A DNA stretch of 38,293 nucleotides, taken from positions 1 to 38,293 of the forward strand of contig SLCF01000093.1 in NCBI GenBank assembly GCA_007125955.1, read 5' to 3'. The notes under the pieces were generated by a model. The model was not told where the DNA came from, ran no database searches, and saw only the letters and a program-made list of their open reading frames with translations. The position numbers and the translations under genes were made by a program. This stretch comes from Bacteroidales bacterium. Its GTDB lineage: Bacteria; Bacteroidota; Bacteroidia; Bacteroidales; PUMT01. This document shows positions 1 to 38,293 of this stretch, one piece after another (position 1 is the stretch's first letter; every line of letters starts with the position of its first letter).

Positions 1-105
1 AAAAACACCTGCGGCTCTTTCGATTTTCACAGGGCTGAAGAGTTGATTGAACTGGGAAGGAAAAACTTTCAAAAAAGCCTGAAGACAGCTAAAATTTCAG
101 CATAA
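1..105 (+). CDS. 3' end of an upstream gene, possibly patatin-like phospholipase
   Basis: Frame 1 is open from the window edge to a TAA at 103-105 and encodes the last 34 residues of a protein whose start lies outside. The tail contains GSFDFHRAEELIELG, which resembles, from memory, the C-terminus of Bacteroidota patatin-like (RssA-type) phospholipases. That assignment is weak because no catalytic motif is inside the window. The final A of its stop codon is the first base of the next gene's ATG, so the two are probably translationally coupled. Confidence 0.45.
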   Translation, partial: KNTCGSFDFHRAEELIELGRKNFQKSLKTAKISA

Positions 106-521
106 TGACACTAAATTTACCCGGCAATCCTGTTGTGCTTTTTGACGGGATATGCAACCTCTGCTCATCAGCAGTATATTTTATTATTAAACGAGACAGA
201 AAAAGGGTGTTCAGGTTTGTCCCACTTCAGTCAAAAACCGGAATCCGGATAATGGAAGAATATGGTATTGACAGTGCCCGGAATGATTATATTGTTCTTC
301 TTGAAAACGGCAGAGTTTATTCAGCCTCAACCGCAGCACTTAGAATTGCAGGTAAACTGGACGGCTTATGGCCGGTTCTTCGTATTTTTATTATAATACC
401 GGTTCCAATAAGGAATTTTTTTTACAAATTTGTAGCCCGTAACCGTTACCGCTGGTTCGGGAAAAAAAACTCCTGTATTGTGCCGGAGGATTCGATCAGG
501 GAACTGTTTATTGATTATTAA
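105..521 (+). CDS. DCC-family thiol-disulfide oxidoreductase-like protein (DUF393)
   Basis: This 138-residue protein has the DCC-family hallmark near its N-terminus, VVLFDGICNLC, with the D-G-x-C-x-x-C arrangement (Cys17 and Cys20). It is followed by the typical FRFVPLQS segment. The family is thioredoxin-like in predicted fold and often annotated as a thiol-disulfide oxidoreductase, but its substrates are not known. Length is normal for the family. No signal peptide is apparent, so a cytoplasmic location is likely. Its ATG overlaps the stop of the preceding gene by one base, suggesting co-expression with the possible patatin gene. Confidence 0.8.
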   Translation: MTLNLPGNPVVLFDGICNLCSSAVYFIIKRDRKRVFRFVPLQSKTGIRIMEEYGIDSARNDYIVLLENGRVYSASTAALRIAGKLDGLWPVLRIFIIIPVPIRNFFYKFVARNRYRWFGKKNSCIVPEDSIRELFIDY

Positions 522-544
522 CTGCCATATCAAAAAATTAACGA

Positions 545-1435
545 ATGAAAAAAATAACCGCTCTAACCATTCATATTTTACTTTTTGCTTCATTTGCAAG
601 CGCGGAATCGGTTGATGAAACAGAAAACGATACCATAACATCCGACTGGGAACAGGGAGCCGAGATGAATTTTGACCTTTCACAGATATCCCTTTCCAAC
701 TGGGCATCAGGGGGAGAAAACTCGATTGCCCTGAATTCACACTTTACCTCGTTTATGAATTATTCGGGAGAAACCCTTGGATGGGAGAATTCACTTGAGG
801 TAGCATACGGACTGATAAACAGGGAGCATGAGGATACCCGAAAAAGCAATGACAGGGTTGAATTCTCCTCAAAGATAAACAGAAAAGCCTCAGAAAGGTG
901 GGACTATTCAAGCCTCCTTTCATTCCGCACACAAATGGCCCAGGGGTTTGATTATCCCAATGATTCCATTCCCATTTCCGATTTTCTTTCCCCCGGGTAC
1001 ATTGGTTTGTCTGTGGGGATGAATTACAGGCCTTACGACGATTATTCAATCTATTTCTCTCCCATTGCCGGCAGGACGACAATTGTCAGGGACGAAGAGC
1101 TTTCCGAAAAGGGGGCATTCGGGGTTACTCCCGGCAAGAATGCCAAGCACGATTTCGGGGGACTAATAAGGGTGAACTACAAGACAGAACTGATGGAAAA
1201 TGTGTCTGCCGTATCAAGGCTTGAGCTTTTTTCCGATTACAGCAGGCCCACACAGGTCAACATGGACCTGACCGGACGATTGAGACTGGATATAAACGAT
1301 TATGTTAAGGCAAACCTTTTTATCCACATGATATACGACCACGATACCATGATAGAGATTGAGGGGGAAGAGGTCGGACCTCGCCTTCAGCTGAAACAGA
1401 CGTTCGGACTGGGATTTTCTTTCAACCTGTTGTAA
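545..1435 (+). CDS. DUF3078 domain-containing outer-membrane-type protein
   Basis: This 296-residue protein starts with a signal peptide (MKKITALTIHILLFASFASA). The next segment, around DLSQISLSNWASGGENS (residues 41-57), is the recognisable DUF3078 signature, a family largely confined to Bacteroidota. The remainder alternates short hydrophobic and aromatic strands and ends in FGLGFSFNLL, as expected of an outer-membrane beta barrel ending in hydrophobic residues. Function of the family is unknown. It lies 23 bases after the DCC protein on the same strand, so the two may share a transcript. It ends facing the DUF4924 gene. Confidence 0.8.
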   Translation: MKKITALTIHILLFASFASAESVDETENDTITSDWEQGAEMNFDLSQISLSNWASGGENSIALNSHFTSFMNYSGETLGWENSLEVAYGLINREHEDTRKSNDRVEFSSKINRKASERWDYSSLLSFRTQMAQGFDYPNDSIPISDFLSPGYIGLSVGMNYRPYDDYSIYFSPIAGRTTIVRDEELSEKGAFGVTPGKNAKHDFGGLIRVNYKTELMENVSAVSRLELFSDYSRPTQVNMDLTGRLRLDINDYVKANLFIHMIYDHDTMIEIEGEEVGPRLQLKQTFGLGFSFNLL

Positions 1436-1501
1436 GTATGATTTGCCGGCTCTCTTAAATTTCTGAAAGAAAGCTTGAACCGGAACTATCTTTCAGTCTT
1501 T

Positions 1502-2041
1502 CTAACGGCTTGAGTCCTCTTCCCTTTTCCTGTACTTTGCACTCAAAAGTCCCAGCAGCTTTATAAACACCTCCATTGCAAGACTTGTAGCATCAGATAT
1601 CTCCTTTTTCCTGAGCCGCAAAAGGTAATAAATATAAACACCTGTAAGACAGGTTTCGATTTCGTTTTCAGAGCGCCACTGCTGCCTTGCATTCATATCC
1701 CTTATAAGTGGGAGCGCTTGATTGTAAACAGCCAAATATTCGGATTCGGCCGGATCTTTGAGCAACTGCAGATGCAGTGCATTCATGTCGTTAACTATAT
1801 TTCTCAGAAAACTTACATGCCCGGTTTTCTCAACCTTCTCATTTTTCATAAGGGCTGCCAGGCTGCTGTACCAGTCATATATCTCCTTCCTGGTATTTTC
1901 AGGCTGATCGTGCCGGGAAACAATTTGCCTGTCAATCTCCTCCATATTGAAGTTAAACGCCCTTATTGTATCTTCTACCTGCCACATATATATGATATAT
2001 TCGGCAATATTTTCCTCTCTTTTTTTCTTTGCTATAATCAT
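1502..2041 (-). CDS. DUF4924 family protein
   Basis: This 179-residue protein is predicted to be mostly alpha-helical and soluble. Its start (MIIAKKKREENIAEYIIYMWQ) and the central segment around DWYSSLAALMKNE match the Bacteroidota DUF4924 family as I remember it. No catalytic motif, signal peptide or membrane segment is visible, and the family has no assigned role. It is the last gene of a minus-strand run prs, rplY, pth, S4 protein, DUF4924, about 76 bases after the S4 gene. Co-occurrence with translation genes is suggestive only. Confidence 0.72.
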   Translation of the reverse strand: MIIAKKKREENIAEYIIYMWQVEDTIRAFNFNMEEIDRQIVSRHDQPENTRKEIYDWYSSLAALMKNEKVEKTGHVSFLRNIVNDMNALHLQLLKDPAESEYLAVYNQALPLIRDMNARQQWRSENEIETCLTGVYIYYLLRLRKKEISDATSLAMEVFIKLLGLLSAKYRKREEDSSR

Positions 2042-2117
2042 AGGGCAGAATTTTCCTTTTTTTCTTCAAAATTTTTCTTGCCAGGGATTTAAGCCGTTAT
2101 TCAGAGTGTTGCGGTAA

Positions 2118-2504
2118 TTATTTGAAAGGGTTCATTCTGTCCATTATACGGCGTTCCCTCTTTGTAGGTCTTCCGCTGCCGGGGTCCCGCCGGACAAAAA
2201 CAGTATGTTTTTTTACTTTAATCTTATCCAGCTCCTGCTGCGGAGTCAGGTTCCCGGCAAAATCGACTGCAAGCTTTGCCGGCAATCTTTTTTCTGTCAA
2301 CTCCTTTACTTCATATGTGTAAACCACAGGTGGGCGCTTTACTATAACCCTGTCGCCCTTCTTTGCAGCCCTGGAGGGTTTTACCTGTACATCGTCAATT
2401 ATCACCCTCCCTTTCCTGCAGGCATCGGTGGCTTTGCTGCGGGTTTTAAAGATCCTGACAGCCCAGAGCCACTTGTCTATTCTTACTTCATTGGGGTTGT
2501 CCAT
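2118..2504 (-). CDS. S4-domain RNA-binding protein, Hsp15/HslR-like
   Basis: This 128-residue basic protein opens with VRIDKWLWAVRIFKTRS, the canonical start of an S4 RNA-binding domain in the Hsp15 (HslR) family. It continues through the expected second half (GRVIIDDVQVKPSRAAKKGD). The lysine/arginine-rich C-terminus (PTKRERRIMDRMNPFK) fits RNA binding. In Escherichia coli the relative rescues stalled 50S subunits carrying nascent chains. The same role here is inferred from family membership and from its position beside pth, which also handles peptidyl-tRNA. Length is typical. Confidence 0.85.
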   Translation of the reverse strand: MDNPNEVRIDKWLWAVRIFKTRSKATDACRKGRVIIDDVQVKPSRAAKKGDRVIVKRPPVVYTYEVKELTEKRLPAKLAVDFAGNLTPQQELDKIKVKKHTVFVRRDPGSGRPTKRERRIMDRMNPFK

Positions 2505-2603
2505 ACCTTATATCTTCTCCCGTATATAAATCGTTGAAACAGGAACTATATTTCAGAGCGGATCTGAATTTTTGTAACCCGGGTTTGTTAACCGGCTTAT
2601 ATT

Positions 2604-3167
2604 TCATTTATTGTTGAACATGTTCATTGTTCTCCCGAGGCCAACCGTACCGAAACTTCTGACCGCTTCAGCTACTTTTTCAGCTCTTTCGGTAAACTCC
2701 TTTCTTTCTTCATCTGAAAGTTCCCCAAGGACATAGCTTACCTGGGTCCCTCTTGGGAAACCATTGCCTATTCCGAATCTCAACCTCGCATAATCACTGG
2801 TGCCCAGTATCTGGTTTATGCTAAGCAACCCGTTATGGCCACCGTCCCCGCCACGGGGCCTGATCCTTATAGTTCCGAATGGTAATGCGATATCGTCGAC
2901 TATTACAAGCAGATTACCGACAGGGATCTTCTCCTTTTTCAGCCAGTAGTTTACAGCCCTGCCACTGCGGTTCATAAAAGTGGACGGCTTCAAAAGCACA
3001 AATATCCTTCCTTTGTGCTTAAACTGCGAAACAAAACCATATCGCCTGTCATCAAAGGAAACTCCGGATTCTTCAGCAATAAAATCCAGCAACATGAAAC
3101 CTGCATTATGCCTTGTACCGGCATATTTTTCACCAATATTGCCCAGGCCTGTTATAAGGTACTTCAA
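2604..3167 (-). CDS. pth: Peptidyl-tRNA hydrolase
   Basis: This 187-residue enzyme hydrolyses the ester bond of peptidyl-tRNAs that drop off the ribosome, recycling tRNA. The N-terminal YLITGLGNIGEKYAGTRHNAG carries the conserved Asn and the catalytic His20 of the TRHN motif. The segments FMNRSGRAV and VVDDIALPFG are also diagnostic. The start is a TTG: the canonical M-K-x-L-I-x-G-L-G begins exactly there, an in-frame TAA lies five codons upstream so no ATG is possible, and a purine-rich GGAAGGGG sits just before it. The gene follows rplY by 19 bases, a common pairing in bacteria. Confidence 0.95.
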   Translation of the reverse strand: MKYLITGLGNIGEKYAGTRHNAGFMLLDFIAEESGVSFDDRRYGFVSQFKHKGRIFVLLKPSTFMNRSGRAVNYWLKKEKIPVGNLLVIVDDIALPFGTIRIRPRGGDGGHNGLLSINQILGTSDYARLRFGIGNGFPRGTQVSYVLGELSDEERKEFTERAEKVAEAVRSFGTVGLGRTMNMFNNK

Positions 3168-3180
3168 TTTCCCCTTCCGT
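3168..3180 (-). promoter_or_regulatory. Shine-Dalgarno-like sequence of pth
   Basis: Read on the minus strand, GGAAGGGGAAA immediately precedes the TTG start of pth. It is one of few strong purine-rich ribosome-binding sites in this window and helps fix the unusual start codon. Confidence 0.6.
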
Positions 3181-3186
3181 TATGAT

Positions 3187-3855
3187 CTAACTTTTGTCCT
3201 CTTCTCCTCCTTCTGTTCCTGATCCTTCTCCTGATTCACCTGCTTCTTCTCCTTCACCTTCGGCAGCCGCTTCGGCTTCAGCTTCCTCCTCTTCAGGCAA
3301 AGCTCCCTTGGATACTCTTGTCAGTTTAACAGATGCCACTACGGAGTTTTTGGAGTGCATTAACTCAAGGTTTGAATAGTCAAGGTCACCGATCTTAATG
3401 GAGTTGCCAAGCTTCAATCCTGTCACATCAAGGTCAATCATATCGGGCAGGTGGTTTGGCAGTCCTCTGACCTTCATCCATCTCATCTCACAGAGTAGCT
3501 TCCCACCTTCCTTGACTCCTTCGGCAACTCCGCTGAATTGAACAGGAACGTTTACTGTTACCGGCTTATCCTCACGTATCTGGTAAAAATCAATATGGAG
3601 AATACTGTCGGTTACAGGATGGAACTGAATATCCTGCAGTACAGCTTCGTATTTTTTCCCTTCAATATCAAGCTTAACCCGGAAAACATTGGGACTGTAA
3701 ATCATTTTCCTGAAATCGTTCTCATGTGCGTAAAAATGGATATTTTCACCTTCACCATAAATAACACACGGAACATTCCCCTGTGACCTCAGTTTCCTTG
3801 AGTTGGACTTTCCGATTTTCTCCCTCAGCTTTCCTTTAATCTCTATTGATTTCAT
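3187..3855 (-). CDS. rplY: 50S ribosomal protein L25 / general stress protein Ctc
   Basis: This protein binds 5S rRNA in the large ribosomal subunit. I start it at the ATG at 3855, giving MKSIEIKGKLREKIGKS, the family's normal N-terminus; the frame stays open seven codons further upstream but adds only a non-conserved extension. The N-terminal 5S-binding domain includes the VPCVIYGEGEN turn. The C-terminal TL5/Ctc domain includes PVTVNVPVQFSGVAEGVKEGG. The long Glu/Ala/Gly-rich acidic tail (about 35 residues) is typical of Bacteroidota members. It lies directly upstream of pth and downstream of prs. Confidence 0.93.
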   Translation of the reverse strand: MKSIEIKGKLREKIGKSNSRKLRSQGNVPCVIYGEGENIHFYAHENDFRKMIYSPNVFRVKLDIEGKKYEAVLQDIQFHPVTDSILHIDFYQIREDKPVTVNVPVQFSGVAEGVKEGGKLLCEMRWMKVRGLPNHLPDMIDLDVTGLKLGNSIKIGDLDYSNLELMHSKNSVVASVKLTRVSKGALPEEEEAEAEAAAEGEGEEAGESGEGSGTEGGEEDKS

Positions 3856-4029
3856 GAAACAACAATAATTAATCAATTAACATTCGGTGTTACTTAAAAC
3901 CTAAGGGTTTTCCATCACACCATTATCTGTATATAACACTGCAAAACCGGATTCTCTGAAATTTCACAAAACCCGGATTAACAGACGGAAGGGTTTACCC
4001 TACCGATTTGAGCTGCAAATATATAAAAC

Positions 4030-4968
4030 TTATTCAATAAATGTGGAACTGATTGACCTGTAATTGTAAACTTTATCAATCACCCTGGCAAAAAGTCCGG
4101 CAACAGGGAGCACTTTCAGCTTGGGCGAATCCTTTTTAACCGGGATTGTGTCAGATACAATCACTTCTGTGAGACTTGACTTTTCTATACGTTCAATTGC
4201 CGGTCCGGAAAGAACCGGATGAGTGGCAACTGCCCTTACAGATCTTGCCCCCCTTTGTGTCATAAGGTCTGCCGCAAGCACCATAGTCCCTGCCGTATCA
4301 ATCATATCGTCGACAATCACCACATCTTTGTCCTTAACATCGCCTATGATAGTTATTTCATTGACATAATTGGCTTTTTTCCTTAGCTTGTAGCATATAA
4401 CCATTTCGCATTTCAGAAAGCGGGAATAAGCATTGGCCCTTTTGGTTCCCCCCATATCGGGTGCGGCTATTACCAGGTTTTCAAGATTCATCTCTTTGAT
4501 ATGGGGGACAAAAATGGATGAAGCGTAAAGATGGTCAACAGGCACATCAAAAAAACCCTGAATCTGATCGGCATGGAGGTCCATTGTCATAACCCTGGAT
4601 ACACCGGCTGCTGAAAGAAGGTCAGTCACCAGTTTCGCGCCTATTGAAACCCTTGGCTTGTCTTTTCTGTCCTGGCGGGCATATCCGAAATAGGGCATTA
4701 CTGCCACCACCTTGTATGCAGAAGCCCTTTTTGCAGCGTCGATCATGAGAAGCAACTCAAAAAGGTTATCAGTTGGCGGAAAGGTGGATTGAATAATGAA
4801 CACGACACAGCCTCTTACCGATTCCTCGAAGGATGGCTGGAACTCCCCGTCACTGAAATTTGTGAGTGTCGATTTGCCAAGTTTCTGTCCGAAACTACTG
4901 GCAATTTGTTCAGCCAGGTACATTGAAGATGCGCCTGAAAATATTTTTATGGGTGCTCTGCCAGGCAT
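4030..4968 (-). CDS. prs: Ribose-phosphate pyrophosphokinase
   Basis: This 312-residue cytoplasmic enzyme makes phosphoribosyl pyrophosphate from ribose 5-phosphate and ATP for nucleotide, histidine and tryptophan synthesis. Visible family signatures are YFGYARQDRKDKPR (ATP-binding flexible region), DLHADQIQGFFDVPVDHL (the PRPP synthetase signature), and VVIVDDMIDTAGTM (the PRPP-binding loop). Length is standard for the class I enzyme. It heads the minus-strand run prs, rplY, pth, but the 174-base gap before rplY leaves room for a separate promoter. A TAnnTTTG box lies 41 bases upstream. Confidence 0.96.
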   Translation of the reverse strand: MPGRAPIKIFSGASSMYLAEQIASSFGQKLGKSTLTNFSDGEFQPSFEESVRGCVVFIIQSTFPPTDNLFELLLMIDAAKRASAYKVVAVMPYFGYARQDRKDKPRVSIGAKLVTDLLSAAGVSRVMTMDLHADQIQGFFDVPVDHLYASSIFVPHIKEMNLENLVIAAPDMGGTKRANAYSRFLKCEMVICYKLRKKANYVNEITIIGDVKDKDVVIVDDMIDTAGTMVLAADLMTQRGARSVRAVATHPVLSGPAIERIEKSSLTEVIVSDTIPVKKDSPKLKVLPVAGLFARVIDKVYNYRSISSTFIE

Positions 4969-5008
4969 TTTTTTTGGTTTTCAGATTAGCGATTATTGGT
5001 ATGAGTTG

Positions 5009-5016
5009 CAAAAGTA
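5009..5016 (-). promoter_or_regulatory. Candidate promoter -7 box of prs
   Basis: On the minus strand this reads TACTTTTG, matching the Bacteroidota primary-sigma -7 consensus TAnnTTTG. It lies about 41 bases before the prs ATG. I see no clear TTTG -33 element at the expected distance, so confidence is moderate. Confidence 0.4.
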
Positions 5017-5072
5017 AAAAAAATATCGCTATAATGGCAGAAAAAATTTTGAGGGACAAGCTGCTGATTACA

Positions 5073-5687
5073 TTAAGATTTATTCGTCAGCCGGTATGCT
5101 CTGTTTGTCTCATCTATGAATTCAAGAATCTCTTCGCCCCCCTCCCTTTTAGCTGAAGAAGTGTAAAAAAAACGGGGAAGCTCATCCCAATCGTGAAAAA
5201 GCCTTTCCCTGAAATGTGTGGCATTCTTTTCAAGGCGGTTGACAGAGATCTTGTCGGTTTTGGTAAACACGACCACAAAAGGCACCCCGTTAATTCCAAG
5301 CCACTTTATAAAGGAGAGGTCGGACGACTGAGGCTCAAGGCGCGAATCAACCAGAAGGAAGAGGCAGGCCATTTTTTTGCTGGCAATAACATACTGTTCA
5401 ATGAGCTTCCCGAAAACTTTCCTGTTTTTCTTTGATGTTTTGGCATATCCGTACCCTGGCAGGTCTACAAGAAACCAGCTGTCATTTATCAGGAAATGAT
5501 TAATAAGCCGGGTTTTGCCCGGAGTTGAAGATGTTTTCGCAAGATCTTTCCTGTTGGTAATCATATTTATAAGTGATGATTTGCCAACATTCGACCTGCC
5601 GGTGAATGCATATTCCGGCAGCGGGTCTCCCGGGCAGTCGCTTAATGAAGCGGAACTTTTTACAAACAGAGAAGACTTTACCTTCAT
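5073..5687 (-). CDS. engB: Ribosome-biogenesis GTPase YsxC/EngB
   Basis: This 204-residue TrmE-Era-EngA-EngB-Septin-type GTPase is needed for late assembly of the large ribosomal subunit in bacteria studied. Its G motifs are intact: GRSNVGKSS (G1, about residues 30-38), a TPGKT segment (G2), DLPGYGYA (G3), TKTDK (G4) and SSAKREG (G5). Length matches the family. It begins 8 bases after the thioesterase stop, so it should be cotranscribed with that gene and manA. Confidence 0.95.
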   Translation of the reverse strand: MKVKSSLFVKSSASLSDCPGDPLPEYAFTGRSNVGKSSLINMITNRKDLAKTSSTPGKTRLINHFLINDSWFLVDLPGYGYAKTSKKNRKVFGKLIEQYVIASKKMACLFLLVDSRLEPQSSDLSFIKWLGINGVPFVVVFTKTDKISVNRLEKNATHFRERLFHDWDELPRFFYTSSAKREGGEEILEFIDETNRAYRLTNKS

Positions 5688-5695
5688 TAATACGG

Positions 5696-6079
5696 TTATT
5701 TTTTCATGTCTGACATGAACCTGTCGGTATCAATAATAAAGCGGGTGTGAGTGCCTTTGCCAATTAGTCCGCCCCGGTCGCTTGCCTCAACATGAAACAC
5801 CAGCTTCCTCCCTTCAACTTCCTCAAGAGTCGCTTCACACGTTACATCTTCCCCTACAGGGGTGGGTTTTACATGCTTAACGTTCACTTCGTTACCTACG
5901 GTATTTTGCCCTTCTTCAAGGTAAGGTGCAACCGCTTCAAGTGCAGCTTTTTCCATAAGTGCTATCATTGCAGGAGAAGCAAAAACCTCTACCAAACCTG
6001 ATCCGTAGTGCCTGGCTGTATCGTTAGGGCCTACTGTTATTTGCAGCTTTTTTTTAATACCGGTCTTCAATTTTTCCAT
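5696..6079 (-). CDS. Hotdog-fold thioesterase, FlK-like
   Basis: This 127-residue protein resembles the fluoroacetyl-CoA thioesterase (FlK) branch of the hotdog superfamily. Numbered from the ATG at 6079, Ser35 (in FASPAMIALME), Glu43 and His69 (in VKHVKPTPVGE) line up with the FlK catalytic Thr, Glu and His; a Ser instead of Thr is a plausible variant. The substrate is probably an acyl-CoA, but nothing here shows which. I chose 6079 rather than the longer frame start at 6118 because 6118 lies inside manA, while 6079 falls 10 bases after its stop. It sits between manA and engB in one operon. Confidence 0.8.
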   Translation of the reverse strand: MEKLKTGIKKKLQITVGPNDTARHYGSGLVEVFASPAMIALMEKAALEAVAPYLEEGQNTVGNEVNVKHVKPTPVGEDVTCEATLEEVEGRKLVFHVEASDRGGLIGKGTHTRFIIDTDRFMSDMKK

Positions 6080-6089
6080 ATGCGCTTTT

Positions 6090-7112
6090 TCAAACTGTTT
6101 TCCCGATGGCTCCGGCATTTTGCCGGTCGTCCTGTTTTATATATGTTTCCAGCAACACCGCCCTGCTTTTTGTATAAAGCAAAAGCCTGACTGTATCTGC
6201 AGGTATAAGTACCGTTTCCCCTTTTCTGACCCGACAGGTATGATCTCCATATCTTATTTCAAACTCCCCTTCCAGGCAGATGTAGATAACAAAAGAGTCG
6301 ATTTCACTGTAATCCCTTTCGGTTTTCCTGTCGAAATCCAACACCCCGGTTGTGAAATAACGGCTGTTGGCAAGAAGTGATAATTCATTCCTTCTCTTTT
6401 CATATATGGTTTTGTAATTCTCATACTTTTTGAAATCGATCGCATCAAGTGACAGGTCAACGTGCAGTTCGCGGGATTCCCCCTTATCATCAAGCCTGTC
6501 CCAGTCATATACCCTGTAGGTTATATCTGACGATTGCTGTATTTCGGCAAGAAGTACACCTTTCCCGATAGCATGAATCCTGCCTGCAGGAATGTAGAAA
6601 ACATCACCAGGAGCAACTTTTTCAATGTTGAGGATTTGAGGCAGGGTTTTACCGTTTAACCTTTCGAGGAACTCCTCCCTTGTAACATCCCTGCTGAAAC
6701 CTGAAACAAGTGATGCATCTTTATCAGCCTGAATCACATACCACATTTCAGTTTTCCCCATAGTCCCGTGCCGTTCAAGTGCGAGATCATCGCCCGGATG
6801 AACCTGAAGGGAAAGGATATCAGAGGCATCAATAAACTTCACCAGCAGCGGAAATTCCGTTCCGAACCTTTCATATACATTGCCCCCCAACAACTCATCC
6901 ATATATATTTCTGTAAGTTCATTCAGATTATTGCCTTTTAAAAAACCGTTTGAAACAACAGAAACACTTCCGGAAACAGCTGACACTTCCCAGCTCTCTC
7001 CAATCCTCGTGTTTTCCGGAAGATCCTTTCCAAAATAACTCTTCAGTTTACGGCCGCCCCATATGCGCTCCTTGAAAAGGGGCTCAAACTTAAAAGGATA
7101 TAGCACACTCAT
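6090..7112 (-). CDS. manA: Mannose-6-phosphate isomerase, class I (cupin)
   Basis: This 340-residue cytoplasmic enzyme interconverts mannose 6-phosphate and fructose 6-phosphate, feeding GDP-mannose/fucose synthesis or mannose use. Diagnostic segments are FKERIWGGRKL near the N-terminus, the zinc-binding cupin QVHPGDDLALERHG with the following GKTEMWYVI, and IPAGRIHAIGKGVLLAEIQQSSD. The short form is that of the Firmicutes/Bacteroidota branch rather than the longer enterobacterial enzyme. It is the first gene of the manA / thioesterase / engB operon and has a candidate promoter close to its start. Confidence 0.92.
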   Translation of the reverse strand: MSVLYPFKFEPLFKERIWGGRKLKSYFGKDLPENTRIGESWEVSAVSGSVSVVSNGFLKGNNLNELTEIYMDELLGGNVYERFGTEFPLLVKFIDASDILSLQVHPGDDLALERHGTMGKTEMWYVIQADKDASLVSGFSRDVTREEFLERLNGKTLPQILNIEKVAPGDVFYIPAGRIHAIGKGVLLAEIQQSSDITYRVYDWDRLDDKGESRELHVDLSLDAIDFKKYENYKTIYEKRRNELSLLANSRYFTTGVLDFDRKTERDYSEIDSFVIYICLEGEFEIRYGDHTCRVRKGETVLIPADTVRLLLYTKSRAVLLETYIKQDDRQNAGAIGKTV

Positions 7113-7467
7113 GGACCTGTTTTTTCACAAATGTAAATAAAATTTTCCATCTGATTAGGTATTCAAAATGAGAGAACGTTTACATGGAGATCGACGAAGT
7201 CAATTTTTTCATCATAAATTTTTGCAGTCAGATGAATTCCCCATGATTCTGAAGACACACAAAAAAACATGAATAGTGTGGGGAATCTATGGGATTGAAA
7301 AGCTAAAGTTCAAAATCTTAATTCAGTAAAATGCTGATAACTAATCTACTAAACATAAATTATGCGAATAAAACAGTTTTATTGGAGGCGAAGCGGTTCA
7401 TTCTGTAAGTCAGGATAGTAAGCTCCCGATTTATAAACGGCAAAGCGGGTTATGCTGTTTTGACATT
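7113..7467. other. Intergenic stretch without a recognisable gene
   Basis: Apart from the manA promoter box, this 355-base stretch holds no supportable open frame. An 8-base inverted repeat (ATTCCCCA at 7236-7243, TGGGGAAT at 7279-7286) spans a 35-base centre. It is too loose to call a terminator or operator. It may be decayed sequence between the end of the hydrolase gene and manA. Confidence 0.5.
7128..7135 (-). promoter_or_regulatory. Candidate promoter -7 box of manA
   Basis: Minus-strand TACATTTG matches TAnnTTTG and ends about 16 bases before the manA ATG, implying a very short leader. No convincing TTTG -33 box is seen. Confidence 0.4.
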
Positions 7468-8277
7468 TCAGGAAAAGGTGAAACTGACAATGCTCTTCAC
7501 GAATTTCCCGGGCTGCTCAACATGAAGCCAATGCCCTGCTCCGGAAAGCGTTTTTATTTCGGCCTGGGGAAAAATTTTCCTGATCGCCGGGAAATCTTCA
7601 TCCTTTATATAAGGTGACCTTTCGCCCCTGATGAACAATACCGGAAAGCCACTGACAGGTATGGAAAAACCGGGACAGCTGCTGTTTATTCCATCCATAA
7701 TATTGTCCAGTTCCTTAATCAGGACATCCAGATTGATCCTCCAGCCAAAGCTCTTATCTTCATTACGTTTCAAATTTTTCAGCAGGAATTGCCTTATACG
7801 CTGATTTTTAACTGTTCCGGAAAGCCTCTTGTCTGCCTCAGCCCGGCTTCCGGCAGAATCAATGTCTATCGCCTTCATTGCCTGGAGCACAGCGGCATGA
7901 TAAGCTCTGCCTTCGCTTTGCCTGCCGGTACCTGAATAGGATACCGGAGCTATATCCGCTACAATAAGCTGTTCAACCCGTTCAGGATAATGGCCGGCAA
8001 AACAAACCGCCACCTTTCCTCCCATCGAGTGCCCTAAAAGTGTTGCTTTTTCAACTGAAAGTTTGTCAAGAAGTTCCAGCAGGTCATCGCGCATTACCTC
8101 ATAGTTGTGAACATCAGAGTGAAACGTGCGTCCGTGGTTACGCAGGTCAACAACATAAACCCGGAAGTGATTTGAAAGAGACCTGGCTGTTTTCATCCAG
8201 TTATCTGATGAACCGTAAAGCCCGTGAATTATAACAAGCGGAGGTCCTTCACCAAGTTCTCTGTAATACAATTCCAT
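7468..8277 (-). CDS. Alpha/beta-fold hydrolase, YbfF-like esterase
   Basis: This 269-residue protein has a standard alpha/beta hydrolase layout: oxyanion-hole segment IIHGLYGSSDNW, nucleophile elbow GHSMGGKV (Ser84), and the C-terminal GAGHWLHVEQP supplying the catalytic His. The closest family by motif is YbfF, a small acyl esterase; the physiological substrate is unknown. I use the ATG at 8277 because the longer frame starts with a TTG at 8298 inside pdxJ. It begins 13 bases after the pdxJ stop and is surely cotranscribed with it. No signal peptide is seen. Confidence 0.83.
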   Translation of the reverse strand: MELYYRELGEGPPLVIIHGLYGSSDNWMKTARSLSNHFRVYVVDLRNHGRTFHSDVHNYEVMRDDLLELLDKLSVEKATLLGHSMGGKVAVCFAGHYPERVEQLIVADIAPVSYSGTGRQSEGRAYHAAVLQAMKAIDIDSAGSRAEADKRLSGTVKNQRIRQFLLKNLKRNEDKSFGWRINLDVLIKELDNIMDGINSSCPGFSIPVSGFPVLFIRGERSPYIKDEDFPAIRKIFPQAEIKTLSGAGHWLHVEQPGKFVKSIVSFTFS

Positions 8278-8290
8278 ATGGCGCTTTTTA

Positions 8291-9016
8291 TCAAGCAATT
8301 ATTCGCTTCAGACGGGAAAGGTACATCTGGATTGTATTTTCAAGTCCGAAATAGAGCGAGTCGGATATAAGAGCATGGCCTATTGACACTTCAAGGAGCC
8401 CAGGCACATTCTCATGAAAAAACCTGAGGTTCTCAAGGTTGAGGTCGTGACCGGCATTGAGCTCCAGACCATTTTCTCTTGCAATTCCGGCTGCATCAAC
8501 AAAGGGTTTTACCGCATTCTCCCTGTCTTCAGCGTAAGCAGTAGCATAAGCCTCTGTATATAACTCCACCCGGTCTGTACCGGTGACGGCAGCATGAACT
8601 ATATTTTCAGGTATTGTGTCAATAAAAATTGAGGTTCTGATCCCCTTCTCCTTCAAACGTGAGATCACATCTTTCAGGAAGTCGCGGTTTTTCAATGTAT
8701 CCCATCCCTGGTTTGAGGTAATGGCATCGGGTGGGTCGGGGACAAGTGTAACCTGGTGAGGCACTACTTTCAATACAAGCTCAAGAAAAGCAGGTGAAGG
8801 ATATCCTTCAACATTGAACTCGGTTTTCACAAGTGGTTTGAGATCTTCAACATCCCTGTACCTTATGTGTCTTTCATCCGGCCGGGGATGCACGGTTATC
8901 CCCTGGGCGCCGAACCTTTCACAGTCAACTGCAGCTTTCAGCAAATCGGGTAAATTGCCTCCCCTTGCATTTCTTAATGTGGCAATTTTGTTTATATTTA
9001 CGCTGAGTCTGGTCAT
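8291..9016 (-). CDS. pdxJ: Pyridoxine 5'-phosphate synthase
   Basis: This 241-residue TIM-barrel enzyme condenses 1-deoxy-D-xylulose 5-phosphate with 3-amino-2-oxopropyl phosphate to make pyridoxine 5'-phosphate. Family features are [17 protein letters not shown] at the N-terminus, [10 protein letters not shown] (His43, His50), the FNVEGYPS strand (Glu70), [10 protein letters not shown] and NAGHDLN (His190). Length is standard. It is divergent from the CBS protein with about 70 bases between them and leads into the hydrolase gene. Confidence 0.96.
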
Positions 9017-9048
9017 ACTATTCTTATATTAAGATCGTTTTGATTTTG

Positions 9049-9056
9049 CAAAATTA
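9049..9056 (-). promoter_or_regulatory. Candidate promoter -7 box of pdxJ
   Basis: Minus-strand TAATTTTG fits TAnnTTTG and lies about 33 bases before the pdxJ ATG in the short divergent gap. A -33 box is not clear. Confidence 0.35.
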
Positions 9057-9087
9057 ATAGTATTTTACGTTTTTGAAACAATTTTTT

Positions 9088-9753
9088 ATGCTGGCAAGAG
9101 ATCTCATATCTGACATTGTACCATCAATAAGAACATCCGACACAGGATCAGAAGCATTGAGCCTGATGGAAACCTTCAGGGTATTCCATTTGCCGATTGT
9201 AAATAACGTTGAGTTTCTGGGTCTGATTTCAGATAGTGATATATACGACCTTAACATGATTGACGAGCCAATTGGAAATCACAGGCTATCACTGTTCAGT
9301 CCCTTTGTATACAAAAACCAGCATATTTATGAAGTGGTTGAGATAGCTTCAAGACTGAGCCTTTCGGTTATACCGGTTCTCGATGAGAACAGGCATTACC
9401 TTGGCCTGATAACACAAAACGATCTGTTGCAATATGCGGCAAAGCTGTTTGCGCTCAAAAACCCCGGAGGGATAATTGTCCTTGAGATCAATCAGAACGA
9501 CTATTATCTCAGTCAGATTGCCCAGATAATAGAAAGCAACGATGTAAGGATACTGAGCATCTATGTCTCTTCAAGCGAAGATTCCACCAAAATGAATGTG
9601 ACCATCAAGGTAAACAGGAACGACCTTGCTCGTGTTATTCAGACCTTCATACGCTATGACTACAATATAAAGGCTTCATTTATGGAAGATGAAGAACTTG
9701 AAAGTTTTTACAAAAACCGCTATGAAGAGTTCATGCGTTACCTGAATGTTTAG
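9088..9753 (+). CDS. CBS-domain pair protein with ACT-like C-terminus
   Basis: From the ATG at 9088 this is a 221-residue protein; the frame stays open to a TTG at 9073 that I regard as upstream of the true start. Two CBS motifs occupy roughly residues 1-60 (ending LGLISDSDIYDL) and 68-125 (ending YLGLITQNDLL). CBS pairs usually sense adenosine nucleotides. The last third (from GGIIVLEINQNDYYL) looks like an ACT-type regulatory fold. The ligand and target are unknown. It sits directly before nadK, 39 bases away, a pairing I recall from other Bacteroidota, so a link to nucleotide status is plausible but inferred. Confidence 0.8.
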   Translation: MLARDLISDIVPSIRTSDTGSEALSLMETFRVFHLPIVNNVEFLGLISDSDIYDLNMIDEPIGNHRLSLFSPFVYKNQHIYEVVEIASRLSLSVIPVLDENRHYLGLITQNDLLQYAAKLFALKNPGGIIVLEINQNDYYLSQIAQIIESNDVRILSIYVSSSEDSTKMNVTIKVNRNDLARVIQTFIRYDYNIKASFMEDEELESFYKNRYEEFMRYLNV

Positions 9754-9792
9754 ACATTTAACATGAAGGCACTGTAAAAAACAATTACCCAT

Positions 9793-10671
9793 ATGAAGAT
9801 TGCGGTATACGGAAGAAGCTTCTCAAAAGATTTCTCAGGGAATGTAAGGGAACTGTTCCGGAAACTAAAAGGTTACAACGTTAATATTGCGGTTTTTGCC
9901 CCTTTCTACAGATTCCTGAAGGAGAAGGCAGGTTTCGACCCGGAGGTGCATTCAACCTATTCAGGTTACGAAGATTTTGAAACTGGAACCGATTTTGTTC
10001 TGTCAATTGGCGGCGACGGAACAATTCTTGAAAGTATATCACTGGTTAGAGATACCGGGATCCCCATTATCGGCATTAACAGCGGAAAGCTTGGATTCCT
10101 TGCAAGCATTGCAAAAGAGGAAATCAATGAGGCAATTGACAATATAATGAAAGGAAATTATTCCCTTGAGGAAAGAAGTCTAATACAGATTGTCTCGCCT
10201 GAAAATCTTTTCGGTAATTTCAGCTATTGCCTTAATGAGATCACCATTCAGAAAAAAAATTCAAAAATGATAACCATTCACACCTATCTGAACGGTGATT
10301 TTCTTAACTCCTACTGGGCGGACGGACTTATTATCTCAACCCCAACCGGTTCAACAGCCTACTCTCTGAGCACAGGGGGCCCCATAATAACCCCGGATTC
10401 CGGTGTTTTTATTGTTTCGCCTATAGCGCCGCATAACCTTACAGTGAGACCGCTGGTAATACCGGACAAAAATGAGATCACTCTTGAAGTGGACTTCAGG
10501 TACAGCGAGTTTCTTGTTTCAATGGATTTTTATACGTCCAGTCTTGAAAACAGCATGAAAATTGTTTTGAAGAAAGCACCATTTACAATAAGGCTGGTTA
10601 ACCTGAATTACCAGAATTTTTACAGCACACTCAGGAACAAACTCATGTGGGGAGTTGATAAACGCAACTGA
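9793..10671 (+). CDS. nadK: NAD kinase
   Basis: This 292-residue cytoplasmic enzyme phosphorylates NAD to NADP. The catalytic GGDGT motif is at residues 73-77 (SIGGDGTILES), followed by GINSGKLGFLA, the conserved LNE segment and TPTGSTAYSLSTGGP (residues 183-197), all hallmarks of the family. Length is normal. It follows the CBS gene by 39 bases and is probably in the same transcript; a 206-base gap separates it from the PorG-like genes. Confidence 0.96.
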   Translation: MKIAVYGRSFSKDFSGNVRELFRKLKGYNVNIAVFAPFYRFLKEKAGFDPEVHSTYSGYEDFETGTDFVLSIGGDGTILESISLVRDTGIPIIGINSGKLGFLASIAKEEINEAIDNIMKGNYSLEERSLIQIVSPENLFGNFSYCLNEITIQKKNSKMITIHTYLNGDFLNSYWADGLIISTPTGSTAYSLSTGGPIITPDSGVFIVSPIAPHNLTVRPLVIPDKNEITLEVDFRYSEFLVSMDFYTSSLENSMKIVLKKAPFTIRLVNLNYQNFYSTLRNKLMWGVDKRN

Positions 10672-10877
10672 TGTTTTGAGAGGCGGCTTGCATATTGAAA
10701 ATAAAAAACAATTTCCCTCATTGTTAATGTTTAATTTTTAAATAAATTTATAACTTGCTACGTTAAAAACTCTTTTAATACTAAAAGTCGGGGAAACAGG
10801 ATTTTTTTTTTGTTTTTTCCAAACGTATACCTGTTATTTACGTAGAAATATATTAAACAAAAGCTAAAATATTCGGG
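10672..10877. other. AT-rich gap before the PorG-like genes
   Basis: The gap contains a ten-base T run at about 10802-10811 and a second T-rich stretch shortly after, but no hairpin directly before them. No clear TAnnTTTG box is visible. It probably carries the promoter of the outer-membrane block. Confidence 0.3.
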
Positions 10878-11606
10878 ATGGTAAAGAAAGCACTGCTGTT
10901 TTTATCACTTTTTGCTGCTTCTGCATTAATTACCTGGTCGCAACCATGGCGGTCTACCCCTTTTGAAATTTATGGTGGACTGGGAACTGCAAATTATTTC
11001 GGGGATATCGGAGGCACACCCGATGAAGACAACCTCTACGGTATAAAGGATTTTGAGTTTCTGCAAACACGGCCATCACTCACAGCAGGCCTGAGGTATA
11101 ACTTTCACTATTTGTTTTCGTTGAATACGGGTGTTACATTTGGTTGGCTCAGCGGAAACGATGAGGGGGGACGTAATGAAGCAAGGGGTTATACTTTTAA
11201 TACACTCTTTTTTGAACCTTCAACCAAAGTGGAAGTATACTTCCTGAAGGATTATCCCTTCAGGGCAAGAAGAACCGACAGAAAAGGAAGAATTGCAAGT
11301 TATTCTACGCTATCAACATACTTTTTTGGAGGTTTCGGAGGAATCTTCTTTCAGGTAATACCGAACGATGCATTGAAAGAGAGGCGGGAACGGGACAATA
11401 TACAACACGGAAATGCTGCCCTGGTTTTGCCCGTTGGACTGGGTCTCAAGCTGGGCATTGGTTATGAGACCGATATTGGTATAGAGATAGGAGGAAGATA
11501 CACTACAAGCGATTATATTGACGGATTCACTTCAGATTTTGCCAGGCACAATGATGTTTACTACATTACAACCATAAATCTGGTGTACAGGTTCAGCGAG
11601 TTTTAG
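10878..11606 (+). CDS. PorG-like (DUF6089-type) outer-membrane barrel protein
   Basis: This 242-residue protein has a signal peptide (MVKKALLFLSLFAASALITW) and then FEIYGGLGTANYFGDIGG, the same opening as the next gene's GGFTGTSYYMGDI. Alternating aromatic strands up to a terminal INLVYRFSEF fit a small outer-membrane beta barrel. The DUF6089 family includes PorG of the type IX secretion system, so a role in secretion or envelope assembly is possible, but I cannot tell PorG itself from paralogs here. It lies 34 bases before its apparent paralog and upstream of uppS-bamA. Confidence 0.68.
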   Translation: MVKKALLFLSLFAASALITWSQPWRSTPFEIYGGLGTANYFGDIGGTPDEDNLYGIKDFEFLQTRPSLTAGLRYNFHYLFSLNTGVTFGWLSGNDEGGRNEARGYTFNTLFFEPSTKVEVYFLKDYPFRARRTDRKGRIASYSTLSTYFFGGFGGIFFQVIPNDALKERRERDNIQHGNAALVLPVGLGLKLGIGYETDIGIEIGGRYTTSDYIDGFTSDFARHNDVYYITTINLVYRFSEF

Positions 11607-11640
11607 CCGTGTCATCGTTTTTCGTTCAAATCTTTTTGAA

Positions 11641-12300
11641 ATGAAAAAATCAGCAATAATCATAACTTCCCTTCTTTTTTCATTTTATGCGGTTGCGCAG
11701 GAAGGTATTGAATTTGGTGGTTTCACCGGCACATCCTACTATATGGGGGATATAAATCCTTCCAAACATTTTTATTCTGTCTCCCCTGCTTTTGGTGGTT
11801 TGATGAAATACAACCTCAACGAACACTATTCGGTAAGGACATCTGTAAATTTCGGACGGCTTTTTGCAGATGACAATGATTTTGACAAAGCTATGCAGCA
11901 ACACAGGGGAGCCTCTTTTGAAACAGGTTTTATGGATCTGTCCCTGATGATGGAATTCAATTTCCTGCCTTTTGAAACAACTATCTTCAGAAAAGGATTC
12001 AGTCCTTTTGTTGCCGGCGGAATCTCTTACATGTTTATTGCAGGAAACTCCGGCCCTTCATCAAGTTACCTCAACCTCCCGTTCGGTGTCGGTATAAAAT
12101 ACGGAATATCCAAAAAAGTGACAATTGGTGCCGAATGGCTTATGAAAAAAACTTTTTCCGATGAAATTGACGGAATAATAAATTTCGGTCAAAAAACCGA
12201 TCCTTCTTTGATTCATAATAATGATTGGGTATCTTTGGCAGGTTTTTTCATTACGATCAAACCTTTTGAAAGAAAGGGAGATTGTCCTGTGTACTGGTAA
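11641..12300 (+). CDS. DUF6089 family protein, PorG-like outer-membrane barrel
   Basis: This 219-residue protein has a signal peptide ending at AVAQ and the DUF6089 opening IEFGGFTGTSYYMGDINP, followed by strands such as AFGGLMKYNLNEHYSVRTSVNFGRL. PorG-type proteins are outer-membrane partners of type IX secretion in some Bacteroidota. It ends in an unusual short tail, PFERKGDCPVYW. It directly precedes uppS (12 bases), an arrangement I recall as conserved in the phylum, which supports the family call. Whether this organism runs type IX secretion cannot be judged from the window. Confidence 0.75.
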   Translation: MKKSAIIITSLLFSFYAVAQEGIEFGGFTGTSYYMGDINPSKHFYSVSPAFGGLMKYNLNEHYSVRTSVNFGRLFADDNDFDKAMQQHRGASFETGFMDLSLMMEFNFLPFETTIFRKGFSPFVAGGISYMFIAGNSGPSSSYLNLPFGVGIKYGISKKVTIGAEWLMKKTFSDEIDGIINFGQKTDPSLIHNNDWVSLAGFFITIKPFERKGDCPVYW

Positions 12301-12312
12301 CATTTAAACAGA

Positions 12313-13047
12313 ATGTCACTGAAGGATAAAATAATAATCAGCAAACTGCCTGAGCATATTGCCGTAATAATGGACGGTAACGGACGCTGGGCAAGGGAAA
12401 AAGGCTATGAGCGGATATTCGGGCACCAGAACGGGGTAAAGGCGGTAAGAAATGTTGTTGAAGCTGCAGGAGATCTGGGTTTAAAGTACCTTACCCTGTT
12501 TGCATTTTCCAAAGAGAACTGGTGCAGGCCAAGAAGCGAAATCGATGCTTTGATGGATCTTATGGCCACAACCATTAATTCAGAGACTGAAACACTAATT
12601 AAGAACAACATCCGTTTGTTAATAATTGGAGACCGGGTTCGTTTGCCCTCGCGTATTAACGGGGAGTTGAATGAGGTAACGGAGGCAACCAAAAATAATA
12701 CCGGACTGACTCTCGTTATTGCATTAAGTTACAGTTCAAGATGGGAAATTACCCGGGCAACGGCAAAAATTTGTGAGGATATTAAAGCCGGAAAACTAAA
12801 GGAGATAAATGAAGAGATTTTCAACAGTTACCTGGCAACATCCGGGATCCCTGACCCCGAGCTGCTTATAAGAACCAGCGGGGAGTTCAGGATAAGCAAT
12901 TTCCTTTTGTGGCAAATTGCTTATGCAGAAATGTATTTTACAAAAACACTTTGGCCTGATTTTGGAAAGGAAGATTTTTACGAAGCAATTATAAGTTTTC
13001 AGAACAGGGAAAGAAGGTTCGGTAAAACGGGCGAACAATCAAAATGA
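12313..13047 (+). CDS. uppS: Isoprenyl transferase (undecaprenyl diphosphate synthase)
   Basis: This 244-residue cis-prenyltransferase builds undecaprenyl diphosphate, the lipid carrier for peptidoglycan and surface glycans. The catalytic MDGNGRWAR motif (Asp21) near the N-terminus, the FGHQNG segment, TLFAFSKENWCRP and RTSGEFRISNFLLWQIAYAE are all diagnostic. Length is standard. It is followed after 23 bases by bamA, the usual Bacteroidota order. Confidence 0.96.
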   Translation: MSLKDKIIISKLPEHIAVIMDGNGRWAREKGYERIFGHQNGVKAVRNVVEAAGDLGLKYLTLFAFSKENWCRPRSEIDALMDLMATTINSETETLIKNNIRLLIIGDRVRLPSRINGELNEVTEATKNNTGLTLVIALSYSSRWEITRATAKICEDIKAGKLKEINEEIFNSYLATSGIPDPELLIRTSGEFRISNFLLWQIAYAEMYFTKTLWPDFGKEDFYEAIISFQNRERRFGKTGEQSK

Positions 13048-13070
13048 AAGTATAACAACCAAAAGGGAAG

Positions 13071-15551
13071 ATGAAGATGTTGAAAAGAATTAAATTTTTA
13101 CTTATCCTGGTCTTGTGCGGCACTTTTTTGAATGCCCAGGAGACCGAACTGCCGGTAATGGATTACTCCTCCCCCCGGGATTACATTATAGGCGGCATTA
13201 CTGTATCCGGGGTGAACTACATTGATCATTACGTTGTGATCGGGTTGTCCGGACTGGAAGTCGGGAGCAGGATAACCGTCCCGGGCGAAGCCATATCCGG
13301 TGCAATTGAAAAACTTTGGAACCAGGGGCTCTTTTCGGATGTAAGGATTACTGCAACAAAAATCGAGAACAACAACATTTACCTTGACATATACCTGGAA
13401 GAGCCTCCCAGGTTGTCAACCTTCACTATAGAAGGATTGAGAAGATCTGAAGAACAAGATCTTACAAAAAAACTCAATCTCCGAAGCGGAACCATGGTGA
13501 CCAGTAACACTCTTAACAAAACCGAAAATACAATAAATACATTCCTTATTTCCAAAGGATTTTTCAATGCCGATATAAACATAAATGTTGCCGACGACCC
13601 GGAATTGCCAAATCGTGTTATTCTGGATATTGATATAGACAAAAATGACAGGGTAAGGATAGCGGATATAAATTTCAGCGGGAATGAGGCTTTTTCCGAT
13701 TTCCGGCTTGAAAGAAATATGAGTAATACCAAGAAAAGAAGCCTTCTCAATATCTTCAAGTCGTCAAAATTTATACGGTCGGATTTTGAAGAAGACCTTG
13801 AGGAGATTATTACATGGTACAATGAAAACGGTTACAGGGATGCAAAAATAGTTGCAGATTCGGTTTACCTGATTAGCGAAAACCGTATTGAAATTGACAT
13901 TGATATCGAAGAGGGGAAAAAATACTATTTCAGGGAGATTGACTGGGTTGGCAACACAAAATACCCGTCAGAATACCTGGAATTTGTACTGGGAATTGAA
14001 AAAGGTGATGTTTATGATCAAACAAGGCTGACCAGCAGGCTTCAGTTGGATGACAACTCTGTAAGCTCACTTTATCTTGATGACGGATATCTCTTTTTCC
14101 AGGTAGTCCCGGTTGAAACCCGGGTTGAAGAAGACTCTATTGACCTTGAGATGAGGATCAGGGAGGGTGAGCAGGCAAGGATAAACCGGATTATCATTAC
14201 CGGCAATGATAAAACAAATGAGCATGTTATACGCAGGGAGCTCAGGACAAAACCGGGACAGCTGTTCAGCAAGACCGCCATCATAAGGAGCCAGCGTGAG
14301 CTTGCCAACCTTGGGCATTTTAACCCTGAAGCCCTTGATGTAAGGCCAATACCAAACCCTGACGACGGTACAGTTGACATAGAATATGTTGTAGAAGAAC
14401 AGGCTAATGACCAGCTTGAAATATCCGGAGGATGGGGTGCAGGAATGCTTATTGGCACTCTTGGGGTGCGTTTTAACAACTTTTCAACAAGAAATATTTT
14501 CAACAAGGATGCCTGGAGGCCTTTGCCGTCGGGTGACGGGCAAACTCTAAGCATACGCGCCCAGTCAAACGGATCGTATTACCAGGCTTACAATATCAGT
14601 TTTATTGAACCATACGTGGGAGGTATAAAGCCCAACTCTCTGTCACTTTCAGCTTTCCATACTATACAAACTGACATATATGACCGGACAGTACAGGAGG
14701 GCTCTTCAATAAAGATATCTGGGGCTTCTGTCGGTTTCGGACAGCGTCTTAGCAAGCCTGACGATTTTTTTACACTTTATAATGAAATAAGCTACCAGAA
14801 TTATAACCTGAACGAATGGACTGGTTACTTCCTTTTCTCAGACGGGCAGTCGAATAACCTGAGCTTTAAGACATCATTCGGCAGGAACTCCATAGACCAG
14901 CCTATCTATCCCCGCAGGGGAAACACCTTTAACCTCACTTTGCAACTGACACCACCCTATTCGTTAATAAACGACAAGGATTATACTCAAATGGATCCTC
15001 GCGAGAAATACAAATGGATTGAATACCATAAATGGACTTTTGAAGGGAAATGGTACACCAGTATTGCAGGTGATTTTGTATTCTATTCAGGGGCACAGTT
15101 CGGTATTCTCGGGCATTATAACAGCGATATAGGACCGTCACCCTTTGAAGGATTTGACATTGGAGGAGACGGTATGACAGGATACAACCTTTACGGAAGG
15201 GAAACAATATCATTGAGGGGTTACGAGAACGGTTCCATCACGCCGATAAGGGACGGAAGCAAGGCCGGTAACCTTTACAATAAATTTACAATGGAGTTAA
15301 GATACCCCATATCACTTAATCCGCAGGCAACGATATACGTACTCGGGTTCATTGAAGGGGGTAATGCATGGTATAACACAAGGGAATTTGAGCCGTTTTC
15401 AATAAAACGTTCGGCAGGTATTGGTGTAAGGGCATTCCTGCCCATGTTCGGTATGCTGGGTGTTGACTGGGGCTACGGGTTTGATGAGATACCTCACAGG
15501 CCCGGGGCCAATAAAGGACAGATTCACTTTGTGCTGGGACAGGAATTCTAA
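13071..15551 (+). CDS. bamA: Outer-membrane protein assembly factor BamA (Omp85)
   Basis: This 826-residue protein inserts beta-barrel proteins into the outer membrane. A signal peptide (ending FLNAQ) is followed by about five POTRA repeats (to roughly residue 445), recognisable from repeated elements such as ITVSGVNYIDHYVV, FTIEGLRRSEEQ, INFSGNEAF, IDWVGNTKYP and IIITGNDKTNEHVI. The C-terminal barrel carries the loop-6 motif LRGY (around residue 716) and ends in the classical HFVLGQEF with terminal Phe. Length matches BamA of the phylum. It is followed by two Skp-like chaperones. Confidence 0.95.
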   Translation: MKMLKRIKFLLILVLCGTFLNAQETELPVMDYSSPRDYIIGGITVSGVNYIDHYVVIGLSGLEVGSRITVPGEAISGAIEKLWNQGLFSDVRITATKIENNNIYLDIYLEEPPRLSTFTIEGLRRSEEQDLTKKLNLRSGTMVTSNTLNKTENTINTFLISKGFFNADININVADDPELPNRVILDIDIDKNDRVRIADINFSGNEAFSDFRLERNMSNTKKRSLLNIFKSSKFIRSDFEEDLEEIITWYNENGYRDAKIVADSVYLISENRIEIDIDIEEGKKYYFREIDWVGNTKYPSEYLEFVLGIEKGDVYDQTRLTSRLQLDDNSVSSLYLDDGYLFFQVVPVETRVEEDSIDLEMRIREGEQARINRIIITGNDKTNEHVIRRELRTKPGQLFSKTAIIRSQRELANLGHFNPEALDVRPIPNPDDGTVDIEYVVEEQANDQLEISGGWGAGMLIGTLGVRFNNFSTRNIFNKDAWRPLPSGDGQTLSIRAQSNGSYYQAYNISFIEPYVGGIKPNSLSLSAFHTIQTDIYDRTVQEGSSIKISGASVGFGQRLSKPDDFFTLYNEISYQNYNLNEWTGYFLFSDGQSNNLSFKTSFGRNSIDQPIYPRRGNTFNLTLQLTPPYSLINDKDYTQMDPREKYKWIEYHKWTFEGKWYTSIAGDFVFYSGAQFGILGHYNSDIGPSPFEGFDIGGDGMTGYNLYGRETISLRGYENGSITPIRDGSKAGNLYNKFTMELRYPISLNPQATIYVLGFIEGGNAWYNTREFEPFSIKRSAGIGVRAFLPMFGMLGVDWGYGFDEIPHRPGANKGQIHFVLGQEF

Positions 15552-15574
15552 AATTTTAACCAAAATAGCGACCA

Positions 15575-16087
15575 ATGAAAAAAATAGTCCTTATAACAGC
15601 AGTTCTTCTTTTATCATTACAGGCCAGCAGCCAGGCTCAGCGTTATGCATTTGTTGACACCGATTATATCCTTAACAATATACCTGCATACAGGTCAGCC
15701 CAGGAGCAAATGGACGAGCTTATAGCCGGATGGGAAAAGGAGATAGAGGATATATACAACAGAATTGAGCAGATGTACCGCAATTTCCAGTCGGAAAGAG
15801 CACTTATGTCGGAAGAGATGAGAAAAAGAAGGGAAAATGAAATAATCGGCCTGGAAGCTGAGGCCAAAGAGTTGCAGCACAAATATTTCGGACCGGAAGG
15901 GGAAATGAACCAGAAGCAGGAAGAGCTTATCGGTCCCATACAGGATCAGGTTTACAATGCAGTTGCAGAAATTGCAGAAGAGGGGAATTATGCCGTTATA
16001 TTTGATATGGCAAACTCACCCACACTTCTGTACACCGATCCGAGATACGATCTCAGTGATGAAGTTCTTGCAAAACTGGGTTACTGA
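15575..16087 (+). CDS. OmpH/Skp family periplasmic chaperone, first copy
   Basis: This 170-residue protein has a signal peptide (to SSQA) and the OmpH start QRYAFVDTDYILNNIPAY. A long charged coiled-coil region follows (about residues 45-115), then the conserved closing segment YAVIFDMANSPTLLYTDPRYDLSDEVL. Skp proteins hold unfolded outer-membrane proteins in the periplasm on their way to BamA. It lies 23 bases after bamA. The second copy downstream differs enough to be an old duplication. Confidence 0.9.
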   Translation: MKKIVLITAVLLLSLQASSQAQRYAFVDTDYILNNIPAYRSAQEQMDELIAGWEKEIEDIYNRIEQMYRNFQSERALMSEEMRKRRENEIIGLEAEAKELQHKYFGPEGEMNQKQEELIGPIQDQVYNAVAEIAEEGNYAVIFDMANSPTLLYTDPRYDLSDEVLAKLGY

Positions 16088-16216
16088 CATCGAAACTTAT
16101 CAAATATCCTGAGCCGGAGTCGATTTTTAAACTGAAATATAAACTAGAAATATTATTCAGCATATTAAATAAAAACAAATATTGATTACTAATTGTTAAA
16201 AATTTAAATTGTCGAG

Positions 16217-16738
16217 ATGAAAAAAATTTTAAAACCGTTATTTCTGGTCGCATTATTGTTGATGATCGGAGCAGGCAGTTACGCCCAGCAGAATCTAAAA
16301 TTCGGGCACATAGACTCAAATGAGCTTCTCAGGAATATGCCTGAAAGGGAGGCAGCACAAAGGGAATTGCAGAAAGAGGAAGAGAAGCTGATAGAACAGC
16401 TGGAGTTTATGCAGGTTGAATTCAATCAGAAGCTTCAGCAATTTACTGAACAGCAGGACACTCTCACATCACTTGTGAGACAGATGAGAGAAAGGGAGCT
16501 GAATGAGATCCAGGAAAGAATAAGGCAATTCCAGGCAACTGCCCAGGAAGATCTCCAGAGAAAGCAGATGGAGTTGCTGCAACCAATTTTCGAAAAAATT
16601 GAAAAAGCAATTTCAAAAGTTGCCGAAGAGGAGGATTTGATATATGTTTTCGATATAAGCGGAAATTCTATTTTATATCACGGCAATCAGAGCATGGACA
16701 TTCAGCCTCTTGTTAAAAGAGAGCTGGGAATTGAATAA
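16217..16738 (+). CDS. OmpH/Skp family periplasmic chaperone, second copy
   Basis: This 173-residue protein has a signal peptide ending at SYAQ and then LKFGHIDSNELLRNMPERE, the family opening. The middle (about residues 45-120) is rich in Glu, Gln, Lys and Arg with coiled-coil character. It ends LIYVFDISGNSILYHGNQSMDIQPLVKRELGIE. It is presumably the partner or backup of the first copy in delivering barrels to BamA. The 129-base gap before it is AT-rich and may hold its own promoter. A strong terminator follows. Confidence 0.9.
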   Translation: MKKILKPLFLVALLLMIGAGSYAQQNLKFGHIDSNELLRNMPEREAAQRELQKEEEKLIEQLEFMQVEFNQKLQQFTEQQDTLTSLVRQMRERELNEIQERIRQFQATAQEDLQRKQMELLQPIFEKIEKAISKVAEEEDLIYVFDISGNSILYHGNQSMDIQPLVKRELGIE

Positions 16739-16760
16739 TCCCTTTGCGATGCTCAGAAAA

Positions 16761-16793
16761 AATACCATCCTTTCAGTGGGATGGTATTTTTTT
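16761..16793 (+). terminator. Rho-independent terminator after ompH
   Basis: A perfect 10-base stem (AATACCATCC at 16761-16770 with GGATGGTATT at 16779-16788) encloses an 8-base loop and runs into a T tract (16787-16793). It lies 23 bases after the second ompH stop and closes the uppS-bamA-ompH block. Confidence 0.9.
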
Positions 16794-16887
16794 CTATCTG
16801 CCGGTTGATCTGACTTCAAATTTGCCTATAAGAATTTAATTACTTTTCTTTGTTGCAGATCAATTTGATATAAGAGCATTTACTATA

Positions 16888-17700
16888 ATGAGACTACAGC
16901 CAGATCAGCCGCTTGGCATATTTGATTCAGGCCTGGGAGGTCTAACTGTTGCTTCGGCAATCAAGCAGTTACTCCCGGATGAGCAGATTATCTACTTTGG
17001 TGACACTGCTCACCTGCCATACGGGGATAAATCATCAGACTCGATAATTCATTATTCGGGCAAAATAGCAGAATTCCTGCTTGAACGTAACTGCAAAACA
17101 GTACTGGTAGCATGCAACACCGCATCAGCAACAGCCTATGCCGGTCTCCTCGACAAATTTGGTGACAAGGCTCTGGTAATGGATGTTATTGATCCGGTAG
17201 TAGACTACGTAACCGAAAAATTCCCTTCATCAAAAACAGGAGTGATCGGAACAAAGAACACAATAAACAGCAACACCTATCCTCTCAACATAAGGGAAAA
17301 GATACCAGTGGCAAATGTTGTTTCAATGGCCACGCCGCTGCTTGTCCCAATGATAGAAGAAGGCTTCATATACGACGATATAAGCAATGCCATAATAAGG
17401 TCATATCTTTCAAATGAATTGCTTGACGGGATTGAAGTGCTTATCCTGGGTTGCACTCACTATCCCATAATCAAGAACCAGATCAGAAAATATTATAATT
17501 TCCGTATTGAGGTAATCGATTCTGCAGAAATAGTTGCAAGACACCTTAAGGAAAAGCTCGCATCTGAAAATCTCCTTGCAAGTGAAAGAAAATCGGAAGA
17601 CTTGTTTTATGTATCAGATTTCACCGAATACTTCGGGAAAATTGCAAGGATGTTTTTTGACAGCAACATCAATCTCTCAAAATCGGACCTCTGGAAATAG
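16888..17700 (+). CDS. murI: Glutamate racemase
   Basis: This 270-residue cytoplasmic enzyme supplies D-glutamate for peptidoglycan. The fingerprints are IFDSGLGGLTV with Asp13, the first catalytic cysteine in VACNTASATAY (Cys76), and the second in LGCTHYP (Cys189, His191). Length is standard. It stands alone after the ompH terminator and is convergent with the carbonic anhydrase gene, with only 6 bases between their stops. Confidence 0.96.
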   Translation: MRLQPDQPLGIFDSGLGGLTVASAIKQLLPDEQIIYFGDTAHLPYGDKSSDSIIHYSGKIAEFLLERNCKTVLVACNTASATAYAGLLDKFGDKALVMDVIDPVVDYVTEKFPSSKTGVIGTKNTINSNTYPLNIREKIPVANVVSMATPLLVPMIEEGFIYDDISNAIIRSYLSNELLDGIEVLILGCTHYPIIKNQIRKYYNFRIEVIDSAEIVARHLKEKLASENLLASERKSEDLFYVSDFTEYFGKIARMFFDSNINLSKSDLWK

Positions 17701-17706
17701 CCTTCA

Positions 17707-18222
17707 TTACTTCATATACCAGTGTGTATAATTTACATATTTATCGGCAATACGCATAATCTGATCCCTTGACTGTCCGGGGTCCACTTTTTTAATGAAC
17801 CTGGCGGGAACCCCGCCATAAACAGATCCGGGTTCAATAAGAGTTCCCTCCAGAACTACAGAACCTGCAGCTATTATTGAATTTTCACCAACCTTTACAT
17901 TATCCATAAGAATTGCCCCCATACCGATCAGCACATTGCTCTCTATTTCTGCACCGTGGATAATCACATTGTGACCAACCGAAACATTGTCGCCTACCTT
18001 TACTGTTGTCTCTTCGTAGGTGCAATGCAAAACTGAATTGTCCTGAATGTTAACCCTGTTACCAATCCTTATGGAGTTCACATCACCCCTTAAAACCGTG
18101 TTGAACCAAATACTGCAGTAGTCACCTGTTACAACGTCTCCGACCAGCGTGCTGTTTTCTGCAAGAAAACAGCTATTGCCTGTTTCCGGGCGGAAACCTC
18201 TTACTTCTACTATAAGTGCCAT
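17707..18222 (-). CDS. Gamma-class carbonic anhydrase family protein (YrdA/PaaY-like)
   Basis: This 171-residue left-handed beta-helix protein shows the hexapeptide repeats of the family and the three zinc-ligand histidines at expected spacing: His66 in SVLHCTYE, His84 in SVGHNV and His89 in IIHGAEI. The diagnostic VLIGMGAILMDNVKVG follows. Members may hydrate CO2 or act as thioesterases, and activity cannot be read from sequence alone. It is a single gene, convergent with murI and divergent from korA. Confidence 0.88.
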   Translation of the reverse strand: MALIVEVRGFRPETGNSCFLAENSTLVGDVVTGDYCSIWFNTVLRGDVNSIRIGNRVNIQDNSVLHCTYEETTVKVGDNVSVGHNVIIHGAEIESNVLIGMGAILMDNVKVGENSIIAAGSVVLEGTLIEPGSVYGGVPARFIKKVDPGQSRDQIMRIADKYVNYTHWYMK

Positions 18223-18599
18223 ATTATCGCTTTTAAAAATTGCATTTCGATTTAATAATCCATTATAGATATTGATGACAAAACAGAGCTAAAAAAATTG
18301 ATCTGTATCAGCCATTTTACCTTTACGAAAAATACGGATTTTATTATTTAGTATCCCGGAAAATATTAACTTTGTGAATGTATTACACTTAATGTTAATT
18401 ATCAAATAACGGATTTGCTTTTAAAATGATGCATATAAAGTCAACTGGTTTTATATGCAACATTGTTTTATAAAGGTGATTGTTTTTGGCCGTCCCTTTA
18501 TTCGGGCAAAGATTATTCCATACAGATATTCCGCATAGTGTAATGCACTATTAATTATACAAATAACAGATTATTAACTTATTGATAACTATTTCACTA
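18223..18599. promoter_or_regulatory. Divergent control region between the carbonic anhydrase and korA
   Basis: This 377-base gap holds no convincing gene. It contains a TAACTTTG box at 18367-18374 (fits TAnnTTTG, plus strand). It also has a perfect 10-base inverted repeat at 18430-18439/18450-18459 and a smaller one (ATAGTG at 18535-18540, CACTAT at 18546-18551) near korA. A long regulated leader for korAB is plausible; nothing shows which regulator binds. Confidence 0.4.
18430..18459. repeat. Perfect 10-base inverted repeat upstream of korA
   Basis: TGCATATAAA (18430-18439) and TTTATATGCA (18450-18459) flank a 10-base centre. The AT-rich arms would make a modest RNA hairpin. Their symmetry and position about 140 bases before korA fit a regulator-binding site. 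Confidence 0.5.
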
Positions 18600-20438
18600 A
18601 TGAGCAAAAACAGTAAGGTTGTAGAAAAGGAATCGGCAGTTATAAAGTTCGTAGGTGATTCCGGTGACGGAATGCAGCTGACCGGTTCTCTTTTTTCTGA
18701 TACCGCAGCCCTTTTCGGGAATGACCTTGCCACCTTCCCGGATTATCCCGCGGAGATCAGGGCGCCTCATAACACTATTTTCGGGGTTTCTGGTTTCCAG
18801 GTACAAATTGGCAGTATAAAGATCAATTCTTCTGGTGATTTCTGCGACGTACTTGTTGCAATGAATCCCGCTTCTCTGAAAGCAAACCTCAAATGGGTAA
18901 AAAAGAACGGTATTATCATTGTCGATTCTGATTCATTTGACAAAAAAGCACTTGCAAAGTCGGGTTATGAAGAAAACCCCCTTGAAAACGGCAGTCTGGA
19001 TGACTACAAGGTGGTAAAAGCTCCTGTTTCAACTATTGCCAAAGAGAGCCTTTCAGGCCTTTCCCTTTCTCCAAAAGCGGCATTGAGAAGCAAGAATATG
19101 GTAGCATTAGGGATAACAGGATGCCTTTTCAATCAGGATATAAACTCAACCTATAAATTCATTGAAAAGAAGTTTAAAGACAAGGATACAGTTATTGAAA
19201 GCAACAAGAAAGCGCTTGCTGCAGGTTACGATTATGCCAGGAAAAATGAAACGTTTGAAACTACATTTTTTGTTCCGAAAGCCGATTTTCCAAAGGGAAG
19301 ATACAGGAACATAACCGGAAACGTTGCAACTGCATGGGGTTTTCTGGCTGCCGCCGAGCGTTCCGGCCGGGAGCTTTTCCTCGGATCATATCCGATAACA
19401 CCTGCAACTGAAATACTTATTGAGCTTGCAGAGCATAAATCTCTTGGTGCCAAGGTTTTTCAGGCTGAAGACGAAATAGCGGGCATCTGTTCAGCAATTG
19501 GTGCCAGCTACACAGGAGCCCTTGGTATCACCACAACATCAGGTCCCGGCTTTTCTCTCAAGAGTGAAGCAATAGGCCTGGCAGTAATAACTGAATTACC
19601 GCTGGTAATAGTAAACGTACAGAGGGCGGGGCCATCAACCGGGATGCCTACCAAATCTGAGCAATCCGATCTTATGCAGGCTCTCTACGGACGTAACGGG
19701 GAATGTCCCGTTATTGTCATCTCAGCCTCATCTCCTGCCAACTGTTTTTACTATGCATACGAAGCGGCCAAGTTGTCAATAGAACATATGACGCCTGCAG
19801 TTCTTCTGACAGAAGGATCTCTTGGAAATGGATCGGAGCTTTTCAGGATTCCAAGTGTTGAAGATCTTCCGGAGATCACTCCTCCGATAGCCAAACCAAA
19901 TGATCCTGAATATAAACCATATGCAAGGGATCCTGTAACCCTGGCAAGAAAATGGGCTCTGCCGGGGACAGAGGGATTAAGACACCGTATAGGCGGACTT
20001 GAAAAATTCAATATTGAGGGTAATCCCACAACAGATCCGCTGAATCATGAACTTATGACCAAACTCAGGGAGGATAAAGTAAAAAGGGTTGAAAACTATA
20101 TTCCCGAGCAACCAATAGTCGGCGAAGATTCCGGAGACCTGCTTGTTATTGGCTGGGGCAGCACATTCGGTCCGATAAACACTGCCGTTAAACAGCTTCA
20201 AAGTGAAGGCAAAAAAATCTCACATACCCATTTTCATTACATAAAACCTTTCCCTAAAAATACCGGGGAGATATTACGGAATTTCAAAAAGATCCTGGTT
20301 TGCGAACTGAATGCAGGCCAGCTTGTGAAACATCTCAGAATTGAGCACCCGGAACATCAATATCTTCAGTACAACAAAATACAGGGATTGCCATTTGTTG
20401 TTCATGAATTAAAAGAAAAATTTAACGAAATTTTATAG
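18600..20438 (+). CDS. korA: 2-oxoacid:ferredoxin oxidoreductase, fused gamma-alpha subunit
   Basis: This subunit of a 2-oxoglutarate (or related 2-oxoacid):ferredoxin oxidoreductase works with korB to oxidise the 2-oxoacid to an acyl-CoA and reduce ferredoxin. The gamma domain comes first (about residues 10-190, from VIKFVGDSGDGMQLTG). The alpha domain follows (NVATAWGFLAAAERSGR onward), with the pyrimidine-type segment GITTTSGPGFSLKSEA and the C-terminal half of the alpha fold. I start it at the ATG at 18600 (612 residues), not the in-frame TTG at 18582. Such fused gamma-alpha subunits are typical in Bacteroidota. Its stop codon overlaps the korB Shine-Dalgarno sequence. Confidence 0.92.
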   Translation: MSKNSKVVEKESAVIKFVGDSGDGMQLTGSLFSDTAALFGNDLATFPDYPAEIRAPHNTIFGVSGFQVQIGSIKINSSGDFCDVLVAMNPASLKANLKWVKKNGIIIVDSDSFDKKALAKSGYEENPLENGSLDDYKVVKAPVSTIAKESLSGLSLSPKAALRSKNMVALGITGCLFNQDINSTYKFIEKKFKDKDTVIESNKKALAAGYDYARKNETFETTFFVPKADFPKGRYRNITGNVATAWGFLAAAERSGRELFLGSYPITPATEILIELAEHKSLGAKVFQAEDEIAGICSAIGASYTGALGITTTSGPGFSLKSEAIGLAVITELPLVIVNVQRAGPSTGMPTKSEQSDLMQALYGRNGECPVIVISASSPANCFYYAYEAAKLSIEHMTPAVLLTEGSLGNGSELFRIPSVEDLPEITPPIAKPNDPEYKPYARDPVTLARKWALPGTEGLRHRIGGLEKFNIEGNPTTDPLNHELMTKLREDKVKRVENYIPEQPIVGEDSGDLLVIGWGSTFGPINTAVKQLQSEGKKISHTHFHYIKPFPKNTGEILRNFKKILVCELNAGQLVKHLRIEHPEHQYLQYNKIQGLPFVVHELKEKFNEIL

Positions 20439-20451
20439 GAGAAATAATACT

Positions 20452-21486
20452 ATGTCCAGAATAAGAGTACCACTTTCCGAAGTAAAGCTTACCAAAGAAG
20501 ATTTTGTAAGCGACCAGATCGTAAAATGGTGTCCCGGCTGTGGAGGGCACGCAATATTGAAGGCCGTGGAAACCGCATTTCCTGAAACGGGCTTCAGGAA
20601 GGAAAACTTTGCCTTTATTTCAGGAATCGGCTGTTCTTCAAGATTCCCTTACTACATAAATACCTATGGTATACACGGGATTCATGGAAGGGCAAATTCA
20701 ATAGCTTCAGGTGTAAAAATTGCCAATACCGGACTCAGCGTATGGATCACCACAGGTGACGGGGACTCAATGGCTATCGGAGGAAACCATTTCATCCACA
20801 CAATAAGGAGGAATATTGACGTTAATATACTCCTTTTCAATAACCAGATCTACGGGCTGACGAAGGGGCAATATTCCCCGACCACCCCCAAGGGACAGAT
20901 AACAAGAACTTCCCCCTATGGAACTATCGAGCATCCATTTAATCCGGCAGGTCTGGTAATGGGGGCGATGGGTACTTTCTTCGCCAGGGTGCTGGATTCA
21001 AATGTGAAGATGATGACCGAGGTTGTCAGGGAGTCTGCCAAACATGACGGCACCGCGGTGGTGGAAATACTGCAGAACTGTATAATATTTGCTGACAAAG
21101 CTTTCTCATATCTCACTGACAAGGAGCAAAAAGACGATTTCCAGATCCATCTCAAACATGGCGAACCAATGCTGTTCGGAAAGAATAACAGCAAGGGGAT
21201 AGTTCTGAGGGACAACCGGCTGCAGATTATAAAAGTAGGCGAGAACAAACAGGATGACAAGAATATTCTGATACACGACCAGTATGAGCCTGATCCCGGT
21301 ATACACAGGATGCTCGGATTCATGCGTCCGCCTGAAATGCCTCGTGCTTTTGGTGTAATCAGGGCAGCCAGGTTTGACACATACGATCATCTGATGGAAG
21401 ATCAGATTGACAATGCTAAAAAGAGATCCGCTATAAAGTGTGTTGACGATCTGCTGAACAGCGGAGAAACATTTGAAGTTAACTAA
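20452..21486 (+). CDS. korB: 2-oxoacid:ferredoxin oxidoreductase, beta subunit
   Basis: This 344-residue subunit binds thiamine diphosphate and an iron-sulfur cluster. Cys27 and Cys30 of WCPGCGGHA and Cys61 of GIGCSSRFPYY are expected cluster ligands, with a further Cys in EILQNC. The thiamine site is TTGDGDSMAIGG followed by FNNQIYGLTKGQYSPTT. It starts 13 bases after korA, with AGGAG overlapping the korA stop as ribosome-binding site. The exact 2-oxoacid (2-oxoglutarate most likely) is inferred from family resemblance. Confidence 0.93.
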   Translation: MSRIRVPLSEVKLTKEDFVSDQIVKWCPGCGGHAILKAVETAFPETGFRKENFAFISGIGCSSRFPYYINTYGIHGIHGRANSIASGVKIANTGLSVWITTGDGDSMAIGGNHFIHTIRRNIDVNILLFNNQIYGLTKGQYSPTTPKGQITRTSPYGTIEHPFNPAGLVMGAMGTFFARVLDSNVKMMTEVVRESAKHDGTAVVEILQNCIIFADKAFSYLTDKEQKDDFQIHLKHGEPMLFGKNNSKGIVLRDNRLQIIKVGENKQDDKNILIHDQYEPDPGIHRMLGFMRPPEMPRAFGVIRAARFDTYDHLMEDQIDNAKKRSAIKCVDDLLNSGETFEVN

Positions 21487-21546
21487 TACGGTCCCGGCGG
21501 TAAAGAATTACTTTGTTGCCGATTATTTGACGGTGGTATCTATCTT

Positions 21547-21577
21547 CAGGGGTCTTGCGTTTCACGTAAGACCCCTG
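21547..21577. repeat. Long perfect hairpin after korB
   Basis: CAGGGGTCTT (21547-21556) pairs with AAGACCCCTG (21568-21577), and the stem extends inward through four further pairs (one G-T) to a 3-base loop. No T tract follows on either strand, so it is not a standard intrinsic terminator, though it could protect the korB 3' end. It may instead belong to a decayed mobile element. Confidence 0.7.
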
Positions 21578-21759
21578 AGTCCGTTAGGTACAGAACCCTC
21601 TCATACGGCATGTCATAAAATCCTCTGTTTAACCTGCAGGAGGATGTGGTGTAAAAAACCAACAGAAATCGATTTCCATACGGCATTCAGCCAACCCCTT
21701 TATCTCATTTAAAAAATATTATTAATTCCTCTCAACAAGATATTGCAGATATTTGTTTA

Positions 21760-21793
21760 TATTTCAAAGTTCCATAAAATGAGCTTTGAAATA
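21760..21793. repeat. 10-base inverted repeat upstream of the peptidase-propeller-barrel gene
   Basis: TATTTCAAAG (21760-21769) and CTTTGAAATA (21784-21793) are perfect complements around a 14-base centre. No T run follows. It could be an operator for the following gene, about 140 bases upstream of its ATG. Confidence 0.45.
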
Positions 21794-21935
21794 CAACTCA
21801 AAAAGGGGGCTATGTTCTAAAATATGTTTTTTTAAAAAATTGGTACAAAGTTTGGTATAATTAATAATTGAGTCTATCCGTTTTCATTTAACAGAAGATT
21901 CAGGTTTTACTAACAGAAATAAAAAATAATTATAT

Positions 21936-24900
21936 ATGATGGCTATTACTAAAGCAAAAGGATTAAAGTCATTAATTATGTTGTGCCTGATAATGGTGGC
22001 GTACCTGGCCGGACAAACGGATGCCCTTTCTCAGGGTTTCGGAAGAAATAAACCAAGCTACAGGAGTTTCGATTACAAAGTTTTCAGCACATCAAATTTT
22101 GACATATACCACTACTTCGAAGATGACAGCCTTATCAAGGAATTTGGCGTAATGTCCGAAAAATGGTTTAAACGCCATTACGAAGTACTGAGGGATTCAA
22201 TTCAGACACCGAATCCCATGATCATCTATGAAAACCATCCCGATTTTCAGCAGACAACTGCAATCAGCTCTTTAATAGGGATAGGAACGGGTGGTGTTAC
22301 AGAATCACTTAAAACAAGGGTTATTTTTCCCGTTCTTGAAACGAATGCCCAGACCAACCACGTTCTGGGGCACGAGCTTGTCCATGCATTCCAGTTTAAC
22401 ATGCTCTCGGAACAGGACACTCTAAACAGGACGTCTATTGCAAACCTTCCGCTCTGGATGGTTGAAGGTATGGCTGAGTATATGTCTATCGGCAGTGTTG
22501 ACCCGCATACGGCAATGTGGATGAGGGATGCGCTTATTCAGGACGACTTTCCTGCTGTTGACGACCTTGTAAGATATCACGATTACTTCCCCTACAGATG
22601 GGGACATTCATTCTTTGCTTTTGTTGGCAGAACATGGGGTGACGACATTATTCCCGAACTGTTCATGGAAACAGCCAAATGGGGATACAGGCGTGCAATA
22701 GAAACCACCCTTGACATGAGTCCCTCAACCTTTTCAGAAGTATGGAGAAATTCCTATGAAAGTCATTACAGAACATTCATTCCGGAAACCCTTCCCGAAA
22801 TGACGGGAGAGAAGATCCTCTTTGACAAGACTGCAGGAACAATGAATGTATCGCCTTCTATAAGTCCAAACGGCAAATATGTTGCCTTTTTCTCTGAAAA
22901 GGATGTGTTTACACTCGATCTGTTCATTGCCAGCACAGAAGACGGAGAAATTCTAAGATCGCTTACAAGCTCTACAAGAACAAGAGATATTGACGGGTTT
23001 AACTTTCTCGAGTCGAAAGGGACATGGTCGCCTGACAACCGTCATTTTGCTTATGTGGGTGTGAAGAAAGGTAAAAACAAACTTTTTATAGTAGATATTG
23101 AAAGGCCCAGGCGTTCACCACGGGAGATTGAAATACCGGGTGTGCCCTCTTTCAATAACCCTTCATGGTCGCCCGACGGAAAAAGGATAGTTATGAACGG
23201 ACTGAAAAATGGCCGGAATAATATCTTTATTTATAATATGGAGAGCAAAAAGGTGGAACAGGTTACAAACGACCGCAATTCCTATATCCACGTAAACTGG
23301 TCTCCCGGAGGCGACATGCTTTTGTTCTCTACCGACCGGAGGCAGCCCGGTGACACAGGAACAGAACCAAATTATAAATTCAACATTGGGATGGTCGACC
23401 TTGTAAAAGGTAATGATATGACCATAATCCCAGTATTTAAGGGAGCCAACAATGTTAATCCGGTTTTTTCATCTGACGGGGAATCGATATTTTTCCTGTC
23501 AGACAGCGACGGTTTCAGAAATATGTATGAATATACAATAAGTGATGAAAAACTTTACCGCCTTACAGAATACCCTACCGGTATAAGCGGAATAACCTGG
23601 CTTGCTCCTGCTATGAGCATCTCGAGTGAAACTGACAGGATTGTTTACTCATACTACTTCGACAATAGCTATTCTGTATACACCGCACATAAAGACGACT
23701 TTGAACGAAAAGAGGTAAACCCGAAAAATGTGGACCTTCTTGCAGCAACCCTGCCCCCTTTCCAGAGGGTTGCAACCAATATTGTTGACAGGAATATGAG
23801 AGAATACGCCAAAGTGGAAGAGATTGAAACCGACTCCTTTTCCGTAAAACCCTACAGGCCGCAGTTCAAGCTTGACTTTATAGGTAATACCGGAGGGGTT
23901 GGTGTTTCATTCGACACCTATTACGGTACAGGTATGTCAGGCGGAGTCAACATGTATTTCAGTGACATTGTCGGTGAACAAAGCCTTTACACAGCACTGG
24001 CAGTAGAAGGTGAAATTTACGATTTTGCCGGACTGGCATCTTATCTCAATCAGGATGGAAGAATTGACTGGGGTGCAACAATCTCACACATCCCCTACCG
24101 TACCGCAAGAATGGGCTTCTCTCAGGAGCTGATCGAGATAGGGGATGACGAATACATGGTTGTGGACAATTTCCGCCTTTATAATATCCGTACTTTTGAA
24201 GACCAGCTCTCCCTCTTTGCCCATTATCCGTTTTCAGTTACAAGACGGCTGGAGGCTTCGGCATCACTGGCAAGGTACTATTACCGGATTGACGTTTTCA
24301 ACCATTACTATGATCAGTTCGGCTTCCAGATAGGACAATCACGGGAACAGATCGATGCACCGCCCGGATTTACACTTGCCAGAGCAAACACAGCATATGT
24401 GGGCGACAACTCCTACTTCGGGATGGCTTCTCCAATGAGGGGGCAAAGGTACCGTCTCCATCTTGACAAGTATTTCGGGGAAATCGATATGTACCAGTTC
24501 ATAGCTGATTACAGGAGGTATCACTTTTTCAATCCGCTAAATTTTTCCTACCGCCTGTATCACAGCGGGAGGTACGGCAAAGATGCTCAAAATGATATAT
24601 TTTATCCCCTGTATCTTGGTTTCCCCGGTTTTTTAAGAGGATTCACCACAAACCAGTTTTACGAACTGCAATCAATAAGAGACTCTCAGTTCTCATTCAA
24701 TGATATGATAGGCACACGGATGCTTGTGGCCAATGCAGAGATCAGACTTCCGTTTACCGGGCCTGAAGTGCTGGCTGTAATTGAGTCTGGTTTCTTTTTT
24801 ACAGAGCTTAACCTTTTCTTTGATGCAGGGGTTGCCTGGACAAGCGATATCAGACCCACCCTCGACTCCGGGGATATGTCGGGCCGGTTCCCGTTTTTCA

Positions 24901-25028
24901 GTGCAGGCGCCTCAATGCGGGTTAACCTTTTCGGATATATGATTCTTGAGCCTTATTATGCTTATCCCATACACAGGGAAGGCATTATAGGAGGGGTGTT
25001 CGGACTGAACTTCCTTCCGGGCTGGTAA
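21936..25028 (+). CDS. Secreted gluzincin-like peptidase / TolB-like propeller / Omp85-like barrel fusion
   Basis: This 1030-residue protein has a hydrophobic N-terminal signal (about residues 10-33). Residues 45-280 form a metallopeptidase-like domain with HELVH (146-150) and, 27 residues on, WMVEGMAEY (Glu177 a likely third zinc ligand). Residues about 280-590 carry at least five TolB/PD40 propeller repeats, marked by SPNGKYVAFFS, SPDNRHFAYVG, SPDGKRIVMNG, SPGGDMLLFS and SSDGESIFFLS. The last 400 residues look like an Omp85/surface-antigen barrel, with SPMRGQRYRLHLDK and a loop-6-like FLRGF, ending GLNFLPGW. I infer an outer-membrane-anchored peptidase or surface receptor. No POTRA repeat is visible. 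Its substrate is unknown. It is convergent with the pseudophosphatase gene. Confidence 0.78.
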   Translation: MMAITKAKGLKSLIMLCLIMVAYLAGQTDALSQGFGRNKPSYRSFDYKVFSTSNFDIYHYFEDDSLIKEFGVMSEKWFKRHYEVLRDSIQTPNPMIIYENHPDFQQTTAISSLIGIGTGGVTESLKTRVIFPVLETNAQTNHVLGHELVHAFQFNMLSEQDTLNRTSIANLPLWMVEGMAEYMSIGSVDPHTAMWMRDALIQDDFPAVDDLVRYHDYFPYRWGHSFFAFVGRTWGDDIIPELFMETAKWGYRRAIETTLDMSPSTFSEVWRNSYESHYRTFIPETLPEMTGEKILFDKTAGTMNVSPSISPNGKYVAFFSEKDVFTLDLFIASTEDGEILRSLTSSTRTRDIDGFNFLESKGTWSPDNRHFAYVGVKKGKNKLFIVDIERPRRSPREIEIPGVPSFNNPSWSPDGKRIVMNGLKNGRNNIFIYNMESKKVEQVTNDRNSYIHVNWSPGGDMLLFSTDRRQPGDTGTEPNYKFNIGMVDLVKGNDMTIIPVFKGANNVNPVFSSDGESIFFLSDSDGFRNMYEYTISDEKLYRLTEYPTGISGITWLAPAMSISSETDRIVYSYYFDNSYSVYTAHKDDFERKEVNPKNVDLLAATLPPFQRVATNIVDRNMREYAKVEEIETDSFSVKPYRPQFKLDFIGNTGGVGVSFDTYYGTGMSGGVNMYFSDIVGEQSLYTALAVEGEIYDFAGLASYLNQDGRIDWGATISHIPYRTARMGFSQELIEIGDDEYMVVDNFRLYNIRTFEDQLSLFAHYPFSVTRRLEASASLARYYYRIDVFNHYYDQFGFQIGQSREQIDAPPGFTLARANTAYVGDNSYFGMASPMRGQRYRLHLDKYFGEIDMYQFIADYRRYHFFNPLNFSYRLYHSGRYGKDAQNDIFYPLYLGFPGFLRGFTTNQFYELQSIRDSQFSFNDMIGTRMLVANAEIRLPFTGPEVLAVIESGFFFTELNLFFDAGVAWTSDIRPTLDSGDMSGRFPFFSAGASMRVNLFGYMILEPYYAYPIHREGIIGGVFGLNFLPGW

Positions 25029-25059
25029 AAAATAAAAGTCTGATTGTTAACAGGAGTCT

Positions 25060-26757
25060 TCAGCGGATAATTTCCATTATGGGTTGTCCGCTGAATGAAT
25101 TCCCGTATGGAGTATTCAGCATAAAAGAAATAGTTGGAGCAATATCGGTTATACTCACCGGTCTGTTTACTTCTGTTTTATTTACACCCCCTCCGTACCA
25201 CATAAGCGGCACATGCGAATCCGTAACAGGCATTCCTGAAGGGTCTTCAGTAACCGACCGCTCCTCCCATCCCGGTCTCAGGCTTATTATTATGTCACCT
25301 GAACGCTTTGTATTAAAGCCTTCCTGAACGGCTGCGCCCGGACCGCTGGTGTAATAATTGCTCATCAGCATGTGGGCTGTGAATGTTCTTGATACACCGC
25401 TTACCTGGTCAAGAAAAGCAGCTGACTTCATCTGTATATCGCCCAGCGGAATATTTGAATCCTCTGCAAGCAGCCTGTTCAGGTAAACCTGTCTTGCATG
25501 ATAGCCAAGCACCCAGTCTCCTTCACCGTACGTAGCGTTCAGGTAACTTCTGAGCAGTGCCATGGCGGCACCCTGACTGAAAGTGCCTGTTGGTATTCTT
25601 GAAGCGTTAAAATATTCCCGGGGATAGGAAGCACCCTGATCTGATGTAATAAAAAGAAGAATTTCTTCCTTTTCGAAATTCTGATCAAGAAACTGGAGCA
25701 GGTGTGCTATCTCGGCATCAAGCCTCAGATATGCATCCTGAGCTTCAGGTGAGAAAACTCCGTGTGTATTGCCTATCTCAGCAGCGGCAGAAAAGCCGAT
25801 TACTACCATATCGATATTTTCGCCTGCGCCCAACTCCTCATTCAGGATAAGCGAGAGAGCAAAATCTTTTGTAAAAGTATTCCCGTAAGGAGTGCGTGCA
25901 AGAAGATTGTAGTTGTCATCTCCCCGACTTTCACGCTTAAGGTCGTATTCGAAAGTTTGTGAACCTGAAATGTTCTTTTCACTTTCTATGGAAAAGTACT
26001 CTCCGAAAGCAGGCAACGGTTTCCATGTCCGTTCCAGATAGCTTTCAGGCAGCCTCTTCCGGTTGAACTCATAAACCCATTGAGGCATTGAATCAATATA
26101 ATAGGTGCTTGACATCCATTCACCCGTTTTTTTATCGAACCACCATGCAGCATCAGCTGAAAACCCGCCGGAAATGACAGCCCCCGGAGAGTTCATTGAA
26201 ACTGTAAAAACCCTGGATCTGAAATCATTTGCTTTCTTTATAATATCTCCGATAGTTTCAGACATTAAATTTACGGGCGATCTTCCCCCCTCATTAAATG
26301 TTCCTCCAACAGCCCTTGCAGTTTCATCATGATCGCTTTTCAGGGTTGTTCTTTTCAGACGCTGATACCACTCATTTGAAATAATACCGTGTTCAGAGGG
26401 ATTTGCGCCTGTAAAAATAGTTGCATATCCAGGTGATGACTGGTTGTGAAGGTAGTCGTATGTTGCATTCCGGCAAAAAGCCCCTTCGGATGCTATTTTT
26501 TTAAACCCGTTTTTCCCAAACCTGTTCCACATTCTTACAAGATAGTCATAACGCATTTTTTCGATAACTATCCCAACTACCAGCCGGGGATTTTCAACCT
26601 GATCCATGGATAACGGCAGATCTTCTTTTTCTGAAGCATGAATAGTGAATTGTGACGGTAAAACAAACAGATTCAATAATAAAATTACTGCAAAAAGCCT
26701 TAATGCGGCGGTACAGTGTTCCAGACTTACGGTCGTGTAAAAATTACATCTCATCAT
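25060..26757 (-). CDS. PafA-type alkaline phosphatase family protein, catalytic residues largely lost
   Basis: This 565-residue protein has an N-terminal hydrophobic signal (about residues 17-35) and aligns along its length with the PafA alkaline phosphatases of Bacteroidota (VVGIVIEKMRYDYL, ATIFTGANPSEHGI, DAYLRLDAEI, HVPLMWYGGG, SITDIAPTI). By my alignment from memory, active-site positions are altered: metal-ligand Asp is Glu66, nucleophile Thr is Ser107, the Asp and His of the D-x-x-x-H pair are Ala326 and Asn330, the DH pair is Asp373-Gln374, and the last ligand His is Pro506. It is therefore probably not an active zinc phosphatase and may act as a binding protein. Likely periplasmic. 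It ends 31 bases from the peptidase-propeller-barrel gene, facing it. Confidence 0.82.
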   Translation of the reverse strand: MMRCNFYTTVSLEHCTAALRLFAVILLLNLFVLPSQFTIHASEKEDLPLSMDQVENPRLVVGIVIEKMRYDYLVRMWNRFGKNGFKKIASEGAFCRNATYDYLHNQSSPGYATIFTGANPSEHGIISNEWYQRLKRTTLKSDHDETARAVGGTFNEGGRSPVNLMSETIGDIIKKANDFRSRVFTVSMNSPGAVISGGFSADAAWWFDKKTGEWMSSTYYIDSMPQWVYEFNRKRLPESYLERTWKPLPAFGEYFSIESEKNISGSQTFEYDLKRESRGDDNYNLLARTPYGNTFTKDFALSLILNEELGAGENIDMVVIGFSAAAEIGNTHGVFSPEAQDAYLRLDAEIAHLLQFLDQNFEKEEILLFITSDQGASYPREYFNASRIPTGTFSQGAAMALLRSYLNATYGEGDWVLGYHARQVYLNRLLAEDSNIPLGDIQMKSAAFLDQVSGVSRTFTAHMLMSNYYTSGPGAAVQEGFNTKRSGDIIISLRPGWEERSVTEDPSGMPVTDSHVPLMWYGGGVNKTEVNRPVSITDIAPTISFMLNTPYGNSFSGQPIMEIIR

Positions 26758-26815
26758 CGGTAAATATTTTTTTCAAATAATACTATCTTCCATTACAATC
26801 AAAAAGGCCTTTAAT

Positions 26816-27901
26816 TCAGACATTAAATCTGATATTCAGAATGTCTCCGTCTTTTACCTCATAACTCTTACCCTCAACTGAAATCTTTCCTTTGTTCCGG
26901 CAGGCTGCTTCGGAACGAAGGTTAACAAAATCGGCAAATTTTATGACTTCAGCCCGGATAAACCCCCTCTCCATATCGCTGTGGATAACTCCTGCAGCCT
27001 GATGTGCATTCATCCCTGCCCTTATAGTCCATGCTCTTATCTCTTTGGGACCGATTGTAAAAAAGGTTCTCAGATTCAACAAACTGTATGCTGCTCTTGT
27101 CAGCCTGTCAACTCCCGGTTCTTCCAGTCCCATCGCATCCAGAAATTCCTTCCTCTCTTCAGATGATTCAAGCTCCGATATTTCCGCTTCAATTCTGGCA
27201 GCTATAACCAGCACCTTTGCTCCCTCTTCTTTCAGCTTTTTCTTTACCTTTTCCGAATGTTCATTTCCTGCTGCAGATGACCGGTCGTCTACATTACAAA
27301 CATACAGTACAGGCTTCTCAGAAAGAAAATCAAGATCTTCTACGTGTCTTTTGTCTTTTTCAGATATTTTCATTGTCCTTGCCGGCTGCAGGTTCTCAAA
27401 ATGCTCCCTGTACCTGTAGAGAACATCAAGTCCTTTTTTTGCTTCCCTGTCACCCGTGCCGGCAGGTTTGACAAGTTTTTCTATTTTTTTTTCAAGTATC
27501 TCCATATCCTTAACCTGCAATTCGAGTCCGACGGTTTCAAGATCTGTTAACGGATCTATTTTATCGGAAACATGGGGCACATTCGGATCATCGAAACACC
27601 TCAGAACATGTATCAGTGCATCTGTATTCCTTACATCTCCCAGAAACCTGTTGCCCTCCAAACTGCCTCTGGACACACCCGGAATGTCGACAATATCTAC
27701 TGTTGTAGGAACTATCTTCCTGGTTTCCTGAAATCTGGCAATTTCACACAACCTCCGGTCAGGCACCTTCATCATACCCAGATTCGACCCTGTTGAACTG
27801 AATGATGATACAGAAGTTTGCACTCCTGCACCTGACATACAATTAAAAAGTGTTGTTTTACCCGAGTTGGTTATTCCAATTATTCCGCATTTTAATCCCA
27901 T
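26816..27901 (-). CDS. Divergent YchF-like GTPase/ATPase with TGS domain
   Basis: This 361-residue protein follows the YchF layout: an Obg-like G domain, a helical insert (about 125-200) and a C-terminal TGS domain ending GDILNIRFNV. YchF proteins bind ribosomes and are linked to stress responses. This copy departs from the usual motifs: the P-loop is GITNSGKTT rather than GLPNVGKST, the switch I region NFPFCTIEPN is replaced by a Ser-rich segment (about residues 29-40), and switch II is shortened (DIPGVSRGSLEGN). The C-terminal half (IRAWTIRAGMNAHQAAGVIH) is well conserved. It may be a paralog of a canonical ychF elsewhere in the genome. Confidence 0.85.
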   Translation of the reverse strand: MGLKCGIIGITNSGKTTLFNCMSGAGVQTSVSSFSSTGSNLGMMKVPDRRLCEIARFQETRKIVPTTVDIVDIPGVSRGSLEGNRFLGDVRNTDALIHVLRCFDDPNVPHVSDKIDPLTDLETVGLELQVKDMEILEKKIEKLVKPAGTGDREAKKGLDVLYRYREHFENLQPARTMKISEKDKRHVEDLDFLSEKPVLYVCNVDDRSSAAGNEHSEKVKKKLKEEGAKVLVIAARIEAEISELESSEERKEFLDAMGLEEPGVDRLTRAAYSLLNLRTFFTIGPKEIRAWTIRAGMNAHQAAGVIHSDMERGFIRAEVIKFADFVNLRSEAACRNKGKISVEGKSYEVKDGDILNIRFNV

Positions 27902-28203
27902 TGCTTATAGTTTTTGCACCTGCAAAATTACTGGAATATTTTTTTGATACAGTAATAAAAAGAGAAATATCGCCTGCCCTTAAGTTGAAAACAATTTGAT
28001 AAAAACCAGTAAGCCGAATCAGGCAGGTTCATTTAATTAATTACTTTTGTAATCAGCCTGCGCCATGCCCGTACAAATTTGAATCTCATATCCGTGATTC
28101 AAACAACAATCAGGGCTGAAGCAGAAAAACCGGCTTTTTTGCCGGGACATAAAAGAATTCGCTACTAAAAGCAAAATTTATTAACCCGGATAAAAAAATT
28201 ATA
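27902..28203. other. Divergent control region before transketolase
   Basis: This 302-base gap has no gene. It holds a candidate -7 box TACTTTTG (28042-28049, plus strand). About 60 bases before the transketolase ATG is a small perfect hairpin, CCGGC (28130-28134) with GCCGG (28141-28145) around six T residues, which would lie in the leader RNA if that promoter is used. Confidence 0.4.
28042..28049 (+). promoter_or_regulatory. Candidate promoter -7 box of transketolase
   Basis: TACTTTTG in the context ATTAATTACTTTTGTAAT fits TAnnTTTG. It is about 155 bases upstream of the ATG, implying a leader containing the 28130-28145 hairpin. No good -33 TTTG is visible. Confidence 0.35.
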
Positions 28204-30261
28204 ATGGATAAAAAAATTGTTGACAAAGCAGCTGACAATATACGCATACTATCTGCAGCCATGGTTGAAAAGGCAAAATCGGGGCATCCCGGAGGTGCTA
28301 TGGGTGGGGCAGATTTTATAAATATACTCTACTCGGAATTCCTCAATTTCGACCCGTCTGATACGGGGTGGCATATGCGCGACCGTTTTTTTCTTGACCC
28401 CGGTCACATGTCGCCCATGCTCTACTCTGTAATGACTTTGACGGGGCATTATTCCCTGGAAGACCTGAAAAATTTCAGGCAATGGGGTAGTTGCACCCCC
28501 GGACATCCGGAGAGAGACGTCCAAAGGGGAATTGAGAATACATCGGGGCCCCTTGGACAGGGGCATGCTATGGCGGTTGGTGCAGCCATAGCTGAACGTT
28601 TTCTGGCTGCCAGGTTTGGCGAATGGATGTCTCACACAATTTATACATTTGTATCAGACGGAGGCGTTCAGGAAGAGGTTTCGCAGGGCGCAGGCAGAAT
28701 AGCAGGTCATCTTGGTCTGGGGAACCTGGTAATGTTCTTCGACTCAAACGATATACAGCTTTCAACAGAGACCAACAGCGTAACAAGTGAAGACACAGCA
28801 AAAAAATATGAAGCCTGGGGCTGGAAGGTCAGGACGATAAACGGGAATGATGCAGATGAAATCCGAACGGCACTTAAGGAAGCTGTAAATGAAAAATCGC
28901 ATCCGTTTCTCATTATAGGGAAGACTGTTATGGGAAAGGGAGCCGTAACCGAAAATGGAAAATCTTTTGAAAAACAGGTATCAACACATGGAATGCCACT
29001 CAGCTCTGCCGGCGGGTCATTTGAAAATACCGTAAGAAACCTTGGAGGGGATCCTGAAAAACCGTTTGAAATCTTCCCCGCTGTAAAAGAGTATTACAAC
29101 AGTGTGATAGAAAAAAAGGGAAAGTATGCGGCCGAAAAAAAGAGGGCACAGAAAGAGTGGGAGAAGGAGAATCCCGGAATTGCTGAAAAGCTTGAAAACT
29201 TCCTTCTGGGAAAGTTGCCGGTGATTGACTACTCTTCCATTATCCAAAAGGAAAACGTTGCTACAAGAGCAGCTTCGGGAAATGTGCTGAGTCATTTTGC
29301 CAAAAATGTTGAGAATATGATAGTCTCTTCTGCTGATCTTGCCAACAGCGATAAGACAGACGGGTTCCTGAAAGAAACAAAGCCCCTCAGAAAAGGTGAT
29401 TTCAGCGGAGCTTTTCTCCACGCTGGTGTTTCAGAACTCACTATGGCAGCTCTGGCAAACGGAATGGCAGCACACGGCGGGGTGATTGCAGTATGCGGCA
29501 CCTTTTTCGTCTTTTCCGACTTTATGAAACCTGCAGTCAGACTGGCTGCACTGATGGAGCTTCCGGTGAAATATATCTGGACGCATGATGCATTCCGTGT
29601 CGGGGAAGACGGCCCAACACACCAGCCGGTTGAACAGGAGGCACAAATTAGGCTTATGGAACACCTGAGGAATCATTCGGGCAAAGCCTCAATGCTTGTG
29701 CTGAGACCTGCAGATGCATGTGAAACAACAGTTGCATGGAAAATATCCATGGAAAACAGTGATACCCCCTCTGCACTGGTTCTTTCACGGCAAAAAATAA
29801 ATGACCTTCCCGCTGATACATCCTCGTGCAGGTACAAAGATGCCCTTAAAGCGGAAAGGGGAGCATATATAGTTAAGGATACAAAAGAAGAGCCGGATGT
29901 CATTCTACTGGGTTCGGGTTCTGAGGTCTCAACTCTTTTTGAAGGGGCAGGCTTGCTGGAAAACGAAAAAAACCTCAGGGTAAGGGTCATTTCGGTAATT
30001 TCTGAAGGTCTCTTCCGTGAGCAACCTGACACATACAGGGAGTCGGTTCTCCCCCGCGACAAACCTGTTTTCGGTCTGACTGCCGGATTGTCTGTAACAT
30101 TGCAGAACCTGGTTGGTGAGCGGGGCAGGGTTTTCGGGTTGAATCATTTCGGGTATTCTGCACCTGCAGGTGTTCTTGATGAAGAGTTTGGTTTCACAGC
30201 CCGGAATGTATTCAAACGCGTTTCAGAATACCTTGAAGATTTTAAAAAGATGAGCAATTAA
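28204..30261 (+). CDS. tkt: Transketolase
   Basis: This 685-residue thiamine-diphosphate enzyme transfers two-carbon units in the non-oxidative pentose phosphate pathway. The N-terminal domain has KSGHPGGAMGGADF, DPGHMSPMLYS and GPLGQGHAMAVGAA. The cofactor site is SDGGVQEEVSQGAGRIAGHLG with DSNDIQLS, the form I recall as usual in Bacteroidota rather than the GDG-x-x-x-EG form of E. coli. The pyrimidine-binding domain contains GVSELTMAALANGMAAHGG, and FRVGEDGPTHQPVEQ is diagnostic of the family. Length is full. It is transcribed alone, with the ECF sigma gene 73 bases later. Confidence 0.95.
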   Translation: MDKKIVDKAADNIRILSAAMVEKAKSGHPGGAMGGADFINILYSEFLNFDPSDTGWHMRDRFFLDPGHMSPMLYSVMTLTGHYSLEDLKNFRQWGSCTPGHPERDVQRGIENTSGPLGQGHAMAVGAAIAERFLAARFGEWMSHTIYTFVSDGGVQEEVSQGAGRIAGHLGLGNLVMFFDSNDIQLSTETNSVTSEDTAKKYEAWGWKVRTINGNDADEIRTALKEAVNEKSHPFLIIGKTVMGKGAVTENGKSFEKQVSTHGMPLSSAGGSFENTVRNLGGDPEKPFEIFPAVKEYYNSVIEKKGKYAAEKKRAQKEWEKENPGIAEKLENFLLGKLPVIDYSSIIQKENVATRAASGNVLSHFAKNVENMIVSSADLANSDKTDGFLKETKPLRKGDFSGAFLHAGVSELTMAALANGMAAHGGVIAVCGTFFVFSDFMKPAVRLAALMELPVKYIWTHDAFRVGEDGPTHQPVEQEAQIRLMEHLRNHSGKASMLVLRPADACETTVAWKISMENSDTPSALVLSRQKINDLPADTSSCRYKDALKAERGAYIVKDTKEEPDVILLGSGSEVSTLFEGAGLLENEKNLRVRVISVISEGLFREQPDTYRESVLPRDKPVFGLTAGLSVTLQNLVGERGRVFGLNHFGYSAPAGVLDEEFGFTARNVFKRVSEYLEDFKKMSN

Positions 30262-30284
30262 ACTATTCACTCCTGTGTACGTCT

Positions 30285-30312
30285 AACTTTAAGATATTTG
30301 AAGTTTTTCGTA
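30285..30312 (+). promoter_or_regulatory. Candidate ECF-type promoter of the sigma factor gene
   Basis: AACTTT (30285-30290) is followed, after an 18-base spacer, by CGTA (30309-30312). Together they resemble the AAC-type -35 and CGTA-type -10 elements of self-regulated ECF sigma genes. They lie 23 bases before the ATG. This is a weak, pattern-only call. Confidence 0.25.
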
Positions 30313-30334
30313 CGGCACCCCAATAAATCAAGGC

Positions 30335-30883
30335 ATGCAGGATCAAAGTGACAAGGAACTTCTTAAGCTTTTCCGGATCAGCAGCAGCCGCAACTATGCT
30401 TTTGATATGATTGTGCGTAAATACCAGGAAAGGCTTTACTGGCATGTACGGAAAATAATATTAAATCATGAGGACACCGACGACATTCTGCAGAATACCT
30501 TTATAAAAATATGGAACGGGCTGGACAATTTCAGGGAAGATTCGCACCTTTTCACATGGCTTTACAAAATAGCTACTAATGAAGCTTTGAACTTTCTGAA
30601 AAGCAAGAAAAGAAGGTATTTTTTGCCGTTTTCCGACTATGAACACTCAGCCGGGAGGGAGCTTGAAAGTGATCCCTATTTCAACGGTGACGAATTGCAG
30701 ATGAAACTTCAGAAAGCTATTGTAACACTTCCCGAAAAACAGCGACTGGTTTTCAATATGAAGTATTTTGATGAAATGAAATATGACGATATGTCAAAAA
30801 TACTTGATACTTCGGTTGGATCGCTTAAAGCCTCATACCATCATGCAGTAAAAAAAATTGAAAAATATTTGAATGAAAATTAA
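30335..30883 (+). CDS. ECF-type RNA polymerase sigma factor
   Basis: This 182-residue sigma-70 family protein has region 2 at about residues 23-95 (FDMIVRKYQERLYWHVRK, HEDTDDILQNTFIKIW, and HLFTWLYKIATNEALNFLK). Region 4 is at about 125-180 (TLPEKQRLVFNMKYFDEMKYDDM and SVGSLKASYHHAVKKIEKYL). These are the two domains of an ECF sigma factor; region 3 is absent as expected. An AAGG lies just before the ATG. It is followed by a one-pass membrane protein and a Spy-like periplasmic protein, which together suggest an envelope-stress regulon. Confidence 0.92.
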   Translation: MQDQSDKELLKLFRISSSRNYAFDMIVRKYQERLYWHVRKIILNHEDTDDILQNTFIKIWNGLDNFREDSHLFTWLYKIATNEALNFLKSKKRRYFLPFSDYEHSAGRELESDPYFNGDELQMKLQKAIVTLPEKQRLVFNMKYFDEMKYDDMSKILDTSVGSLKASYHHAVKKIEKYLNEN

Positions 30884-30963
30884 ACCAGTATACTATTTTA
30901 ATGTCTAATAAAAAGAAACACAGGGGAAATTAAATTATATTACCGGTGTTTTGCCATAAAAAT

Positions 30964-31434
30964 ATGATAAAGATGCAAGATAAATCCAAAATACCGCCCC
31001 GCCTTTCAGAAATAAGGAAAGAAAATCCTTTCAGCACTCCTGACAACTATTTTGATGAGTTCCCGGGAAGGATACGCAGCCGTATTACTGCCAGGGAAGA
31101 AGAAAGTAAGGTGTTCCCCACGTTTGAAAAAATATGGCAGGTATTGAGGCCGCAGTTAGCATTGGTGGCAATAATTGCCGGTTTTGCATTTCTGGGTTAT
31201 CACGGATTCAGGTTCATTTCAGAACCGGATCAGGTTGATGTTTCCGGTGATCAGATATCCGAATTCTTTGAATTTCAATATTATAATTATGACCATTCAT
31301 TGCTTTTAAGCGAACTGGATGAAGAAGACCTCCTGGAAGATTTTTACCAGGAAGATGAAGAAACGGAAGCTTATATTGAATACCTCACCTGGGATGATAA
31401 TCTGGACCTTTACGCTATTGTGGCCGAATTTTAG
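30964..31434 (+). CDS. One-pass membrane protein, candidate anti-sigma factor
   Basis: I choose the ATG at 30964 (156 residues); the frame extends upstream to a GTG at 30946, and the ATG at 30973 is also possible. The N-terminal 60 residues are hydrophilic and contain NPFSTPDNYFDEFPGRI, a motif I recall from proteins encoded next to Bacteroidota ECF sigma genes. One membrane helix follows (about QLALVAIIAGFAFLGYHGF). The outer part is strongly acidic (SELDEEDLLEDFYQEDEET). By position and topology it may hold the sigma factor at the membrane, but it has no zinc motif of a classical anti-sigma domain. Confidence 0.6.
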   Translation: MIKMQDKSKIPPRLSEIRKENPFSTPDNYFDEFPGRIRSRITAREEESKVFPTFEKIWQVLRPQLALVAIIAGFAFLGYHGFRFISEPDQVDVSGDQISEFFEFQYYNYDHSLLLSELDEEDLLEDFYQEDEETEAYIEYLTWDDNLDLYAIVAEF

Positions 31435-31483
31435 CATATTTTTCCCGTTGCAGGATTATTACAAATAATTTAAATTTGAAATT

Positions 31484-31942
31484 ATGAATATATCACATAC
31501 AATCTTAATCATCCTTATCCTGAGTTTATCAACCGAAGCCCATTCACAGCGTCGTGGTCAACGCACCCAGATGCAGAGGATTCAATCTGAAAGAATAGCT
31601 TTTATCACATCGGAACTTGATCTGACTACAGCTGAATCAAAGCAATTCTGGCCTGTTTACAACGAGTTTGAAAAAAAGAGGAACAGTTTGCTGGAAGAAC
31701 GAAGAAGGCTTCTTTCCCAATTCAATGAAAACATGGAAAAAATGTCTGCGGCGGAGATATCCGGATCGGCTGACAGGTTTATAGCGCTCAGGGTTGAAGA
31801 TGCACAGTTGCATCAGGAATACCATGAAAAATTCAAGGAGATACTTTCTCCCGAAAGAGTTATGCTGCTTTATCTTGCCGAAGAGGAGTTCCGCAACAAC
31901 CTGTTACGACGCCTCAGAAGGGACCCGCGCGGCAGGCAGTAA
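31484..31942 (+). CDS. Small periplasmic Spy/CpxP-like protein
   Basis: This 152-residue protein has a signal peptide (MNISHTILIILILSLSTEAHS) and then an all-helical, charged body. The segment LDLTTAESKQFWPVYNEFE resembles the LTxxQ-type repeats of the Spy/CpxP group and the periplasmic heavy-metal or misfolding sensors found after ECF sigma genes. A second such element may be LSPERVMLLYLAEEEF. It could act as a chaperone or stress sensor feeding the preceding sigma system; that is inferred from context. It is convergent with hutH. Confidence 0.62.
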   Translation: MNISHTILIILILSLSTEAHSQRRGQRTQMQRIQSERIAFITSELDLTTAESKQFWPVYNEFEKKRNSLLEERRRLLSQFNENMEKMSAAEISGSADRFIALRVEDAQLHQEYHEKFKEILSPERVMLLYLAEEEFRNNLLRRLRRDPRGRQ

Positions 31943-31986
31943 TTCTCCCGGAAAAGTTTATGGCTAATACATTTTTCAGGAGTGTG

Positions 31987-33510
31987 TCATATACCGGCTG
32001 GTTTATCTCCCTCCGGTGGAATTACCTTCAGGTTGTTTAAAAAATCGAGCGAAGCTTTCATTTCGGGGTACATTGTACAGTCGTTTGAAATAAACCCGAC
32101 CTTACTGCGGTATGCCCTCAGAAGCTTCTCGAGTACCGGAGAAGATTTCACCGGACGCCTGAATTCTATTGCCTGAGCAGCTGTAAAAAACTCAATAGAT
32201 AATATACGCTCGAGATTTGAAACTACCTTTTCAGTTTTTAATGCGGCATTTGCGCCCATGCTTACATGATCTTCCTGTCCCTGTGAAGAGTCTATTGTAT
32301 CAACGGATGCCGGGGTACACAGCTGTTTGTTCTGACTGACCATTGAAGCGGCTGTATATTGAGGTATCATAAACCCCGAATTTAGTCCGGGGTTGGCAAC
32401 CAGAAAAGAGGGCAATCCCCGCTTGCCTGAAAGCAGCTGATAAGTGCGCCTCTCAGAAATACTCCCAAGCTCCGAAAGTGCTATACACAAAAAATCGAGT
32501 GCCAGCGCCAGTGGCTGCCCGTGAAAATTGCCGGCTGACAATATCCGGTTTTCCCCGGGAAATATGATGGGATTATCTGTTACCGAATTGAGCTCTTTAG
32601 TGAAAACATTCATCACATAACCGGTTGCATCTTTGGATGCACCGTGAACCTGGGGTATGCACCTGAAGGAATAGGGGTCCTGAACATGTTGCTTTTCCAT
32701 GCCGGAAATCCTGCTGCCTTCAAGCAGGGTTCTGATTATACGTGCAGTTACTGCCTGCCCTTCATGCGGCCTTACTTTAGCGGCCAGTTCGTGAAAAGGA
32801 TCAGTCCGGCAATCAAACGCATCAATGGAAATTGCACCGGTAACATCGGCTATACGTATACAGCGGCGTGCCCTGAGGCAGCAATGAATCCCGTAAGCGG
32901 TCATGAACTGCGTCCCGTTTAGCAGGGCAAGCCCTTCCTTTGCTTTTAATCTGACCGGTTCCCAGCCCAGCTCATTATTAAGTTCCCTGGCGGAGTACTT
33001 TCTGCCCCTGTAATATAGCTCACCCATGCCCGTAACCGGCAGGCTCATATGTGCAAGAGGGGCCAGGTCACCTGACGCGCCAAGGGAACCCTGCGTGTAC
33101 ACAACGGGCGTTATACCGTAATTGAAAAAATCTATCAGGCGTTCTACGACCGGCAACTGTACAGCTGAGTATCCATATGAAAGGGACTGAATCTTTAGCA
33201 GAAGCATCAGACGCACAATTTCATGCGGCACTTCATCTCCCGTCCCGCATGCATGGGACATTACAAGATTTTTCTGAAGTATTTCAAGATCATTTTTTGA
33301 GATCAGCCTGTCACACAAAGACCCGAAACCGGTATTGATCCCGTATTCCGGGGAATCTGACCTGTCGAGCCAGGAATCCAGGTACTCCCTGCACTTTTCT
33401 ACTCTGTTCCTTGCATCATCAGACAAAGCAATTTTAAACCCGCCTTGCAGCAACTCCTCAACACGGTCAAATGTCAGATCCTGTGCGGATATATAATGAA
33501 CTTTTCTCAT
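31987..33510 (-). CDS. hutH: Histidine ammonia-lyase
   Basis: This 507-residue enzyme deaminates histidine to urocanate. The Ala-Ser-Gly triplet that forms the MIO cofactor is at residues 145-147 (GSLGASGDLAPLAHMSL), and Tyr57 is in YGINTGFGSL. QEDHVSMGANAALK and the FHGQPLALALDFLCIAL region are also family features. Length is normal. It starts 14 bases after hisS and is evidently cotranscribed. No other hut gene (hutU, hutI, hutG) is in the window, so the rest of the pathway must be elsewhere or absent. Confidence 0.94.
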   Translation of the reverse strand: MRKVHYISAQDLTFDRVEELLQGGFKIALSDDARNRVEKCREYLDSWLDRSDSPEYGINTGFGSLCDRLISKNDLEILQKNLVMSHACGTGDEVPHEIVRLMLLLKIQSLSYGYSAVQLPVVERLIDFFNYGITPVVYTQGSLGASGDLAPLAHMSLPVTGMGELYYRGRKYSARELNNELGWEPVRLKAKEGLALLNGTQFMTAYGIHCCLRARRCIRIADVTGAISIDAFDCRTDPFHELAAKVRPHEGQAVTARIIRTLLEGSRISGMEKQHVQDPYSFRCIPQVHGASKDATGYVMNVFTKELNSVTDNPIIFPGENRILSAGNFHGQPLALALDFLCIALSELGSISERRTYQLLSGKRGLPSFLVANPGLNSGFMIPQYTAASMVSQNKQLCTPASVDTIDSSQGQEDHVSMGANAALKTEKVVSNLERILSIEFFTAAQAIEFRRPVKSSPVLEKLLRAYRSKVGFISNDCTMYPEMKASLDFLNNLKVIPPEGDKPAGI

Positions 33511-33524
33511 ATGTAAAAAATATT

Positions 33525-34910
33525 TTATCTCCCGGGCAAGAAAGTATCTTCCTGCAATAATCCCGCCAGTTCTTCCGGGCTGATCTTTTGCTGACTGCCT
33601 GTTACCATATTCTTCAATGTAACCGTCCTTTCCTTCAGCTCTGTTTCGCCTATCAGCGCCACATAAGAAATATTCTTCCTGTCGGCATAGGTCATCTGCT
33701 TCTTCATTTTGGCCGCTTCTGGGTACAGTTCGGCACTTATACCCGCTTTTCTCAACATCCCGACTATATCAAGGCAATACGAAGCTTCATCCTCACCAAA
33801 ATTTGTAAACATTATTCTGGTACCTGTAAGAAGTTCGCCGGGAAATGCATTAAGTTGAAGCATTACATCATATATGCGGTCAGCTCCGAAGGATATGCCT
33901 ACACCTGAAACACCGGAGAGTCCGAAAACTTCGGTCAGATTATCATAACGTCCTCCTCCGCAGATGCTTCCTATCTCCACATCCTTTGCCTTCACTTCAA
34001 ATATTGTTCCGGTGTAATAATCGAGCCCCCTTGCCAGAGCCGGATCAAAAATAAACTCATTTTCAAGTCCGGACTTCTCCAGGTATTTGAAAAGAAACCC
34101 GAGCTCTTTAATTCCTTTCATTCCTGTTTCCGATTTGCCCAATAGCTCCCTGAGAGCAGATAGCTTTCCGGTGTTGTCACCTGAGACCTCTGTTATAGAC
34201 ATTATTTTATTTACAGCCTCCTCTGAAAGCCCTTTCTGCAAAAGCTCCCCTACAACATTATCCCTGTCGGTTTTTTCAAGCTTGTCAATGGCCGTAATTA
34301 CCGGGATAAATTTTTCCGGGACACCTGCAACTTCAACCATACCGGCAAGAACTTTGCGGTTGTTTATTTTTACGGCAGCTTTGAATTTCAGGCGACTGAA
34401 AACATCGTCAATTATTCGTGCCAGCTCTATCTCATTCAGCAAGGAATCACTTCCAATTACATCTACATCACACTGGAAAAATTCGCGGTAACGTCCTTTT
34501 TGCGGTCTGTCAGCCCTCCATACAGGTTGAATCTGATAGCGCCTGAAAGGGAAAGTTATCTCATTCTGATGCTGTACTACAAACCGGGCAAAAGGGACTG
34601 TTAGATCATATCTTAAGCCTTTTTCACAAATTTTGGAGGATAGTTTATTTGAATTGCTGAAATAAACGTCATCATCGGGAACTTTGGAAATAAAGTCACC
34701 CGAATTGAGGATCTTGAATATTAATCTGTCGCCCTCCTCCCCATATTTGCCCAGAAGTGTGGAAAGGTTTTCCATTGCAGGTGTCTCCATGGGAAGAAAC
34801 CCGTACAAAGAAAACACTTCGGTTATTGTGCGGAAAATGTAATTCCTCCTGGCCATCTCAAGGGGTAAAAAGTCTCGTGTACCTTTTGGTATTGAAGGTT
34901 TTTGTAACAT
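33525..34910 (-). CDS. hisS: Histidine--tRNA ligase
   Basis: This 461-residue class II synthetase charges tRNA-His. Motif 1 is near the N-terminus ([18 protein letters not shown]). Motif 2 is [19 protein letters not shown], and the histidine-specific segments [15 protein letters not shown] and [17 protein letters not shown] are intact. The C-terminal anticodon-binding domain follows (about residues 365-450). It leads the hisS-hutH operon, which places histidine use in translation and histidine breakdown under one promoter. Confidence 0.95.
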
Positions 34911-34933
34911 AACATAAAATTTTTCACAGCCCT

Positions 34934-34941
34934 CAAAGATA
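34934..34941 (-). promoter_or_regulatory. Candidate promoter -7 box of hisS-hutH
   Basis: Minus-strand TATCTTTG fits TAnnTTTG and lies about 23 bases before the hisS ATG. A TTTG at 34973-34976 (minus) is too far away for the usual spacing. Confidence 0.4.
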
Positions 34942-35106
34942 CTATTTATTAAATAAACTGGTAATTCAGGTTCAAAGTATTAATTTGCAGATTCCCGTTT
35001 ATACAATATTTAGTTTGAAAAATTTAATTTATGCATAACCCTGCTAAATTATTTATGCGGTTGACATAAACAGTACAGAAGAGTCATTTATTAAAATATA
35101 ATTTGA

Positions 35107-35114
35107 TAATTTTG
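35107..35114 (+). promoter_or_regulatory. Candidate promoter -7 box of the hybrid kinase gene
   Basis: TAATTTTG fits TAnnTTTG and lies about 40 bases upstream of the ATG at 35155. No clear -33 element is seen. Confidence 0.3.
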
Positions 35115-35154
35115 AGTTGTACAGTAACCTTTAATCTTTAAAGCAGCATACTGA

Positions 35155-36894
35155 ATGGGTTTTTTCAATAAGGTAACCGGCCTGTTTTCTCTTGGTCTGA
35201 AAGGCAAATGTGAAGATTCAATACTTAATAAAATTGTTTTCATCAATCTAATTTGTTTTGCCGGTATTGTAATGCTTGCTCTTTTCTCTGCATTAGCCTT
35301 TTATCTGGGAGACTTTATGCGTGGAATACTTTCTGCTGCAGTTGCATTGATCTTTGCAGGCGGATTTTATTATATACGTAAAACCCACAGGTATTCAACG
35401 CTTGCTTTTTTCAATACCGGCATAATACTGGTGTTCCTGTTTTACATACTTATCAGCGAGTTAAATGCAGAATACTATCTTTACTGGCTTTTGATTATTC
35501 CGGTTATTTCTATTCCTGTTTTCGGCTCTAAAAGGGGTGTTTACATCTCTTTTTTTACACTGGCAGCATCACTGATAGTTATATTGCTCACTGGAACAGA
35601 AGGTATTGCCGGTGAAAACCTGTACCTTGTACTTACACGATATGTTGGAGCATATACTGGATTACTGCTCATTTCTGCCGCACTGGAATATTTTCACAAC
35701 AGCAGTTTAAGACTTCTGGAAAAACAGCTCATAGAATCCAGAAACGAGGTAAAGGTAAAGGAAGGTTTTATTTCAAGGCTTTCCCACCAGATACGCACAC
35801 CCCTGAACAACATTATGCTGATAGGAAATATGGCAAACGAATCCAATCTTACATCTGAGCAGAAGGATATGATGGAAACCATAATGGCCTCGGCATACAC
35901 TCTTCTCAGCGCTGTAGAAAATATAACCGAACTTTCCTTTGATAACATAAAAAAGGAGCCGACCGAAAAGATCGGCTTTAACATGTACAATACAGTCAGC
36001 AATACCATAAAGCTTTTCACATACCAGGAAAGTTCAGATATAGAATTCAATTTTGCAATCAGCAAAAACCTGAAAAACAATCAGCTGATAGGAGATCCGG
36101 TACTTGTCAAACAGATTCTTATAAATCTTATTGAAACTATAATTAAATACAAGACACCTGAAAATCTCTCCATTGGAATTGATATTGATGCAACCTACGA
36201 TACTGATGATTACACTGATGCCAGGTTCATTATCTCAACCGACCACCCGGTTTCACTGCCGATAGGGTTAACAGGGCTTCCCGATTCTCAAATGGTATTT
36301 CCGGCAGATGACTACGCAGGCTTTATTAATATCAGCGAACTGGCAATTGCACAAAAGCTTATATCCCAAAGCGGGGGGAAGCTGGAAACATCTTTTACTT
36401 CTGAAAAGAGCCTGGTATTTGACTTCTCGCTTCCATTCCGGAGGTCATTTTCAGAGAAGAGTGAAAAAGTTCAATCTGCCCCCCATACCGGAAAGAGTAT
36501 CATATCTCATGAAAAAGTTGAGCTGAAGGACTCTGCGATTCTGCTTGTGGAAGACAATTCCATCAACCAAAAAATACTTATGTTAAGTCTTAACAAGGTG
36601 GTGAAAAGAATTGAAGTGGCAAATAACGGAAAGGAAGCGCTTGATAAATTCGGAAAATCAAAATTTGATATTATTCTGATGGACATTCAGATGCCGATAA
36701 TGGACGGGATAGTTGCCACAAGGAAGATAAGGGAGGTTGAGGCTTCACTGAATACCAGAACACCCATAATTGCAATAACCGCAAATGCTTTGCACGGTGA
36801 CAGGGAAACCTGTCTTGAAGCCGGAATGGATGATTATATTAGCAAGCCTTTCAATTCGGAGGATCTGCTGCTCAAAATGAAAAAGTTACTTTAG
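35155..36894 (+). CDS. Membrane hybrid histidine kinase with degenerate ATPase domain and intact receiver
   Basis: This 579-residue protein has about six membrane helices (residues 27-178) and a short coiled coil. A phosphoacceptor domain contains LSHQIRTPLNN (His211). The region expected to be the HATPase domain (about 310-428) starts recognisably (GDPVLVKQILINLIETIIKY), but the magnesium-binding Asn of the N box is Thr328, and no D-x-G-x-G or G-x-G motif of the G1 and G2 boxes can be found. The C-terminal receiver domain (460-579) is intact: Glu466-Asp467, phosphoacceptor Asp510, Thr542 and Lys564. It may relay or bind phosphoryl groups rather than autophosphorylate. It is convergent with a PP2C phosphatase. 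Confidence 0.85.
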   Translation: MGFFNKVTGLFSLGLKGKCEDSILNKIVFINLICFAGIVMLALFSALAFYLGDFMRGILSAAVALIFAGGFYYIRKTHRYSTLAFFNTGIILVFLFYILISELNAEYYLYWLLIIPVISIPVFGSKRGVYISFFTLAASLIVILLTGTEGIAGENLYLVLTRYVGAYTGLLLISAALEYFHNSSLRLLEKQLIESRNEVKVKEGFISRLSHQIRTPLNNIMLIGNMANESNLTSEQKDMMETIMASAYTLLSAVENITELSFDNIKKEPTEKIGFNMYNTVSNTIKLFTYQESSDIEFNFAISKNLKNNQLIGDPVLVKQILINLIETIIKYKTPENLSIGIDIDATYDTDDYTDARFIISTDHPVSLPIGLTGLPDSQMVFPADDYAGFINISELAIAQKLISQSGGKLETSFTSEKSLVFDFSLPFRRSFSEKSEKVQSAPHTGKSIISHEKVELKDSAILLVEDNSINQKILMLSLNKVVKRIEVANNGKEALDKFGKSKFDIILMDIQMPIMDGIVATRKIREVEASLNTRTPIIAITANALHGDRETCLEAGMDDYISKPFNSEDLLLKMKKLL

Positions 36895-36896
36895 AA

Positions 36897-37898
36897 CTAC
36901 TGACCGCCTGATGTCATGCCCGGCTTAAGTCCGATTATCAGAATATCATCAACCTGCTCACAACCTTTCATCCACTTTGCCATGCTTTGGTCCAGCAGTT
37001 CTTTCTGCTTTTCCATAGGCAATGTATGAATATTGAGTAAAAGATATCTGAATCTGCGGTACTTGAATTTCTTGCCCTTTTCCCCTCCAAACTGGTCGGC
37101 ATAACCATCGGAAAAAAGATATATTACATCATTCTCCTCAAGTTTGATCCGGTGATTACTGAATGATTCCTTCTCTTTTTCATATATCAGTCCTATTGAA
37201 GAGCGGTCACCCTTTATCTCGGTGATCGTATTGTTCCTTATGAGGTAAAGCGGCATAAAAGCTCCTGCATACTCAAGCACTGAATTCTTTTTGTCAATAA
37301 CACAAAAGCCCAGATCCATCCCGTCCCTGAATGTCATTTCCTTACCAGACTTACCGCCGTCATGGAATACCGCAGTGAAGTCTGAATTGAGTTGATTCAA
37401 TATAGAAGCCGGTTCTTCTAGCTTCTGAGTGAATATTATATTCCTCAAAAGCTCAAATCCGATAATTGACATAAAAGCACCCGGAACGCCGTGGCCTGTA
37501 CAATCGGCTACGGCAAAGAAAAGTTTGTCATTTTTTTTATTTATCCAGTAAAAGTCGCCGCTTACAATATCCTTAGGCTTATAGTAAATAAATGAATCTT
37601 TAAAAAGCCTCGAGAATGTCTTTTCGTTAGGCATCAAGGCCATCTGTATGCGCTTTGCATAATTAATGCTGTCTGTTATATTCCTGTTTTTTAATGACAG
37701 CTCTTCCTTCTGGCGGGCAATTTCTTTTGAAGCCAGCTCCTTTTCCCTTAAAATCTGGTTTGCTATGCGCAGGTTTCTTGTTCTGTAATGGAAAAGCAAA
37801 AACAGAAGCAGCAAAACAATTGCAACATAAACAACATAAGCAGGCTGAGTCTGCCAGAACAGAACTATAATATCAATAAGAGGCGGCAGGTATGGCAT
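36897..37898 (-). CDS. Membrane-anchored PP2C/SpoIIE-type serine/threonine phosphatase
   Basis: This 333-residue protein has one membrane helix (about residues 20-37), a coiled-coil linker (about 42-75) and a SpoIIE-like PP2C domain. Metal-binding aspartates are visible at Asp115 (DIVSGDFYW), Asp132 (ADCTGHGVPGAFMS), Asp264 (LFSDGYADQFGG) and Asp317/318 (QVDDILIIG). Such phosphatases often control partner-switching or signalling cascades; the target here is unknown. The INYAKRIQMALMPNE helix just before the domain is typical of the Bacteroidota/Leptospira type. Its stop is two bases from that of the hybrid kinase on the other strand. Confidence 0.88.
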   Translation of the reverse strand: MPYLPPLIDIIVLFWQTQPAYVVYVAIVLLLLFLLFHYRTRNLRIANQILREKELASKEIARQKEELSLKNRNITDSINYAKRIQMALMPNEKTFSRLFKDSFIYYKPKDIVSGDFYWINKKNDKLFFAVADCTGHGVPGAFMSIIGFELLRNIIFTQKLEEPASILNQLNSDFTAVFHDGGKSGKEMTFRDGMDLGFCVIDKKNSVLEYAGAFMPLYLIRNNTITEIKGDRSSIGLIYEKEKESFSNHRIKLEENDVIYLFSDGYADQFGGEKGKKFKYRRFRYLLLNIHTLPMEKQKELLDQSMAKWMKGCEQVDDILIIGLKPGMTSGGQ

Positions 37899-38045
37899 GT
37901 AAACAAAAAATTAATTCATTGCCCAACTATAATATCGCTAAATTAACATTTTTTATATTCTCCTTACAAGAGATGCGTTAAATCAATATATTCCGTAAAG
38001 AATTTACGAAATCATATTTCTCTTTTTCCTGAATGGAATTATAAG

Positions 38046-38073
38046 AAAAACCCGGCACTTTTGAAATGCCGGG
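38046..38073 (-). terminator. Rho-independent terminator of eno
   Basis: On the minus strand a 7-base GC-rich stem, CCCGGCA with TGCCGGG (38067-38073 and 38051-38057), encloses a 9-base loop and is followed by TTTTT (38050-38046). It lies about 70 bases after the eno stop. Confidence 0.85.
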
Positions 38074-38142
38074 AGGTGCTTTTGCTGCATTAACTGGTTT
38101 ATGCGATTTTTGAATTGTATATTTATCTTTTCAGCCTTTATA

Positions 38143-38293
<151 letters not shown>

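Follow-up and report, generated by a model that had tools for sequence, protein, structure and literature searches.

Loss of the catalytic site and gain of a conserved segment in a predicted secreted PafA homologue of the Bacteroidales

The window, by which is meant the whole stretch of DNA analysed (38,293 nucleotides, contig SLCF01000093.1 of the Bacteroidales bacterium assembly GCA_007125955.1), contains on its minus strand an open reading frame of 565 amino acids with no internal stops, which is homologous over its whole length to PafA, the Pi-insensitive alkaline phosphatase of the Bacteroidota, and is referred to here as pseudo-PafA (PafA' in gene orders). It is the only PafA homologue in the genome, which is 90.7 % complete. 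A convergent gene on the plus strand (21936-25028) encodes a 1030-aa protein with a HELVH metalloprotease-like N-terminus, a TolB-like beta-propeller and a probable outer-membrane barrel at the C-terminus, and is found at the pseudo-PafA locus only within the family of the window's genome (14 loci). The main features of the locus are as follows.

25060..26757, minus strand: pseudo-PafA open reading frame, single copy in the genome, full-length PafA fold (phmmer, AlphaFold model)
26632..26757, minus strand: N-terminal region, residues 1-42, with a hydrophobic helix at 13-32 (DSSP of the model; sequence LRLFAVILLLNLFVLPSQFTIHA-SEK)
26816..27901, minus strand: YchF-family GTPase gene, upstream of and co-directional with pseudo-PafA, about 60 bp away

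The open reading frame matches Pfam PF01663 (E 3.6e-27) and, in a phmmer search of PDB chains, Elizabethkingia PafA (5tj3, E 6.3e-85), with residues 48-564 colinear with PafA residues 9-533. An AlphaFold2 model of the window protein (mean pLDDT 88.2) returned 5tj3 as its first structural match (E 7e-51, TM 0.84/0.91, rmsd 2.5). A first-pass annotation had described the protein as full length and colinear with PafA and as retaining the fold-defining segments, and the alignment and the model bear out both points. Full-length homology and fold place the protein with PafA, including that of Flavobacterium johnsoniae (PMC8812569), from which it differs in lacking the catalytic residues, in a shift of conservation to residues 391-454, and in scoring 473.6 bits against the PafA equivalog model NCBIfam NF042991, below the cut-off of 650 that an intact relative from within the same clade (L110) passes with 706.4 bits. 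The superfamily fold is shared with PhoK/SPAP (PDB 3q3q, 5xwk) and the NPP/ENPP phosphodiesterases, which are catalytic enzymes and are 21-22 % (SPAP) and 11-15 % (NPPs) identical to the window protein. Residues 1-42 with the helix at 13-32 are probably a Sec signal peptide, and the protein is predicted to be secreted, as had been proposed earlier; no lipobox cysteine was seen on inspection of residues 1-42.

The numbering of PafA was confirmed on the PafA sequence, in which D38, T79, N100, K162, R164, D305, H309, D352, H353 and H486 all occur as expected. Their counterparts in the window protein are E66, S107, N128, N189, P191, A326, N330, D373, Q374 and P506, located as listed below.

26560..26562, minus strand: E66, at the position of the PafA metal ligand D38 (alignment to PafA)
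26437..26439, minus strand: S107, at the position of the PafA nucleophile T79 (alignment to PafA)
26185..26193, minus strand: N189-S190-P191, at the PafA phosphate pocket K162-D163-R164, with both basic residues lost (alignment to PafA)
25768..25782, minus strand: A326 to N330, at the PafA metal ligands D305 and H309, both lost (alignment to PafA)
25636..25641, minus strand: D373-Q374, at PafA D352 (kept) and H353 (lost) (alignment to PafA)
25225..25254, minus strand: residues 502-511, the PafA H486 loop, with P506, no histidine and predicted disorder (alignment; model pLDDT <50)

Eight of the ten active-site residues are changed, and among these only E66 and S107 are conservative. The two-metal ligand set (D38, D305, H309, D352, H353, H486) retains D352 alone, with D38 replaced by Glu, and the nucleophile and pocket set (T79, N100, K162, R164) reads S107, N128, N189 and P191, of which N128 is kept. 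In PafA, D305/H309/H486 form one metal site and D38/D352/H353/T79 the other; judged by the alignment, the former is gone from the window protein, together with the Lys and Arg of the phosphate pocket. All seven active-site residues that the first-pass annotation had named proved correct, and the Lys/Arg loss it had suspected is evident in the change from SLKDR in PafA to SMNSP. Metal ligands in shifted positions are unlikely, since there is no His anywhere in residues 500-514, H515 is the counterpart of a second-shell His of PafA itself (DSH-PL), and H332, two residues past N330, is not conserved, being Tyr in the relative L095. One metal might still be bound by E66, S107, N128 and D373, and a weak activity is conceivable; we infer that pseudo-PafA lacks phosphatase activity.

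Of the 149 genomes of the order, 86 have a homologue, as do 24 of 31 close relatives. Named loci from the genome scan were degenerate in Bacteroidales MAGs, Labilibaculum and Prolixibacteraceae, and intact in Flavobacteriales, Cytophagales, Chitinophagales, Balneolaceae and Ignavibacteria; two genomes (G002 and G064) have both kinds of copy, canonical and degenerate. When the 165 collected homologues were scored for the seven metal and nucleophile residues (D38, T79, D305, H309, D352, H353, H486), 62 had all seven, 103 had 0-4, and none had 5-6. The loss in the window protein is thus beyond chance: losses of this kind affect 103 of the 165 homologues, and half-intact sequences are absent.

The residues that have become conserved lie elsewhere in the protein, in the following segment.

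25396..25587, minus strand: residues 391-454, with gained conservation, the proposed functional segment (permutation p 2e-4; non-overlapping bootstrap ratios)

Column identities were compared on sequences dereplicated at 60 %. Mean identity over 391-454 (query numbering) was 0.28 in canonical PafA (0.545 over 57-390) versus 0.43 in the degenerate clade (0.39 over 57-390), and the ratio of the segment to the rest had 95 % bootstrap intervals of 0.50-0.56 and 1.06-1.16, respectively; the segment is the least conserved part of canonical PafA and the best conserved part of the degenerate clade. Identity of the pocket columns fell from 0.99 to 0.20. This inversion of conservation, gained in 391-454 and lost in the pocket, is new here. 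The largest losses relative to canonical PafA are at H309, H486, Y112, H83, H353, R164, D305, P76, T79 and D163, and the largest gains, in query numbering, at W415, F393, Y405, Q451, F448, L401, Y419 and E432. The gains are concentrated in 391-454 (permutation p 2e-4, the lowest value attainable with 5000 shuffles), where the conserved residues are F393, L401, L402, S404, Y405, N407, A408, W415, Y419, E432, Q442, F448 and Q451. The degenerate set is the more diverse (mean pairwise identity 0.374 versus 0.458), so the gain is not due to closer sampling, and members linked to the lipoprotein N-acyltransferase gene lnb follow the same pattern (0.587 versus 0.503). The segment is predicted to form a strand-helix-hairpin-helix unit with many W, Y, F, L and Q residues, and is a candidate interface; its gained conservation could instead reflect packing.

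Several members of the clade have fully intact sites (INTERMEDIATES), namely L006 (the same gene as L110 and L198), L012, L199, L200, L201, L203, L205 and L209, and the clade is separated from canonical PafA with 100/100 support after removal of the active-site columns. These intact members carry 13-14 of the 14 signature residues and canonical sequences 1-7. The signature residues were picked on the same alignment as the comparison of canonical and degenerate sequences, so that part of this contrast is built in; the intact in-clade members lay outside the picking set and their signature is therefore an independent result. Since they already bear it, the simplest reading is that the second role probably arose first and that catalysis was dropped later. 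In family f89 the intact L201 pairs with the degenerate L204 (support 83/93). Tree tests rejected a single loss neither in a 95-row alignment, where the single-loss tree was 30 log units higher (p-AU 0.785), nor in a 59-row alignment with more intact in-clade members, where it was 21.5 lower (p-AU 0.11). Residue logic favours at least two losses of catalysis, because none of the ten positions has been lost throughout the 125 degenerate sequences and a minimum of two positions is needed to cover them all; reversals, or a first loss outside the ten sites, would weaken this argument.

It is likely that pseudo-PafA is a secreted, non-catalytic descendant of PafA, and hence of the alkaline phosphatase superfamily, which acts through 391-454 and not through the old pocket. 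It would be a periplasmic or cell-surface protein that selection has kept for binding or scaffolding, with the 391-454 subdomain most likely serving as the interface in place of the former phosphate pocket. Candidate partners come from the gene neighbourhood. In many families the order is transketolase - YchF - (M14 carboxypeptidase) - PafA', with YchF preceding pseudo-PafA and an M14 carboxypeptidase gene often in between, followed by GGGPS, PPTase, GldD and GldE on the other strand; one large clade has Lnb - PafA' - SecA, and two genomes of another family have Lnt - small ORF - PafA'. The CrcB, GldD, GldE, GGGPS, PPTase and SecA neighbours were named from sequence by eye and are presumed to be such, as is Lnt in L063 and L064, the position of which agrees with TIGR00546 matches in G010 and G128.

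Lnb lies directly upstream of PafA' in 23 of the 149 genomes by coordinates, with a spacing of -24 to 99 bp in ten inspected loci, and in another four genomes (G089, G080, G125, G097) Lnt is on the PafA' contig, no more than about 18 kb away. In the genome of the window, Lnb and Lnt are on contigs other than that of pseudo-PafA. Lnb was present in 60 of 86 genomes with PafA' and in 11 of 63 without (Fisher p 1.4e-10), a co-occurrence confounded by phylogeny. The best NCBIfam match of the DUF4105 neighbour is Lnb NF051878 (396.7 bits, under the model cut-off of 550), and it also matches the Pfam Lnb_N model. DUF4105 is reported to be the lipoprotein N-acyltransferase of Bacteroides, its genes having repeatedly been displaced by Lnt, in three genomic contexts (PMC12994826). 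Lnb is a genomic partner and not a homologue of PafA', having an unrelated fold, a permuted NlpC/P60 (PMC12994826); in the large clade the two coding sequences overlap or are at most 99 bp apart.

The Lnb linkage is an inherited gene order of one clade; elsewhere the neighbours are, in most lineages, YchF/M14 or GldD/GldE. The partner of pseudo-PafA is a matter for speculation. With Lnb immediately upstream of the gene in 23 genomes, and the unrelated Lnt upstream of it in two others, the best lead is lipoprotein maturation or the biogenesis of the envelope. That the protein is a partner of lipoprotein N-acylation in particular, as against another envelope process, is a speculative and rather doubtful proposal. 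We are equally tentative about the broader reading, of order-wide envelope pseudophosphatases in which 391-454 had its role while PafA was still active, catalysis was lost at least twice independently, and the product now partners Lnb/Lnt or another envelope step. The chances are about even that a variant of the main reading holds, in which the protein is a non-catalytic envelope scaffold unrelated to lipoprotein acylation, for example in T9SS or outer-membrane assembly, its neighbourhood being frozen gene order. The neighbours shared by many families, an M14 carboxypeptidase (the one example tested carries a T9SS sorting tail), GldD/GldE, and SecA or YchF, agree with such a role, as does the weakness of the Lnb/Lnt linkage outside one clade; the tight Lnb-PafA' coupling kept in 23 genomes, and the presence upstream in another lineage of a second, non-homologous N-acyltransferase gene (Lnt), count against it.

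The pattern of decay bears on whether the old site still does anything. Each of the ten sites is kept in 6-54 % of the 125 degenerate sequences, with many different replacements, and every one is still wild type in some member. The D38 site is D or E in 109 of the 125 and S in 12; the T79 site is S or T in 74, with A/N/Q/I/P/R at the nucleophile in many others; D352 is kept in 54 %, with T/N/S/A there in 53; K162 survives in 10 % and R164 in 6 %. The frequencies at D38, T79 and D352 indicate that constraint is stronger on one half of the old site than on the other, and would suit an enzyme whose chemistry has changed, a hydrolase or transferase working with one metal or none through E66, S107, N128 and D373. 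We consider this improbable, since the pocket columns, averaging 0.20 identity, fall under the protein mean, and a check for a recurring shared replacement set was negative: replacements vary by lineage, including at the D38, nucleophile and D352 sites, and all ten sites are wild type somewhere. On this pattern the degenerate active site is one freed from constraint and not one new site. The same lineage-to-lineage variation indicates that the empty pocket does not serve as a conserved site of binding, and the earlier suggestion of a secreted phosphate- or phosphoglycan-binding protein using the old pocket accordingly found no support: the retained fold may have preserved the outline of the pocket, but K162 and R164 are rarely kept, no alternative pocket residues are conserved, and the conserved part of the protein is 391-454. 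Binding of this kind is very unlikely.

Full-length open frames were found in nearly all genomes with a homologue. The NG86 dN/dS of degenerate pairs was 0.017-0.139, mostly near 0.06, overlapping that of intact pairs (0.048-0.074); the comparison of the window protein with its 68 %-identical congener L094 (dN 0.23, dS 2.2) is saturated and carries little weight. By these rates, pseudo-PafA genes are under purifying selection comparable to that on intact PafA. A functionless decaying gene, a pseudogene in progress, which might explain why each lineage has lost its catalytic residues in its own way, has next to no likelihood and is refuted by a dN/dS of about 0.06 and the newly conserved segment 391-454, with conserved synteny and the nearly universal full-length frames also against it. 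With the fold kept, the catalytic residues lost, strong purifying selection, and the loss recurring in orthologues of many families, the first-pass reading of the protein as a pseudoenzyme holds.

PafA has been presented as a ubiquitous, constitutive phosphatase of the Bacteroidota, and key-residue variants were deliberately taken out before its phylogeny was constructed (PMC8812569), which is why the degenerate clade is absent from that tree. Among open-licence full texts, no report of a degenerate PafA or of an AP-superfamily pseudophosphatase was found, prior notice elsewhere being possible, nor any phenotype for pseudo-PafA. Most of the Bacteroidales homologues sampled are degenerate, with altered key residues, so homology-based annotation and metagenome counts would overstate phosphatase potential. 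The series of canonical, intact with signature, half-degenerate and fully degenerate forms is a rare one, along which the transition from enzyme to pseudoenzyme can be tested. Should the Lnb link be true, pseudo-PafA would be an extra partner for a lipoprotein pathway discovered only recently.

Some further features of the neighbourhood were noted. A CrcB-like gene is a neighbour common to some canonical and degenerate loci; this CrcB/Fluc-type fluoride channel gene, as we take it to be, is immediately upstream of PafA, or separated from it by one gene, at L056, L110, L126, L128-L130 and L133 and at the canonical loci L135, L136, L142, L143, L151, L168 and L181, which is consistent with one ancestral locus. 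Lnt is just upstream of degenerate PafA in L063, L064 and L159, where other lineages carry YchF/M14. Lnb is present too in genomes G010 and G128, on a different contig, so that both N-acyltransferases coexist, and the window's genome likewise has both (Lnb on contig C35, Lnt on C114). The M14 carboxypeptidase gene between YchF and pseudo-PafA is missing in the window's genus (26757-26816) and in L094, L095, L097, L098 and L102. The YchF of the window (26816-27901, minus strand) is the only one in the genome (TIGR00092, 352.9 bits) and has VSSFSSTGSN in place of the usual NFPFCTIEPN switch region. This region is also altered in several Bacteroidales lineages (L066, L074, L094-L099, L102, L104-L106, L109, L111, L124-L126, L128, L129, L131, L132 and L134), and is canonical in L055, L107, L108, L130 and L133; divergence of switch I in a GTPase that is nearly universal merits separate attention.
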